From contig JARGNG010000004.1 in assembly GCA_029213265.1 (NCBI GenBank), positions 1 to 64,000 on the forward strand: a stretch of DNA of 64,000 nucleotides, read 5' to 3'. The stretch's first letter is position 1; the number at the start of each line of letters is the position of its first letter. Below are positions 1 through 64,000 of this stretch, piece by piece. The notes under the pieces were generated by a model. It worked only from the letters and a program-made list of their open reading frames with translations. It did no database searches and was not told the origin of the DNA. This DNA is from Verrucomicrobiales bacterium. GTDB taxonomy: Bacteria; Verrucomicrobiota; Verrucomicrobiia; Verrucomicrobiales; DEV007. Position numbers and translations under genes: made by a program.

Positions 1-2
1 GC

Positions 3-947
3 AACGAACGCTGCCAATATTGCATGCCCTTTGAGGAGCAGGACTGGCTCGATCGCGATGAAGTGCTCAGCTACGAGGAGATGCTCCGGGTCATTCGCGT
101 CGGAGCGGGACTGGGGATTTCCAAAGTCAGAATCACAGGTGGCGAACCTCTCACCCGGCGCAATGTGCTCTGGTTTTTTGAACAACTCCGGGCCATCGAG
201 GGAATCCGCGACATCGGCATCTCCACCAACGGAACCCTACTCGCGAAGCCAACCAAAGAAGGCATCACAACCGCGCAGGCCCTGAAAGATCAGGGAGTGC
301 GAACAGTGAACATTTCTCTCGATACACTCGATCCGGCCGAATACGCGAAAGCGACAGGACGGGATTTGTTTTGTCAAGCGGTCGAGGGAATCGATGCGGC
401 GCGGGAAGCGGGGTTTGAGAAAATTAAGATCAATACCGTGCTGATGCGCCGTCGCAACGAGCACGAACTCTGGGACTTGATCGAATTTGCAAGCGAGCGG
501 GATCTGCTTCTGCGCTTCATCGAGCTCATGCCGGTCAGCACGACGCAGGTCTTGACCGAAGAGAATTTCCTACCCGCCGGCGAGGCGAAAAAACTGATTG
601 AATTCCGACTCGGCGAGCTGAAATCGCGTCCTGACATTCGAACGAACGGACCTGCCTCCTACTATGAGATCCCGGACACCGGACAGATTATCGGTTTCAT
701 CGGAGCGATGACCAACCTGCACTTCTGCGAGAACTGCAACAAGCTGCGCCTCACCTGCGAAGGCAAGCTGCGCCCCTGCCTCGGGAGCCACCTCGAATTC
801 GACATGCGGGAAATTCTTCGCAACGAAGAGATGAGCGACGAAGACGTCGCCAAATTTTTCCTCGAAGTTGTCGATCGGAAACCGGAGATGCACGAGTTCC
901 GGGAGAACTATGTTCCCGGTCGAAAGATGATCGCGATTGGCGGTTGA
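3..947 (+). CDS. moaA: GTP 3',8-cyclase MoaA (radical SAM), 5'-truncated by window edge
   Basis: Open frame from window edge: NERCQYCMP (radical SAM Cys cluster), KVRITGGEPLTRRN, C-terminal CENCNKLRLTCEGKLRPCL second Fe-S site. Confidence 0.97.
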   Translation, partial: NERCQYCMPFEEQDWLDRDEVLSYEEMLRVIRVGAGLGISKVRITGGEPLTRRNVLWFFEQLRAIEGIRDIGISTNGTLLAKPTKEGITTAQALKDQGVRTVNISLDTLDPAEYAKATGRDLFCQAVEGIDAAREAGFEKIKINTVLMRRRNEHELWDLIEFASERDLLLRFIELMPVSTTQVLTEENFLPAGEAKKLIEFRLGELKSRPDIRTNGPASYYEIPDTGQIIGFIGAMTNLHFCENCNKLRLTCEGKLRPCLGSHLEFDMREILRNEEMSDEDVAKFFLEVVDRKPEMHEFRENYVPGRKMIAIGG

Positions 948-1019
948 GTCGGCGCTTTGTATCGCCGGGAGATCCTCAGGTCAGTGCGTCAGGACACGTC
1001 GACCGGATGACGATACGGT

Positions 1020-2018
1020 TCACGGTTGAGTGTTTGACGTGGAACGTTCATACCTGCTCCACTCCCCTTCGATTTCTTTCACATTCACTTCCCCGTCAAA
1101 AACGACATAACGGTAGCGCGAAACACAGGGAACTCCGGCAGTGACCTGAAACGGCTCCTCGACCATCGGTGCCCAGACAAAATATGGCTTCGTTGGATGT
1201 AGCCGGACCCATTGCGGGGAGCGGAAGTTTCGAGGGTCGGATAGCACGGCAATGCCTGCTGCTCCATCATCGACGGGACCATACATCGCAACCCAATTCG
1301 GACGACTGTGATTCCCTTGGAGTCGATCCAGCCCCTCACTGCTCAGCATAAACCCGGGCGGGACTTCTTCTTTTTCCTTCAGCGCAAGCCATTGGTCGTT
1401 CCCGCGGATGGCCATTCCACCATAGTGGTATTTTTCTATGGTGAGTGGATTCTGGCCGATCAGCCACTGCGACGATTCGATATCAAAAACAAACCGATCC
1501 TCCCCCGCGTCATGAGCCGTTACTTTCCAGGTCTCCTTCAAAACGGGCTTCGGACCTTCCGGCGCGGTTCGATCCTCCCACAGATGCTCCACGAAAAACT
1601 GACACTTCTCCCGACCGCTCACACTCTTCAGAGTCCTCGCGTAGGAAACACTTCCGGCCTCCAGTTTTTGATTCCAGAATTCCGGCTTCCTCCCTTCGAA
1701 GGAAGTCTTCGTCCAGGCGAAAAACAATCCATGCTGGTGCTTATGATCTTCCGCATAGTCCCCGGTGACCTCTTTCCCTGAGGGCGAATACACCGGATGA
1801 ATGTATCCGGAGCGAGTGTAAAAAGGCTCGTGCTTCGCGGCTTCTTCGGTCGGGAGCTTGTTGTAGGCGAGAATCACCTTGCCCCCCCGTTTCACGAGAA
1901 TCCGTGATTCATCGGAAACAATGTTCATGAGAGGAGCATCCTCGCAAAACAACGAGTCAGCAGTCCACGCGGTGAGCAGAAAGACGATGGGAATAGCGGC
2001 GGAGAGGCGACTGGTCAT
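1020..2018 (-). CDS. PmoA-like (DUF6807) secreted protein
   Basis: ORF 1020..2054; internal Met at 2018 starts a signal peptide ([24 protein letters not shown]); [31 protein letters not shown] is typical of the DUF6807/PmoA family. Confidence 0.8.
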
Positions 2019-2068
2019 ACCCAACCTTTTACCTTTTCCTTTGCCACATTTCACGCCTTATTCACGGC

Positions 2069-2530
2069 ATGAGCGATCTAACTCACATTCGGGAGGACGG
2101 TTCGGCCGCTATGGTCGATGTGTCGGACAAGGCAATCGTGCGTCGCGAAGCGACCGCCGAAGGATTTATTCAGCTTCTTCCCGGCACGGTATCAGCCATT
2201 AGCGAAGGGGAGGTCCCGAAGGGTGATGTTCTCGCCGTTGCCCGCATTGCCGGCATTCAGGCGGCCAAGAAAACGGCAGATCTCATCCCTCTCTGCCACC
2301 AACTTCCGCTTACGAAAGTGGCAGTCGATTTCAAAATTCAGGAGGACGGAATTCAAATCTCCTGCACGGTCCGAACCGATGCGAAAACCGGAGTGGAAAT
2401 GGAAGCGCTCACTGCCGTCAGTGTCGCCGCCCTCACAATCTACGACATGTGCAAAGCCGTCGATAAGGGGATGGTGATTCGGGATATCCGACTCGTCGAG
2501 AAGACAAAATCATCAGTTCCAGCTATCTGA
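2069..2530 (+). CDS. moaC: cyclic pyranopterin monophosphate synthase MoaC
   Basis: [68 protein letters not shown]. Confidence 0.98.
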
Positions 2531-3383
2531 GAAAAGGAGGCTTCGGGGGAATTCCACCCGGCGGTTTGGGCAGTTTTTTGAAAAACTCTTCCAGCTTTTG
2601 AAACGATTCGATCACCGGGATCTCTGACAGGCCATTTCCCGAGCTCCCAGTGAACCGGAAATCGAGTCTCTTGAGCTCGTCATGGAAATCTTTTGCTTCG
2701 CCAAGAAGTTCTCCGTCTCTCCCGTATACCCGAACCCAGATTCCTGCGAAGCGCTCTTTGGCTCGATCGGTAGTCGTTCCTGTCGTCAGGTTACCAAGAA
2801 TACCGATGCCAAAGGTTCTGCTGGTCGTCTTTGTTCTTACAAAGGTTGCCGCTTCACTGCTGGTCGAAACACGGCCCGTTGCAGGGACACTTTCGATCGT
2901 TTCCGTCCCGGTATGGTCCACTACCCGGTTGGTAGCATCAATCACATAGACCACATAGGACAGATGCAAGTCCCGGGCATCGACCTGGGAAAGATTCGAG
3001 ACATCAATATCGTAGTAGCGATACTTAGCCTTTTCCTCGGTCGACTTCAGCATGGGAATATTCCCGGGGATTTCAGGGCCTGATTTTTCGGCAAACAGAC
3101 CTTTGCTCCCAATTCCCTCACGCCCCCACACATTGACTCGAACTTTCGGATTCGACGGAGGATTCTTCAGCCACTCCTTCACATAGTCCTGATCGCCTTG
3201 AGACAATTTTGCCAGCGGCCATTGAGCGGTTTGACCATTCCGGTCGAGGACAACGTTTGGCCCGTTGACTCCCAGCAGTTCCGCATCCACCTGACGACCT
3301 CGATCATCGGTAAAGACACGCGCCTCCACCACAGGAGCAAAGAATAGCGTCAGCAAGCCAAAGACAAAAAAATAGGCTCTCAT
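2523..3383 (-). CDS. secreted SHD1 (SLA1 homology domain 1) protein
   Basis: Signal peptide from internal Met ([21 protein letters not shown]), then [51 protein letters not shown]; overlaps moaC tail-to-tail by 8 bp. Confidence 0.75.
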
Positions 3384-3423
3384 AATGCAAGGTTGTTCAC
3401 CGCCCGCGTCAAACAGCGCCGCT

Positions 3424-4281
3424 CTACTCGCACGCCACGGCCGTCTGGCTGGAAGAGCCAAGACCGTCGATGCCGAGTTCGACGACGTCGCCGGGCTTCA
3501 TGAACTGCGGGGGATTGAATCCCATTCCGACACCGGGAGGCGTTCCCGTCGAAACGACGTCGCCGGGCATCAGGCTCATGAAACGGCTCAGATAGCTGAC
3601 GAGGTGAGCGATTCCGAAAATGAGTTTGCTGGAGTTGCCGTTCTGCTTGGTCTCTCCGTTCACCTTCAACCACATTCCCAGGTTTTCCGGGTCATCGACT
3701 TCATCCGCCGTCGCAACAAACGGCCCGAGTGGTGCAAAAGTATCGCAGCTCTTTCCTTTGACCCATTGACCGCCGCGTTCCAACTGGAATTCGCGCTCGC
3801 TGTAGTCATTGTGGAGCAGGTATCCGGCGACATGATCAAGAGCGTTCTCTTCGCTGACGTAGCTCGCTTTTTTTCCGACGACGAAGGCCAACTCAACCTC
3901 CCAGTCTGTTTTCTGGCTGTCCCTTGGAATGACCACCTGATCGTTTGGTCCCACGATGGCACTGGTCGCTTTAAAAAAGACAATTGGTTCTGCCGGGATG
4001 TCCATTCCCGCTTCTTCGGCATGGTCCGAAAAGTTCAGCCCGATGCAGATCAACTTACCGGGACGGGAAACAGCAGGGCCAAGACGAGTCGAAGCATCGA
4101 TCGCAGGCGCACCGGAAGCATTGGCATCGGCCCATTCGCGAAGCCGGTCGAGATTGCCGGGATCGGCGAAAAAGGTTTCATCCCAATCCATCCCGAAGCC
4201 CGAGGCATCGATGCGGGTTCCATCCTCCAATTGAAGACCGGGTTTTTCCGATCCGACGTCACCAAAGCGAAGCAATTTCAT
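3424..4281 (-). CDS. fumarylacetoacetate hydrolase family protein
   Basis: KLICIGLNFSDHAEEAGMDIPAEPIVFFK, DWEVELAFVVGKKA, DTFAPLGPFVAT, PGDVVSTGTPPGVGMG. Confidence 0.93.
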   Translation of the reverse strand: MKLLRFGDVGSEKPGLQLEDGTRIDASGFGMDWDETFFADPGNLDRLREWADANASGAPAIDASTRLGPAVSRPGKLICIGLNFSDHAEEAGMDIPAEPIVFFKATSAIVGPNDQVVIPRDSQKTDWEVELAFVVGKKASYVSEENALDHVAGYLLHNDYSEREFQLERGGQWVKGKSCDTFAPLGPFVATADEVDDPENLGMWLKVNGETKQNGNSSKLIFGIAHLVSYLSRFMSLMPGDVVSTGTPPGVGMGFNPPQFMKPGDVVELGIDGLGSSSQTAVACE

Positions 4282-4356
4282 GGCGGCGACGGTAATGACA
4301 GGAAACGGTTTCGTCAACCACCGCACCTGTGGAAAGAGCGCCTCCCGCCCGGAACA

Positions 4357-5580
4357 TTATCGAAGAGACAGTTTGGGGCGCCCCGGCGCCTCCTTCTTCA
4401 CGGGAATTCCTTTCCACCACCTGGAAGAAAAATAGTCGTGTCGGAATTGCTCCGGCTTCGCCGAAGTGAAATAGAGGTGATCCCGGTCAAACAACTGCTC
4501 CGGCTGATAGAAATCAGCCGCGTCCATCAACGGAGTCAGATTCTCGAGAACGATTCCGTCCTGCAGAGTCGACTCCAGAACATACTGATTCTCCCCTGTC
4601 TTTACGACGACCCACGCGTGCTGGCCAATGTTTCCATTCCAGCCGATTGCCACCCTCGCTTCGAATCCGGCGGAGATCAGCGCGTCGGCGAGGAGAATCG
4701 CGGTGTCTTCGCAATCCCCGGCACGTTCGCCCCAAGTCTCGGCGGGTGACTTCCAAACCTCGCGTGTCTCCGAATGATCCTGATCCAGTTCATATTCGCA
4801 ACGATCGGCGATTTGGTTCCAAAGGCTGACAATTCGCTCTTCGGGAGTCTGACTCTGCCTTTCGGCGGCATTTTCCGGAAGCTCGAATCCCTCGAAAAAA
4901 TCAGAAGCCCGCCGAATTCGTCCGCCTGTATCCGACGCGAGGACATCAAAAGGAAGATCGCAGTAGGGACAGGACAGAATCAGCGTCCGGGATTCCTTCT
5001 CCACCTCCAGAGCGTGAATTTCTTTGCAATGAGGGCATTGATTATAAAACTTTCCTCCCCGGGTGTTGGCCAGTCCCAGGGAAAATGCCGGAATGCGGCG
5101 GGACATAACACCGAGAGCGCCCATCGTCCGCCCCTTGGTAAATACCGCCGTGTTGATGACGTCAAAATCGGAATTCGCCACGGCCTCCCAACCTGATATC
5201 TTGCTGAGTAGATCTTCGCGACTGTTGGAGGTAATCAAATTTGCCGCCAGATACTGAGCCCCGGGAAACTCGGTTTGCAGCGCGTTGAAGACCACCTGCA
5301 AATCCATGTCGACGGGGTCTTCCTGCCTGGAAACAAAGTCAGCGAGGTAGGATTGCATTTCCTCATCCCCCTTCACTGCAGCTACCAAACCGGAAACGCG
5401 AATGTGATTGATCTTCGCCATCGCATCCGAGCGGAAGCCACGTTGATAGGATTCGTCCACTTGGGGAAGTGGGCGGAGCAAGCCAACTACGTCGATCATC
5501 CCCGTTTTCTGGAGGATGATGGTAAGCGCAGCCAGCAGGGCGACGAAAACGCCGCCGAAGCATAAGAGGCCTCGGACCAT
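4357..5580 (-). CDS. membrane-anchored zinc-ribbon plus transglutaminase-like protein
   Basis: N-terminal TM segment; CPHC...CPYC; GDCEDTAILLADALISAGFEARVAIGW...GQHAWVVV...YVLESTLQDG (Cys/His triad region). Confidence 0.75.
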   Translation of the reverse strand: MVRGLLCFGGVFVALLAALTIILQKTGMIDVVGLLRPLPQVDESYQRGFRSDAMAKINHIRVSGLVAAVKGDEEMQSYLADFVSRQEDPVDMDLQVVFNALQTEFPGAQYLAANLITSNSREDLLSKISGWEAVANSDFDVINTAVFTKGRTMGALGVMSRRIPAFSLGLANTRGGKFYNQCPHCKEIHALEVEKESRTLILSCPYCDLPFDVLASDTGGRIRRASDFFEGFELPENAAERQSQTPEERIVSLWNQIADRCEYELDQDHSETREVWKSPAETWGERAGDCEDTAILLADALISAGFEARVAIGWNGNIGQHAWVVVKTGENQYVLESTLQDGIVLENLTPLMDAADFYQPEQLFDRDHLYFTSAKPEQFRHDYFSSRWWKGIPVKKEAPGRPKLSLR

Positions 5581-5772
5581 TCGGTATCTGTTGTGTTTGT
5601 GTGTTTCCAGAAAGGTGTCGTGTCACCCTTCTGAAGCGGTTCAGTTTCGCTATGGTAATTATAAACCACAACTACCGACCCGTGCAAATTATTTTAGTCT
5701 TATCTTTCAAATTTTGCGAGCCTTTTGGAGAAGTTTAACAAAATTTGGGAGCGGCTGCTGCGTTACATTCGG

Positions 5773-6147
5773 CTACTCGGGCCGGTTGCGCATGAAATCC
5801 GCGACCTGAGCAAAGAAAGCATCCAGCAATTCTCGGGGCTCGCCCACCAGTTCAATCTCATCACTGGCTTCCCCCATCAGCTCCAGCCAGCGGTCCCGCT
5901 CGGCCTCACCGATCGAAAAGGGAATGTGCCTTTGACGCAACCGGGGATGGCCCCGCTCCTTGATGTATTCGCCGTCGATGCCAAATCGAAAGCGCAAAAA
6001 ACCGGCGAGCCTCTTCTCAGCCCCCTCCCAATCCTGCTCAGGATACATCGGACCAATCAGGTCATCTGACTTCACACGTTCATAAAAAGCGGCCACGAGT
6101 TTTTCGAATCCGCCTTCTCCCAGTGCCTGTACTACTGTCGCTTCCAT
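5773..6147 (-). CDS. truncated hemoglobin (group II/III-like globin)
   Basis: FEKLVAAFYERVKSDDLIGPMYPEQDWEGAEKRLAGFLRFRFG...HPRLRQRHIPFSIGEAERDRWLELM. Confidence 0.9.
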   Translation of the reverse strand: MEATVVQALGEGGFEKLVAAFYERVKSDDLIGPMYPEQDWEGAEKRLAGFLRFRFGIDGEYIKERGHPRLRQRHIPFSIGEAERDRWLELMGEASDEIELVGEPRELLDAFFAQVADFMRNRPE

Positions 6148-6286
6148 ACGTTAAAATGCTACGCTACACCGCCTCCCTGTCCTTCGATTACTTTTCATTT
6201 TACCCTGATTACCTACCCCATTGCAGCTTGATTTCGCTTCCCTCTGTCCGGATACTCTCTTCCGATTGATTACAAATTTCATTTTC

Positions 6287-7684
6287 ATGAGACTTTCTAT
6301 TCCTGCCCTACTCGCCGCCGCCCTCGGTTTGATTTCCACACAAGCCAATGCGGACCATCACAACAAGAAGCTCTTTCCTGAATTGGTGGCTCCGATCCTT
6401 TCGGCCAAGTGCGTAGGTTGTCACGGCGATGAAAAGCAGAAAGGAAAGCTGCGCCTCGATTCGATCGAAGCGATTATGCAGGGCGGAAGCGAGGGTGAAA
6501 CCGTCGTTGCCGGGAAAGTCGATGAGAGCTCCCTGCTCCAGAGAGTCTACCTGCCTCTCGATGACGACGAGCACATGCCGCCGGAAGGAAAAGATCAACT
6601 CACCGCTCAGGAATCTGCCGTCCTCGCTTTCTGGATTTCCTCAGGCGCCAAGCCGGATGCAAGCATCGCTGACCTCAAGCCAGACGAAAAGACCAATGCT
6701 GCCATTGCTCACGTTCTCGGAAATCTCCCCAAGGCAGAGACGGCTGTTGCCAAGGCCGATGAGATGAAGCTCACCCCCGAGCAGGAAAAGGCGATCGCCA
6801 CCACGATCGGCAATGTCGAAAAGTCCGGAGCATCCCTTATGGCAATTGCCCAGGACACTCCGGAGCTTCGTTTCAGCGCTTTGAATGTCGCAAAAGAATT
6901 TTCCGATGACGGTCTTACGGCCCTCAAGCCGATTTCCGGGCAACTCAAGTGGGTCGACCTTGCGAGAACGAAAGTCACCGACAAAGGGCTCGCACATCTT
7001 GCGGGAATGAAGGGCATCACCCGCCTGCACCTCGAAAACACGGCGATCACCGATGCCGGACTCGATCAAATCAAAGGACTCACGAATCTGGAATACCTGA
7101 ATTTGTACGGCACCCAGGTAACTGACGCCGGAATCATGAAGCTGGCCGGCCTGAAGAAACTGAAAAAGGTGTTCCTCTGGCAGAGCAAGGTGACCGAGGC
7201 AGGGGCCGGAAAGCTCGCCGCCGCGATTCCCGGTCTCGATGCCAACACCGGTTGGAAAGCCAGCAAAGTGGAGCCGGTTGCCCTCGCAGCGAATACGAAA
7301 GCCGCCCCTGCGGCACCAGCGAAACCCGCGCCGGCGAAACCTACCCCTCCCCCGACTAAGCCCACTCCAAAACCTGAGCCCAAACCTGCTCCCGCGAAAC
7401 CGGCCCCGACCAAGCCCGCTGCCACTCCAGCGCCCAAGCCCGCCGCGCCGACTATCGATCCCATGTTCGACAAAGCTCTTACTGAGCTGAAGAACGCATC
7501 CGACCAATCCGCGAAAAAAGCAGCGGCCGCCAAAGCGAGTTTGGATGCATCCATCAAAGCTGTCGCCGAGGCCACGAAAAAAGCGGAAGCGCTAAAAGCC
7601 CAGTCCGAAAAAGCGGCAAAAGTGGCTGCCGAGACCAAAGCCGCCCTCGATCAGCTTCTGAAAGCGGTCGAGGCGAGTAAGTAG
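6287..7684 (+). CDS. secreted c-type cytochrome domain plus leucine-rich-repeat protein with K/A/P-rich tail
   Basis: Signal peptide MRLSIPALLAAALGLISTQANA; KCVGCHGDEKQKGKLRLDSIEAI (planctomycete cytochrome C-like); LRR tract (VDLARTKVTDKGLAHLAGMKGITRLHLENTAITDAGLDQIKGLTNLEYLNL); long AKPAPxK tail and Ala-rich coiled-coil. Confidence 0.85.
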   Translation: MRLSIPALLAAALGLISTQANADHHNKKLFPELVAPILSAKCVGCHGDEKQKGKLRLDSIEAIMQGGSEGETVVAGKVDESSLLQRVYLPLDDDEHMPPEGKDQLTAQESAVLAFWISSGAKPDASIADLKPDEKTNAAIAHVLGNLPKAETAVAKADEMKLTPEQEKAIATTIGNVEKSGASLMAIAQDTPELRFSALNVAKEFSDDGLTALKPISGQLKWVDLARTKVTDKGLAHLAGMKGITRLHLENTAITDAGLDQIKGLTNLEYLNLYGTQVTDAGIMKLAGLKKLKKVFLWQSKVTEAGAGKLAAAIPGLDANTGWKASKVEPVALAANTKAAPAAPAKPAPAKPTPPPTKPTPKPEPKPAPAKPAPTKPAATPAPKPAAPTIDPMFDKALTELKNASDQSAKKAAAAKASLDASIKAVAEATKKAEALKAQSEKAAKVAAETKAALDQLLKAVEASK

Positions 7685-7698
7685 ACTCCCGGGAAGTA

Positions 7699-7770
7699 TA
7701 GCCGCCTTCGCAGGAAGGTGGCATTCTGGAATCGCCCCTCCTGCGATCCACGCTCGTGCGAGCGAGGCTA
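7699..7770. repeat. TAGCC...GGCTA intergenic palindromic element, copy 1
   Basis: TAGCCGCCTTCgcagGAAGGTGGC hairpin plus CGCTCGtgCGAGCG palindrome, ends in GGCTA. Confidence 0.65.
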
Positions 7771-7846
7771 CTTCGAACGGTCGCTCAGTTTCTCTGCCCA
7801 CTGGCACAAGGCGCCTCGCTCGATCCACTTCATCAGAACCGCCATC

Positions 7847-7910
7847 TAGCCGCCTTCGCAAGAAGGTGGCCTCACTTTTCCTCCGATCCACGCCCTTGGG
7901 AGCGCGGCTA
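7847..7910. repeat. TAGCC...GGCTA intergenic palindromic element, copy 2
   Basis: Near-identical to copy 1 with a 148-bp offset; both copies are followed by CTTCGAAC[GA]GTCGCT(C)AGTTTCTCTG[CT]CCACTGGC. Confidence 0.65.
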
Positions 7911-7923
7911 CTTCGAACAGTCG

Positions 7924-8349
7924 CTAGTTTCTCTGTCCACTGGCCCGGCGCATTCTTTCGACGCTCTCACCGAGAGCATCGACATGATCCCGGGCAAGCA
8001 GGAGAGTTTCATTCAACTCTTTGAGCGCATGCAACGCTGCTGTCGCGGGAAGATGATGAAGCGTGACCTGGTCACTTTTGAACTCGACCACCTTTTCTTC
8101 GCTCCCGGATTCGCTTTCCGATCCCAGAGAGACCAGAGCGCGTTGAAAGCGGCTTTCAATTCGATCGACCCGGTCCGTGATGTTGGACTTCAGCTCTTCC
8201 GCATGAGCGGTCAGCTTTTTCTCCAAGATCGAAATTCGCGCATCAATCTCCTCAACCGATTTGGAGGATTGGGGGTTGACCGAGGGGGAAGGAAAACCGG
8301 GACGGTCTTCCTGTGATTCGGTTGCGGCGGAAAACGGGATGCGAATCAT
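7924..8349 (-). CDS. hypothetical coiled-coil protein
   Basis: 141 aa with heptad-like VEEIDARISILEKKLTAHAEELKSNITDRVDRIESRFQ; its 3' end lies in the repeat-flanking sequence. Confidence 0.5.
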   Translation of the reverse strand: MIRIPFSAATESQEDRPGFPSPSVNPQSSKSVEEIDARISILEKKLTAHAEELKSNITDRVDRIESRFQRALVSLGSESESGSEEKVVEFKSDQVTLHHLPATAALHALKELNETLLLARDHVDALGESVERMRRASGQRN

Positions 8350-8701
8350 TAGGGTAAACAGATTTTTAGAAGACTATCAGAAATTTCATAAACATCAATA
8401 ATTAATCTATGTTTAGTAATATTGAGCCGTTTCCACGCCGAAATTGCTGCTTGGGTTGCCGGTGCGTTTGCGGGCATTTCCCGGATTCTCTGAAACCTGA
8501 CATCGTGTTCCCCGTCCCGTTGAAATGCAGGAAGAATCACTCACGTTCCGGACAAGCAATTGGAAAAGAACGGCTTTTCGACTGCTCGCCGCGAATGATT
8601 TCGCCGCCCTCCCCTTTCGATTTCCGCTTCCTGCTGCCCGCTTTCTTGACTTCCTTTCGAATCGGCGGAAGATGCGCGGAACTGAATCCGTTCTACTTGC
8701 T

Positions 8702-9916
8702 ATGAGAATTGCTTTTTTGACCGCCGGCGGTATCGCCCCCTGTCTCTCCGCTTCGATTGGAGGATTGATTGAACACTACAACGAGATCGCACCCGATGCT
8801 GATCTAATGGGATACTTGAATGGATATCAGGGGCTTCTCCTCGGCAATTCCTACCACTTCCCGAAGGAAGTCCGGAAGAATGCTTCCATCTTTTACAACT
8901 TCGGTGGCAGCCCGATTGGAAATAGCCGGGTCAAACTCACCAATGTCGATGATTGCACCAAGCGCGGACTAGTAAAGCCGGGAGAAGAACCTCTCAAGGT
9001 GGCGGCAGATCGCCTCGTCGCGGATGGAGTCCATATCCTGCACACGATTGGCGGCGACGACACGAACACAACGGCCGCTGACCTGGCCGCGTATCTTCAG
9101 GAGAATGGCTACGACCTCACCGTTGTCGGTCTTCCCAAGACGATCGACAACGACGTGTTCCCGATCAAACAAACCCTGGGAGCCTGGACTGCCGCTGAAC
9201 AAAGCGCCCGCTTTTTCCGCAACGTCGCCAACGAGAATACCACCAGTGCACGACAGCTCATCATTCACGAAGTGATGGGACGTCACTGCGGATGGCTCAC
9301 CGGACGTGCGGCCTACGAATATCACGAAAGCCTGCATCAATACGACTGGCTTCCCGAAGCTCTCCTTCACCAGATTCGCTGGGATGTGGATGCCGTGTGG
9401 GTTCCCGAAATGGAAATCGACCTGGAGGCGGAGACCGATCGTCTCAACGCGATGATGGACGAGCACGACAGTGTGAATATTTTCCTCAGCGAAGGAGCCG
9501 GTCTCGACAATGTCGTCGCGGAACTCAGTGCCCGGGGCAACGAACCTGAAAAAGATGCGTTCGGCCACTATCGGCTCGACGAAGTCAATGTCGGTCAATG
9601 GTTCGCAAAACAGCTCAAGGAAAAACTCGGCGCTGAAAAAGTGCTTATTCAGAAGAGCGGCTACTTCGCCCGAAGCGCAGCCCCCAATGCTGATGACCTC
9701 GAGTTGATCAAAGCCAGCGCGTTTCATGCCGCCGAATCTGCCCTTCGTGGTGAGAGTGGTGTAGCCGGACTCGACGAAGACAACGGCGATGTCATGAGCA
9801 CGATCGCCTTCCCCCGCATCGCCGGAGGCAAACCTTTCGACATCGATGAAAGCTGGTTCACCAACCTGCTCTCCGATATCAACCAGGCGAAGGGCAAGCG
9901 CATCGAGGCACATTGA
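8702..9916 (+). CDS. pfp: pyrophosphate-type 6-phosphofructokinase
   Basis: MRIAFLTAGGIAPCLSASIGGLIEHYN; HTIGGDDTNTTA (GGDD, PPi-type); GLPKTIDNDV; EVMGRHCGWLTGRAAYEY. Confidence 0.93.
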   Translation: MRIAFLTAGGIAPCLSASIGGLIEHYNEIAPDADLMGYLNGYQGLLLGNSYHFPKEVRKNASIFYNFGGSPIGNSRVKLTNVDDCTKRGLVKPGEEPLKVAADRLVADGVHILHTIGGDDTNTTAADLAAYLQENGYDLTVVGLPKTIDNDVFPIKQTLGAWTAAEQSARFFRNVANENTTSARQLIIHEVMGRHCGWLTGRAAYEYHESLHQYDWLPEALLHQIRWDVDAVWVPEMEIDLEAETDRLNAMMDEHDSVNIFLSEGAGLDNVVAELSARGNEPEKDAFGHYRLDEVNVGQWFAKQLKEKLGAEKVLIQKSGYFARSAAPNADDLELIKASAFHAAESALRGESGVAGLDEDNGDVMSTIAFPRIAGGKPFDIDESWFTNLLSDINQAKGKRIEAH

Positions 9917-9986
9917 TCCGGCCTCCCTCACGGGAACACGCACCCCTCTTTAATCGACCACTCAACCGGGTTGACGGCATCGCTTC

Positions 9987-10412
9987 ATGGCGGAGAGATC
10001 GACGATCATTCAGCAGGCGCCGCTTCGGTTAATCGTTTCGCAGTGGAAGGATTTTCCGGACGGTACCGGGGAAGCGTTTGCCGAACTCGAATCGCATCTC
10101 GCAACGTTGAAGGGACGGAAGTTCTACGGTCTCGTCTACGAGACAGGATCCGGGATGACCTACTACGCCGGCCTCGTTCCTGACAGTGAAACCGAAGAGC
10201 AGCTTTTTGCCTCTCTTGGATTCACGATTCGTGAAGTCGCGGGAGGTTCTTGCGCGAGAAGAAAGCTGCTCAACTGGCGAACAAAAACCGATCAAATCGG
10301 AACCATAATCGAGTCGATGATCAGGGAGCACGGAATCGATCCGACACGCCCGCAGATGGAGTTTTATCGAAGCCTCGATGAACTCCACCTTCTCCTGCCT
10401 ATACCCTCTTGA
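9987..10412 (+). CDS. hypothetical protein, possibly GyrI/effector-binding-like fold
   Basis: 141-aa ORF directly downstream of pfp; weak resemblance only (LRLIVSQWKDFPDGTGEAFAELESHL...). Confidence 0.5.
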   Translation: MAERSTIIQQAPLRLIVSQWKDFPDGTGEAFAELESHLATLKGRKFYGLVYETGSGMTYYAGLVPDSETEEQLFASLGFTIREVAGGSCARRKLLNWRTKTDQIGTIIESMIREHGIDPTRPQMEFYRSLDELHLLLPIPS

Positions 10413-10481
10413 AATTCACAATCCTCCCACGGTGCATTTCAACCCCCACATGCCCGAAGTATACGCCCCCTACGATCTAGG

Positions 10482-10509
10482 TTGACACCGCAAGAGGCTC
10501 GTTTACATT
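10482..10509 (+). promoter_or_regulatory. candidate sigma-70 promoter for ppdK
   Basis: TTGACA (10482-10487), 16-bp spacer, TACATT (10504-10509). Confidence 0.4.
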
Positions 10510-10655
10510 CCGCCGCCTCCGCGCTGGGGCTGGCTCCTGCCGCGTTTTCCCGCACATTGTCAGCCAGTCAAACCTCTGACAGCGGGCGCTTCCGCACTAA
10601 CAAGTCACTAATCCATTTCCTAGAAAAGACAACCCAAGGAATCATCGAACCTATC

Positions 10656-13493
10656 ATGGCTACGAAGAAAACCGCAAAGAAGAAGGCATCATCGCGTGCC
10701 ACAAAGATGGTCTACTTTTTCGGAGGCGAAAAAGCAGACGGAAACGGCACCCAGAAAGCCCTCCTCGGAGGAAAAGGGGCAAACCTCGCCGAGATGGCGC
10801 TGATCGGACTTCCCGTTCCGGCCGGCTTCACCATCACAACGGAAGTTTGCACACACTACTATGAGAACGGACGCAAGTGGCCTTCCGATCTGCAGAACCA
10901 GATCGAGAAGAACATCAAGAAGACCGAGGCCGTCATGGGCGCCAAGTTCGGCGATCTTGAGAACCCGCTTCTTCTCTCGGTTCGTTCCGGAGCTCGTGAG
11001 TCGATGCCTGGAATGATGGACACGATCCTCAATCTCGGTATCAACGACGACGTTGTCGAGGCTCTCGCCTCCAAGGCTAACGACGAATCTTTCGCTTACG
11101 ACAGCTACCGCCGTTTCCTCCAGATGTATGGCGAGGTCGTCATGGGTGTGGAGCAGAAAGCAAGCGAGCACCACGATCCGTTCGAAGCGATTCTCGACAA
11201 GGCCAAGGCCAAAGAGAAAGTGGAGAATGACTCCGAGCTTTCTGTCGCCGCGCTCAAGGACATTGTGGCTCAATTCAAAAAGCTCATCAAGACTCGCACC
11301 GGCAAAGATTTCCCACAGGATCCTATGGCTCAGCTCCGGGGTGCAGTGGACGCTGTTTTCTCATCCTGGCAGAATGACCGTGCCAAGGTCTACCGCCAGA
11401 AGTATGGCATTCCCGCTGAGTGGGGAACCGCTGTGAACGTGCAGGCCATGGTATTCGGTAACACTGGAAAGACTTCCGGAACCGGAGTGGCTTTCACTCG
11501 CGACCCCGCTACTGGAGAGAATGTTTTCTACGGCGAGTATCTCATCGACGCGCAGGGCGAAGATGTGGTGGCTGGTGTCCGGACACCCAAGCAGGTCAAG
11601 CAGATGGCGAAGGACCTTCCTAGTTCCCACAAGCAGCTTCTCAAGATCCGCAAGGTTCTCGAAAGCCACTTCAAGGATGTGCAGGACATTGAGTTCACCA
11701 TCGAGAAAGGCAAACTCTGGATGCTTCAAACCCGTAACGGTAAGCGGACCGGTTTTGCTGCGGTGAACATCGCAGTGGACATGGTGAATGAGAAACTCAT
11801 CTCCAAGGAAACCGCTCTCCAGCGCATTCCTGCGGAAGATCTCAGTCACCTCCTCTCCCCCATTTTCGATGGACCTGAAGAGAAGAAGGCCAAGAAAGTC
11901 GGTTCCGGACTTCCCGCCGGACCTGGTGCTGCTTCCGGTCAGATCTACTTTACCGCGGAAGCTGCCGTAGCGGCCGCGGCCAAAGGACAGAAAGTCATTC
12001 TCACACGCCAGGAAACTTCTCCGGAAGACCTCCGCGGAATGATCGCTGCAGAAGGGATCCTCACGACTCGCGGTGGAGCTTCTTCGCACGCTGCTCTCGT
12101 CGCCCGTCAGATGGGTAAGATTTGCGTTTGTGGTGCTCACGACATGACCGTTGACTACAGCAAGAAGACTCTCACCGGTGGTGGAGTGACCTTGAAAGAG
12201 GGCGATTTCCTCTCTCTCAACGGATTCGTTGGAAGCATTTACGCAGGGGAGTTGAAGACAGCTCCTTCGCAGGTCATCCAGGCTCTCCTCGAAGGGAACG
12301 CGGCGGCCAAGCGCAGCCAGAGTTACAAGAAGTATGACCAGCTCATCAAGTGGGCTGACCAGTATCGCAAGCTCGGTGTCCGCACCAACTCCGATACGCC
12401 CGGTCAGGTCAAAAACGCGATCGCATTCGGAGCAGAAGGCATCGGTCTCACCCGGACCGAGCATATGTTCTTCGAAGGCAACCGAATCGATGCGGTTCGC
12501 CAGATGATTCTCGCAGAGGACAACGCAGGTCGTGCCAAGGCGCTGAAGAAGCTTCTTCCCTACCAGAAGAAAGACTTTACCGGCATCTTCGAAGCACTGG
12601 ACGGTCGCCCTGCCACCATCCGCCTTCTCGATCCGCCTCTCCACGAGTTCATCGGTACGATGACTTCGCAGCAGATCAAAGAGCTCGCCAAGAAACTCAA
12701 AGTCTCGCCGGCTTTCATTAATCGGCGTATCAACGAGCTTCACGAGGAAAACCCGATGCTTGGTCACCGTGGTTGCCGCCTTGGAATCGTATATCCTGAA
12801 ATCACGAAGATGCAGGCCACTGCAATACTCGAAGCTGCTGTTGAAGTTGGCAAGAAAGCCAAGAACAAACCTCAGCCTGAGATCATGGTTCCACTCGTAG
12901 CCTATGCTAAAGAGCTCGAGCTTCAGAAAGCAGTCATCGACGAAGCGGCTGCTGAAGTACGCCTCAAGTATGGTCTCAAAAAGAGCGAACTGAAATATCA
13001 GGTCGGAACCATGATCGAGATTCCGCGTGCCGCACTTACGGCAAACGAAGTCGCCGAGCATGCCCAGTTCTTCAGCTTCGGAACGAACGACCTCACGCAA
13101 ACCGGCCTCGGCTTGTCCCGTGATGACTCCAGTTCTTTCCTTCCTGCTTATCAGGATGCGGAAGTGGTGAACAACAACCCGTTCTCTCAGCTTGACCAGA
13201 CCGGTGTTGGCCAGCTCGTTGAAATCGGTGTCGAAAAAGGACGCTCTGCAAAGCCGAAGCTCAAGGTTGGTATTTGTGGTGAGCACGGCGGCGACCCCGA
13301 GTCGGTGAAGTTTTGTCACCGCACAGGTCTCAACTACGTCAGCTGTAGCCCGTTCCGAATTCCGATCGCGAAACTCGCTGCTGCCCAGGCTGCCCTCGAA
13401 GACGCTCCGGCACCGAAGAAGAAGGCCACCAAGAAGAAGACGGTTGCTAAGAAAAAGACGGCGACCAAGAAGAAGACAGCACGGAAGAAGTAA
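10656..13493 (+). CDS. ppdK: pyruvate, phosphate dikinase with lysine-rich N- and C-terminal tails
   Basis: [89 protein letters not shown]; start placed at [17 protein letters not shown], not the upstream TTG at 10482. Confidence 0.97.
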
Positions 13494-13511
13494 ATTCTTC
13501 TCTCATCGAAG

Positions 13512-13568
13512 CGTCTCCGTAAGAGACGTTACTTTCCGAAAGGGCGGACCGAAAGGGCCGCCCTTTTT
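13512..13568 (+). terminator. hairpin followed by Rho-independent terminator downstream of ppdK
   Basis: CGTCTC-cgtaa-GAGACG (13512-13528), then AGGGCGG...CCGCCCT followed by TTTTT (13541-13568). Confidence 0.75.
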
Positions 13569-13640
13569 CGTGCCGTAAACGAAAATGGATATCCGGGCAT
13601 TTCTACGCAGGGATTGACTCAGCCGGGCTCAATCTGTTGG

Positions 13641-14468
13641 ATGGCGCTTTCCCTCTCCATGTTTTCTCCATCGACTCCCCTTGCGATCCTGATTGCACTC
13701 ATCGAGTTCCCCTTACTTCTCCATGCCGGGCCCGATTCCCGACTGATGGAGGAGGCACGCCAGCGAGCGGCCCGAATGGGAGAGATGATCATGGGCCAAC
13801 GCCTGACTTCCGTAGTGAGCGAGTTTGAGAAACCGGACGGATCTCGAGCGTTTGAGCTCGTCTCAATGAAACGCGAAGGAGAAATGATCCTGCAACGGGG
13901 CGGAAAGGTAATGAACCAACCGATCCAACAGGATCCGGGTGAACCGGCCGAAGGTGAATTCAGCCGCATCAGTCTCTTTCATCACGAAGGCAAAATTTAT
14001 GTGAAAGAGGAAATGAGTTCGAACTTACAGGGACGCAGCGAAAAGCTGCTCCCGTTCGAAGGCACCTACGAAGCGGTGGTTGTGGAAGGAAGCTGGGAAG
14101 GATATGAAAAAGGGGGAAAGCTCGTCCTTCGCCTCTGTGCGGATTGCAGGAAGCGCTACGCCTCCGACATCGACGAATACCTGAGCAGTCCGGATCGGCT
14201 CTCCGCGGTCGAGAAACAGATTCGGAAAGACTACCTCGCAATGCATGAGCGAATCTTCGAAAAGGAATCCTCAAACACCACTCCCGAAGCGAAACGGATT
14301 CGGGAACAATTCCCCGCGATTCGTTACCTCATTCAAAATGCTTCGATCGCCATTGCCGTCAGCCAGTCCGGACAGGAGTCGGTCACCTACACCGTCCACG
14401 GCGACAAGATGACAACGAAGGTTGGAAAGTCGAGCTCCGAGACCCGATTCCACATGTCGCTCCCATGA
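13641..14468 (+). CDS. hypothetical secreted protein
   Basis: Hydrophobic N-terminus (MALSLSMFSPSTPLAILIALIEFPLLLHA) and about 250 aa polar body; no family recognised. Confidence 0.6.
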   Translation: MALSLSMFSPSTPLAILIALIEFPLLLHAGPDSRLMEEARQRAARMGEMIMGQRLTSVVSEFEKPDGSRAFELVSMKREGEMILQRGGKVMNQPIQQDPGEPAEGEFSRISLFHHEGKIYVKEEMSSNLQGRSEKLLPFEGTYEAVVVEGSWEGYEKGGKLVLRLCADCRKRYASDIDEYLSSPDRLSAVEKQIRKDYLAMHERIFEKESSNTTPEAKRIREQFPAIRYLIQNASIAIAVSQSGQESVTYTVHGDKMTTKVGKSSSETRFHMSLP

Positions 14469-14665
14469 GCCGCGTTCCTTCGCCCCCTCCCTGCTTTCCC
14501 GCGCGCCTCTTCACAGCCCTGCTTTCCGGGACCGTTCCTTCTTTTGGTGAGATCGGACTTCACCCGACAATGGGAGACGGCGGAAAGCGGTAATGCCGAC
14601 AGCGATCATGTTTGTATTCGAGTTGCAAACGAAGGCTACCTATCTGAAACTCTGCCGCAAGCCTC

Positions 14666-15037
14666 ATGAAAAAACTCACTTACATCTGTTCCATCCTTCT
14701 TATTCTCCTCGGCGCACTTGGCTATTTTGCCTGGGAGGCGCTGGGAGCATCCAAGCAGTCGATCACGGCGGCCATTCCTGCCTTTGTCGGAATTCTCATG
14801 CTCATCGGAGGGCTTGTTGCCAACAAGAATCACATGGCGGGAATGCACATTGCTGTGCTGTTCTCCCTGCTCGGCGCCATCGCAGGACTGGGACGACTGA
14901 TTCCATCGGCCATTAAGGGCTCTCTCGACTGGGGCGCGACATCGACGCTTCTCATTCTCGGGATGACTTTGATTTGCGCCTACTACACCGTCATGGCGGT
15001 TCGCTCGTTTATTGCCGCGCGCAAAGCACGGGGGTAG
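14666..15037 (+). CDS. small integral membrane protein, 4 predicted TM segments
   Basis: LTYICSILLILLGALGYFAWEALG...AAIPAFVGILMLIGGLVA...IAVLFSLLGAIAGLGRL...STLLILGMTLICAYYTVMAV. Confidence 0.7.
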   Translation: MKKLTYICSILLILLGALGYFAWEALGASKQSITAAIPAFVGILMLIGGLVANKNHMAGMHIAVLFSLLGAIAGLGRLIPSAIKGSLDWGATSTLLILGMTLICAYYTVMAVRSFIAARKARG

Positions 15038-15147
15038 CAGGACACGTAAGTTTTTCTCCCCGCCGGGCGTGGTTTCGAAAGTTCCACGACTTCCGCAGCT
15101 GCCTGATCCTCGCCTCCCACAAAAAAGTCTCATTTTTCATTTGCTAT

Positions 15148-15162
15148 TGAGATTGTGTCTCA
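15148..15162. promoter_or_regulatory. candidate Fur-like 7-1-7 operator upstream of the TonB receptor
   Basis: TGAGATT-G-TGTCTCA imperfect inverted repeat 30 bp upstream of the ATG. Confidence 0.4.
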
Positions 15163-15191
15163 CTATCGGTAATCATAGCCTACGAATACCC

Positions 15192-17594
15192 ATGCAACCG
15201 CGTTTGATCACTCCATGTCTTACTCTGCTTCTGGCAACCGTCCTGATTGCCCTTGGCCTCACTCAATCTCCGGCGCAAGATGAAACCACCAACTCCGGGC
15301 CGATCATCGATGATGCGACCGGAGAGTTGGACATGACGATCGTAACGTCGACACCCGAACCACCCCGCGCCGCTCCCGAGCAAACCGTTCGACGCGCGAC
15401 CACCACCCGCCCCGTCGAGGTCGAAGTCTACGATACGATCGACCCGGAAATCATTGCCGGAGGCGCAGAGGAAATTTTTACTCTTCCCGGGTCCGGATTT
15501 TTCCTGACGGCCGGTGATATCCGTGACCAGAACTACACCAACGTAAATCGCGTCCTCGCAAAAGTACCCGGCGTCTACGTTCGCGAAGAGGATGGTGCTG
15601 GTCTTTTCCCCAACATCTCGATTCGTGGTGTCGACGGAACACGTTCCGAAAAAATCACGGTCATGGAAGACGGGATCCTCCAGGCTCCTGCCCCCTATGC
15701 CTCTCCCAGTGCCTACTATTCACCAAACGTGGCGCGCATGGCCGGCGTGGAGGTTCTCAAAGGATCCAGTCAGATCGCCTACGGTCCACACACCACCGGT
15801 GGTGTGATCAATTACCTTTCCACTCCGATTCCCGAGCAGGAGCAATTCTATCTTCGCTCCACCTACGGAAGCAACAACACCGTCCAGACCCATTCCCACT
15901 ACGGAAACATGATCGAAACGGAGAATGGCCGAATCGGGTATCTCGCGGAAATCTTCTACAAACGTTCCGATGGATTCCGCACCATCGATCCGGGCATTGG
16001 AATTCCGCAATCCGACAGCACGGGCTATGCCGTGATCGAACCGATGATCAAATTCTCCTGGGAGCCGAATACGGCAATCGATCAAAAACTGGAATTCAAA
16101 TACGGCTTCTCCGACGTCGATGCTGATGAAACCTATCTCGGATTGACGGAGGCCGATTTCCGCGCCAACCCCTATCGTCGCTATGCCGGAAGCTTTCTCG
16201 ACAACATCCAGACCCAGCAGCATCGCACCTATCTGAAACACAGCATGGCGCTGACGGATGATCTCGATGTGCAGGTCGCCGGCTACTACAATCAGTTTGA
16301 GCGCGACTGGTTTAAGATTCGCCAGGTGAACGGAAGCTCTCTTCACACCACACTCGGCCCGACCGGAGTCGCGGCGGATCTGAGAACTCTCCGCGGACTT
16401 GCCCCCGGAACGCTCGGCTATCGCCACAACGCCCGCAGTTACGAATCGTATGGCATTCAGTTTTCCGGTGAATACCGGATCGACACCGACACGATCGATC
16501 ACACCCTCTCCTTCGGCGTTCGCGAACACAAAGACAACATCCGGCGATTTCAAGAGAACACGGACGTAATCATCGGCGGCGCCACTCCCATCATCCGTGA
16601 GTTCGGTCCCGGTAGTGGTGGCAACCGTCTCGAGGAGGCTGATGCCACTTCCTTCTGGATTCAGGACTCTCTTGAAATTGGAAAGCTGACTCTCACTCCC
16701 GGTGTTCGGCACGAGCGGGTGGAACTGCACAACACCGACTTCCAGTCCGATGCGACCAACACACCAACTGGAATCTTCAACGGCGAAACGGACTGGTGGG
16801 TCGCCGGTATCGGGGCAAACTTTGAAATCGATGTGAACAACTCCGTTTTCGGTGGAGTGCACGAAGGGGTTTCGGTTCCCTCTCCCCGCTCCATTCTCCA
16901 AAGCAATGTCGGATTGGAGGAAAGCCTTTCCTACGAACTCGGGTTTCGTCATCAAAGCGAAAACCTGAACCTCGAGTTAGCCGGTTTCGTGACCGACTTC
17001 GACAACATCATTTCCACCTCTGCCGGGCTCGGACAGGGCACCACACAAAACGCGGGAACCGGAAAAGTCTCCGGGATCGAAGCTCTCGTTGGATGGGATC
17101 CTTTCCAGGATCGCACCACTCGCCTTCCCATGTTCCTCAGTGCCACCTGGACGGACACGCAACTCGACCAGGCTCTCACAGCAGGCGGAGGTGAGGACAT
17201 CTACGGGGACGGAGCCGGTGGGCCCGGAATGGCAGGGGCCATGCTCCCCTACATCCCCGAGTGGAAAATCGCAGCGGGAATCGGGGTGGAAACGGATACC
17301 TGGGGAGTGGACCTGACGAGTACTTACATCAGCGACACATTTGGAACCGCGCTCAACTCGCCCGTCCCGGTGACCTCCTCCCGTCAGGGGCAAATCGACG
17401 GCGGTGTCATTTTTGACCTCGGCGCCTACTACCAGATCAACGACCGGACGAAGTTCATCGGAGGAATTCACAACGTCTTCGAGGAAGTCATGGTGGTGAG
17501 CCGGATTCCGGAAGGTCCCCGGGCAAATGCCCCCCGCGAGTTTTATGTCGGACTGGAAATTCTCTGGGAGAAACCGGGCACCTACACCAAGTAG
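15192..17594 (+). CDS. TonB-dependent receptor (FecA-like)
   Basis: Signal peptide; plug domain NRVLAKVPGVYVREEDGAGLFPNISIRGVDGTRSEKITVMEDGILQAPAPYASPSAYYSP...GVEVLKGSSQIAYGPHTTGGVINYLS; C-terminal beta strands. Confidence 0.95.
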   Translation: MQPRLITPCLTLLLATVLIALGLTQSPAQDETTNSGPIIDDATGELDMTIVTSTPEPPRAAPEQTVRRATTTRPVEVEVYDTIDPEIIAGGAEEIFTLPGSGFFLTAGDIRDQNYTNVNRVLAKVPGVYVREEDGAGLFPNISIRGVDGTRSEKITVMEDGILQAPAPYASPSAYYSPNVARMAGVEVLKGSSQIAYGPHTTGGVINYLSTPIPEQEQFYLRSTYGSNNTVQTHSHYGNMIETENGRIGYLAEIFYKRSDGFRTIDPGIGIPQSDSTGYAVIEPMIKFSWEPNTAIDQKLEFKYGFSDVDADETYLGLTEADFRANPYRRYAGSFLDNIQTQQHRTYLKHSMALTDDLDVQVAGYYNQFERDWFKIRQVNGSSLHTTLGPTGVAADLRTLRGLAPGTLGYRHNARSYESYGIQFSGEYRIDTDTIDHTLSFGVREHKDNIRRFQENTDVIIGGATPIIREFGPGSGGNRLEEADATSFWIQDSLEIGKLTLTPGVRHERVELHNTDFQSDATNTPTGIFNGETDWWVAGIGANFEIDVNNSVFGGVHEGVSVPSPRSILQSNVGLEESLSYELGFRHQSENLNLELAGFVTDFDNIISTSAGLGQGTTQNAGTGKVSGIEALVGWDPFQDRTTRLPMFLSATWTDTQLDQALTAGGGEDIYGDGAGGPGMAGAMLPYIPEWKIAAGIGVETDTWGVDLTSTYISDTFGTALNSPVPVTSSRQGQIDGGVIFDLGAYYQINDRTKFIGGIHNVFEEVMVVSRIPEGPRANAPREFYVGLEILWEKPGTYTK

Positions 17595-17612
17595 CAATCC
17601 CCGCTAAAGAAG

Positions 17613-17648
17613 ACTCTCCTGACCGCACTTGGCTGGCAGGAGAGTTTG
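17613..17648 (+). terminator. candidate Rho-independent terminator after the TonB receptor
   Basis: ACTCTCCTG (17613-17621)/CAGGAGAGT (17637-17645), 9-bp perfect stem, then TTT. Confidence 0.55.
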
Positions 17649-17689
17649 CCATTTGCCCGGAGAGGCGCATTCTTTCCCACTACCTGCCC

Positions 17690-18463
17690 ATGTTGAAACA
17701 CTTCTTCATCGCCGTCACCCTGACTACGCTTGGCTTTCCGGCTTTTGCCCAGGAGGAGTCGCTGCCTGATGGAGAGGTCGTGAAAGCGGAGTTGCAGGAA
17801 TGGGTGAACGTCAAACAGGCGATCAGCAAAGAGCGTTCGGACTGGGAAGCGGAGAAGGAGATGCTTTCGGATCTCAATTCCATTCGCGAAAAAGAGATTA
17901 CGCAACTCAACGAGTTCATTGAGGCCGCCGGAGAGCGCATTACCGAAGTCGATGAAAAGCGATCCGGGTTTTCGGACGAGGAGAAATCGCTCAAAGACTG
18001 GCGCCGACAGCTTGAATCCAGGGTGACCGCGTTGGAGAAACAGATTCGTCCTCTCCTGACTCGACTCCCCCCACCCCTTCGTGAAAAGGTCGCCGAAGCG
18101 GTGCTCCGATTGGAGACACCCGATGCATCGGTCCCCCTGCAAAATCGCACCAGAGATGTACTTCTGGTGCTCCAGGCCACTCTCGAGTTTCAAAACGCCC
18201 TCACCCTCGACGGCGATGTTCGCGAGATCGAAGGGGAACGCCGCGAAATCGACATTCTCTACCTGGGCCTGACCCAGGCTTGGTATGCCGACAAAACGGG
18301 ATCGTTTGGCGGACTTGGCAGGGTTACCGAAACCGGCTGGGAATGGATCGAGGAAAACCGCCTTGCCCCGCGCATTCGAAAGGTCATCGAGATGCAGCAA
18401 CGCTCCCTTCCTCCCGAGTTTGTGGAGTTGCCCGTTCTCAATGGAAATGAGGTGGCGAAATGA
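17690..18463 (+). CDS. DUF3450-like TonB-system accessory coiled-coil protein
   Basis: Secreted coiled coil, W-rich C-terminus (LTQAWYADKTGSFGGLGRVTETGWEWIEENRLAPRIRKVIEMQ) immediately upstream of ExbB homologues. Confidence 0.75.
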   Translation: MLKHFFIAVTLTTLGFPAFAQEESLPDGEVVKAELQEWVNVKQAISKERSDWEAEKEMLSDLNSIREKEITQLNEFIEAAGERITEVDEKRSGFSDEEKSLKDWRRQLESRVTALEKQIRPLLTRLPPPLREKVAEAVLRLETPDASVPLQNRTRDVLLVLQATLEFQNALTLDGDVREIEGERREIDILYLGLTQAWYADKTGSFGGLGRVTETGWEWIEENRLAPRIRKVIEMQQRSLPPEFVELPVLNGNEVAK

Positions 18464-19854
18464 ATTTGCGCATTTCGTTTTTCCTTTTCGCTGCTTTATG
18501 CGGCGGAATCCTGTCGGCACAAGAAGAACCGACCGACCCTACCTCGGCCTACCGTTCCGCAGCGGCGACCGTGTCCAAAGATCTCAGGGAAGCACTGGAA
18601 GAGCTCAATCAGGTGCGCACCCAAATCGCCGGGGAAAAGCCGGCCATTGCCAAAGAAGCGAACCGGATTGCCTCGGACCTTCGCGAAGCACGTCGCCAGG
18701 CCGAAATCGCGAGAACCCGCAGCGACGCCCTCGAAGAGGAATTCTCCAAAACCGAAGCGGAACTCAAGTCCTGGAGGGATGAAAAGATCTACCTCGAGAG
18801 CCTTCTTCTCGATTTCCGCAAGACATTCGAATCTTCGCAACCTTTTCAGAATCTTGAGCCGGTAGCTCCGGTCGATTTGGAATCCCATTTGGCCCTTCTC
18901 GAAACATCGATGGGAGTGTTGACCTCCGCCGGCAAGGTCGCCTCCGAGGCCGGTGAAGCGGTTGGAGAAAACGGTGTTCTTGCGCCGGGAACCTTCGTTC
19001 GGGCAGGCCCCGTTCAGTGGTTCCTCCCGGAGAACAAGAGCGACGCGGGAATGGTAACGAGCGGCGATGATCTGCGCCCGGGTTGGCTTGCTGGATCGGT
19101 GTCGAACCGGGCGCTGGAATCATTGATCGCCGGGCAATCCGCTGTTCCCTCCTTCGATCCGACTCTGGGCGCTGCGATCTCCCTCACCGAAACCAAATCC
19201 ACTTTCCTCGATCATGTTCGTCAGGGCGGATTCTGGATCTATCCGATTCTGCTTCTCGCTGTGATTGCACTGGCGGCAGCGCTGGCGAAGTGGCTTCAAC
19301 TTTTCAAGATCCGGGCCCTGTCCCCCGATCGGGTCCAGAGCATCGTCCGCCTCGCTTCCTCGGGAGATCACAGCAGCGCATTGGACGAAGTCGCACAAAT
19401 CCCCCACCCGGCTGCGCGGGTTCTTTCACGGGGCATTCAGGTATCCGGAAAGGATTCCTCGAAGCGGGCGAACCGCGACGATCTCGAAGAGGCGATGTTT
19501 GAACGCTTTCTCGAAGAGCAGCCCGCACTCCAGCGCGGACTGCCACTGATTGCGATCGCCTCGGCCACCGCGCCGCTCCTTGGATTGCTGGGAACGGTCA
19601 CGGGTATGATCGAAACCTTTCGCCTCATCAACATTTTTGGAACCGGCGATGCGAAAACGCTTGCCTCGGGAATTTCAGAAGCCCTCGTGACAACGGAGTT
19701 TGGACTCATCGTCGCCATTCCCGCTTTAATCCTCCATGCATTGCTTTCCCGGAAAGTGCAGGGAATCAAGGCGACGATGGAAATGGCTTCGCTCGCCTTT
19801 CTCAACGGGATCACTTCACCGGAGCCACCAGAACCTCTCCGGCCGGTTGCATGA
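18460..19854 (+). CDS. MotA/TolQ/ExbB family protein with long periplasmic N-terminus (TtpC-like)
   Basis: Signal peptide, coiled coil, then ExbB core LPLIAIASATAPLLGLLGTVTGMIETFRLINIFGTGDAKTLASGISEALVTTEFGLIVAIPALI. Confidence 0.93.
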   Translation: MNLRISFFLFAALCGGILSAQEEPTDPTSAYRSAAATVSKDLREALEELNQVRTQIAGEKPAIAKEANRIASDLREARRQAEIARTRSDALEEEFSKTEAELKSWRDEKIYLESLLLDFRKTFESSQPFQNLEPVAPVDLESHLALLETSMGVLTSAGKVASEAGEAVGENGVLAPGTFVRAGPVQWFLPENKSDAGMVTSGDDLRPGWLAGSVSNRALESLIAGQSAVPSFDPTLGAAISLTETKSTFLDHVRQGGFWIYPILLLAVIALAAALAKWLQLFKIRALSPDRVQSIVRLASSGDHSSALDEVAQIPHPAARVLSRGIQVSGKDSSKRANRDDLEEAMFERFLEEQPALQRGLPLIAIASATAPLLGLLGTVTGMIETFRLINIFGTGDAKTLASGISEALVTTEFGLIVAIPALILHALLSRKVQGIKATMEMASLAFLNGITSPEPPEPLRPVA

Positions 19855-20423
19855 GTTTTGTCACTTCCATCAATGCTGAAATGCAGGCGATCCTTTCCGA
19901 AGGAGGCTCCTGCATTGTCGCCCTGTTGGCTCTGGCATTCGGCATCGCCTTCTCTCTTCTCGCCCTATGGAATTCGATGAAGCTGCCCGATGCGCCCGTT
20001 CTCGATTCGAGGGAATGGCGTTCGCTTCTCCGGGGCACTCAGAAAGAAGTTCCTCTGCAACTGACCAACCATCTCAACCAATCGGCCGACCCAAGAGGAT
20101 CACTGCAGGAGATCGGACAGCGACTTTTCTCCAAACCTGAACGCCGCTTTCCCTTCGCCTTCATTCTCATCAGTGCAGCCCCCCTCATTGGTTTGTTAGG
20201 AACCGTCTCCGGCATGTTCAGCACCTTCCGCGGGATGGCGGTTGCCGCTTCCGCTCCGATCGATGTGATCTCCGATGGAATCTCCGAAGCACTGATCACC
20301 ACCCAGACAGGACTGATCATCGGAGTGCCCACCTTCATTGTCTGCGCCTGGCTCAAAAGTCGCTACAACGAACTGCTCCTGCGCTTTCAAAAACTCGAAT
20401 CCCGACTTCTTCAATCCGGCTGA
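19851..20423 (+). CDS. exbB: ExbB/TolQ proton channel protein
   Basis: FAFILISAAPLIGLLGTVSGMFSTFRGMAVAASAPIDVISDGISEALITTQTGLIIGVPTFI. Confidence 0.93.
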   Translation: MSFVTSINAEMQAILSEGGSCIVALLALAFGIAFSLLALWNSMKLPDAPVLDSREWRSLLRGTQKEVPLQLTNHLNQSADPRGSLQEIGQRLFSKPERRFPFAFILISAAPLIGLLGTVSGMFSTFRGMAVAASAPIDVISDGISEALITTQTGLIIGVPTFIVCAWLKSRYNELLLRFQKLESRLLQSG

Positions 20424-20426
20424 TCC

Positions 20427-20840
20427 ATGGCACGACGTTTTCAGCGCTTCGGGGAGCCCTCCTCCGAAACCAACAGCGAGATCAACATCTCGCCGCTGAT
20501 CGATGTCGTCTTTATCCTCCTCATTTTCTTCATCGTCACGACCGTGTTTGTCGAGGAAACCGGGGTCGAGATCAACAAGCCCCGTGCCGCGACTCAGAAA
20601 GATCTCGAGAAAAACAGCATTCTCCTCGGCGTTACCGCAAGCGGCCAGGTTTTCTACGGAGGCCGGGAAATCGGTGTCTCCGGAGTACGCTCGACGATCC
20701 ACCGCCTCCTCTCGCAGGATGACATGCCCGTCATCATTCAGGCGGACCGTGATACGCCGACCGAGAATACGGTTCGCGTCCTCGATGAGGCCAAACTGGC
20801 CGGAGCCGTCCGGGTCTTTGTTTCCACGACCCATGATTGA
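20427..20840 (+). CDS. exbD: ExbD/TolR biopolymer transport protein
   Basis: [39 protein letters not shown]. Confidence 0.95.
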
Positions 20841-21480
20841 TTCAAGTGCCAGCTCCCTGCCCGGCGTCTTGATTCGCCTCTTCGCCGCTTTCGGCCTTAC
20901 CGTGGGCCTTCTCCTCTTTCTCGCGGGGCTTCGCCTGAGCCAGCAGTCGGAAGCTCCGCGGCTCACGATTCGGAGTCTCGAAACGATTCAGCCAATTAGC
21001 CTTCCCGCGCCTCCACCGCCTCTCGAAACCGATTCGCCTCCGCCCCCTCCCGAGGCCGTCGAGTTACCCAAACTCGAGTTTGCCCTCGACCCGGTCGCAC
21101 CCCCGATCAAGGCGACCGTGGAACGACGGGAAGATTTGCGCCTCCCCAATGCCGAGTTTGCGAGGCAGGTCGAGCCACCTCGGTCACAAATGACCTTTTC
21201 GTCCGATGAGCTCGACAGCCAGCCCAAGCTGGTCAGCCGCCCCAATGTTACTTTCCCCAAAGCTCTTCTCGATCGTGGAGTTTCCGAAGGGAAGGTCACT
21301 CTTGAAGTACTCATCACCTCCACCGGTTCCGTTCGGGTTCGCCGCACTCTTGACTCGTCCCACACCGAACTGGTCGCGATGGCGCGATCCTTCGCTTCCG
21401 GCTCCCGCTTCACACCGCCCAACAAGGACGGTCGCACCGTAAACGCCCTTTTCCGTTGGCCCCTGCTTCTCCGACCATGA
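20833..21480 (+). CDS. tonB: TonB energy transducer
   Basis: N-terminal TM, proline-rich spacer ([24 protein letters not shown]), C-terminal [38 protein letters not shown]. Confidence 0.88.
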
Positions 21481-22832
21481 TCCGGCCACTTCTCTGCTTT
21501 CTCATTTCAGGATCTGTCGCCTTTGCGCAGGTGGATGAAGCGTCAAAACCGCTTCCCATTGATTCCCTGTGGAAGAGCGAAAGCTTTCGCAAAGCGGTGA
21601 CAGGAAGCTATGGAATCGATTCACGAATCGAGCCACTCATTACGGTCGACGAAGAGTTTTATCTCAATGAGGCGGCGGAATCCCTCGCCGAAGGAAATCG
21701 TGACAAAGCGATCGAGGCGCTCCGGAATTCGGACCTCGCAGACCGAAGCCCGGCGATTGCCTTCCAACTGGGGACCCTTCATTTCGAATCGGGAGATTTG
21801 GAAAAAGCCAAAGCCAGTCTCGAGGAAGCCCTGAAGCAGTTCCCCAACTTCCGCGATGCCCATCGCAATCTCGCCATCGTTCTGGTGCAGGAAAACGAAA
21901 TCGAGGAAGCGCTTCCGCATCTCATTCGGGCGGTTGAACTGGGCTCCCGCGAAGGTCTTACAATGGGCCTGTTAGGCTACTGCCACGCAATCGGAAACAA
22001 CCACCGGGCCGCCCTCGACGCCTATCGCCTCGCCGCTCTGACGCAGCCGGACGAAGTGCAGTGGAAAACCGGACAGGCGCAGGCTCTGGCTCAACTTGAT
22101 CAGGCGGAAGACGCCGTCTCGATCTACGAGGAACTGCTCCGGAAAGATCCCGCCAACGCAAACCTCTGGCTGCTGCAGGCCGACTCCCTCCTCGCACTCG
22201 ACAAGGACATCTCCGCGACCGCCAATCTTGAGCTCGTCCACCGAGTTGGCAGCCTCCCCCCCGAATCGACGCTTTCCCTGGGACACCTCTTTCTCCAGTC
22301 AGAACTTCCTGACCTGGCTCTCGCGCGCTACACCTCCGCCGTGGAAGCGGAAGCCCCGGTCCCGTTCGTAAAAGCCGTCGAAGCCGTGGAGCTGCTTTTG
22401 AGCTACCGGGAAACCAACCATGCAGCAACCCTCGCGGCTCGAATCGACGCTCAATACACCGAACAGCCCACCGAAGCACTTGGTCGTCTTACCCGGGCCC
22501 GGGCGATCATTGAACTCGAAACCGGTGATACGGACTCCGGTGCCAAGCGACTCGAAAGCTGGCTCTCCGGAAATCCCACCGATGGTGAGGCCCTGATTCT
22601 ACTTGCCCGCTTTCGCGAGAGTTCAGGCAACCGGGAGGAAGCGGAAATGTTGCTCGAACAGGCTTCCGTGTTTCCGGATCATGCGGCGGCTGCGTTCGAG
22701 GCGCATGCAAAGTTACTCGTCGCTGTCGGTGAATACGATTCCGCCATTAAGAAACTGGAGCAGTCTCTTGAGCTGGAAGCGAAGGAGCCCCTCGTCCGCT
22801 ACCTAGAAGCGATCCGCGAACTAGTCGATTGA
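21477..22832 (+). CDS. tetratricopeptide repeat protein of the TonB module
   Basis: Signal peptide [21 protein letters not shown]-like repeats (AIAFQLGTLHFESGDLEKAKASLEEALKQFPNFRDAHRNLAIVLVQENEIEEALPHL); ATGA overlap with tonB stop. Confidence 0.9.
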   Translation: MIRPLLCFLISGSVAFAQVDEASKPLPIDSLWKSESFRKAVTGSYGIDSRIEPLITVDEEFYLNEAAESLAEGNRDKAIEALRNSDLADRSPAIAFQLGTLHFESGDLEKAKASLEEALKQFPNFRDAHRNLAIVLVQENEIEEALPHLIRAVELGSREGLTMGLLGYCHAIGNNHRAALDAYRLAALTQPDEVQWKTGQAQALAQLDQAEDAVSIYEELLRKDPANANLWLLQADSLLALDKDISATANLELVHRVGSLPPESTLSLGHLFLQSELPDLALARYTSAVEAEAPVPFVKAVEAVELLLSYRETNHAATLAARIDAQYTEQPTEALGRLTRARAIIELETGDTDSGAKRLESWLSGNPTDGEALILLARFRESSGNREEAEMLLEQASVFPDHAAAAFEAHAKLLVAVGEYDSAIKKLEQSLELEAKEPLVRYLEAIRELVD

Positions 22833-23708
22833 GGTCCGCCAACTGGCAAACTCCATGTCCACGTCTGCCCTGGAACAGCGGGGACGAAATACCGCTCTCA
22901 TTCGAAACTGATACTCTTTCGCGACTTCGTAGTTCGGAACCAGAAACGAAAAGTCCCACGCCGGATTGGTGGTTTCGAGAACGCGATTCACACCGCCGCC
23001 GGATGGTGAATGAGTGAAGCGAATCCCCTCACTGCGATCAAAGAGATACGCCATCGTGATGTCATCAAAGTTCCCGTAGTAATAGGGATGGGCAAATCGC
23101 TGGGGAGAGAAATTCTTGTAGAGCGCATCAGGAGCGCCCTCTGCAAAGGTCATTTCAAACTCATCTTTGGTATGCCGCACCGTGGAATCCCGGTTGTGAG
23201 AGGGCGTGCAAAGCTGCTGCCACATCTCCGGGCCGGCATTGCCCTCCCGCCCACCGCGAAAATAGAGGCTCTTGTCTGTTGGCGCATTCATATAACTCGC
23301 CCAGAACAACGCGATGTAGCCACGATCGAAAACATGCTGGGTCGCGCGAAAGCGAAAGGTCATGTCGATGTAGTGCGGCGCCACGAGAGAAAAGGTGGTC
23401 CAGCTTTCCAGATAGAAAGTGTTGGTGGGAGGCTGATGAAGTTCCGCAGAGGATTCAGAGAGTCGTCGAAAGCTCATCGGGGAACGACGGGGCTCGAAAA
23501 AGACATCCTTATCGGCCTCCCCTTCGCCACTGATGATGTGCTCGAAATTCAAACCGGCAATGCCCGGAACGAAAAAGCTCCGGTCCCCTTCTTTATGATG
23601 GAGCGACCAGAGACCGTTGTATCCTGCCCGGTGAGACAAGGCCTCGTCGGCGGCATTGTCCCCTATCACGGCGGTGAGATCTCCTACTTGAAAAGTATCG
23701 TGTGCCAT
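22821..23708 (-). CDS. hypothetical protein (PVC-type)
   Basis: 295 aa, well-formed ORF 14 bp downstream of the enolase-superfamily gene on the same strand; no family recognised. Confidence 0.6.
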   Translation of the reverse strand: MAHDTFQVGDLTAVIGDNAADEALSHRAGYNGLWSLHHKEGDRSFFVPGIAGLNFEHIISGEGEADKDVFFEPRRSPMSFRRLSESSAELHQPPTNTFYLESWTTFSLVAPHYIDMTFRFRATQHVFDRGYIALFWASYMNAPTDKSLYFRGGREGNAGPEMWQQLCTPSHNRDSTVRHTKDEFEMTFAEGAPDALYKNFSPQRFAHPYYYGNFDDITMAYLFDRSEGIRFTHSPSGGGVNRVLETTNPAWDFSFLVPNYEVAKEYQFRMRAVFRPRCSRADVDMEFASWRTSID

Positions 23709-23721
23709 CGTTTTTAATTTC

Positions 23722-25194
23722 CTACGTTTTCTCTATCCTTCGCCAATCAGCCAAAGGGGTCAGTTTTTCCCACTCGGGACCGGCTCCGCCGCCAAGGCCG
23801 GGATTGTCCAGCGAGTAGGTCAGGACGCCTCCGTTCTCGATGCGAAGAAACCATTCCCCGTTCCGTTTTTCATACAGCTGCAAATGGTTCTCCTCGACCT
23901 GTAACTTTTCCTGTTCCGTGAGATGAGACAGCCCGAAGCCGTAGTGATGCCCGTTCCTTTCGCAGTGCTCGATTCCCAATACCCCCAACACCGCGAAGTC
24001 CTGGTGCAGCGGCACGATCGGCATGTTGGAGAGATCTTCCCCGGAGAGAAAGACATCCCGGCCGGTCGTTTTTTCGAAATGGACGCAAAGGGCCCAGTTC
24101 AGAAGCGACTTAAAAACGCCCTTACAGTTTTTGTGGGAACATCCTGAATAGCCGATCGCAAAAGCCTTCCGAAACGCGTCGGTAGTCCCGTCAGCTTCGT
24201 CGATCACGAGTGGCTTTTTGCGCGCAATCTTTCGAATCGAGTTCGTCGTCGAATAGTCGAGCGTCAATTGTCTTGTCAGTGGTTGCTCGATGAAAAGGGT
24301 GTGATCAAACAGGCCGGGCAACTCCCGGGCAAAGCGATCCACGAAGTCCGCAAAGGGTTCCAGTTCCGTGTAGGCTTCATTTCCATCCAGCGTAACGGCG
24401 ACTTCGGGAATTTTTGCAAGCACCTCATTCCAGATGCGTCCGAGACGCTCCAGATCGGACTCTGCGTCTCCCGAAATTTTCACCTTGAAGTAGCGAAGTC
24501 CGTCCCGCTTCGCATATCCGGCAAGAGTCTCCGGCTCTCCATCATTGATCCGGTCCTCCTCCCGCAAATCGTCCTCCGTCAGTGGATCGGACAATCCTAC
24601 GGTATGACGAATCGCGAACTGATGATTCGGCTCGGCCGGAAAGCTCTTCGCGAAGGTGGCCCCATCCAGTTGCGGATGAATCTTCCCCGGTTGGATACCG
24701 AGACGATCCTTCTTTACGGCGTCGAAAAAGGTGAGCAGATGCATCTTGCAGAAAGCATCCAGAAGCGCGCGTTCGAAAAGCGCCGAAGCGTAGCTGGCCA
24801 TGAGGTCCTCCGCATTCCGGTCCGCAGACTTCCGGCGAACGGCCGGCTCCGCCCTCTGCCAGAGTTCAAACGGAGTCTCGAACGCCTTTCCCAATTCCAG
24901 ATATACGTCCCGGGCTGATTCGACGAGGTCCAGCAGCAAAGTCAGTTTCTCTTCCGGCGAAAGTTCGGCCCGCTTGTCGAGCCAACCAAACGAAGGTCGA
25001 TCCCCGGAGAAACCAACGGATCTGGCTCCGTCTTCCGTAATCAGAGTCAACCTCGTCAACAAGATGGCAAGGGGGCGCCGCTTTTTCGCTGCCGCGATCT
25101 TTCCCTCCTGGTCCACCTTCCCAATTCCAAAAGCCATCCGGTCCGGCGGCATTTCGCGGACGAAGATTTCAATCGATTCAATTTGGCAGGGCAT
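23722..25194 (-). CDS. enolase-superfamily (mandelate racemase/muconate lactonizing-like) protein
   Basis: YFKVKISGDAESDLERLGRIW; VTLDGNEAY; LFIEQPL; PLVIDEADGT; SGCSHKNCKGVFKSLLNW. Confidence 0.75.
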   Translation of the reverse strand: MPCQIESIEIFVREMPPDRMAFGIGKVDQEGKIAAAKKRRPLAILLTRLTLITEDGARSVGFSGDRPSFGWLDKRAELSPEEKLTLLLDLVESARDVYLELGKAFETPFELWQRAEPAVRRKSADRNAEDLMASYASALFERALLDAFCKMHLLTFFDAVKKDRLGIQPGKIHPQLDGATFAKSFPAEPNHQFAIRHTVGLSDPLTEDDLREEDRINDGEPETLAGYAKRDGLRYFKVKISGDAESDLERLGRIWNEVLAKIPEVAVTLDGNEAYTELEPFADFVDRFARELPGLFDHTLFIEQPLTRQLTLDYSTTNSIRKIARKKPLVIDEADGTTDAFRKAFAIGYSGCSHKNCKGVFKSLLNWALCVHFEKTTGRDVFLSGEDLSNMPIVPLHQDFAVLGVLGIEHCERNGHHYGFGLSHLTEQEKLQVEENHLQLYEKRNGEWFLRIENGGVLTYSLDNPGLGGGAGPEWEKLTPLADWRRIEKT

Positions 25195-25302
25195 GGCAAA
25201 GCGCCATTCTTGGCGAAGAATCAGGTCGATGGCAACCTTGTTCCCGGCCGCAAAACGGCGGGGAGATTGACAGACCCGCCTGAAATGGGCTGTAGTGGTA
25301 GA

Positions 25303-25321
25303 GACCCAACAGGGTTGGGTC
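25303..25321. repeat. intergenic palindrome GACCCAAC-AGG-GTTGGGTC
   Basis: Perfect 8-bp inverted repeat with 3-bp loop, contains CCAACAGG. Confidence 0.6.
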
Positions 25322-25373
25322 GACGACCTGCTCCTGTTTCCTACCCTCCGTAAACCTCTTGAATTTCACTGGT

Positions 25374-26156
25374 ATGTTCCGCTATCTCATCGCCTCCGTT
25401 TTCCTCCTCTCCCCCGCGCTCCGCGCCGAAGTTCTCGAGCACGAAGGGACTTCCTACCACCTCTACCGGTTCAACCCCTCCACCGAAAACCTGGAGCTGC
25501 ACCTGTCCGGGGAAAAGAACAAACCCAATCGCTTCACGGAGCTGGAGGAAAAAATGAAGGCAAAAGGCCGACGCCTCAAGTTTGCAATGAACTCAGGAAT
25601 TTTCGAGGGGACGTTCCTTCCCACCGGCCTCCACATTGCCGGGGGGAAAACGATCGTCCCACTCAACACGGATGACTTCGTCAAGGAACGGGAGGGCCAG
25701 TTCACACCCAATTTTTTCCTGAAACCAAACGGGGTCTTCTACCTGATGAAAGACGGGCAGGCGGGAATTCTGGAGACATCCAAATACCAACAGGCAAACA
25801 TCCGTCCCAAGCCTCTACTCGCAACACAATCAGGGCCGCTGCTCGTTCAAGACCGCAAGATCCACCCCGTCCTGACAAAGGACTCCACCAGCATTCGGTA
25901 TCGAAACGGTGTCGGCGTCACCACAGATGGAAAGATCATCTTTGCCTGTTCCGTGCTGAACCGGGAAACCGGGATGAGCAATCTCTACAACTTCGCAGAG
26001 ATGTTCCGTGATAAGCTGAACTGTCCGAATGCGCTCTATCTCGACGGCGATATCTCCTACATCTACATTCGCGACATCACGCCTCCCCTGGAAGACACCA
26101 ACTTCTTCGCTGGCATCCTCGCAATCACTGAACCCGTTCCGAAAGACACGCCATGA
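25374..26156 (+). CDS. phosphodiester glycosidase family (NAGPA/YigE-like, DUF2233) secreted protein
   Basis: GRRLKFAMNSGIFEGTFLPTGLHIAGGKTIVPLN; FFLKPNGVFYL; QSGPLLVQDRKIHP; RNGVGVTTDGKIIFACS; NALYLDGDIS. Confidence 0.88.
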   Translation: MFRYLIASVFLLSPALRAEVLEHEGTSYHLYRFNPSTENLELHLSGEKNKPNRFTELEEKMKAKGRRLKFAMNSGIFEGTFLPTGLHIAGGKTIVPLNTDDFVKEREGQFTPNFFLKPNGVFYLMKDGQAGILETSKYQQANIRPKPLLATQSGPLLVQDRKIHPVLTKDSTSIRYRNGVGVTTDGKIIFACSVLNRETGMSNLYNFAEMFRDKLNCPNALYLDGDISYIYIRDITPPLEDTNFFAGILAITEPVPKDTP

Positions 26157-27613
26157 GATCCCCCGTCTCCATTCTTTTTACCTGCCTTGCCTTTCTTCTC
26201 TCCGCCCCGGCCGCAGACCGTCCTAACATTCTCCTTATTGTCTCGGACGATCAGGGTTACAACGATCTCGGCGTTCTCGGAAACGGAATCATCACCCCCG
26301 CCCTCGACCGCCTCGCCAGCGAAGGAACCCGGCTCACCAATTTCTATGTCGCCTGGCCCGCCTGCACTCCGAGCCGGGCCGGCCTTCTGACCGGACGTTA
26401 TCCGCAACGCAACGGGATCTACGACATGATCCGGAACGAGGCACCCGACTACGGATACCAATACAAGCCGGAGGAGTATGAGGTGTCCTTCGAGCGCATC
26501 GGCGGAATGGATCTCCGCGAAAAGATGATTCCGAACCTCCTTCCCGGGGACTACGTCAGCGGGATCTACGGGAAATGGGATTTGGGAACTTTGAAACGCT
26601 ATCTCCCCACGTCACGGGGCTTCGATGACTTCTACGGCTTCGTGAATACGGGAATCGATTTCTACACCCACGAGAGATACGGGGTTCCGAGCATGTATCG
26701 GAACCTGGAAAAGACCGAGGCCGACAAGGGAACCTACTGCACCTATCTGTTCGAGCGCGAAGCGATCCGCTTTCTGGAAAACCACGCGGGAAGTGATCCG
26801 TTCTTTCTCTACGTCCCCTTCAATGCTCCTCACAACTCCTCCGCCCTTGACCCGAAGATCCGGACATCGGTGCAAGCTCCTGACAAATACAAAGAGATGT
26901 ATCCTCCGGTCGATCCGGAAACCAGAACCGTCGGGAAATACAAGTATTTCGACCGCTACCCATTCGGAGACGGCCCTGTCAAAGTCACCACCCCCGAAGC
27001 AAGACAACGGGACTACCGGGCCTCCGTTACCTGCATGGATGCCTCCATCGGGAAGATGCTCGCCTTGCTCGACGAGAAGGGAATCGCGGACGACACCATT
27101 GTCGTATTCTTCAGTGACAACGGCGGCTCAGGTGGAGCCGACAACTCTCCTCTGCGTGGACGCAAGGCCCAGACCTGGGAAGGCGGCATTCGCGTCCCCT
27201 GCCTTGTTCGCTGGACCGGAGGTGGAGTTCCCGCAGGCACAGTCAATGATGCCTTTCTCTCGAGCCTCGAGCTCGTTCCCAGCTTTGCCGCCGCGACGAA
27301 ATCCCCGCTTCCCGGCAACCTCAAGCTCGACGGTTACAACTGGTGGGCCACACTACGGGGCGAAGAGCCGTCTCCCCGGAAAAGCATGTTCTGGAAACGT
27401 CGTGACCAGCTGGCCGCCCGGGTCGGAGACTGGAAATGGACAGTCATGGGTGCAGAGCAGAAAGGACTCTTCGATCTTTCCACGGATATCGGCGAAAAGA
27501 AAGATCTGAGCGAAACAAAGCCCGAAAAGCTTGCGGAACTAAAGGCTGCCTTTGACGGTTGGATGGCGGAAATGGAAGCGGCGGAACCAAGAGGCCCCTT
27601 TCGCAATTTCTAG
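26153..27613 (+). CDS. secreted sulfatase (arylsulfatase family)
   Basis: RPNILLIVSDDQGYNDLGVLG; CTPSRAGLLTGRYPQRNG (CxPSR formylglycine site); GIYGKWDLG; DNGGSGGADNSPLRGRKAQTWEGGIRVPC. Confidence 0.97.
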   Translation: MRSPVSILFTCLAFLLSAPAADRPNILLIVSDDQGYNDLGVLGNGIITPALDRLASEGTRLTNFYVAWPACTPSRAGLLTGRYPQRNGIYDMIRNEAPDYGYQYKPEEYEVSFERIGGMDLREKMIPNLLPGDYVSGIYGKWDLGTLKRYLPTSRGFDDFYGFVNTGIDFYTHERYGVPSMYRNLEKTEADKGTYCTYLFEREAIRFLENHAGSDPFFLYVPFNAPHNSSALDPKIRTSVQAPDKYKEMYPPVDPETRTVGKYKYFDRYPFGDGPVKVTTPEARQRDYRASVTCMDASIGKMLALLDEKGIADDTIVVFFSDNGGSGGADNSPLRGRKAQTWEGGIRVPCLVRWTGGGVPAGTVNDAFLSSLELVPSFAAATKSPLPGNLKLDGYNWWATLRGEEPSPRKSMFWKRRDQLAARVGDWKWTVMGAEQKGLFDLSTDIGEKKDLSETKPEKLAELKAAFDGWMAEMEAAEPRGPFRNF

Positions 27614-28467
27614 GGCTCTTTCAACTCTACCGGAGGTATTTCGACTTTCGGAATTTCCTTTTGCTTGCTGCTCATGCGAAATCCGGGGACGCCTCCGCCC
27701 GGAGTTTCCTTCCCTTCCTCTGACGAAACGGCACCCTCATCCTCATCCTCCTCCCCCCCCCCGGGAATGGTTTGAAGGTCACGTATCTGCTCCGGAGAAG
27801 GAAGACCTGGAAAAAGGGCCGCCGAAGTCAGGACGGAATCACCCTCGCCCGGTAAATCCGACTCCTTCACATACTCTGTTGTTCCCCATTCCGCTCCGGC
27901 GGAAACGTAGGTCGTGCGTCTCGTCCGCTGCTTGTAATTGATTTGCTGATCGAGCCAGCCCAGGCTGCTGTGCAGAAATGCGTATTGCGTGTCAACGGCA
28001 TTCCGAAATTCTTCCGGATTTTCGAAAATGATTTCGTCGAGAATCACTTTGGCAACATCGAGTGTGCTCAGAGCCTCCACAAACTGATTGGCAAAGCGCT
28101 GCTTCATCCCGAGATCGTAGGACTCGATGAAGTCGAGAAACTTCGTTGTGATGGCCGCCCCGCCCGGTGGAAGTTTTGCCTGCGTCTCCAAAATCATTTC
28201 CTCCAGTCGCTCTACCCGGTAGGAAACCAGTTCCGGTTCGAAGTTGAAATGAGATTCCTGAATCTCTTTCATCTGCCGATGAGACTCAATGAAACTCCCC
28301 ATTGCGAGCGACCATTGCTTATTCTCCGAAAGACGCTCACCGGTTTGCAGCCAACTGTAGGCCCGTGCCCAGGAATCGGCAGGATCGACTTCCTCCCCTC
28401 CGGCATGGGAGAAAGACAAAATGCAGAGCAGCAGAACGATCCAACTGCGATTCAGGAGAAAGGCCAT
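27610..28467 (-). CDS. hypothetical secreted protein
   Basis: Signal peptide MAFLLNRSWIVLLLCILSFSHA; helical body; acidic/Gly-rich tail including a G10 tract; 11 bp after the FHA gene. Confidence 0.7.
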   Translation of the reverse strand: MAFLLNRSWIVLLLCILSFSHAGGEEVDPADSWARAYSWLQTGERLSENKQWSLAMGSFIESHRQMKEIQESHFNFEPELVSYRVERLEEMILETQAKLPPGGAAITTKFLDFIESYDLGMKQRFANQFVEALSTLDVAKVILDEIIFENPEEFRNAVDTQYAFLHSSLGWLDQQINYKQRTRRTTYVSAGAEWGTTEYVKESDLPGEGDSVLTSAALFPGLPSPEQIRDLQTIPGGGEEDEDEGAVSSEEGKETPGGGVPGFRMSSKQKEIPKVEIPPVELKEP

Positions 28468-28478
28468 TGCCTATACGA

Positions 28479-30110
28479 TCACTCAGCAGCTTCCCGAATC
28501 AAGACCTCAACTTTCCGGAGAATGACTCCGTGATCATCATCCCCGGCCCGATATCCGGATCGAACAACCTTGGTGACCTCACCGGGCTGATACGGCTGCT
28601 CGATGTATTCGCGAGTGCCCCAACCTTTCTTTCCCAGAATCTGTACTTCCCGTCGTTGCTTCAGTGTGAGCATTGTTCCTACGGGAACGTCATACTCATG
28701 AACTCCCTGATCGCTGAGAATGCGGACGAGTTTTTTGCGGAAGCTCTCCAATTCAGGGAGAGCTTCTTTCATTTTCCGGTTTCGGCGATATCCGGTCAGA
28801 AGCTGATCATAAAATTCGAGTTCGGTGATCAGCTCCGCGTAAATTTCCTGTTCCCGGTCCTTGGCAATGACCATGGATTCGTACCGTTCCGGAATCGCGA
28901 CCTCCGTACCGCGACGGCTGAGGCCCTGGGCACGGCGGACGGCCTCGTCCACTTCCTTCCGGACTTCGGCGAGATCGGAGGTGGTCGCCTCCAGTTCCTT
29001 TTTCCGGTTCCGGTTTTCTTCGACCAGATCACGCTGCTCCTGTTTCAATTCGTTGCAGCGTCTCTGCAATTCCTCCTGCACCCCGTCCCCGAATTTATGC
29101 CAGATCGGTTCGATTCGGTCCAACTCCGCACGAATCTTCAGGCGCGCCATCTCAATCCGTGCCAGATCGCTGTCATCCCCTGCCGAAACCACATTTTCGA
29201 GACTTTCGGGATCAAGCCAGTCTTTCCAGTCGGAGAGAATTGCTCCGCTCATGTCCCGAACTTTTCCGAGGAGGGAATTCAGTCGCTCCTGGAGTGCGGC
29301 GGTCTCCTGCCGGCTCGCTGCCAATTCGGCGTCCCGCACTCCGAGCGTTTCCTGGAGCTGTCCATGAGCGAGCTGCCACTCGTCGCGCTCGGATGCGAAT
29401 TGCGAACGCTGCGCTTCGGTGGTGGAAATGATTCCGTCGCGACGGGTCACCTCAAACTGCAGAGAGGCGATCTGCCCTTCCCGCTCGAGATTACCCTCCC
29501 GTTCCTGGCTCAACTCACGGGAAATCTTCTCGATCCTAGCTTCAGCATCCGCGACATCCCGGGATCGCCGTTCGAGATCGCGCGAGACCGAATCGATTTG
29601 CGTCGACTTCTCCTCCAACTGCTTTCGAACCCGCTCCAGTTCGATTTGCGTCTCCGCCTGTGAACTCTGCGCGAGGTCCCGCTCGTTTGCCAAGGCATCG
29701 ACCTTCGACTGCCAGACCTGCTCTACCTCTTCGGTTGATTGCCTATCAGCAACCGGGATCTGCCCGGTATGATCATCGAGATCCTGAACGTGATCCGGCA
29801 TCACCTCTGCTTCGATGACTCGAAACTCCGAACTGGCAAACCTCACCAAGTCATTTGCTGACAACTCTTCCCGTTCGATTTTTCTACCATTTACAAACGT
29901 TCCGTTGCTGGAATCACAATCAACCAAATTCACCCCGTTCACCCCCGACGACTCCAGCTTGGCATGAAGACTGGATACGGAAATATCGTCCACACAGAGA
30001 TCGTTTGCGCCGGATCTCCCCACCGTATACGAGCCCGGACCCGTCGGAATGGGAAATGACTTTCCGCCGGCGGTCGAAGGGCCGGAAAGAGGTTGTAGGA
30101 AAAGCGGCAT
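28479..30110 (-). CDS. FHA domain, long coiled coil and C-terminal GrpE-like region
   Basis: FHA: YTVGRSGANDLCVDDISVSSLHAKLE...VNLVDCDSSNGTFVNGRKI; coiled coil; C-terminus GVHEYDVPVGTMLTLKQRREVQIL...QPGEVTKVVRSGYRAGDDDHGVILRKVEVLI resembles the GrpE beta domain. Confidence 0.88.
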   Translation of the reverse strand: MPLFLQPLSGPSTAGGKSFPIPTGPGSYTVGRSGANDLCVDDISVSSLHAKLESSGVNGVNLVDCDSSNGTFVNGRKIEREELSANDLVRFASSEFRVIEAEVMPDHVQDLDDHTGQIPVADRQSTEEVEQVWQSKVDALANERDLAQSSQAETQIELERVRKQLEEKSTQIDSVSRDLERRSRDVADAEARIEKISRELSQEREGNLEREGQIASLQFEVTRRDGIISTTEAQRSQFASERDEWQLAHGQLQETLGVRDAELAASRQETAALQERLNSLLGKVRDMSGAILSDWKDWLDPESLENVVSAGDDSDLARIEMARLKIRAELDRIEPIWHKFGDGVQEELQRRCNELKQEQRDLVEENRNRKKELEATTSDLAEVRKEVDEAVRRAQGLSRRGTEVAIPERYESMVIAKDREQEIYAELITELEFYDQLLTGYRRNRKMKEALPELESFRKKLVRILSDQGVHEYDVPVGTMLTLKQRREVQILGKKGWGTREYIEQPYQPGEVTKVVRSGYRAGDDDHGVILRKVEVLIREAAE

Positions 30111-30244
30111 ACTACAGTGCTGATTTCGCATCGGATTGAACCCGCTTCAACGCCAATTTTTCCGTATATAGTTTCATTTTCTATAGCAGGAATCCGGAGC
30201 AAGGTCACGAAATCGAAACTCGCGAAAACAGAAGGTAGTCGATC

Positions 30245-31402
30245 ATGCCGAATCGCCCCTCCTACTTCGCCGCCATTCTGGCGGTTCTATTTTCGCTCTC
30301 CCATGATTCGGCAAACGCAATCATCAACGGTAGCGATCCGGAAGAGAACGAATTTCCATGGATCGCGACGATCGTAAAAAAGGGCAATTTCTCTACGGTT
30401 CCTGTGATCGGAGGCGGAGCACTCCTTGGAGACCAGTGGATTGTAACGACGGCCCACAGCCTCGTTGATGAATCGCCCGCCACCCTTGAAGTCTGGCTTC
30501 AGGCGCCGGATCTGACGGACCTTTCCCGGCGAATTCGCAGAAACATTCTCGCTATCCACCGTCACCCCGACTTCGTCACGACCAACGGAACCAGTCTCAA
30601 TGATGTAGCCATGCTCCTTCTGGACCAGCCGGTCAGCTCCCTTGATCCGGTTCCTTTCGAAACTTCTGAGGATGATTTTTTCGAAATGGATGCGGTGCTT
30701 ACCGCCGGCTGGGGTACGATCGTTCCCGGAGAACCTGCTCCCTCAACTCAACTACAAAAAGCCGGTCTGGAACTGCTGACCCGCGGTGATGCCAATGCAT
30801 TTTACGGAGGCATACTCACGATAGCCCACATTCCCGCGAGAGATCCGCTCGCTCTTTCCATGCCCTGCTTTGGAGACAGCGGAGGGCCCCTCCTCAAAGA
30901 GATCAACGGAGTGGATACCCTGATTGGGCTGGTCAGCTTCGGCCCTTCCGATTGCGACGACCCCTCGATTCCCTCGATCTTCACCAACATCACTGCCTAC
31001 GATGAGTGGATTCAGGATCTCCTCGATGAGACCGCCATCCCCCCCGATATCGGGATTACCGGGAAAGGTCGAAACATTTCGAACGGCGACCGCTCGTCCC
31101 GTTCTGCGGACAACACCGACTTCGGAACATTCCCCACGCGCAGAAGGATAGTCACCAAAGCATTTCGTGCAGAAAATCGAGGGCCCGGACTGCTAACGAT
31201 TCGGGGCGTCACGACATCAGGAAGACTCTTTTCCGTTCGCTCGACACCGGCGAAACTCCTCGCCGCGAGCAGTTCATCGAAGTTTCGCATCCGCTTTCGA
31301 TCTCCCCGCAACCGAAAGCGCGCCCACTCCACCGTGAAGCTTTTCACGAACGACCCGGATGACCCTGTGGTGACCTTCCGGGTAAAGGCGACCGTTCGCT
31401 AG
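30245..31402 (+). CDS. trypsin-like S1 serine protease with C-terminal choice-of-anchor-D-like domain
   Basis: IINGSDPEENEFPW; VTTAHSL; NDVAMLLLD; SMPCFGDSGGPLL; C-terminal PDIGITGKGRNISNGDRSSRSADNTDFGTF...FRAENRGPGLLTIRGV. Confidence 0.92.
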   Translation: MPNRPSYFAAILAVLFSLSHDSANAIINGSDPEENEFPWIATIVKKGNFSTVPVIGGGALLGDQWIVTTAHSLVDESPATLEVWLQAPDLTDLSRRIRRNILAIHRHPDFVTTNGTSLNDVAMLLLDQPVSSLDPVPFETSEDDFFEMDAVLTAGWGTIVPGEPAPSTQLQKAGLELLTRGDANAFYGGILTIAHIPARDPLALSMPCFGDSGGPLLKEINGVDTLIGLVSFGPSDCDDPSIPSIFTNITAYDEWIQDLLDETAIPPDIGITGKGRNISNGDRSSRSADNTDFGTFPTRRRIVTKAFRAENRGPGLLTIRGVTTSGRLFSVRSTPAKLLAASSSSKFRIRFRSPRNRKRAHSTVKLFTNDPDDPVVTFRVKATVR

Positions 31403-31474
31403 CAGTCGCTCCGAATCCCAATCTTCCGCAGACATGGCATTGACGGGAACCACGCATTTTGCCAGATTTCGTAT

Positions 31475-32911
31475 ATGACTGACAAAACTCCCGAATCTTT
31501 CCCCACCCGTCGATCCGCCATCAAAACCGCCGCCGGAGCCTCCGTCCTCGCCGGCGTCGCATTGCCCCACGTTCATGCCCAGGTGAATGACGAAGTAAAG
31601 ATTTCCCTGATCGGATGTGGCGGGCGCGGAACCGGCGCCGTTAAGAATGCCCTTTCCGTTTCCGGAACACTCGGCCCCCTGAAGCTCCACGCCATGGCCG
31701 ATGTGTTTGAGGACAAAATGGCAAAATCCCACGAAACGCTTCTCAAGGATCCCAACGTCGGGGACAAGATCGACGTTCCCGAAGAGCGGCGCTTCATCGG
31801 ATTTGACGGCTATCGCAAGGCGATGGATTCCATGAATCCGGGCGACATTGCCATTCTGACAACGCCGTGTGCATTTCGTTGGCCCATGTTTGAATACGCC
31901 GTCGAAAAGGGTCTCAATGTCTTCATGGAAAAGCCGGTCACGGCGGACGGCTTTGCCTCACGAAAGATTCTCGAGACCAACGAAAAAGCGAAGGCGAAAG
32001 GGCTCAAAGTCGGCGTTGGCTTGATGTGTCGCCACTGCAAATCCCGGAACGAATTAAAAAAGCGGATCGACGACGGCGCGATTGGCGACATCACCTTCAT
32101 GCGGGCCTACCGGATGCAGGGACCCATCGGTTCCTGCTTCACTCCCGTGAACGACACCGACATGAGCGAACTCATGTATCAAATTCGCCGTTTCCACAGC
32201 TTCATCTGGCTCAGCGGCGGTGCCTTCAGTGACTTCAACATCCACGGGATTGACGAAATGTGCATGATCAAGAGTGCCTTCCCGATCGAAGCGAAAGCGG
32301 TCGGAGGGCGCCACTACAAGATGATCGAGATGAACGGCAAGATGGTCGAAGCGGTCGATCAGAATTTCGACAACTACGGCGTTGAATACACCTTTGCGGA
32401 CGGAGCCAAGGCCATGTTCGAAGGTCGCAACATGAAAGGCTGCAACCAGGAGTTTGCCGCTTACGCTCACGGCACGAAAGGTTCCGCAGTCATTTCCTCC
32501 CAGGGACACGTGCCGGCCCGATCCCGCATCTATAAGGATCAGAAAATCGACCTCAACTGGCGCGGCAAGCCGGAGAACCTGGTCTGGTCCTTCCCGACCG
32601 GTGATCGCGGAGCGAGCCTCGAAGGCAACCCGTATGATATCGAGTGGGAAGTTCTCATCGACGCCATTCGCGAGAACAAAGAGCACAACGAGGTCGAGCG
32701 CGGCATCGCTGCCAGCGTCACCACTTCGATGGGCCGAATGGCCGCCCACACCGGGCAAGTCATCACCTACGATCAAATGCTCAACAGCGAGCATGCCATG
32801 TCTCCCAATGTGAAGGAGCTGACTCTCGAATCCGATTCCCCCCTGATGCCCGATGACGAAGGCCGCTACCCGATTCCCGAGCCGGGCATCAAGAAGGATC
32901 GCGAGTACTGA
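31475..32911 (+). CDS. Tat-exported Gfo/Idh/MocA family oxidoreductase
   Basis: Tat signal PTRRSAIKTAAGASVLAGVALPHVHA; ISLIGCGGRGTGAVKNAL; NVFMEKPVTADGFASRKILE; GGAFSDFNIHGIDEMC. Confidence 0.95.
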   Translation: MTDKTPESFPTRRSAIKTAAGASVLAGVALPHVHAQVNDEVKISLIGCGGRGTGAVKNALSVSGTLGPLKLHAMADVFEDKMAKSHETLLKDPNVGDKIDVPEERRFIGFDGYRKAMDSMNPGDIAILTTPCAFRWPMFEYAVEKGLNVFMEKPVTADGFASRKILETNEKAKAKGLKVGVGLMCRHCKSRNELKKRIDDGAIGDITFMRAYRMQGPIGSCFTPVNDTDMSELMYQIRRFHSFIWLSGGAFSDFNIHGIDEMCMIKSAFPIEAKAVGGRHYKMIEMNGKMVEAVDQNFDNYGVEYTFADGAKAMFEGRNMKGCNQEFAAYAHGTKGSAVISSQGHVPARSRIYKDQKIDLNWRGKPENLVWSFPTGDRGASLEGNPYDIEWEVLIDAIRENKEHNEVERGIAASVTTSMGRMAAHTGQVITYDQMLNSEHAMSPNVKELTLESDSPLMPDDEGRYPIPEPGIKKDREY

Positions 32912-32956
32912 TCCAACTCCTGTGCCGGGGGGATTGACTGTCAACATTCATAACCG

Positions 32957-33703
32957 TTGAAACTTCTCTTCCTAGCGCTCATCGCATTCGCGCTCATTCG
33001 CAGCGCAATGCGATTTGGCAGGGATCGTCAGGTCTCGGATCTCCTCTTTTTCTTCTTCTGGCTGACCCTGGGAGCGGCAAATTTCATTGGAGGGCAACTG
33101 CTTCTCGTGATCCCCATCCTATTCCTCGTGGCAGGATCAATCACCAAAACCCGTGTTCCGGATTTGGACCCTCCAGATCCGGACAAGGATGAAAAGGAGA
33201 AAGGCTTTCAACTTTCCGAACCTCCTCCGATGCGTTCTCTCGTCAAGCGGGAGGAGGAAAGCGAACCCGCCCGTGAGTCGGAAGAGGGCCCTGAAGGGGA
33301 TGCCGATCCCGCTGAGGCTCTCAAGCGCATTCCCGAATTTGCAAACGACTGCGTCATTCTGGGAAAAATTCACCACCGGGTGCTCGACTACTCCGCCGCG
33401 AGCCTGGAGGAACTCGATTCCATGATCTCGGAAGTCTATGGGGAAACGCCACCCCTCTTCCCGGAGGTAACCATCATGCAACTGGCGAGCTATACCGGGG
33501 AAACCATCCGAAAGGAGCTCGGCGGAGAGTGGAAACAGGACGAGGACCGTGGGATTTATCTGGACGGAATTTCCGATCCGGAGACGAAGGCCTACCCCTT
33601 CACCAAAGCCAGGAATCGCCTTCTCGAAGGCGAAGGCGATTCCCTCGCGTTTTTCTTTCGTGCCTTGAAGCAAGTCATCGAAAAAGAACACGAAGAGAGA
33701 TAA
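32957..33703 (+). CDS. hypothetical membrane protein (TTG start)
   Basis: Two N-terminal TM segments (LLFFFFWLTLGAANFIGGQLLLVIPILFLVAG), acidic linker, soluble C-terminal domain. Confidence 0.6.
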   Translation: MKLLFLALIAFALIRSAMRFGRDRQVSDLLFFFFWLTLGAANFIGGQLLLVIPILFLVAGSITKTRVPDLDPPDPDKDEKEKGFQLSEPPPMRSLVKREEESEPARESEEGPEGDADPAEALKRIPEFANDCVILGKIHHRVLDYSAASLEELDSMISEVYGETPPLFPEVTIMQLASYTGETIRKELGGEWKQDEDRGIYLDGISDPETKAYPFTKARNRLLEGEGDSLAFFFRALKQVIEKEHEER

Positions 33704-33725
33704 CGCGGCGATTGTCAGAAGGTCG

Positions 33726-33760
33726 CAACAGGGTTAGATGTATCATTCAACCCTGTTGGG
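33726..33760. repeat. inverted repeat AACAGGGTT...AACCCTGTT(GGG)
   Basis: 9-bp inverted repeat (33727-33735/33749-33757) just upstream of dnaG. Confidence 0.6.
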
Positions 33761-33775
33761 TTCCGTTCGCGCCCC

Positions 33776-35677
33776 ATGCCAATCATCTCCCAGGAAACGA
33801 TTCAGAAGATCCTCGACGAGACCGACATCGTTGAGCTGATCCAGGGATATTTTCCGCTGAAACGGGCAGGCACGAACTATCTCGCGCTCTGCCCTTTCCA
33901 CAACGAGAAGACGCCGAGCTTCAACATCAATCCACAGCGGCAGATCTTTCACTGCTTCGGATGCCAGGCGGGAGGTGATGCGATCAAATTCATCATGCTC
34001 TATGACAACCTCCCCTTCCCGGAGGCGGCGAAGAATCTCGCCAACCGGGTCGGGATCACGATCGCGGAGGAAGTCTACGATCCGAAGCAGCAGGCCAAGA
34101 TCAAAGCGCGGGGCGAACTGAAACGGATGCAACGCTCGGCGACAGAATGGTTTCACCGGCTCCTTTTCAAAAGCACCGTTGCCCAACCGGCGAGAGACTA
34201 TCTCAAGTCGCGCGGTTATTCGATGGACGTCTGCCGAAACTGGAAATTCGGTTTTGCGCCGGAAGATCAGCGGTCCTTCTTTGACTGGGCCCGGGAGGAT
34301 GGCTTCACCGTCCCCCAACTGGTCGACGGAGGCCTCGCCAAATGGAGAGATGAGCACAATCCGAACCGGGGGGCCTACTCCTTCTTCCGGCACCGGCTCA
34401 TGTTTCCGGTGAATGACGGAATGGGCGAGCCCATCGCCTTCAGCGGAAGGGTGCTCTCCCCGGACCAGAAGGGCGGAAAATACGTCAACTCCCCCGAGAC
34501 GATTCTCTTCAACAAAAGCAAAAACTTCTTCGGCCTCGACAAAAGCAAGCGCGCCATCATTCGTGAAAAGAAGGCCGTGCTCTTTGAGGGCCAACTCGAC
34601 TTGATCTCCGCTTTTGAATCCGGAATCGAAAACGGGGTGGCCGGCCTGGGAACTGCCCTGACCCAGGATCACGGGCGCATCCTCAAGCGGCACACCGACG
34701 AGGTCGTGCTCTGCTATGATTCGGATACCGCCGGACTGAAAGCAGCCAGCAAAGCATTTCGAATCCTCGCTCCTTCCGGAATGCTGGTCCGGCTCGCACT
34801 TCTGCCGGACGGGGAAGATCCTGACTCCCTCATTCGCACGAGGGGCGCCGATGCGCTGCGGGAAATCATCGATGCCGCACCGGAGTTTTTCGATTTTCAA
34901 ATTGATCGACGCGGGAGTTCGCTCAATCAGGGGCCGCTCCGGGAACGCCTCAATTTTGCCAAAGACCTGGCCGCCGATATGGCATTAATCGAAGACAAAA
35001 TGCTCCAGGACTCCCTCATCAGTCGGGTCACCGTGCGGCTTGGAGTTGGCGAAGACGAAATCCGCAAGCTGGTCCGCAACGAAATGGCGACCCAGGACCG
35101 GATCAAAAAAGCACAAACCCGGCGGGAAGCAGCTGCCAAGAATCGAAGTGGTCCATCGGGTTATGGTGGGCGACCACAGAACGCAGCCGCAGAGCCGGAA
35201 CCGGAACCGGTCACTGAGGAACCGATCAAAATCCAAAGCCGTTCGATCCGTCTTCTCTGCAAAGCTCTTCTCACGAACCGGGAATGCCGCAGCTCCACCT
35301 CCGATTTCCCGATCCCCGGCTTTTTCGAAGATCTTACCGAAACCGATTTTCTCATCGCCGTGTGGAAAGGGAAGTTCGATCCGGAGACACCATCCAGCGT
35401 AAACGCATTCATTGGTATGCTTCCTGCCGCCCAGCAGGCACTTGCTGCAAGTCTGCTCAATGAAGATACCGCAACGATCACCCCGGAACTTGCCAGGGAA
35501 TGCCTCACCGCCCTTCGAAAGCAGAGCATCCAGAACCGGATTGCCGTAACGAAGTCGCAGCTCGGAACTCCCAACTTATCTGGCGATCAGGTAATCCTAC
35601 TAAACAAACAACTCCTTGACCTCAGAGAACAACTACACGACAGTACCCCGGCCTTACCCGATGTAGGCCTCTTTTGA
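33776..35677 (+). CDS. dnaG: DNA primase
   Basis: NYLALCPFHNEKTPSFNINPQRQIFHCFGCQAGGDAIKFIM; GRVLSPDQKGGKYVNSPET; VLFEGQLDLISAFESG; EVVLCYDSDTAGLKAA. Confidence 0.97.
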   Translation: MPIISQETIQKILDETDIVELIQGYFPLKRAGTNYLALCPFHNEKTPSFNINPQRQIFHCFGCQAGGDAIKFIMLYDNLPFPEAAKNLANRVGITIAEEVYDPKQQAKIKARGELKRMQRSATEWFHRLLFKSTVAQPARDYLKSRGYSMDVCRNWKFGFAPEDQRSFFDWAREDGFTVPQLVDGGLAKWRDEHNPNRGAYSFFRHRLMFPVNDGMGEPIAFSGRVLSPDQKGGKYVNSPETILFNKSKNFFGLDKSKRAIIREKKAVLFEGQLDLISAFESGIENGVAGLGTALTQDHGRILKRHTDEVVLCYDSDTAGLKAASKAFRILAPSGMLVRLALLPDGEDPDSLIRTRGADALREIIDAAPEFFDFQIDRRGSSLNQGPLRERLNFAKDLAADMALIEDKMLQDSLISRVTVRLGVGEDEIRKLVRNEMATQDRIKKAQTRREAAAKNRSGPSGYGGRPQNAAAEPEPEPVTEEPIKIQSRSIRLLCKALLTNRECRSSTSDFPIPGFFEDLTETDFLIAVWKGKFDPETPSSVNAFIGMLPAAQQALAASLLNEDTATITPELARECLTALRKQSIQNRIAVTKSQLGTPNLSGDQVILLNKQLLDLREQLHDSTPALPDVGLF

Positions 35678-35698
35678 ATTTCTTCTCCGGAATCGAGT

Positions 35699-37534
<1,836 letters not shown>

Positions 37535-37564
37535 AAAATATTTCTGTAAATTCTGCAACCCGGC

Positions 37565-37978
37565 ATGAAATCCGGTGTTTCCTCCCCTGTCATGGATAAC
37601 TCCGAAAAGAAAGATCCCGTCTGGAACCTGCTCTCACACGCCAGCCATATTGAGCCAGGCCCGTTTTTCTCCCGCAATGTAATTCGGGAGATCCGCCAGA
37701 TGGAATCGACCCGCGGTCGTCTCCAGACCTTCCTTTCTTTCTTTCGCTCTCCTTTTATTTCCGGGGCGGTCGCCGTCGCCACGATCGCAATCGCTTCGAT
37801 TTTCTTTCTGGAGGTCTCGAATCAGAGTCCGTCAGACAACCCGGTAGCAGCGACGGGACTGGATTCCGGCTTTGATCCTGCCACCGAGTTGGAAGCCGTC
37901 GAATATCTCGGCCAACTCATGGCGGTAACAGATCCTGCACAGCTCTCAGACGAAGCGTTTGCGGATTTGTTTTTCTAG
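37565..37978 (+). CDS. hypothetical single-pass membrane protein
   Basis: DPVWNLLSHASHIEPGPFFSRNVIREIRQ, TM FISGAVAVATIAIASIFFLEV; start could be 37565 or 37592. Confidence 0.6.
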   Translation: MKSGVSSPVMDNSEKKDPVWNLLSHASHIEPGPFFSRNVIREIRQMESTRGRLQTFLSFFRSPFISGAVAVATIAIASIFFLEVSNQSPSDNPVAATGLDSGFDPATELEAVEYLGQLMAVTDPAQLSDEAFADLFF

Positions 37979-38107
37979 GATCTCATGCGATCTTAGGGAA
38001 CTGAATTGACCACTCAGCGTATCTCTCACAGAGCAGGGATTTTCCCTAATCTGTGACAACTGATTTCCGTTTCATACGAAACGCAATCAAACCCCTCCTA
38101 TCTACGC

Positions 38108-38917
38108 ATGAAGTCCCGTTCCTCCGCCCCGTTGTCGGCTCTTGTTCCCGCCGTTTCCTGTCTCGCCCTCGTGATTACGCTGGTCGCCTGTACCACGACA
38201 GTGCCCGAGACAGGCCGGAAACAGCTGAATATGATCAGTCCTTCGAAGGAAGCCGCCCTCGGATTATCCGAATTTCAGAAGATTCGAAAAGAGAAACCGA
38301 TTTCGACCAATGCCACCTACAACGCAACCGCTCAGCGGGTCGGCCGGAAACTCTCCCTTGTCATGCCCGTTCCCAATGCCGAATGGGAATTCGTCGTGTT
38401 CGAAGACCCGACTCCCAACGCTTTCGCGCTTCCCGGAGGAAAAGTCGGCATTCACTCGGGCCTGTTTCAAATTACGAAGGACGATGCCGGTCTTGCCGCA
38501 GTGATGGGGCATGAAGTCGCCCATGTCGTGGCCCGCCATTCCGGAGAACGCCTCTCTCAGAACGTAGTCGCCGGCGCCATCGTGACCGGGGCTGGCTACG
38601 CGATGAACCGCGACGGTCGTGATGGAGCGCTCGCCACGGCGGCACTCGGAGGAGGCGCGCTCGTCGCCACGAGAAGTTTTTCCCGGCAGCAGGAATTGGA
38701 GGCCGATCAGATGGGTGCTCTTTTCATGGCCCGCGCCGGCTACGATCCCCGTGAGTCGATCGGTCTCTGGGAGCGATTTGCGGCCTGGAAAAATCAGAAC
38801 GGTCAGGCCTCAAAAATGCCTCAGTTTCTCAGCACCCACCCTGTTGACGAACGCCGCATCACCGAGCTTCGGGCCTACATGCCGAAAGCGATGGCGGAAT
38901 ACAAAGGAGGCCGCTGA
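38108..38917 (+). CDS. M48 family metallopeptidase (lipoprotein-like)
   Basis: Lipobox-like LVACTTT; VMGHEVAHVVARHSGERLSQ (HExxH); RQQELEADQMGALFMARAGYDP. Confidence 0.95.
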   Translation: MKSRSSAPLSALVPAVSCLALVITLVACTTTVPETGRKQLNMISPSKEAALGLSEFQKIRKEKPISTNATYNATAQRVGRKLSLVMPVPNAEWEFVVFEDPTPNAFALPGGKVGIHSGLFQITKDDAGLAAVMGHEVAHVVARHSGERLSQNVVAGAIVTGAGYAMNRDGRDGALATAALGGGALVATRSFSRQQELEADQMGALFMARAGYDPRESIGLWERFAAWKNQNGQASKMPQFLSTHPVDERRITELRAYMPKAMAEYKGGR

Positions 38918-39483
38918 TGGACAAACGGTCCGTCCGTCGCTCCTGCTTTGCCGCGATTAAATCGCTTTCGGCAGAAGAGAAAACGAGGCGATCGGCGGAG
39001 ATCGCTGCCACCATCGAATCCAAGACTGCCTTTAGAGAAGCCAAGGTAATCTTTTCTTATCTCGCTCTCGCGAGCGAGCCGAATCTGGAAGCGCTCGTCG
39101 AACGCCACCCGGAGAAGATCTGGGCTTTCTCCCGGGTTCGGGAAGACGGAAGTCGTCTCTCCTTCCACGAGGTGCGTTCGGGAAAAGGCCTACGCATGGG
39201 AGACTTCGGATTTTTGGAGCCCGATCCGGATCTCTGTCCGGAACGGACGAAGCCCGATCTCGTTCTTGTCCCCGGAGTCGGTTTCGACCCGAACAATCGA
39301 GCGCGGCTGGGACGGGGAAAAGGACACTACGATCGCTTCCTCGGGCCGCTCAAAGCAGCCCCTGAATCCCCCACTGTTTTCGGGATCTGTTTTTCGATTC
39401 AACAAGTCCCGTTGGAACCGGAATCACACGATGTAGCGATGGACGGTCTTATCACCGACGCCGGAGTTTCCTCCGGTTTCTGA
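38917..39483 (+). CDS. 5-formyltetrahydrofolate cyclo-ligase
   Basis: DLVLVPGVGFDPNNRARLGRGKGHYDRFLGPL; overlaps the M48 gene stop (TGATGG). Confidence 0.93.
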   Translation: MDKRSVRRSCFAAIKSLSAEEKTRRSAEIAATIESKTAFREAKVIFSYLALASEPNLEALVERHPEKIWAFSRVREDGSRLSFHEVRSGKGLRMGDFGFLEPDPDLCPERTKPDLVLVPGVGFDPNNRARLGRGKGHYDRFLGPLKAAPESPTVFGICFSIQQVPLEPESHDVAMDGLITDAGVSSGF

Positions 39484-39492
39484 CTCTTCGGT

Positions 39493-40260
39493 CTATTGAA
39501 AAGTGCCGCCGATTCCCACCTCGCGGAGAGCTTTCATCACCTCATAGGGCTTGAAGTCCTCGCCTTTGACATTGACCCGGCCTGAACCCGGTTTCGCATC
39601 CACTTCCTCGACTCCATCGACGTCTTCCACTGCCTTGGTAAAGGCTTTGACACATCCACGACAGCAAAGGTGAGGATCCCGCACGACCATCGTACCGGTG
39701 GTGAAGTCATCTTCCTTCAGGTCCGCAATCTTGAGGGTATCATGATCGGAAACTCCGTAAAATCCTGAAGCAGTGACCGCGCGCAGAGCCATTTGGGCCG
39801 CCTTTCCACTCGGTGCTTTGATCGTCACGGTATTGTCACTGCGACTTGCCGAGACTTCCACAGCCGGGTCGACTTTCACTTTGTCATGCTCCTTGATCGC
39901 CAGAATGGCGTCTTCGCAGTCTCCACAGCACAGGTGAACCCCACTGAGAGTGATGGTAACTTCGCCTTCCGGAATTCCACCCTTTGGCGTTTCTTTCGGA
40001 GATTCTTTCATTTCCCCTTCGCCCGGCTTTTTGAGGCTTTTGACAAACTCGTTGTCTGCTGCAGAGAGGCTGGAAAGCGGCACATCGAAGATCTGACCGT
40101 TTGTCATTTTGATTTGGATGGTGGCATCATCCTTCATTCCCGCAAACTCTGCTGTGATCTTTTTCCCGTCCGCTTCGCGGGTCCATTCGCGAACCTCGGC
40201 AAATGCGATGGAAGAGGTCAGCAGCCAAAGCGCCACCAGTCGAAGTAATTGTGTTCTCAT
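39493..40260 (-). CDS. secreted SHD1 plus two HMA-like domains (CCxDC/CCxGC)
   Basis: Signal peptide; REWTREADGKKITAEFAGMKDDATIQIKMTNGQIFDVPLSSLSAADNEFV; VTITLSGVHLCCGDCEDAI and TMVVRDPHLCCRGCVKAFTKAV. Confidence 0.8.
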   Translation of the reverse strand: MRTQLLRLVALWLLTSSIAFAEVREWTREADGKKITAEFAGMKDDATIQIKMTNGQIFDVPLSSLSAADNEFVKSLKKPGEGEMKESPKETPKGGIPEGEVTITLSGVHLCCGDCEDAILAIKEHDKVKVDPAVEVSASRSDNTVTIKAPSGKAAQMALRAVTASGFYGVSDHDTLKIADLKEDDFTTGTMVVRDPHLCCRGCVKAFTKAVEDVDGVEEVDAKPGSGRVNVKGEDFKPYEVMKALREVGIGGTFQ

Positions 40261-40389
40261 GCCGAATCATAGCCGCTTTTGCTCTGATTCGTCAATCCCT
40301 CCACATTGTGGGAATTTTCTTCCGCTTCCTAATCTTTTCCTAATCGAAGGTCTTCTATTTTCAGAGCGTTCATTCAATCCGAATACACT

Positions 40390-40917
40390 ATGAAAAAAAT
40401 CACACTCGCAATCCTCACCGGCATCTCCTTGGTCGGAGCCTCCTCCGCTCTTTCACAGGACGATCCGCCTCCTCCAGCCAACCAGCCTGACCTCATCCTC
40501 AAAGGGAAAGGTGAGCCGGTTGGCAACGACGTTTACGGCCGTTCGGAAGGCCAGAAAATTCGAAGTAAAACGATTGGCGGGCGCCCGGTCAGCTACACCA
40601 TCGGCGTGCAAAACGACGGAACCGAAGACGACCGGATCCGAGTGCGGGGCACGGGATCGGATCGTAAATTCCGGGTCGGATACTCGATCGGTGATCGCAA
40701 TGTCACTGCCGGCATGAAGCGCGGACTTCCGCTTGCCCTCGCATCCGATGAATCGGTTCGCATTCGCGCTACGGTAAAGGCCACCCGGGCGACTGCCGGA
40801 CGCGACGCGCGAAAGGTGCTGCGATACCTCGCCACTTCCTCCGGAGATCGCACCAAGCGCGACTCTGCAGCGTCCTTCGTCTTCAAGAAAAAGGCCCGTG
40901 ATTCGGAGCGTGGATAA
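40390..40917 (+). CDS. hypothetical secreted protein
   Basis: Signal peptide MKKITLAILTGISLVGASSALS; QPDLILKGKGEPVGNDVYGRSEGQKI...YTIGVQNDGTEDDRIRVRGTGSDRKF. Confidence 0.7.
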   Translation: MKKITLAILTGISLVGASSALSQDDPPPPANQPDLILKGKGEPVGNDVYGRSEGQKIRSKTIGGRPVSYTIGVQNDGTEDDRIRVRGTGSDRKFRVGYSIGDRNVTAGMKRGLPLALASDESVRIRATVKATRATAGRDARKVLRYLATSSGDRTKRDSAASFVFKKKARDSERG

Positions 40918-40950
40918 GAATCGATACGGTTCCCAAAAACGAAATTCATG

Positions 40951-40980
40951 AGACCGCGCCTGATAACGGCGCGGTCTTTT
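40951..40980 (+). terminator. Rho-independent terminator
   Basis: AGACCGCGCC-tgataac-GGCGCGGTCT then TTT; 10-bp perfect stem. Confidence 0.88.
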
Positions 40981-41075
40981 CGTGTTACTCCACAAGAATT
41001 CGGGCCCTGGCAATAGCCTGACAACGTCCACCCGGGTAGATTGACACTCTTCGCCCTGCGTGACCTAATAGCACC

Positions 41076-41810
41076 GTGAAAGCCTTCCCCCTTCCCCTTT
41101 TCGTTTTAGCGCTTCTTTTTTGCGTTTCCTCCCCCGTCAAGACAGAGGAACCGAAGTCGATTGACCTCCTCGGACTCGAGTGCTGGGACGCTCCCGGAGA
41201 GTGGTGCCACGCCGGGAAAGTATCCGGTAGCACGACCGAAAAAAAGTGGAGCTCCGTGGTACCCGGCTCAGGAATCCTTTTTAGTGGAAAGAAGGAGAAA
41301 TCCAACAACCTCGTCAGCAAGACAAGCTATGGCGACGTGGAAGTCTACGCAGAATTCATGATCCCCAAGTCCTCCAATTCCGGCATCTACTTCATGGAGC
41401 GATACGAAGTGCAGATCCTCGACAGTTTTGGAAAACCGGATGATGGGCTGAGACATGGCGACTGCGGTGGCATCTATCAGCGCTGGGATGAATCCAGGGA
41501 AGGGAAGGACAAAGGCTTCGAAGGCACACCTCCCTCGACCAACGCTTCCACGGCTCCCGGCACCTGGCAGAAATTTCACATCGTGTTCCGTGCGCCCCGT
41601 TTTAACGCGGAGGGAAGCAAGACTGAGAGTGCTCGCTTCATTCTGGTGAAACACAACGGTGTCGTGATCCATCAGGATATCGAAGTAACCGGTCCTACCC
41701 GCGGAGGAAAAGTCGAAAAGGAAGTCAGCTCGGCACCTTTCAAAATTCAGGGAGATCACGGACCAATTGCCTTCCGGAACTTCACGGTGAAGAACCTGAA
41801 GTTGGATTGA
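41076..41810 (+). CDS. DUF1080 / 3-keto-disaccharide hydrolase-domain secreted protein (GTG start)
   Basis: NSGIYFMERYEVQILDSFGKPDD...CGGIYQRWDESREGK; GDHGPIAFRNFTVKNL. Confidence 0.9.
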   Translation: MKAFPLPLFVLALLFCVSSPVKTEEPKSIDLLGLECWDAPGEWCHAGKVSGSTTEKKWSSVVPGSGILFSGKKEKSNNLVSKTSYGDVEVYAEFMIPKSSNSGIYFMERYEVQILDSFGKPDDGLRHGDCGGIYQRWDESREGKDKGFEGTPPSTNASTAPGTWQKFHIVFRAPRFNAEGSKTESARFILVKHNGVVIHQDIEVTGPTRGGKVEKEVSSAPFKIQGDHGPIAFRNFTVKNLKLD

Positions 41811-41845
41811 CAAGATAATTCGTTTTCGGGCAGGATGTTACCACG

Positions 41846-42346
41846 ATGAGCTCGTTTCACATCCGGCCGAGATTTCAGCAAGTGGTGTCCCTTCCCCGGG
41901 AAGAGATCCAGGAGCGGTTAGCCGAGTCCCTCAAGCGACCGGGCTCAAGGTGTACGATCTTGAACTTCCCGGGTTTTCTCACGATCCGCATTCCCGACGA
42001 GGATCGCCATTTCTGGTCCCCCCGGCTCACCCTGAGCTTTGATGAGAATGATTCCGGCGAGACTGTCATCACCGGAATCTACGGTCCAAACGCGAATGTT
42101 TGGGGCATCTTTTTCTACAGCTACCTATGCATCGGGTTTCTCGGGGTAATCTCACTGGTCATGGGCATTTCCCAGTGGGCCATCGGAAAACCGCCGAGTT
42201 GGCTCTGGCTGGCTGGAGTCGCCCTTTTCGGTCTTATTGGAATCTACCTCGTCGCCCAGTTTGGCCAGAAGCTCGGGGTGCAGGATACGTTTCGCATCCA
42301 CCAGGCCTACGAGTCGGCAGTAGGTGAAGAGGTGCCTATTGAATGA
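41846..42346 (+). CDS. hypothetical membrane protein
   Basis: Two TM segments (FFYSYLCIGFLGVISLVMGISQW; WLWLAGVALFGLIGIYLVAQFG). Confidence 0.6.
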   Translation: MSSFHIRPRFQQVVSLPREEIQERLAESLKRPGSRCTILNFPGFLTIRIPDEDRHFWSPRLTLSFDENDSGETVITGIYGPNANVWGIFFYSYLCIGFLGVISLVMGISQWAIGKPPSWLWLAGVALFGLIGIYLVAQFGQKLGVQDTFRIHQAYESAVGEEVPIE

Positions 42347-42351
42347 CCGCA

Positions 42352-42388
42352 GGAGCCTGCCCCTGTTGGACAGGCACCTGTTGGCTCC
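42352..42388. repeat. nested inverted repeat/CCTGTTGG element between convergent genes
   Basis: GGAGCC...GGCTCC outer arms, CCTGT-tgg-ACAGG inner arms, direct repeat CCTGTTGG. Confidence 0.55.
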
Positions 42389-42413
42389 ATGACCAGACCG
42401 GGCTTCCTGTTGC

Positions 42414-45407
42414 TCACTCCGCAAACAACGGGTCCTCTGGATTCCCCTTGGAAAGAAGATACGCAAGGAGATCGAGAACGTCGTCCTTGCTGAGCGTGTT
42501 GACGAGGCCCGGAGGCATCATACTGATGGGCGAAGGCTTCATCTTCTGTAACCGCTTCCGGTCGACGTCCGTGATGTCGTCCGGATTCATCATGTTCGTA
42601 TTCACCTTTACCACGTCGCCACTCAAGTTCATGATGCGACCGGTCACGATGGAACCATCTTTCATTTCAAAAATCATCTGCCCGTATTGATCCGAAATTT
42701 CCTTTCCCGGGTCGATGATGGATTCCAGCAAATCCCGGGGACTGAATTTTCCGGATACACTGGTCAGATCGGGACCAATCGCGCCGCCTTCCTGATTAAA
42801 ACGGTGACAGGCGAAACAAGTCGCCGCACCGAACATTTTTCGACCGTTCACAAAGTCGCGATTCCCTTCGAGCCCTACATGGATGACGTCGTCGAAATCC
42901 GCCACCGTCCAATTCTGAACAAACGAACGCGGCTCGGAGGTGAAAATCTGCCCGGCCGGCGGCTCCGCCTCAATCGTCTCTTTCAACGCGATTCTCTGCT
43001 CTTCCGGAGTGTTTTCGAGCGCGGTCTTTTTCATGTTTTCGATAAAGAGGCCAAAGCTGGCTCCTCCTTTGTAGCTCTTCGCACGAGTGAACCATTCGAA
43101 GAAGATCTTGCGCAGCTCGAGATTCCAACCGGACTTCTGATGCCGTAACGATTTGGCGTAGGACATTTGCTCCTCTTGAGAAGGGGCCTCTTCGAGAAGC
43201 TCAATTCCCACCTCGGCAGCTCCGGGATGATCGAGGTAAACGGCGAGTTGAAGCGCTTCCGAGTCGAGAGCGGGGTCTCCGAATGGCATGGCTTTGACAA
43301 TCCTTTCTCCGAGCTCCCTTCGCGTCTCTTCTCTCCCCTCTCCCATTCGGGTGAAGGCCAGGCTGTAGGCACGAAGCAAATCGAGTTTCTGCCTTCTTGT
43401 GATCTCCCCCATCGGAATTCGATCGAGCGCATCAATGAGGTCTTCCTGCAGGCTCTTGTCACCATGACGGGCCAAAGCGATCAAGACATTGATGGACGCT
43501 TCCGGATCGTTTTCTTTCAATGCCCGCTTCTGCCAGTCGACAACCGGCTGATGCTCTACCGCGATCCGGGCCGCGTATCGGACGAAGCGGTCCGGATGTC
43601 CCAGATGGGGCCAGACCTTTGCCACCGCCTCCGGGTCGGTCTTGTGAAATGCATCCAACTCCGCCCGGAGTTGCTGCAGTTCGTTTCGTCTCGGGACCGG
43701 AATGGCATCCGTACTTTCTTCACCTGTGTAGGTCACCCGGTAGAGCCCTGATTGCACCCGTCGCCCGCCGATCGCGATATACATAGCGCCATCAGCTGGA
43801 TTCACGAGGAGGTCAGTCAGCGGAAGAGGCTGCGCACTCATGAATTCTTCAAAGCTCGCTTTGTATCCGGCTCCGGAGGGCTCCATATGCACCGCATAGA
43901 GTTTGCCATAGCTCCAGTCTGCTACAAACAGCGCATCCTGGTACTTTGCCGGAAATTTGGCACCATATCCGAAACTGACTCCCGTGGGAGATCCGGGACC
44001 AATGTCGACAACGGCGGGAAGGCTGTCAGGATAATACGACGGCCATTTTCCGCCCCCGTTTCTCCAACCAAACTCGGCACCGCTCGTGATCAGATTGACA
44101 CGGGTCGGACGATACCAGGGAGTGTTCATGTCCCATTCCATATCCGCATCGTAGGTGAAGAGATCTCCCCACTGATTGAACGCGACATCATACTGATTTC
44201 GAAACCCTGTCGCGATGAGCTCCCATGTCTTTCCATCCGGGTCCGTTTTTGCGATCCACCCGCCGGGAGCCAGCGTCCCTTTCATAAATCCCCTTCCAAT
44301 GGGGCGCTCCAAAAGCAGGTCCTCTCCCCAGACCTGCGGAATACGGGAGGAATCAACTTTCGTTACCGGGGTCTGATTCCCGACCACGACGTAAATCGAT
44401 TTCCCATCCGGACCTAACACAACCGCATGAGGTCCATGTTCGCCGCCCACGTCATCAAATTTGCGAAGCAGCTCCTTCGTATCAAACTGATCATCCCCGT
44501 CGCTGTCGGTGATCCGATACAGCCCGCGCCCCCCATGTTCGGAGGTATTTAGAACAACGTAGAGACTATCAAACGCAAAAAGAAGCCCCTGGGCACCCCC
44601 AATGTCCACATTGATTTCCTCGACCTCTTCGTCGCGGATACTCCGACCTAACGGTGGTATCTTGACCCGATAGAGAGATCCGTATTGATCGGAAACAATG
44701 AGCCGTTGCTTGTCATCAATGGTCATCGCAACCCAGGAACCCTGATCCGCCTTCGGAACCGAGTAGAGAAGCTCCGCCTGAAAGCCATCCACCAGGTTGA
44801 TCGCATCCACCCGCGTCGCCTCCGGAACGCGAAGGTCGAGGAGCGACGAAATCTCCTCCTTCTTGAAACTCCCCCACGGCTGCTGGCCAATCGCCGCTAC
44901 GAGAGTAGAATCAGCCCAGTAATTCGCGGCGAGTTTGGTTCCCGGTTGATTCCAACCCTTCTGCGCTTTGTCCGCAATCTGCCAAGACGGGCCACTGTGA
45001 ATCCGTGACTTTTCGCCCGCCCCGTTGGTGACTTCAAGAAGAGCCCATAAACCGGCAGGACCACCCGCGTTTTGAGCCCGAATTGCCACCAGGTTCGACT
45101 TCCCCTTGGCGACTACATCGGAAATATCAGCCACGTCGGGCTTGCTCCAGTTCTCCCCGCGAAGGACAGGACGTCTTTCGCCGTTTACGTAGGCGTCGTA
45201 TTTATTGTCAGCCGCTACGATCAGAAGAACCCGCCGGGCATCGGCGGGAACATCGAAGTTCCGCCTCACGTAGACCACCTCGTCAGCGCCAGCCTGCTTC
45301 GAGGACCAGATCCAGCTCGGATAGATGTCGGGGCCGTCCTCAGCCGCGAGGAATGAGAACGAAAAGAGAAAGATCAGTAAACTGCTACCAGTCAGGGAAT
45401 TTTTCAT
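42414..45407 (-). CDS. PVC-type heme-binding CxxCH beta-propeller protein
   Basis: Signal peptide; propeller region; C-terminal FGAATCFACHRFNQEGGAIGPDLTSVSGKFSPRDLLESIIDPGKEISDQYGQMIFEMKDGSIVTGRIM. Confidence 0.95.
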   Translation of the reverse strand: MKNSLTGSSLLIFLFSFSFLAAEDGPDIYPSWIWSSKQAGADEVVYVRRNFDVPADARRVLLIVAADNKYDAYVNGERRPVLRGENWSKPDVADISDVVAKGKSNLVAIRAQNAGGPAGLWALLEVTNGAGEKSRIHSGPSWQIADKAQKGWNQPGTKLAANYWADSTLVAAIGQQPWGSFKKEEISSLLDLRVPEATRVDAINLVDGFQAELLYSVPKADQGSWVAMTIDDKQRLIVSDQYGSLYRVKIPPLGRSIRDEEVEEINVDIGGAQGLLFAFDSLYVVLNTSEHGGRGLYRITDSDGDDQFDTKELLRKFDDVGGEHGPHAVVLGPDGKSIYVVVGNQTPVTKVDSSRIPQVWGEDLLLERPIGRGFMKGTLAPGGWIAKTDPDGKTWELIATGFRNQYDVAFNQWGDLFTYDADMEWDMNTPWYRPTRVNLITSGAEFGWRNGGGKWPSYYPDSLPAVVDIGPGSPTGVSFGYGAKFPAKYQDALFVADWSYGKLYAVHMEPSGAGYKASFEEFMSAQPLPLTDLLVNPADGAMYIAIGGRRVQSGLYRVTYTGEESTDAIPVPRRNELQQLRAELDAFHKTDPEAVAKVWPHLGHPDRFVRYAARIAVEHQPVVDWQKRALKENDPEASINVLIALARHGDKSLQEDLIDALDRIPMGEITRRQKLDLLRAYSLAFTRMGEGREETRRELGERIVKAMPFGDPALDSEALQLAVYLDHPGAAEVGIELLEEAPSQEEQMSYAKSLRHQKSGWNLELRKIFFEWFTRAKSYKGGASFGLFIENMKKTALENTPEEQRIALKETIEAEPPAGQIFTSEPRSFVQNWTVADFDDVIHVGLEGNRDFVNGRKMFGAATCFACHRFNQEGGAIGPDLTSVSGKFSPRDLLESIIDPGKEISDQYGQMIFEMKDGSIVTGRIMNLSGDVVKVNTNMMNPDDITDVDRKRLQKMKPSPISMMPPGLVNTLSKDDVLDLLAYLLSKGNPEDPLFAE

Positions 45408-45572
45408 AGGGAGATTGAGTTTCTATAGGATACGGTCTACGATTGCCGCCGCTCCGACAATCTCGAAAATAGCCGTGACACAGATATGGCGTAATCAAGC
45501 GAAGAAGGCGTTTTCACGCCACCGTTCCCCGTCGAAGCTCTCTCCGTTGCTCTTTTCCCAGACAAATTTCCC

Positions 45573-48500
45573 ATGAGATACCCACACCTTCCGCAGTTGG
45601 CCTTTCTCCTCCTTTCCTCGCTGCCGTTCTCCGCCATTGCCACGGATGTCAATCCGTCGAAAGAGAAGGGAAAGACCGTGGAGAATCCAGTCGAATTCAA
45701 GTCGACAAAGGAATACGAGGACGAAGCAAAAGTTCGCATCAGTGGATTCACTCTCCCTGAGGATGTGAAGGCGTCGCTATTTGCCGACTCCAGCCAGACG
45801 CAGAACCCGAGCGCGATCTGCTTCGACCGGAACGGGAAAATGTATGTCGCGGAAATTCATCGCTGGAGAGCCGGCGTCCAGGACATCCGGAATGAGCAGC
45901 AGATTCTCCTCGACGATATCAACAATCGCACCAGCGAGGACCGACTCGAAATGTATCAGCGCGATGCACTGACTCGCCCCCTTTCCTTCTACTCTGAGTT
46001 CGAGGATCGAATCGTCGTGATTGATGATACTGACAACGACGGCCGCGCCGACAATAATTCCGTGTGGGCGGACGGGTTCAACGATCCGCTCGATGGTCCC
46101 GGCATCGGACTGGTCGCAGGTCCCGACAACGAAATCTACTACACGAATATCCCCCACGTCTGGAAACTGGCCGACACCGACAAGGACGGAAAGGCAGACG
46201 AGCAAACCTCTCTGCAGGATGGCTTCGGAGTCCGCATGAGCATTTCCGGCCACGATATGCACGGCATCATCTGGGGGCCGGACGGAAAGCTTTACTGGTC
46301 GATCGGCGACCGCGGCTACCACTTCACCACCAAAGAGGGGCGACACTATGATCGAAACTACGAAGGCGCCGTTTTCCGCTGTGATCCGGACGGTTCGAAC
46401 GTCGAGGAAATTTATCGAGGTCTCCGAAACCCGCAGGAGCTGGCATTCGACAAATATGGAAACCTTTTCACCTGCGACAATGATGCCGATCAGTGGGACA
46501 CCGGGCGACTCGTTTACATTCTCGAAGGCGGCAACGCCGGATGGAACCACGGCCATCAAGTTATCCTCAATTTCCGCAACCAACTCGAACTGCGCACCCC
46601 CGACTATGAGCACCCCGGACACAAAACGATTCCGATGAGCCCCTGGATGGCCGAAGGAATCTGGGAGCCCCTGCACGACGAGAGACCAGCCTTCACCCTG
46701 CCGCCGATCGACAAGGTCTCCTGGGGTCCCAGTGGATTTGTCTACAACTACGGTGTTACCGCGATGCCGGAGCGGTACGCAGATCACTTCTGGATCTGTA
46801 ATTTCGGCGGCGCCAACGGCGATCTCGAAGCGTTCACCGTGAAAGAAAACGGAGCCGGTTTTTCTCTCGATCAACACGAGAAATTCATGGTTGGCCTCGG
46901 AAATACCGACGTCGAATTCGGACCGGATGGTCGAATGTATCTCAGTTGCTTCAACAACAACGGTTGGTATAAACAGGACATCGGCAACATCTACGCACTG
47001 GAGACGAAAGAGCCGAAGAATAGAGACCTCCTTGTCGAAACCGAAAAACTTCTCACGACTGATCTCTCCACCCTCGTGGAAAGCGAAGCCGCCGTCTTAC
47101 TGGGACATCCTGATATGCGGGTGCGAATGTTTGCCCAGTTCGATCTCGTCCGCCGCGGCTCCACTCAAGTCTTTCTCGACTCCATTGCCCAAAACGAAAA
47201 CCAGTTGAAGCGCCTGCACGGAATCTGGGGGCTCGGACAACTGGCCGGAAAGGACGAAGCATTGCTTTCCCACCACATCGAATTACTCACGGACAAGGAT
47301 GCCGAAGTCCGGGCCCAGGCCGCCAAAGTTCTTGCCGACTCAAGGACCACGGCAGCGGGAGAAGCACTCGTCGCAGCCCTTGATGACGAGTCGGCCCGGG
47401 TGCAGTCTTTTGCGGCGATCGGGGTAGGAAAGTGCGGCAATGCGCTGGCGCTGGACAAGTTGCTGGAAATGCTTGCCGGCAATGACAACCAGGACGTCTT
47501 CCTTCGCCATGCCCTCGTCCAGGGACTCTGGGGCCTCAATCAGCGTGAGAAGATTCTAAAGCAAACAAAGAACGAATCCGCCGCAGTCCGACTCGGTGTC
47601 CTGCTCGCGCTTCGAAAGCTCGAAGATCCACGGGTGAAATTCTTTCTCGGGGACGAGGATAAGTTCATCCGCGACGAAGCGATCCGGGCCATCAATGATC
47701 TTGACCTCTACACCGCCCTCCCCGCTCTGGCGGAGCAGATCACCCCTTTCATCGAGGCTGGCGAGGGGACTGCATTTCCCGAAGGACATCGCGATCTGCT
47801 CACGCACACCAGGATCATCAACGCAAATTTCCGCGTCGGTGAGCCGGAAAACGCCTCTCACCTGCTCGCCTACGCCGCCGGGACAAAGCTTCCGATGGTG
47901 CTTCGTGAGCAGGCCCTGAAAGCCATTCTCGAATGGAAAGAACCCAACCCGGTCGATTCGACCAACGGGTTTTATCGGCCGCTTGATCCCGCAAAACGCC
48001 CCGACATTTCAGAGGCGGTGCGATCCGGATTGCCGGCAGTGTTTGATACGGCAGAGGGAAACCTCATCAGTCTGGCCACCCGCATTGCGCTTGAATACGG
48101 GGCCGAAGCTCCCGTCGAACTGCTCACCAAACAGATCACGGACGAAGAGGCCGAACTTGAGGCCCGGATTGGCTCTCTTCAGGGACTGGCGAGACAGGAT
48201 ATCGCCGCACTGGAAAGTCTCTGGGACTCGTTGCTCGAATCCGGAGCGCCCCGGTTCAAAGCCGCCGTCGTGGAGCAACTCGTCCGCGCTGACAAGGACC
48301 GTGCCGTCTTTGAGGCCATTTCCATGGCCGAATCCGGTGATCTCCGCACCCGCCAGCAAGGCTACCGACTGCTATCCGGAATCGACAGTATCGCTGCGAT
48401 CGAATTTTTTCGACAAGGTCTCGAAGCCCTCAAGAAAGAGAAGCCGGGCGCCTTGCTCGATCTTCTCGAAGGTGCTTCGGCAAAACGATCAGACGAAAAG

Positions 48501-49037
48501 GTCGCTGCCCTGCTCGATGCCTACGAGGGCTCGCTCGATCCTGACGACCCCACTGCGGCCTTTCACCCTGCTCTCAAAGGAGGGGATGTGAAAGCGGGCA
48601 AAGAAATCTTCATGACCCATGCGGCAGGACAATGTGCCAAGTGTCACAAAGTAAACGGAGACGGAGGGGTCGCCGGCCCCGAACTCACCGGAATCGGTTC
48701 GCGCCAGGACCATGCCTACCTTCTCGCCTCCCTCGTTGCTCCCAGTAGCGTGATCGTACCCGGCTATGGAATGACGATGGTCACCTTGAAGACCGGCGAA
48801 AGCATCGGAGGGGCGCTACTTGAGGAAACCGATCAGGCGGTGACGCTCAAGCTCCCCGACCCCGAAGATCCCGACCGGCAGATCGAGAAGACGATCCCTC
48901 TTGCTGAGATCGAGACCCGCCAGCCTCCCATCTCTGCGATGCCCCCAATGGGCTACATTCTGAAAAAAGCAGAAATTAGAGATCTCGTCGCTTATCTCGC
49001 CTCCTTGAAGGAGAAAAATGGCAAAAAAGGCCATTAA
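45573..49037 (+). CDS. PVC-type heme-binding CxxCH protein with propeller and HEAT-repeat regions
   Basis: GFTLPEDVKASLFADSSQTQNPSAICFDRNGKMYVAEIHRWRAGVQD; HAAGQCAKCHKVNGDGGVAGPELTGIGSRQDHAYLLASLVAPSSVIVPGYGM. Confidence 0.95.
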   Translation: MRYPHLPQLAFLLLSSLPFSAIATDVNPSKEKGKTVENPVEFKSTKEYEDEAKVRISGFTLPEDVKASLFADSSQTQNPSAICFDRNGKMYVAEIHRWRAGVQDIRNEQQILLDDINNRTSEDRLEMYQRDALTRPLSFYSEFEDRIVVIDDTDNDGRADNNSVWADGFNDPLDGPGIGLVAGPDNEIYYTNIPHVWKLADTDKDGKADEQTSLQDGFGVRMSISGHDMHGIIWGPDGKLYWSIGDRGYHFTTKEGRHYDRNYEGAVFRCDPDGSNVEEIYRGLRNPQELAFDKYGNLFTCDNDADQWDTGRLVYILEGGNAGWNHGHQVILNFRNQLELRTPDYEHPGHKTIPMSPWMAEGIWEPLHDERPAFTLPPIDKVSWGPSGFVYNYGVTAMPERYADHFWICNFGGANGDLEAFTVKENGAGFSLDQHEKFMVGLGNTDVEFGPDGRMYLSCFNNNGWYKQDIGNIYALETKEPKNRDLLVETEKLLTTDLSTLVESEAAVLLGHPDMRVRMFAQFDLVRRGSTQVFLDSIAQNENQLKRLHGIWGLGQLAGKDEALLSHHIELLTDKDAEVRAQAAKVLADSRTTAAGEALVAALDDESARVQSFAAIGVGKCGNALALDKLLEMLAGNDNQDVFLRHALVQGLWGLNQREKILKQTKNESAAVRLGVLLALRKLEDPRVKFFLGDEDKFIRDEAIRAINDLDLYTALPALAEQITPFIEAGEGTAFPEGHRDLLTHTRIINANFRVGEPENASHLLAYAAGTKLPMVLREQALKAILEWKEPNPVDSTNGFYRPLDPAKRPDISEAVRSGLPAVFDTAEGNLISLATRIALEYGAEAPVELLTKQITDEEAELEARIGSLQGLARQDIAALESLWDSLLESGAPRFKAAVVEQLVRADKDRAVFEAISMAESGDLRTRQQGYRLLSGIDSIAAIEFFRQGLEALKKEKPGALLDLLEGASAKRSDEKVAALLDAYEGSLDPDDPTAAFHPALKGGDVKAGKEIFMTHAAGQCAKCHKVNGDGGVAGPELTGIGSRQDHAYLLASLVAPSSVIVPGYGMTMVTLKTGESIGGALLEETDQAVTLKLPDPEDPDRQIEKTIPLAEIETRQPPISAMPPMGYILKKAEIRDLVAYLASLKEKNGKKGH

Positions 49038-49116
49038 TTCTGGAAACCATTCGTTGTAAAGGCGTAACCCGGTGCAGCCTTGCCTGTTCCGCCCCGTTCC
49101 TGTATAGTTAAATCGG

Positions 49117-50202
49117 ATGAAGTATCTCCCCCTCACACTCACCCTCCTTTTTGGTCTTGTCAGCGCCGATGCACAAGTCAGCAGCGGAAGCGGCATCTTC
49201 GGATTTGGAAAAAAGAAGGAACAAATCAATGCGGGGCTCTTTCCCGACGCAACCAGGACCCAACCGGTTCAGGTATCGGCACCCGTTTCCACCCCGGCTC
49301 CCCAAGCCACGGCACCTGCACCTCCTCCCCGAACCAGCGACAACATCTTCCGCGGCGGAGCGCCTCAGGAAGTCGATGCGGTTTCCTATGTGATTGAAGA
49401 CGGCCAGAAAGTGGAGAAAACAGACAAGCCAAAGAAGGTAGGTTTCTTCGGCTTTGGGAAAAAGGAAAAGAGCAGCACTGCTGACACGACGCCCATTCTC
49501 GATCCCGTTCCCCCCCCTTCCTACCCGGACCCAAGTGAAGTGCCCGCCGACTCCACGCCCGAATCCAGGCCTATCACCCCCCAACTTGTTTCTCCAACCG
49601 CGGTGAAGAAAGCAGAAGAAACACAAACGCGGGCCACAGAGACGGTAGCGGATCTCGAAGTCTCCGCGCCGGTGGCAGAAGAGGTCTCCGGGAAGAAGTC
49701 CGGAATGTTTTCCTTTTTCAATCGCAAATCGAAAGAGGAGGAACCAGCTCCGGTGATTCAGCCACAGCCTGTCGCGGTGAATGATCCTGCGCCCGTCGAG
49801 ACAGTGGCACCGGTACCGGCCCAACCGATCACAACGGAGCCTGCTCCGGTCTCCACGGACGTTCCCTCATTTGCAGGAGTCGAATCACCGAAGAAAGAGA
49901 AGACCGGATTCAGTTTGCCGAATCCGATGAAGAATCTCAAACCACCCTCCAACCCGATCAAGAACCTTCGTCCTCCCAAAAAGGAAAAGACAATTGATAT
50001 GACGGGTGCGGAAACCATCATTTCCAACGGGGAAATCGTGGATGGACAGGAGAACATCGTCGAATCGAATATCGTAACGAGCGAAACGGGAACCCGTCAG
50101 CCTCCCCGGATTGTGAACGGTGTAAAAACCTACTCTTCCTGGGACGATGTAGGCGGGAGTTCTGTTTCCGCAGCGGACAAGATTTTGAATTCGATTCGCT
50201 AG
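49117..50202 (+). CDS. hypothetical secreted proline-rich protein
   Basis: Signal peptide MKYLPLTLTLLFGLVSADAQ; repeated FGFGKKEK-type blocks and P/A-rich linkers. Confidence 0.6.
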   Translation: MKYLPLTLTLLFGLVSADAQVSSGSGIFGFGKKKEQINAGLFPDATRTQPVQVSAPVSTPAPQATAPAPPPRTSDNIFRGGAPQEVDAVSYVIEDGQKVEKTDKPKKVGFFGFGKKEKSSTADTTPILDPVPPPSYPDPSEVPADSTPESRPITPQLVSPTAVKKAEETQTRATETVADLEVSAPVAEEVSGKKSGMFSFFNRKSKEEEPAPVIQPQPVAVNDPAPVETVAPVPAQPITTEPAPVSTDVPSFAGVESPKKEKTGFSLPNPMKNLKPPSNPIKNLRPPKKEKTIDMTGAETIISNGEIVDGQENIVESNIVTSETGTRQPPRIVNGVKTYSSWDDVGGSSVSAADKILNSIR

Positions 50203-50299
50203 GCCGGTTTTGCCGGCTGCCGGCACGTCAGCTTGTTCGCCGTCTGCAAATCCACTGGCAATTCTGCATTTGTGCGGCAGCGTAGTCGGCTTTGCCCCC

Positions 50300-51859
50300 A
50301 TGGTCGACACCGCGAACAGCTCCCCATTTCCCAGACGCGTTGCGTTTCTCGTAGGCGGCCTTCTTCTGTTTCGACTCCTCTACGCCGCTATCTTCCCGGT
50401 CAATCCGGCCGGAGACGAAGCCTACTATTGGGATTGGGGTCGCCATCTTGACTACGGCTACTATTCCAAGCCACCGATGATCGCGTGGGTCTATGCCTTC
50501 GTTGACTGGATCGGAGGCGGCAGTCTGTTTGCGATCCGGGCTTTTGCGGCTCTACTGGGCACCTTGTCTCTGCTGCTGCTTTTCAAACTGACCTCCTCCC
50601 TTTTTGATGAAGAAACGGGATGGATCGCAGTGCTCATTGCGGCTGTCGCGCCGGCCAATTCCGTTCTCAGCTTTTTCCTCACGATTGATGCCCCTCTCGT
50701 CATTTGCTGGTCAACAGCTCTCTGGATGCTTTGGCGCAGTATTTCCGGAGAAGGAAAAACCGGCAGCCTCGTTTTGCTGTTTCTTGCTCTTGGAATCGGA
50801 CATCTGACCAAGCAGATGATGATGGTCTTTCCCATTCTGACCGTTCTCTTTCTGGCTCTCCACCGGGACACGCGGAGCCACCTTCGCCGTCCCGCGCTCT
50901 GGTTGTTTCTCTTCGGTTCCTACCTTTCGCTTCTTCCTCCTCTCATCTGGAATGCGCAAAATGGATGGATCACGTTTCAGCATACGAGTCATCACTTTGA
51001 GACCGTGTCCGACGGCGGAAACGTGATTGTGGAACGGGCCGGAGACTTCGTCTCCTTTTTGGGAACTCAACTGGGTGTATTGGGTCCGGGCACGGCCATT
51101 GTACTCTTTCCGATTTGCCTCGTTTCCCTTTGGTCCATTCGAGAAGCCTCGAAACCGGCCCGCTTTCTTCTCATTTTCGGCGCGCTGCCTCTCGCCGGGA
51201 TGTTGCTTCTGGCTCTCCGGCAGGGCCTGCAACCAAACTGGCCTGCTGTTTTCTATGTGTCCTGTTTTTCACTGACAGCTGCCTGGTACACCGGCAAAAT
51301 TCGACCTTCTTTTCCGCCGCAGAAGTTGAGGGGTCACCTGAAACTGTCAGTCGCCATCAGCGCCGCCCTTGTCGCTTTCTTTTACCTGGGGCCCCTGGTT
51401 TTTCAGGCAATCGGGAAAGAGGGGCACGAAGCAGATCCAAACCGCCGGGTTCTCGGGCATGATGAACTCGCCTCTCAATTCGAAATCATCCGGGCCGGCC
51501 AGACCGATGCGCAGGACCTTTTCCTCGTCGCCTTCGGCCATCGCGACGTCGCGAGTCATCTCGCCTTCGGACTGCCGGATCAGCCAAAGCTTTACCGGTG
51601 GGAAGCTTCCGGGAAAATTGTTTCTCAATATGAGATGTGGAACAACCCTCTGGAGGATGGTCTCAAAGGAAAAGACGCTTTGCTTCTCGTTCCGGTTTTG
51701 GAGAATGTGCCGAGGCGTTTTCGAAAGGCTTTCGCAAAAATCGAAAAACTCGATGAGTTCGAAGTGTCTTTCGGCTATGATCGAAAACGAAAATTCACCG
51801 TCTTTCGAGCTACCGATCTGCAGACGTGGCCGGAAGGCGGGGATCCCCGAAAGAACTGA
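50300..51859 (+). CDS. glycosyltransferase family 39 / ArnT-like membrane protein
   Basis: NPAGDEAYYWDWGRHLDYGYYSKPPMIAWVYAF; multiple TM segments. Confidence 0.88.
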   Translation: MVDTANSSPFPRRVAFLVGGLLLFRLLYAAIFPVNPAGDEAYYWDWGRHLDYGYYSKPPMIAWVYAFVDWIGGGSLFAIRAFAALLGTLSLLLLFKLTSSLFDEETGWIAVLIAAVAPANSVLSFFLTIDAPLVICWSTALWMLWRSISGEGKTGSLVLLFLALGIGHLTKQMMMVFPILTVLFLALHRDTRSHLRRPALWLFLFGSYLSLLPPLIWNAQNGWITFQHTSHHFETVSDGGNVIVERAGDFVSFLGTQLGVLGPGTAIVLFPICLVSLWSIREASKPARFLLIFGALPLAGMLLLALRQGLQPNWPAVFYVSCFSLTAAWYTGKIRPSFPPQKLRGHLKLSVAISAALVAFFYLGPLVFQAIGKEGHEADPNRRVLGHDELASQFEIIRAGQTDAQDLFLVAFGHRDVASHLAFGLPDQPKLYRWEASGKIVSQYEMWNNPLEDGLKGKDALLLVPVLENVPRRFRKAFAKIEKLDEFEVSFGYDRKRKFTVFRATDLQTWPEGGDPRKN

Positions 51860-51867
51860 TTTGAACC

Positions 51868-52629
51868 ATGAGCGAACGCGGCTACACATCCCCCTTTGAT
51901 CGGAAGCCCGGCCTCCGGGAACAGGAACCGGCAACCGAATCAGTCAGCGTCGTCGTCCCTTTCTACAATGAAGAGGAATGTGTCGAATTCGTTTTAAAAG
52001 AGATTGTCGATTGCCAACCAAACGCGGAAGTCGTTGCCGTGGACGATGGAAGCACGGACAAAACCTGGGAGTTGATGCAAGACATCGAGGGCGTCACCCC
52101 TCTCCGACTTACCCAAAACCGGGGTCAAAGCGGTGCGCTTTTCTCCGGGCTCAGCTACGCCTCCGGCGACATCCTCGTGATGCTCGATGGCGATGGCCAG
52201 AACGATCCTGCCGACATCGAAAAGCTGCTGAAGCTGTTGCGAGAGGGAAACTGCGATGTGGCTGTCGGCCGAAGAGCCAAAAGAAGGGACACCTGGAGCC
52301 GCCGTACGGCCTCCCGGATTGCCAACACGGTTCGGCGCTGGTTCATTCACGATGGCATCAGTGACACTGGTTGCTCCCTCAAAGCAATGCACCGGGACCA
52401 CATCGATCTTCTCGTTCCTTTCAATGGTCTTCATCGTTTTCTCCCTGCCATTTTCACCCATGCCGGTTTGAAAATTGACGAGATTGACGTGAATCACCGC
52501 GAACGAAAAGCGGGCACCTCCAAATATACGAATCTCGATCGGGCCATCCGGGGAGTCTATGATCTCGTCGGGGTTTGCTGGCTTCTGAAACGAAAAGTCA
52601 TCCTCCCTCCCCTCGAAAAAGGAAACTGA
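51868..52629 (+). CDS. glycosyltransferase family 2 (polyprenyl-phosphate sugar synthase-like)
   Basis: [66 protein letters not shown]. Confidence 0.95.
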
Positions 52630-52637
52630 TACGCTCC

Positions 52638-53030
52638 ATGATCAAGGAAACTCGAAACCTCCTCGTCGTCCTTCTCCCTCTCCTGCTTCTTTGTGCATGC
52701 GTGGAGCCAACTGACTCGTCTTCCACTTCGGGCACCTCATCAGGATCCGCTCTCAACGCCAATCCCACTGTGCCTCAGGAGAGGTTGACCAAGCACGATG
52801 CCGCACTTCGTTTCCTGACGGCCTACATCCGCCTCGACCGGCCCATGGCACTACGCTATGCCGATGCGAAAGCGGTCAGCAAACTGGACTGGAATGTTCC
52901 GCACCGGGGAAATATCCCCTACTACGACGACAAGATGCTACTCCAATTCCACGGAGGCTGGGCACGCGTCTATTTCCAGGAAATCGACGGTAGCTTCCGC
53001 GTTTCCGATTTGGAGGTTCACCGGCGATAA
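52638..53030 (+). CDS. small putative lipoprotein
   Basis: MIKETRNLLVVLLPLLLLCACVEP (lipobox LCAC). Confidence 0.65.
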   Translation: MIKETRNLLVVLLPLLLLCACVEPTDSSSTSGTSSGSALNANPTVPQERLTKHDAALRFLTAYIRLDRPMALRYADAKAVSKLDWNVPHRGNIPYYDDKMLLQFHGGWARVYFQEIDGSFRVSDLEVHRR

Positions 53031-53059
53031 GCCGTCGTCCTGCAACATCCGCCCCGATG

Positions 53060-54082
53060 CTATCGGAACATCTCGCGCGCTGAATAGGCAACGCCAAGTG
53101 CAGCGGCAGAATCACCTCCCAGCGCCCACTCAAAACGGGTCGTCGCTTTTTCCGGATCAATCGGACTGTTGAGATACATCGGCCAGGCCCGCTCCCGGAA
53201 GCCTTCCAGGACCCAGTTCATATAGTCGTCGCGGAACCCTTCGGATTCTGCGAGTCCGCCACCAAGGACGACCAGTCCCGGATCAAACACACGAACGAGA
53301 TCGGCAATTCCATATCCCAGGATCTGCCCCTGCTGACGAAAGATCGAAATGGCAAGTTCGTCTCCCTCCTGGGCAAAATCGCGGAGGCGAAACGCCTTTT
53401 CCTCAACCGGAGTTCCATCATTCAATGGATGATCTGCATTCTCCGGTTTCGCCAACTCCAAGCCTACCCGGCGACGCAGAGCAACCAGGGAAACCCAGGC
53501 TTCGAGGCAGCCCTTCAATCCACAGCTACAGGTTGGGAGTTCCCCGTCATCTTCGCGATACGGGCTGGAAATGTGCCCCACCTCCAGCGCGAGGCCGTTG
53601 CCGCCTTCGTAGGCCCGCCCACCGGGAAGAACCAGGCCTCCACCAAGGCCGGTGCCGGGCGCCACGAGAAGAAGTCCGCCGATGTGCTTTTTCCGGACGG
53701 CGTATTCTCCCAACGCAGCCGCATTGCCATCGTTGGTCATGTAAACGGGAGTGCCGCCGAGACGTTCGGAAAGTCGGTCACGAACGTTTGTCCCGACCCA
53801 GTCTTCGGCAAGATTAGCGCGTCCCCAAATCACACCGTCACAGGAAGGTGCCGGAACATCCATTCCGATTCCTTTGACCGCATCGCGACCGACTCCGATC
53901 GCGGAGGTGAGCTGGTCCAGAGCGGATTCCAGCTGTCCGAAGGTCGCTTCGTATCCATCTTTCACATGGCTCCGAACTTCGATCATTTCCCCGGCGACCT
54001 CCCCTCGTTCATCTACCAAAACCGTTTTTACGGTCGTGCCACCGATGTCCAACCCTGCAAAATAATGATCCTTTTCAGCCAT
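53060..54082 (-). CDS. ROK family sugar kinase/regulator
   Basis: YFAGLDIGGTTVKTVLVDERGEV; TNDGNAAALGEYAVRKK; LLLVAPGTGLGGGLVLPGG; CSCGLKGCLEAWVS. Confidence 0.95.
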   Translation of the reverse strand: MAEKDHYFAGLDIGGTTVKTVLVDERGEVAGEMIEVRSHVKDGYEATFGQLESALDQLTSAIGVGRDAVKGIGMDVPAPSCDGVIWGRANLAEDWVGTNVRDRLSERLGGTPVYMTNDGNAAALGEYAVRKKHIGGLLLVAPGTGLGGGLVLPGGRAYEGGNGLALEVGHISSPYREDDGELPTCSCGLKGCLEAWVSLVALRRRVGLELAKPENADHPLNDGTPVEEKAFRLRDFAQEGDELAISIFRQQGQILGYGIADLVRVFDPGLVVLGGGLAESEGFRDDYMNWVLEGFRERAWPMYLNSPIDPEKATTRFEWALGGDSAAALGVAYSAREMFR

Positions 54083-54272
54083 AATAATATCTTCTCTGGA
54101 AAAGGCAGAGCTTTACAACGCACCTCCCCTTTCGTCAATCGGATTCCCCGGAGCTCAGAGTCATTTTGATTCTGTGACAACCCCGGTGGCCCGATTGGAC
54201 AAACTTCCTTTTTGCGTATCCACGCACAAATTCGAAGGTGGAAATTCTACTCCAAAGCATTCAAGGTTAGGA

Positions 54273-56573
54273 ATGAGAAAATTCCCGGTCATTTTGTTCG
54301 CCTCCCTCCTGGCGTTTCTTTCCCCTTCCCCGCATGCCGCCGAGCTCCTCGTAGAAGCGGAATCATTCGATAGCCACGGAGGCTGGAAGCTCGACACCCA
54401 ATTTATTGAGATCATGGGTTCGCCCTATCTTCTCGCCCACGGACTCGGAACACCGGTCGACCCTGCCACGAAGAAAATCACGTTTCCCGAAACCGGCGAA
54501 TACCATGTCTGGGTGCGAACGAAAAACTGGATCGAGAAGTTTTCCGATGAGCTCGATGCCTCTCACGCTCCCGGACGATTTCAGCTCGCCGTGGGAGAAA
54601 CGGTTCTCGATCACGAATTCGGAAAAACCAGTTCCCAGTGGCATTGGGAAAAGGGCGGAACCGTAACGATCGAAGCAAAGGACACAACGCTCTCGATTCA
54701 GGACCTGACCGGCTTTAACGGACGCTGCGACGCCATCCTCTTTTCCACCAACCCGGATTTTGTCCCGGACAACAGCAGCGAGCCTCATCCTGAATGGCGC
54801 CGCGAGATGCTCGGCCTTTCCAAAGAACCGATCGCAGAGGGGCCTTTTGATATCGTCTTCATCGGGGGCGGTTACTCCGGCATGTGCGGTGCCGTCTCCG
54901 CAGCCCGCATGGGCCTCAAGACCGCTTTGATTCAAAACCGGGGCGTCCTTGGAGGAAATGGATCGTCTGAGGTCCGCGTCTGGGCCAAGGGGAATACACC
55001 TCCCGGGCTCTATCCCGTCGGCGACATCATCCGCGAACTTGAAGACCACGCCAAGTTGTCTCCGGGCACCTACGAGGAATTCGAGGATGAAAAGAAGCAC
55101 AGCATCGTCTCGGCCGAGCCGAACATCGCCCTGTTTCTGAACCACCACGCCTTTGACGTCACCATGGAATCGGAAACGAAGATCGCTTCCGTGCAGGCCT
55201 TTGACACGCGGAGCGGAGCGATCCGGTCCTTCTCGTCCGCGCACTTCTGCGACTCGACCGGACACGGAACGATCGGAAAAATGGCGGGTGCCGATTACGA
55301 AATGATCGAGGGAGGACGAATGGGCATGTCCAACATGTGGCGCTTCGAGAACGCGGAAGATCCGCAGGACTTTCCAAAAATGCCCTGGGCACTTTCGCTC
55401 ACGGAGAATGACTTCCCCTACCCCCGGAAGTTTCACGCCGAATGGTTCTGGGAAAGTGGCTACGACAAGCACCCCCTTCACGACCTGGAAGAGATCCGGG
55501 ACTGGAATGTTCTCGCCGGACTGAGCGCCTTTCACGCCATGAAACATGACGGTGCACACGACCGTGCCGATCCCGACGGACTCGGACACAAAAATTCACG
55601 ACTCACCTGGATGGCCTATGTGGGCGGAACCCGGGAAACGCTCCAGTTGCTCGGCGATGTGATTCTTACCGAAGAAGATGTCGTTTCGAAGAAACCCTTT
55701 CCCGACGGTTGTGTGCTCACGACCTGGTCTGTCGATCTCCACTATCCCAAGGAGCAGTATGCCAAAAAGTATCCGGAAAACCCTTTCATCTCCATCGCCG
55801 TACACGGCAAAGGGGTCGATCGGAAAAAAGGCTACCCCGTTCCCTACCGTTGTTTCTATTCCCGAAACATCGAAAACCTTTTCATGGCGGGTCGCAACAT
55901 CAGCGTTACGCATGAAGCACTGGGAACGATCCGGGTCATGAAAACCTGCGGCATGATGGGCGTCGTTGTCGGCAAGGCAGCGGCCGTTGCCAAGAAGCAC
56001 AGCACGACTCCCCGCGACGTCTACTATCAGCACCTCGATGAGCTGATCGATCTTCTCAAACTTCCCGGAAATGTGCGACGGGCAACGATCGAGGATGACT
56101 TTGCCGTCGATCCGAATCTCCCCGACCTCGGGGAACCGGAACTCGATTGGATTCCCCTAAATCAGCTCAGCGGAATTGTCATTGATGATGACAAAGCTGT
56201 TCTATCCGGCAACTGGACACAAGGCGCCGGTCTCAAAAATTATGTCGAGAACGGCTATCACTACGCAGGCCCCGGTGCTCCTGCTTCGGCCCGTTTTGAA
56301 TTCACCGTTCCGGTTGACGGCGAATACGAGGTTCGCGTCTCCCATCAGCCTCACAACAATCGTTCCAGCAAGACTCCCGTCACGGTAATTTCCGCCGGAG
56401 AGGAAAAGACCACCCCGGTCAATCAGACATTGGCGCCCCCTCTCGCGAAAGGCTTTTTCGGGCTCGGAGTCTATCGTTTTGAGAAAGCAAAACCCGGCGC
56501 CGTCGTTTTCTCCAATGACGGTGTCGATGGCAACACGCACATCGATGCGGTCCAGATTCTGAAAGTCGACTAA
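54273..56573 (+). CDS. secreted FAD-dependent oxidoreductase with flanking carbohydrate-binding-like domains
   Basis: Signal peptide; FDIVFIGGGYSGMCGAVSAARMGLKTALIQNRGVLGGNGSSEVRVW; NLFMAGRNISVTHEALGTIRVMKTCGMMG. Confidence 0.93.
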   Translation: MRKFPVILFASLLAFLSPSPHAAELLVEAESFDSHGGWKLDTQFIEIMGSPYLLAHGLGTPVDPATKKITFPETGEYHVWVRTKNWIEKFSDELDASHAPGRFQLAVGETVLDHEFGKTSSQWHWEKGGTVTIEAKDTTLSIQDLTGFNGRCDAILFSTNPDFVPDNSSEPHPEWRREMLGLSKEPIAEGPFDIVFIGGGYSGMCGAVSAARMGLKTALIQNRGVLGGNGSSEVRVWAKGNTPPGLYPVGDIIRELEDHAKLSPGTYEEFEDEKKHSIVSAEPNIALFLNHHAFDVTMESETKIASVQAFDTRSGAIRSFSSAHFCDSTGHGTIGKMAGADYEMIEGGRMGMSNMWRFENAEDPQDFPKMPWALSLTENDFPYPRKFHAEWFWESGYDKHPLHDLEEIRDWNVLAGLSAFHAMKHDGAHDRADPDGLGHKNSRLTWMAYVGGTRETLQLLGDVILTEEDVVSKKPFPDGCVLTTWSVDLHYPKEQYAKKYPENPFISIAVHGKGVDRKKGYPVPYRCFYSRNIENLFMAGRNISVTHEALGTIRVMKTCGMMGVVVGKAAAVAKKHSTTPRDVYYQHLDELIDLLKLPGNVRRATIEDDFAVDPNLPDLGEPELDWIPLNQLSGIVIDDDKAVLSGNWTQGAGLKNYVENGYHYAGPGAPASARFEFTVPVDGEYEVRVSHQPHNNRSSKTPVTVISAGEEKTTPVNQTLAPPLAKGFFGLGVYRFEKAKPGAVVFSNDGVDGNTHIDAVQILKVD

Positions 56574-56637
56574 CGCAAGACCGGTCTGATTATCGTTTTA
56601 TGCTGTTTCGGTCGCGCGTAAGCTTGACCGAATCGGC

Positions 56638-57381
56638 ATGCCTCACGAATCCGACCATCTCAAATCCGAATTTCTCCGGGAACTCTCCCCGAAGTCGCAC
56701 TTCGAGGTGCTGTTCGATCAGCTTCCCGGGATTTCGTTCTTTGTGAAGAATCGCGATTTCCAATTCGTTTCCGCCAACAAAGCTTTCTGGCAGCGTCTCG
56801 ATTGCAACAGCGAAGACGACATCATCGGTCGCGATGACTACGATCTATTCCCCTATCAGCTGGCGCGGAAATTCCGGGCTGATGACGAGCAAGTGGTTCA
56901 GACCGGTGAGCCGATGCTCAAAATTGTCGAACTGTTCTTCAATCGACAGGGGCTCCCTGACTGGTATTTCACCAACAAATTCCCCGTCTTCGGACGCGAC
57001 GATTCCGTCATCGGAGTCATGGGGACCGTGCAAAGCTATTCCGGTCGCAAATCAGCCCTGACGCCCCACCTCCAGTTGGACCGGGCCGTCAGCTATATCC
57101 GGGAACACTTTCACGAATCGGTTAACATGACCGATCTCGCCAAGCGAACCGGAATGTCAGTGCGCCAGTTCAACCGGAGATTCCGGGAAGTCTTTGGAAC
57201 CAATCCCCGCACATTCCTCATCAAAACCCGCATTCAGGCTGCCTGTGTCGATTTGCGATCGACGGAAAAACCGATCAGCGAAATTGCCCTCGACTACGGG
57301 TTCTGTGACCAGAGCTCTTTTACCCAACACTTTCGAACGCACATGGGGGAAACTCCGATGCGATACCGCAAAGGAAAATAG
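56638..57381 (+). CDS. PAS-domain AraC-family transcriptional regulator
   Basis: PAS: FEVLFDQLPGISFFVKNRDFQFVSANKAFWQRL; HTH: MTDLAKRTGMSVRQFNRRFREVFGTNPRTFLIKTRI...ISEIALDYGFCDQSSFTQHFRTHMGETPMRYR. Confidence 0.95.
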   Translation: MPHESDHLKSEFLRELSPKSHFEVLFDQLPGISFFVKNRDFQFVSANKAFWQRLDCNSEDDIIGRDDYDLFPYQLARKFRADDEQVVQTGEPMLKIVELFFNRQGLPDWYFTNKFPVFGRDDSVIGVMGTVQSYSGRKSALTPHLQLDRAVSYIREHFHESVNMTDLAKRTGMSVRQFNRRFREVFGTNPRTFLIKTRIQAACVDLRSTEKPISEIALDYGFCDQSSFTQHFRTHMGETPMRYRKGK

Positions 57382-57445
57382 CGGGACAAGCCTTCTCCCC
57401 ACGAATTCCCCTACCAGGAAAAGCAACAAGGGTTGAGTGCCCGAC

Positions 57446-58768
57446 CTACCCCTCTTGAGTCCTACCCAGCGCCTTCGCAAAAACATCTGCGGTCGCCTTT
57501 GCCATCGCCTCCTGCCCCCCGTTTTTTCGAACCCAGTTTTGTCCTGCTTTCGCCAGAGACGCCGCTTTTTCAGGCGATTCCAACAAGTCTGCAAGTTTCG
57601 CGGCGAGATCCCCGGGGCTTTCCGGATCACAGAGAGAGCCCGCTCCCGATTGCCGGATCAGTTCGGGAAAAATGCCGCGATTCGGAAACACGACCGGCAA
57701 TCCGCAAGCCATTGCCTCCAAGGCATACAACCCTTTGGGTTCGACGAATCGGGCCGGAACACTGAACACATCGATTCCCTCGAAGAATTTCACCTTGGCC
57801 TCGCCATCGGGTGCCTCCAGATGAACGAACCGCTCGTTCAATCCGGCAGCTTCGATTTTGGCAAGTTGCTCCGCGTAGAAACCGCGATCCTTTTCGGAGA
57901 GCCATCCGGCAACCTGCAGCGTCGCATCGGGAAACTCGGGGGCAAGTTTCACAAACGCATCCACGAGGATATCGAAACCCTTTTCCGGAGCGAGTCGGGC
58001 GAAGTAGCCGATTACCTGTCCTGAACTCCGGCCCGATCGCTTCTCCACGACCGGATCGAACTCATGAATCGGAACACCCAGTGGTGTCAGTGAGAATTTC
58101 TCCGGGGGAATCCCAAGCATCTCCACCATTCGCTCGCGATAAAACTCGGAAAAGGTCAGAAAGCCATCGGCGGCCTCTGCAAGATCCTTCATTTCCGAGA
58201 GCACCTGCTCCCGCCAGGGCTCCTGCAGTTCATCGAGAAACACATCATCGCCCTGCAAGGTCACGTAGACAGGGATTCCGAGTTCACGTTTCAAAGCAGG
58301 GATACATCCCCCGACCAGCAGATTGGTGAGACAAATCAGATCGGGCTTTACGACCTCTTTCAGCCAGTGAACGAGACGGCCGACCTCCTTTTTCTGATAC
58401 CCATGTTCCCCCTTCACCATGGACAGGGTCATCGCACCCAGTTCGGCCGCGTTTACCGACATCGCACCGGAGGCGACCCGGCGAATCAGTCCCGGATTGT
58501 CGAGCCAGCGATCCAGAAAATTGGGAAGATGTCGGAACAGAGGGATTTTCTGTTGAAGATACACATTGATTCCCCCGAAAAACACCTGGTCCACGGAATG
58601 GTCCTCTTCATCCACCCGAATCGGAGTGTAGAGCGGAAGCAGGAGAACATCCCATCCCAGATTTTCCATCCCCGTGACGAGAGAATTGTCGCGGATACAG
58701 CTTCCGCAGTACATGCCCCCGGCACCGGCTGTAATGTAGACAATTTTGGGTTTCAAGTTCACGGGCAA
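57446..58768 (-). CDS. glycosyltransferase family 4
   Basis: GVPIHEFDPVVEKRSGRSSGQVIGYFARLAPEKGFDILVDAFVKL; EPKGLYALEAMACGLPVVFPNRGIFPELI. Confidence 0.95.
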   Translation of the reverse strand: MPVNLKPKIVYITAGAGGMYCGSCIRDNSLVTGMENLGWDVLLLPLYTPIRVDEEDHSVDQVFFGGINVYLQQKIPLFRHLPNFLDRWLDNPGLIRRVASGAMSVNAAELGAMTLSMVKGEHGYQKKEVGRLVHWLKEVVKPDLICLTNLLVGGCIPALKRELGIPVYVTLQGDDVFLDELQEPWREQVLSEMKDLAEAADGFLTFSEFYRERMVEMLGIPPEKFSLTPLGVPIHEFDPVVEKRSGRSSGQVIGYFARLAPEKGFDILVDAFVKLAPEFPDATLQVAGWLSEKDRGFYAEQLAKIEAAGLNERFVHLEAPDGEAKVKFFEGIDVFSVPARFVEPKGLYALEAMACGLPVVFPNRGIFPELIRQSGAGSLCDPESPGDLAAKLADLLESPEKAASLAKAGQNWVRKNGGQEAMAKATADVFAKALGRTQEG

Positions 58769-58876
58769 GAGAGACGCTCAGGAAGGATTACGCGGTCGAA
58801 AGAAAACAGGGCATCATAACGCCAATGAATGTGGGAAAAGCGGGCTTACTATACCTCCAATCCAGTAGATTCAGCC

Positions 58877-60415
58877 ATGAAGTTTTCACTCCTTTTTTTG
58901 CTCCTCGCAACCACTTCCCTTTCCTTTGGCGACTGGCCCCAGTGGCGCGGGCCGGATCGCAATGGAGTCGCTTCGTCCAACGCCGTTTTGCCGGATGGGA
59001 TTCCTGAAGACTACGAAGTCGCGAAAAAGTGGGAATTCACCGGAATCCCGAGCGATCACTATGGCGGACACGGGAGCGTTTCGATCAGCGACGGAAAGGT
59101 TTTCCTATCGATTGTCTGGCACAGGGACGAGCCCACCGAAACACGATCGGTCAACGGAGACGTGCTTTCCACCTTAGGCTATCGGGGGACCTCTTCGCTT
59201 CCCAAAGAGGTGGTCGCAAAAATGGAGGACGAAAGACTGAACCTGAGCCGCCGTCTTCGTGGTGCCGCCCTCGATGAATGGGCCGCAGAATGGGTCGAGG
59301 ATAATCTCGATCCGAAAACACAACTGAGCCTCGGCAGTTGGGTCATCAGTCGATTCAAAAAAGGAAAAGCAGCCATCTCGCTCGCTGACTTCGAAACGCT
59401 TCGCGCCGCTCCGAAAGAATTTGCGAACCAGTCCGAAATGGAAGCGTGGGTGAATGCGCAGGATTTGGGAGAAGGCATCGCAGCTCAAGTCATCGCCGCT
59501 GTTCCAAACACGAAGAAAGTCGCCAGCGACGTTGTCCTTTGCCTCGATGCAGCAAACGGAGACCAGGTCTGGCGCTTTGAAGTCCCCGGGCATCCCAGCG
59601 GTCGCTCATCTTCCAGTACTCCGGCAGTTCATGATGGCCATGTCTATGCCGCGCTCAGCGAAAACCTCTACAGTGTAGATGCTTCCACCGGAAAAGAAAT
59701 CTGGCGCGCTGCCCTGACTGGCCGAAAAGGACCGGCCTCGTCCCCCCTGGTTGCTCACGGAAAAGTCTTTCTCCAGCAGAACCGTCTCTCAGCCTTCGAT
59801 ACCGAAACGGGGGAGGAAGTCTGGAAAAATGACGAGGTGAAGGGCGCAAACCAATCGCCCGCGATGTGGCAGAATGTCATTCTCTGCAACTCGTCGAAAA
59901 ACCTCGTCGGCGTGGATGCCGAAAGTGGAGCAACCCTGTGGTCGGTCGCCGGTGGAGGCGACGGAACCCCGGTTGTTTCGGGAGACCACGTCGTCGTTTC
60001 GAGCCGATCCGAAGGAAAGAATCTGATCGCCTACCACCTCGGCAATGAAGGCCCGAAAGAACTCTGGACGAAGGAATTCCTCGCCCGCCGCTATGGCTCC
60101 AGCCCCATCGTTCATGCCGGACATGTTTATCATCTCGGCAGCGAACGACACTTGTGCATCGATCTGCAAACCGGTGCGCAGAAGTGGGAGCGCAAGGCTT
60201 CCTCTTCCATATCCTCCCCCATTCTGGCCGGCGGGAAGCTTCTCGTGTACGAAAACAGAGGCGGCTTTGCTTTGCTGATTGCAGCAGATCCGGAAGAATA
60301 CAAGTCCCTCGGACGCACCAAAGTAGGAGCGCTCTACTGTGCCTCACCCGCACTGGTTGGAAATCTTCTCTTCCTGCGGACAAAAGAGAGTGTCGCCTGC
60401 TTCGAATTCGAATAA
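58877..60415 (+). CDS. secreted PQQ-binding-like beta-propeller protein
   Basis: Signal peptide MKFSLLFLLLATTSLSFG; DWPQWRGPDRNGVASS; repeats such as VVLCLDAANGDQVWRFEVPG, LYSVDASTGKEIWRAALTG, LSAFDTETGEEVWKND. Confidence 0.93.
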   Translation: MKFSLLFLLLATTSLSFGDWPQWRGPDRNGVASSNAVLPDGIPEDYEVAKKWEFTGIPSDHYGGHGSVSISDGKVFLSIVWHRDEPTETRSVNGDVLSTLGYRGTSSLPKEVVAKMEDERLNLSRRLRGAALDEWAAEWVEDNLDPKTQLSLGSWVISRFKKGKAAISLADFETLRAAPKEFANQSEMEAWVNAQDLGEGIAAQVIAAVPNTKKVASDVVLCLDAANGDQVWRFEVPGHPSGRSSSSTPAVHDGHVYAALSENLYSVDASTGKEIWRAALTGRKGPASSPLVAHGKVFLQQNRLSAFDTETGEEVWKNDEVKGANQSPAMWQNVILCNSSKNLVGVDAESGATLWSVAGGGDGTPVVSGDHVVVSSRSEGKNLIAYHLGNEGPKELWTKEFLARRYGSSPIVHAGHVYHLGSERHLCIDLQTGAQKWERKASSSISSPILAGGKLLVYENRGGFALLIAADPEEYKSLGRTKVGALYCASPALVGNLLFLRTKESVACFEFE

Positions 60416-60468
60416 GTCCCCCTGACCAGCCATTTCGCGAATCTCAGATTTTCGCAAAAAAGCACTTT

Positions 60469-60486
60469 ACAGACAGTTCTGTCTGT
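60469..60486. promoter_or_regulatory. palindromic operator-like site ACAGACAG-TT-CTGTCTGT
   Basis: Perfect 8-bp inverted repeat 16 bp upstream of the tetR-family start codon. Confidence 0.75.
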
Positions 60487-60501
60487 TTATTATATAGACA
60501 G

Positions 60502-61062
60502 ATGAGAAAACCAAACGCCAGAGAAAGAATCCTTGAGACCGCGTCCCGGCTCTTTTTCAAGCGCGGCTACTCAGAAGTGGGAATCAATGAGATCATTGAG
60601 AAGGCGGAAACGGCGAAGGCCAGTTTCTACCAGCACTACCCTTCCAAGGAAGCGCTCTGCGAGGCTTGGCTTTCTCACGTCCACGATAAGTCGGAAATCA
60701 GCCGTTCCGGGATTCTCGACATGGACAGGCCCGCCAGTGAAAAGCTGGAGCTTTACTTTGATCAACTGGAGACTTTTATGAAGCAGAGCGAGTTTCGCGG
60801 CTGCCCATACTCCAACACGGGGGCTGTCTCAGACGAAAGCTGTTCAGGCATTCTTGAGCAGATCCAGGGACACAAAGAATCCATTCGCCAGTTCTTTCGG
60901 GAAATCTGCTTTCAGCATGGCGGCGACCGTGAGAAGGCGGATCAAGATGGGGACCGGCTTTTTGTCCTCTACTCAGGTGCTACGACCGAATGCCAGAATA
61001 TGAAGGATCTCTGGCCCGTTCACTCCGCACGAGCGGCCGCCCTGGAACTGCTCAAGCACTGA
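60502..61062 (+). CDS. TetR/AcrR family regulator
   Basis: RERILETASRLFFKRGYSEVGINEIIEKAETAKASFYQHYPSKEALCEAWL; C-terminal FRGCPYSNTGAV. Confidence 0.95.
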   Translation: MRKPNARERILETASRLFFKRGYSEVGINEIIEKAETAKASFYQHYPSKEALCEAWLSHVHDKSEISRSGILDMDRPASEKLELYFDQLETFMKQSEFRGCPYSNTGAVSDESCSGILEQIQGHKESIRQFFREICFQHGGDREKADQDGDRLFVLYSGATTECQNMKDLWPVHSARAAALELLKH

Positions 61063-61085
61063 ACCGACTTTTTTTGCCGAAACAA

Positions 61086-61104
61086 ACAGACAGAACATTC
61101 TGTT
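61086..61104. promoter_or_regulatory. second operator-like site, ACAGACAG plus ACAGAA-CA-TTCTGT
   Basis: Identical ACAGACAG octamer (61086-61093) and inverted repeat 61090-61103 upstream of the ECF sigma gene. Confidence 0.6.
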
Positions 61105-61128
61105 AATGATTTTACACCACCAATCGAT

Positions 61129-61716
61129 ATGAATACCAACACTCTCAATCCAGACCATTGGAATGTGGATTATCGCGACTATCTGATCCGCTTCGCCCTC
61201 CAACGCGTTTCCGACTACGGGACTGCTGAGGACCTGGTTCAGGATACCTTTCTCTCCGGATGGAACGCCCGTGCCAGATTCCGTGGCGACTGCAGCGAGC
61301 GGACCTGGTTGACCGGAATTCTCCGAAACAAGGTCATCGATCACTACCGGAAGACAGGACGCCGCCCTTCCGTCCTCACCACCGACCTCGATTCCGCAGG
61401 TCCCGAGCAGGAGACCAATTCCTGGATTGACCGGCAGCCTGACCTTCGTTCCGTGAATCGCCCGGAGGCGGAAACAGAGCGTCATGAGTTTTTGGAAGAA
61501 TTGGAAGAAGCCGTTTCGTCCCTCCCCGAAAAGATGGGGCGGGCGTTCAAAATGCGGGAAATGCAGGGCTACTCCACTGAGGAGATCGTCCGGGAACTGG
61601 GAATCTCCAAGGCCAACCTATGGGTCCTCATTCATCGCGCCAAACAGTCTTTGAGTGAGATTCTGACCGAAGAATGGAGTGAGATTGACGAGTTTGGCGG
61701 TCTCCGTGCGGCATAA
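61129..61716 (+). CDS. ECF-type RNA polymerase sigma factor
   Basis: DYGTAEDLVQDTFLSGWNARARFRGDCSERTWLTGILRNKVIDHYRK; LPEKMGRAFKMREMQGYSTEEIVRELGISKANLWVLIHRAKQSL. Confidence 0.95.
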   Translation: MNTNTLNPDHWNVDYRDYLIRFALQRVSDYGTAEDLVQDTFLSGWNARARFRGDCSERTWLTGILRNKVIDHYRKTGRRPSVLTTDLDSAGPEQETNSWIDRQPDLRSVNRPEAETERHEFLEELEEAVSSLPEKMGRAFKMREMQGYSTEEIVRELGISKANLWVLIHRAKQSLSEILTEEWSEIDEFGGLRAA

Positions 61717-61872
61717 GAAAAGAATTCGAAAGAATTTCTGCATACTTCGGGACAGAAACTCGTATTCCCCCTCAGTTACTTCACTCACTTTTGCTCTCAC
61801 TGTCACGAATGAGACACTCAGAACAATAATTTATTGAACTCCCGTTGATTGACCCTCAACTGACCACCCAAC

Positions 61873-62034
61873 ATGGCCGAACTGGCAAAACAGATTATCA
61901 AACAGCAGTGGGAGAAGCGCCACGACCCCGATCCCGGCATCCGGAATCAGGCAGTAAGCTTGATCAAAACCCATGTCGTGATGATTCGCAGTTGGGAAAG
62001 AAAGGCGAAGCAGGCCCAGAGCCTAGCCGTTTAG
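61873..62034 (+). CDS. possible 53-aa ORF downstream of the ECF sigma factor
   Basis: MAELAKQIIKQQWEKRHDPDPGIRNQAVSLIKTHVVMIRSWERKAKQAQSLAV*; below the ORF-track size cutoff. Confidence 0.35.
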   Translation: MAELAKQIIKQQWEKRHDPDPGIRNQAVSLIKTHVVMIRSWERKAKQAQSLAV

Positions 62035-62069
62035 CCATCCGATCCAGAGCCTGAGTCTCGAAAGATTTT

Positions 62070-62110
62070 AGATGTTAACTAAAAGTTTTAAAAACTTTTA
62101 GTTAACATCT
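62070..62110. repeat. perfect 41-bp AT-rich palindrome
   Basis: AGATGTTAACTAAAAGTTTT-A-AAAACTTTTAGTTAACATCT: 20-bp perfect arms around one central base. Confidence 0.95.
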
Positions 62111-62135
62111 CTTAAATATGAATTAAAGTTATGGA

Positions 62136-62978
62136 ATGGACTTCCATTCCGTATCGCCGCGTCTCTTCATCGCACTCACGATTGTTACGCTTCCCGCCCT
62201 TTCCACCATGGCCGGGCCCAAAGCGCGTTCTTTCCGTCCGATCATCCCGATCAAGCAGAACGTAAAGAGTGGTTCCGACAATACCGTGAGCCAGACCGTG
62301 AAGCTCACGATTCCTTCCCCTCCCATCCCTGAACCGGCTGTTTCCCTCTTCCCCGACGATACCGTTCCGGAAATCAATCTCCCTCCTGAATCGGAGAAGC
62401 CGCTCCACAACGAGGAGGGTGAATTTTCGGAGATGCAGGAAACCGATCTTGACTCAGACACATCGATCGCAAAAGACACGGAGACGTCGCGAAAGAACGG
62501 ACCGACACTTCAAAGACTCCGTGAAGAGGCACATATACTTGCCGACATGGGCTTGAAATACAAATTCGGAGCAGACGATCCCGATTCGGGCGGACTCGAT
62601 TGCTCGGGAGCGATGCAATATCTTCTCAACAAAATTGGAATCGACGATGTGCCGAGGACTTCCTACGACCAGTACTACTGGCTCAAGAAAAAGAAGAAAC
62701 TCGATGATGTCTATGGCAAAGGAGCTGCCCAGAAGATGTTCAAGAAGCTCTCTCCGGGTGATCTCATCTTTTGGGGAGGCACCTGGAAGTCAGGGCATCG
62801 CGTATCCCACGTCATGCTCTACATGGGATACAACCCGGCCGAGGAGAAGCATTATGTCTTCGGCGCGCGCAGCAAGAGCTCGGAAGGACTACTCGGACAC
62901 GGGGTTGACATTTTTGAACTGGACCCGAGCCGTGGACGTCTTATTGCTCATGGCAAGATTCCCGGACTGATCTATTGA
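62136..62978 (+). CDS. secreted NlpC/P60 (C40) family peptidase
   Basis: Signal peptide; GLKYKFGADDPDSGGLDCSGAMQYLLNKIG; LSPGDLIFWGGTWKSGHRVSHVMLYMGY. Confidence 0.92.
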   Translation: MDFHSVSPRLFIALTIVTLPALSTMAGPKARSFRPIIPIKQNVKSGSDNTVSQTVKLTIPSPPIPEPAVSLFPDDTVPEINLPPESEKPLHNEEGEFSEMQETDLDSDTSIAKDTETSRKNGPTLQRLREEAHILADMGLKYKFGADDPDSGGLDCSGAMQYLLNKIGIDDVPRTSYDQYYWLKKKKKLDDVYGKGAAQKMFKKLSPGDLIFWGGTWKSGHRVSHVMLYMGYNPAEEKHYVFGARSKSSEGLLGHGVDIFELDPSRGRLIAHGKIPGLIY

Positions 62979-63002
62979 GACAAGAAGGGCACCCTCCCCC
63001 TC

Positions 63003-64000
63003 CTATTTCATCGGAGCGAGAAGATCATCCAGTTCGCTTTCGGAAAAAGCGAGTTTCTGGGGAGTCCCTTCGAGAATGCCTTCGAAGAGCGCTCTCTTCT
63101 TTTGTTGGAGCAATAGGATTTTCTCCTCAATGGTCCCGGCGGTAATCAACTTGTAGACAAAGACAGGATTCTTCTGACCAATGCGGTAGGCCCGATCCGT
63201 CGCCTGCGCCTCAAGAGCGGGATTCCACCACGGATCAAAGTGAATCACGGTGTCAGCTGCGGTGAGATTCAGACCCGTTCCTCCGGCACGAAGACTGATC
63301 AAAAACACCGGAGCTTTTCCGGCCTGGAAATCGTCACACAGCTGTCCCCGGTCTTTGGATTGTCCGGTCAGAATCAAATACCGGATTCCCTCCTTCTGAA
63401 GTGCTTCTTCAATAATCGCCAGCATCCCCGTGAACTGGGAAAAGATCAGGATCCTGCGGCCCGCCTGTACCATAGATGGCACCATGTCCATCAACAGATC
63501 CATCTTCGCAGATCCCTTTACTTTCTGAGCAGACGGAAGCTTCAGAAGCCGGGGGTGGTTGCAAACCTGCCGCAGCTTCATGAGAGCCTCCAGAACGAGG
63601 AGTCGCGAGCGTTCCGAGCCCAAACGCTCAATTTCGTCGTGAACCTCGCGGCTCACGGCGGCTCGAACCGCCTCGTAGAGCTCCACTTGCTTTGGCAATA
63701 GTTCGAGAGTGCGGACGATCTCGTTCTTGGGGGGAAGGTCTTTGGCGACGAGAAGCTTCGTTCGGCGGAGCATCAGGGGCGCGACGCGCTCCGAAAGCCG
63801 TTTGCGAAGCCCTTCATCCCTGTCTTTCTCAATCGGGGCCCGGAAGCAGCGGTTGAAGCTGTCCTCGCTCCCCAGATATCCGGGCATGAGAAAGTGAAAG
63901 AGCGACCAGAGTTCTCCGAGATTGTTTTCAATCGGAGTCCCGGATAGACAGAGCCGGTGCCGGGCATCGATTCGATAGGCAACCTTGGTGACCTGGGAAG
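63003..64000 (-). CDS. SNF2/RapA-type helicase, C-terminal part, truncated at window edge
   Basis: Frame continues to the window edge: LCLSGTPIENNLGELWSLFHFLMPGYLG; PLMLRRTKLLVAKDLPPKNE; LLVLEALMKLRQVCNHPRLL; RILIFSQFTGML; SLRAGGTGLNLTAADTVIHFDPWWNPALEAQATDRAYRIGQ. Confidence 0.97.
   Translation of the reverse strand, partial: SQVTKVAYRIDARHRLCLSGTPIENNLGELWSLFHFLMPGYLGSEDSFNRCFRAPIEKDRDEGLRKRLSERVAPLMLRRTKLLVAKDLPPKNEIVRTLELLPKQVELYEAVRAAVSREVHDEIERLGSERSRLLVLEALMKLRQVCNHPRLLKLPSAQKVKGSAKMDLLMDMVPSMVQAGRRILIFSQFTGMLAIIEEALQKEGIRYLILTGQSKDRGQLCDDFQAGKAPVFLISLRAGGTGLNLTAADTVIHFDPWWNPALEAQATDRAYRIGQKNPVFVYKLITAGTIEEKILLLQQKKRALFEGILEGTPQKLAFSESELDDLLAPMK

Follow-up and report, generated by a model that had tools for sequence, protein, structure and literature searches.

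The 543-residue protein described here is a short paralogue within an apparently undescribed family in which an FHA domain is joined, through a long coiled coil, to a tail that is, by profile comparison and in its predicted fold, homologous to GrpE. GrpE (PF01025) is the bacterial nucleotide-exchange factor of DnaK, a helper of Hsp70, and is normally a stand-alone housekeeping factor. From its sequence and modelled structure, we consider the protein to be probably a diverged, phosphothreonine-targeted adaptor of GrpE fold that still docks on an Hsp70. Its gene lies in a 64,000-nucleotide stretch of a Verrucomicrobiales metagenome-assembled genome (hereafter the window; Table 1). A full-text search of the open-access literature returned no description of an FHA-GrpE fusion, and one published elsewhere is possible.

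Table 1. Positions of the features discussed in the text. Unless a contig is given, coordinates are those of the window.
Feature	Coordinates	Strand	Residues or size	Basis or remark
Whole gene, FHA - coiled coil - GrpE-like	28479..30110	-	543 aa	Verrucomicrobiales MAG
FHA domain	29811..30110	-	aa 1-100	Pfam match and pocket conservation
First coiled-coil helix	29229..29708	-	aa 135-294	AlphaFold helix, pLDDT about 90-97 over most
Second coiled-coil helix	28920..29171	-	aa 314-397	AlphaFold
Neck (VRRAQGLSRRGTEVAIPERYESMVIAKDRE)	28851..28946	-	aa 389-420	AlphaFold, conservation and E. coli GrpE mapping
Two short helices	28710..28862	-	aa 417-443 and 450-467	Equivalent to the dimer-forming helices of GrpE
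GrpE-like beta domain (KGWGTREY, QPGEVTKVVRSGYR, VILRKVEVLI)	28491..28706	-	aa 469-540	
P0002	27610..28467	-	285 aa	Co-directional, downstream of the window gene
Operon of the long paralogue (L033)	G000:C12:2577-9458		1662, 499 and 90 aa	Long FHA-coiled-coil-GrpE, lidless Hsp70 and 90-aa protein

The open reading frame starts at the ATG at position 30110 (MPLFLQPL), M1 being nearly invariant among 17 orthologues; a further in-frame ATG upstream, at 30131, lacks such conservation. The head of the protein matches PF00498 over residues 28-91 (E = 1.7e-15), and the residues that form the phosphothreonine pocket of the FHA fold are kept in the orthologues, namely R32 (15/17), S46 (17/17), H49, S67, N69 (15/17) and N74. 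Twelve Hanks-kinase matches were found in the source genome. The divergent neighbour of the gene (30245-31402) encodes a trypsin-like protease (PF00089, E = 1.4e-30) whose C-terminus carries a DUF1573/HYDIN-type Ig-like domain, scoring below the curated cut-offs.

The AlphaFold prediction, made on the 17 orthologues, consists of an FHA sandwich, the two coiled-coil helices, a break, a pair of short helices and a C-terminal region made up entirely of beta structure. The break is a low-confidence stretch within the neck (residues 400-415) that is predicted to be disordered, and the neck itself lies where canonical GrpE carries its DnaK-binding NxRxR helix. Mean pairwise identity within the short subfamily is highest in the neck (74%), followed by the beta domain (61%), the FHA domain (46%) and the coiled coil (25-42%), with residues 101-295 the least conserved part (25%). 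That the neck and beta domain are conserved above the FHA domain and coiled coil points towards a role in binding a partner, beyond simply ending the chain.

Searched alone against Pfam, the window protein yields its FHA domain and no GrpE match, and it is the family collectively that fits the GrpE profile; among the 17 short orthologues, 11 match PF01025 (best 4e-9), as do 17 of the 18 long paralogues described below (best 1.6e-8). A blind GrpE HMM search of 57 whole genomes retrieved a canonical GrpE from almost all of them, together with the FHA-GrpE family, several members of which exceed the curated cut-off. The same search also returned a few other divergent GrpE-like proteins from related taxonomic families, at G060:C46, G074:C183, G079:C12 and G073:C365 (open frames of some 270-360 codons; E about 1e-12 to 1e-13). 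When profiles were compared with that of canonical GrpE, the short tails gave E = 7e-6 and the long ones 1.4e-6, and for the whole family hhalign gave E = 2.1e-8 at a probability of 95%; the helical but unrelated neighbour P0002, used as a negative control, gave E = 0.49 and 0.1%. When the tail model (pLDDT 84) was compared by Foldseek with 350,542 PDB chains, the only matches with E<1 were eight GrpE or GrpEL1 chains (E 3e-4 to 0.17, probability 0.96-1.00, TM-score 0.45-0.57, identity 14-21%). The helices followed by a small beta domain that characterize the GrpE fold are thus present in the model, with a Foldseek probability to GrpE reaching 1.00. A viral origin of the fold was also considered and set aside, as BFVD gave no significant match. 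A first-pass annotation of the sequence had read a canonical FHA fold at the N-terminus, a long coiled coil after it and a GrpE layout in the tail; the PF00498 match and retained pocket residues, the predicted helices and, for the tail, the three independent routes of Pfam on the relatives, hhalign and Foldseek bear out this reading. Neither of the outcomes named there as refuting it, a C-terminus without a significant match to GrpE or a predicted structure without the GrpE beta domain, was observed.

Retention of the fold has not extended to the surface that GrpE presents to DnaK. In E. coli GrpE, individual residues have roles in DnaK contact. With the contact regions taken from PMC10803776 and family residues mapped onto E. 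coli GrpE by alignment, the fold residues L95, G177, Y178, R186 and V190 are kept in both subfamilies; at P97, G122, D150, A156 and R183, substitution is universal or almost so in each of the two. N71, R73 and R75 of the long-helix NxRxR motif have no counterpart in either subfamily, within a region that falls in an alignment gap, so that the exact pairing of residues there is uncertain. The conserved DnaK-contacting residues of GrpE (the NxRxR helix, R183 and the G122 region) are therefore lost or replaced, and nucleotide-exchange activity cannot be assumed. The invariant residues of RKxEV, RxGY and KGWG, together with the neck, make up a candidate remodelled surface.

Of 34 sampled genomes of the genus, 24 have the short gene. 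Searching with the window protein uncovered, on contig C12 of its own genome, a second and much longer FHA-coiled-coil-GrpE protein, which is also present across the order. The source genome encodes four family members, the other two being a third FHA-coiled-coil-GrpE gene on contig C120 (G000:C120, L133:5843-8291) and a protein on contig C23 (G000:C23, L134:6802-7371). The former is interrupted by an assembly N-gap and has no Hsp70 neighbour, and its tail clusters with the one from G032, a genome in which the Hsp70 has been lost from beside the long gene; the latter, of 189 residues, consists of an N-terminal hydrophobic, transmembrane-like segment and a GrpE-like domain. Many members of the genus have stand-alone GrpE-like copies of this last type, encoded in open frames of some 180-220 codons. 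In the tree, the whole family stands apart from canonical GrpE with support of 100/100, the branch between them being about 3.5 changes per site long; the short genes cluster with only moderate support (79/62), opposite the long genes. Members occur in several families of the order Verrucomicrobiales, and in samples comprising 188 genomes from the class and 289 from the phylum the matches are confined to the order, bar one weak one.

It is the long paralogue that supports an Hsp70 link for the family. Directly downstream of it lies a gene for a 499-residue Hsp70 (PF00012, E = 5.9e-100), followed in most long loci by the 90-residue protein, which has no known family; a CysS-like gene lies upstream of the C12 operon on the opposite strand. 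Of 20 long loci examined, 18 have this lidless Hsp70 directly after the long gene. At one of the exceptions (L044, in G032) it has been lost from its syntenic place, and at the other the long gene reaches the end of the examined sequence, its downstream side being outside view. This Hsp70 has intact ATP-site motifs and an aligned substrate-binding beta region, and it has no alpha lid and a degenerate VLLL linker. About 26 residues of its nucleotide-binding domain are missing around E. coli positions 80-110, the loop after residue 280 is shortened, and the IB surface, the site at which DnaK contacts the beta domain of GrpE, is altered. Asn56 and Thr60 of M. tuberculosis DnaK are listed as GrpE contacts (PMC10803776); in the operonic Hsp70s aligned, the matching positions, mapped via the E. 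coli alignment, are Asp and deleted, respectively. An Hsp70 altered at its GrpE-facing site fits a co-evolved pair. Among genomes of the genus at least 90% complete, 14 have both the long gene and the lidless Hsp70, one the long gene only, one the Hsp70 only and eight neither (Fisher p = 1e-4, phylogeny ignored). G032, with the long gene and no Hsp70, and G021, with the reverse, indicate that the pairing is not obligatory. From adjacency and co-occurrence, the operonic lidless Hsp70 is very probably the partner of the long paralogue. PADLOC matches, considered as signs of a conflict or defence system, look like coiled-coil noise only, and that candidate was rejected.

For the window gene, the Hsp70 link is weaker than for the long paralogue, given that the contact residues are lost and that the short gene occurs without the lidless Hsp70. 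No Hsp70 gene lies beside it, and the short gene and the lidless Hsp70 show no association in co-occurrence (12/6/3/3, p = 0.63). Fifteen of the 24 genomes with the short gene have the lidless Hsp70, and six genomes at least 90% complete carry the short gene without it. Strict dependence on the lidless Hsp70 was rejected on the counter-examples G010, G020, G023, G031, G032, G033 and G021. A DnaK-type Hsp70 of ordinary length is encoded in the source genome and across the genus, and the source genome also encodes a separate canonical GrpE. The window protein may partner with the lidless Hsp70 or with a DnaK, or it may act on no Hsp70. The first-pass annotation had suggested a phospho-regulated Hsp70 cofactor and a look for orphan DnaK-like genes near orthologues. 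The long paralogue does have such an orphan Hsp70 gene directly after it, in the source genome as elsewhere, though the window gene has none beside it; the cofactor idea is thus well motivated for the family by the long loci and unproven for the window member.

What does accompany the short gene is P0002, encoded 11 bases downstream of it and adjacent in 18 of 19 short-gene loci tested. Its N-terminal hydrophobic segment resembles a signal peptide, making it putatively exported; the region that follows has no Pfam or NCBIfam match, and carries an invariant GTT..FV..DLP..LFP, and the protein has a conserved C-terminal FRMSSKQ motif. The conserved stretch WGTT..FV..DLP bears a superficial likeness to KGWG, which is invariant in the beta domain of the FHA-GrpE protein (KGWGTREY). 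P0002 is retained where the FHA-GrpE gene is gone, as well as in other genera, indicating that it does not depend on that gene, and an exclusive partnership between the two was rejected on these grounds. Upstream of P0002 in G011 (L180:2048-2341) is a short remnant ORF ending in FIIRKVEV, apparently a decayed FHA-GrpE gene.

Our preferred explanation in full, to which we give close to evenly balanced credence, is that the FHA domain docks on a phosphorylated target and the GrpE-like tail binds the nucleotide-binding domain of an Hsp70. The GrpE-type helices, modelled here as single chains, would dimerise two chains into a two-headed rod, and the heads would dock on a target phosphorylated on threonine by one of the Hanks-type kinases of the genome. 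The tail may then bind the Hsp70, whether the lidless one or ordinary DnaK, through the candidate surface of RKxEV, RxGY, KGWG and the neck. In this way, the phosphorylated site could serve to anchor Hsp70 action or to gate it. A broader and more speculative proposal, possible but on balance doubtful, is a dedicated, phosphorylation-gated module in Verrucomicrobiales, made up of a lidless Hsp70 whose linker is non-standard, an FHA-headed GrpE-like rod (of up to about 1800 aa) and a small third protein, and acting as a signalling switch or assembly factor and not as a general folding chaperone, with the window gene supplying a related rod at another target.

The explanation that most nearly competes with docking on an Hsp70 is that the tail is a GrpE-derived module for dimerisation and docking that has ceased to act on any Hsp70. 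The short protein would then be a phospho-dependent scaffold, with its conserved neck and beta domain engaging some other partner, which may be linked to P0002. We regard this as a real possibility, although not a probable one. The lost DnaK-contact residues, the six near-complete genomes with the short gene and no lidless Hsp70, the constant adjacency to P0002 and the fact that the most conserved part of the protein is a neck motif specific to the short subfamily all speak for such a scaffold. Against it, the operons of the long sister family encode an Hsp70, which is what a GrpE fold would be expected to partner, and P0002 is itself a doubtful partner, since it alone bears an export-like segment and it persists where the FHA gene is gone. 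That the protein is instead a conventional exchange factor of the housekeeping DnaK, which happens to bear an FHA head, would agree with its fold and topology and with the ordinary-length DnaK-type Hsp70 of the genome and genus. This is improbable, as the genome already has its own canonical GrpE, the NxRxR helix, G122 and R183 are lost, and the branch to canonical GrpE is long. Convergence of a coiled coil and a small beta domain, with no kinship to GrpE, is in turn very unlikely. The window sequence singly lacks a Pfam GrpE match and the identity of the fold matches is low, but the profile and fold matches run through the beta domain and not the helices alone, no other PDB fold was matched with E<1, and the sister family is again found with Hsp70; convergence was therefore rejected.

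If docking on a phosphorylated target and on an Hsp70 is true, the combination of a GrpE fold, a phosphothreonine reader and a non-canonical operonic Hsp70 would constitute a direct route from Ser/Thr kinase to Hsp70 in bacteria. The long protein and the lidless Hsp70 provide a concrete, testable couple of orthogonal chaperone and cochaperone.

Compared with GrpE and mitochondrial GrpEL1, the family shares the layout of a long helix, two short helices and a C-terminal beta domain, as well as G177-Y178, R186 and V190 (E. coli numbering). It differs in its N-terminal FHA domain, its far longer coiled coil and broken neck, in lacking NxRxR, P97, G122, D150, A156 and R183, and in having gained RKxEV and, in the short form, KGWG. 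The operonic Hsp70 has the ATP-binding motifs and beta substrate-binding region of DnaK/HscA-type Hsp70s, but not their lid; its linker is degenerate (VLLL), residues of its nucleotide-binding domain are lost and its IB surface is changed. With FHA phosphothreonine readers such as GarA/OdhI and Rv1747, the window protein has the R, S, H and N pocket residues in common, yet it carries no enzyme or transporter domain, its FHA being joined to a GrpE-like tail. The nearest published idea, in the part of the source considered here, is that of the GAP1-N2 GTPase conflict systems, in which Hsp70 is likewise encoded with GrpE and in some cases lacks the peptide-binding domain (PMC7159879); an FHA-GrpE fusion is not described in that part, and GTPase, FNIII and vWA genes were not recognised beside the Hsp70 operons of our family. 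The component parts are of known kinds; what looks new is that they are fused, and that the long form is paired with a lidless Hsp70.
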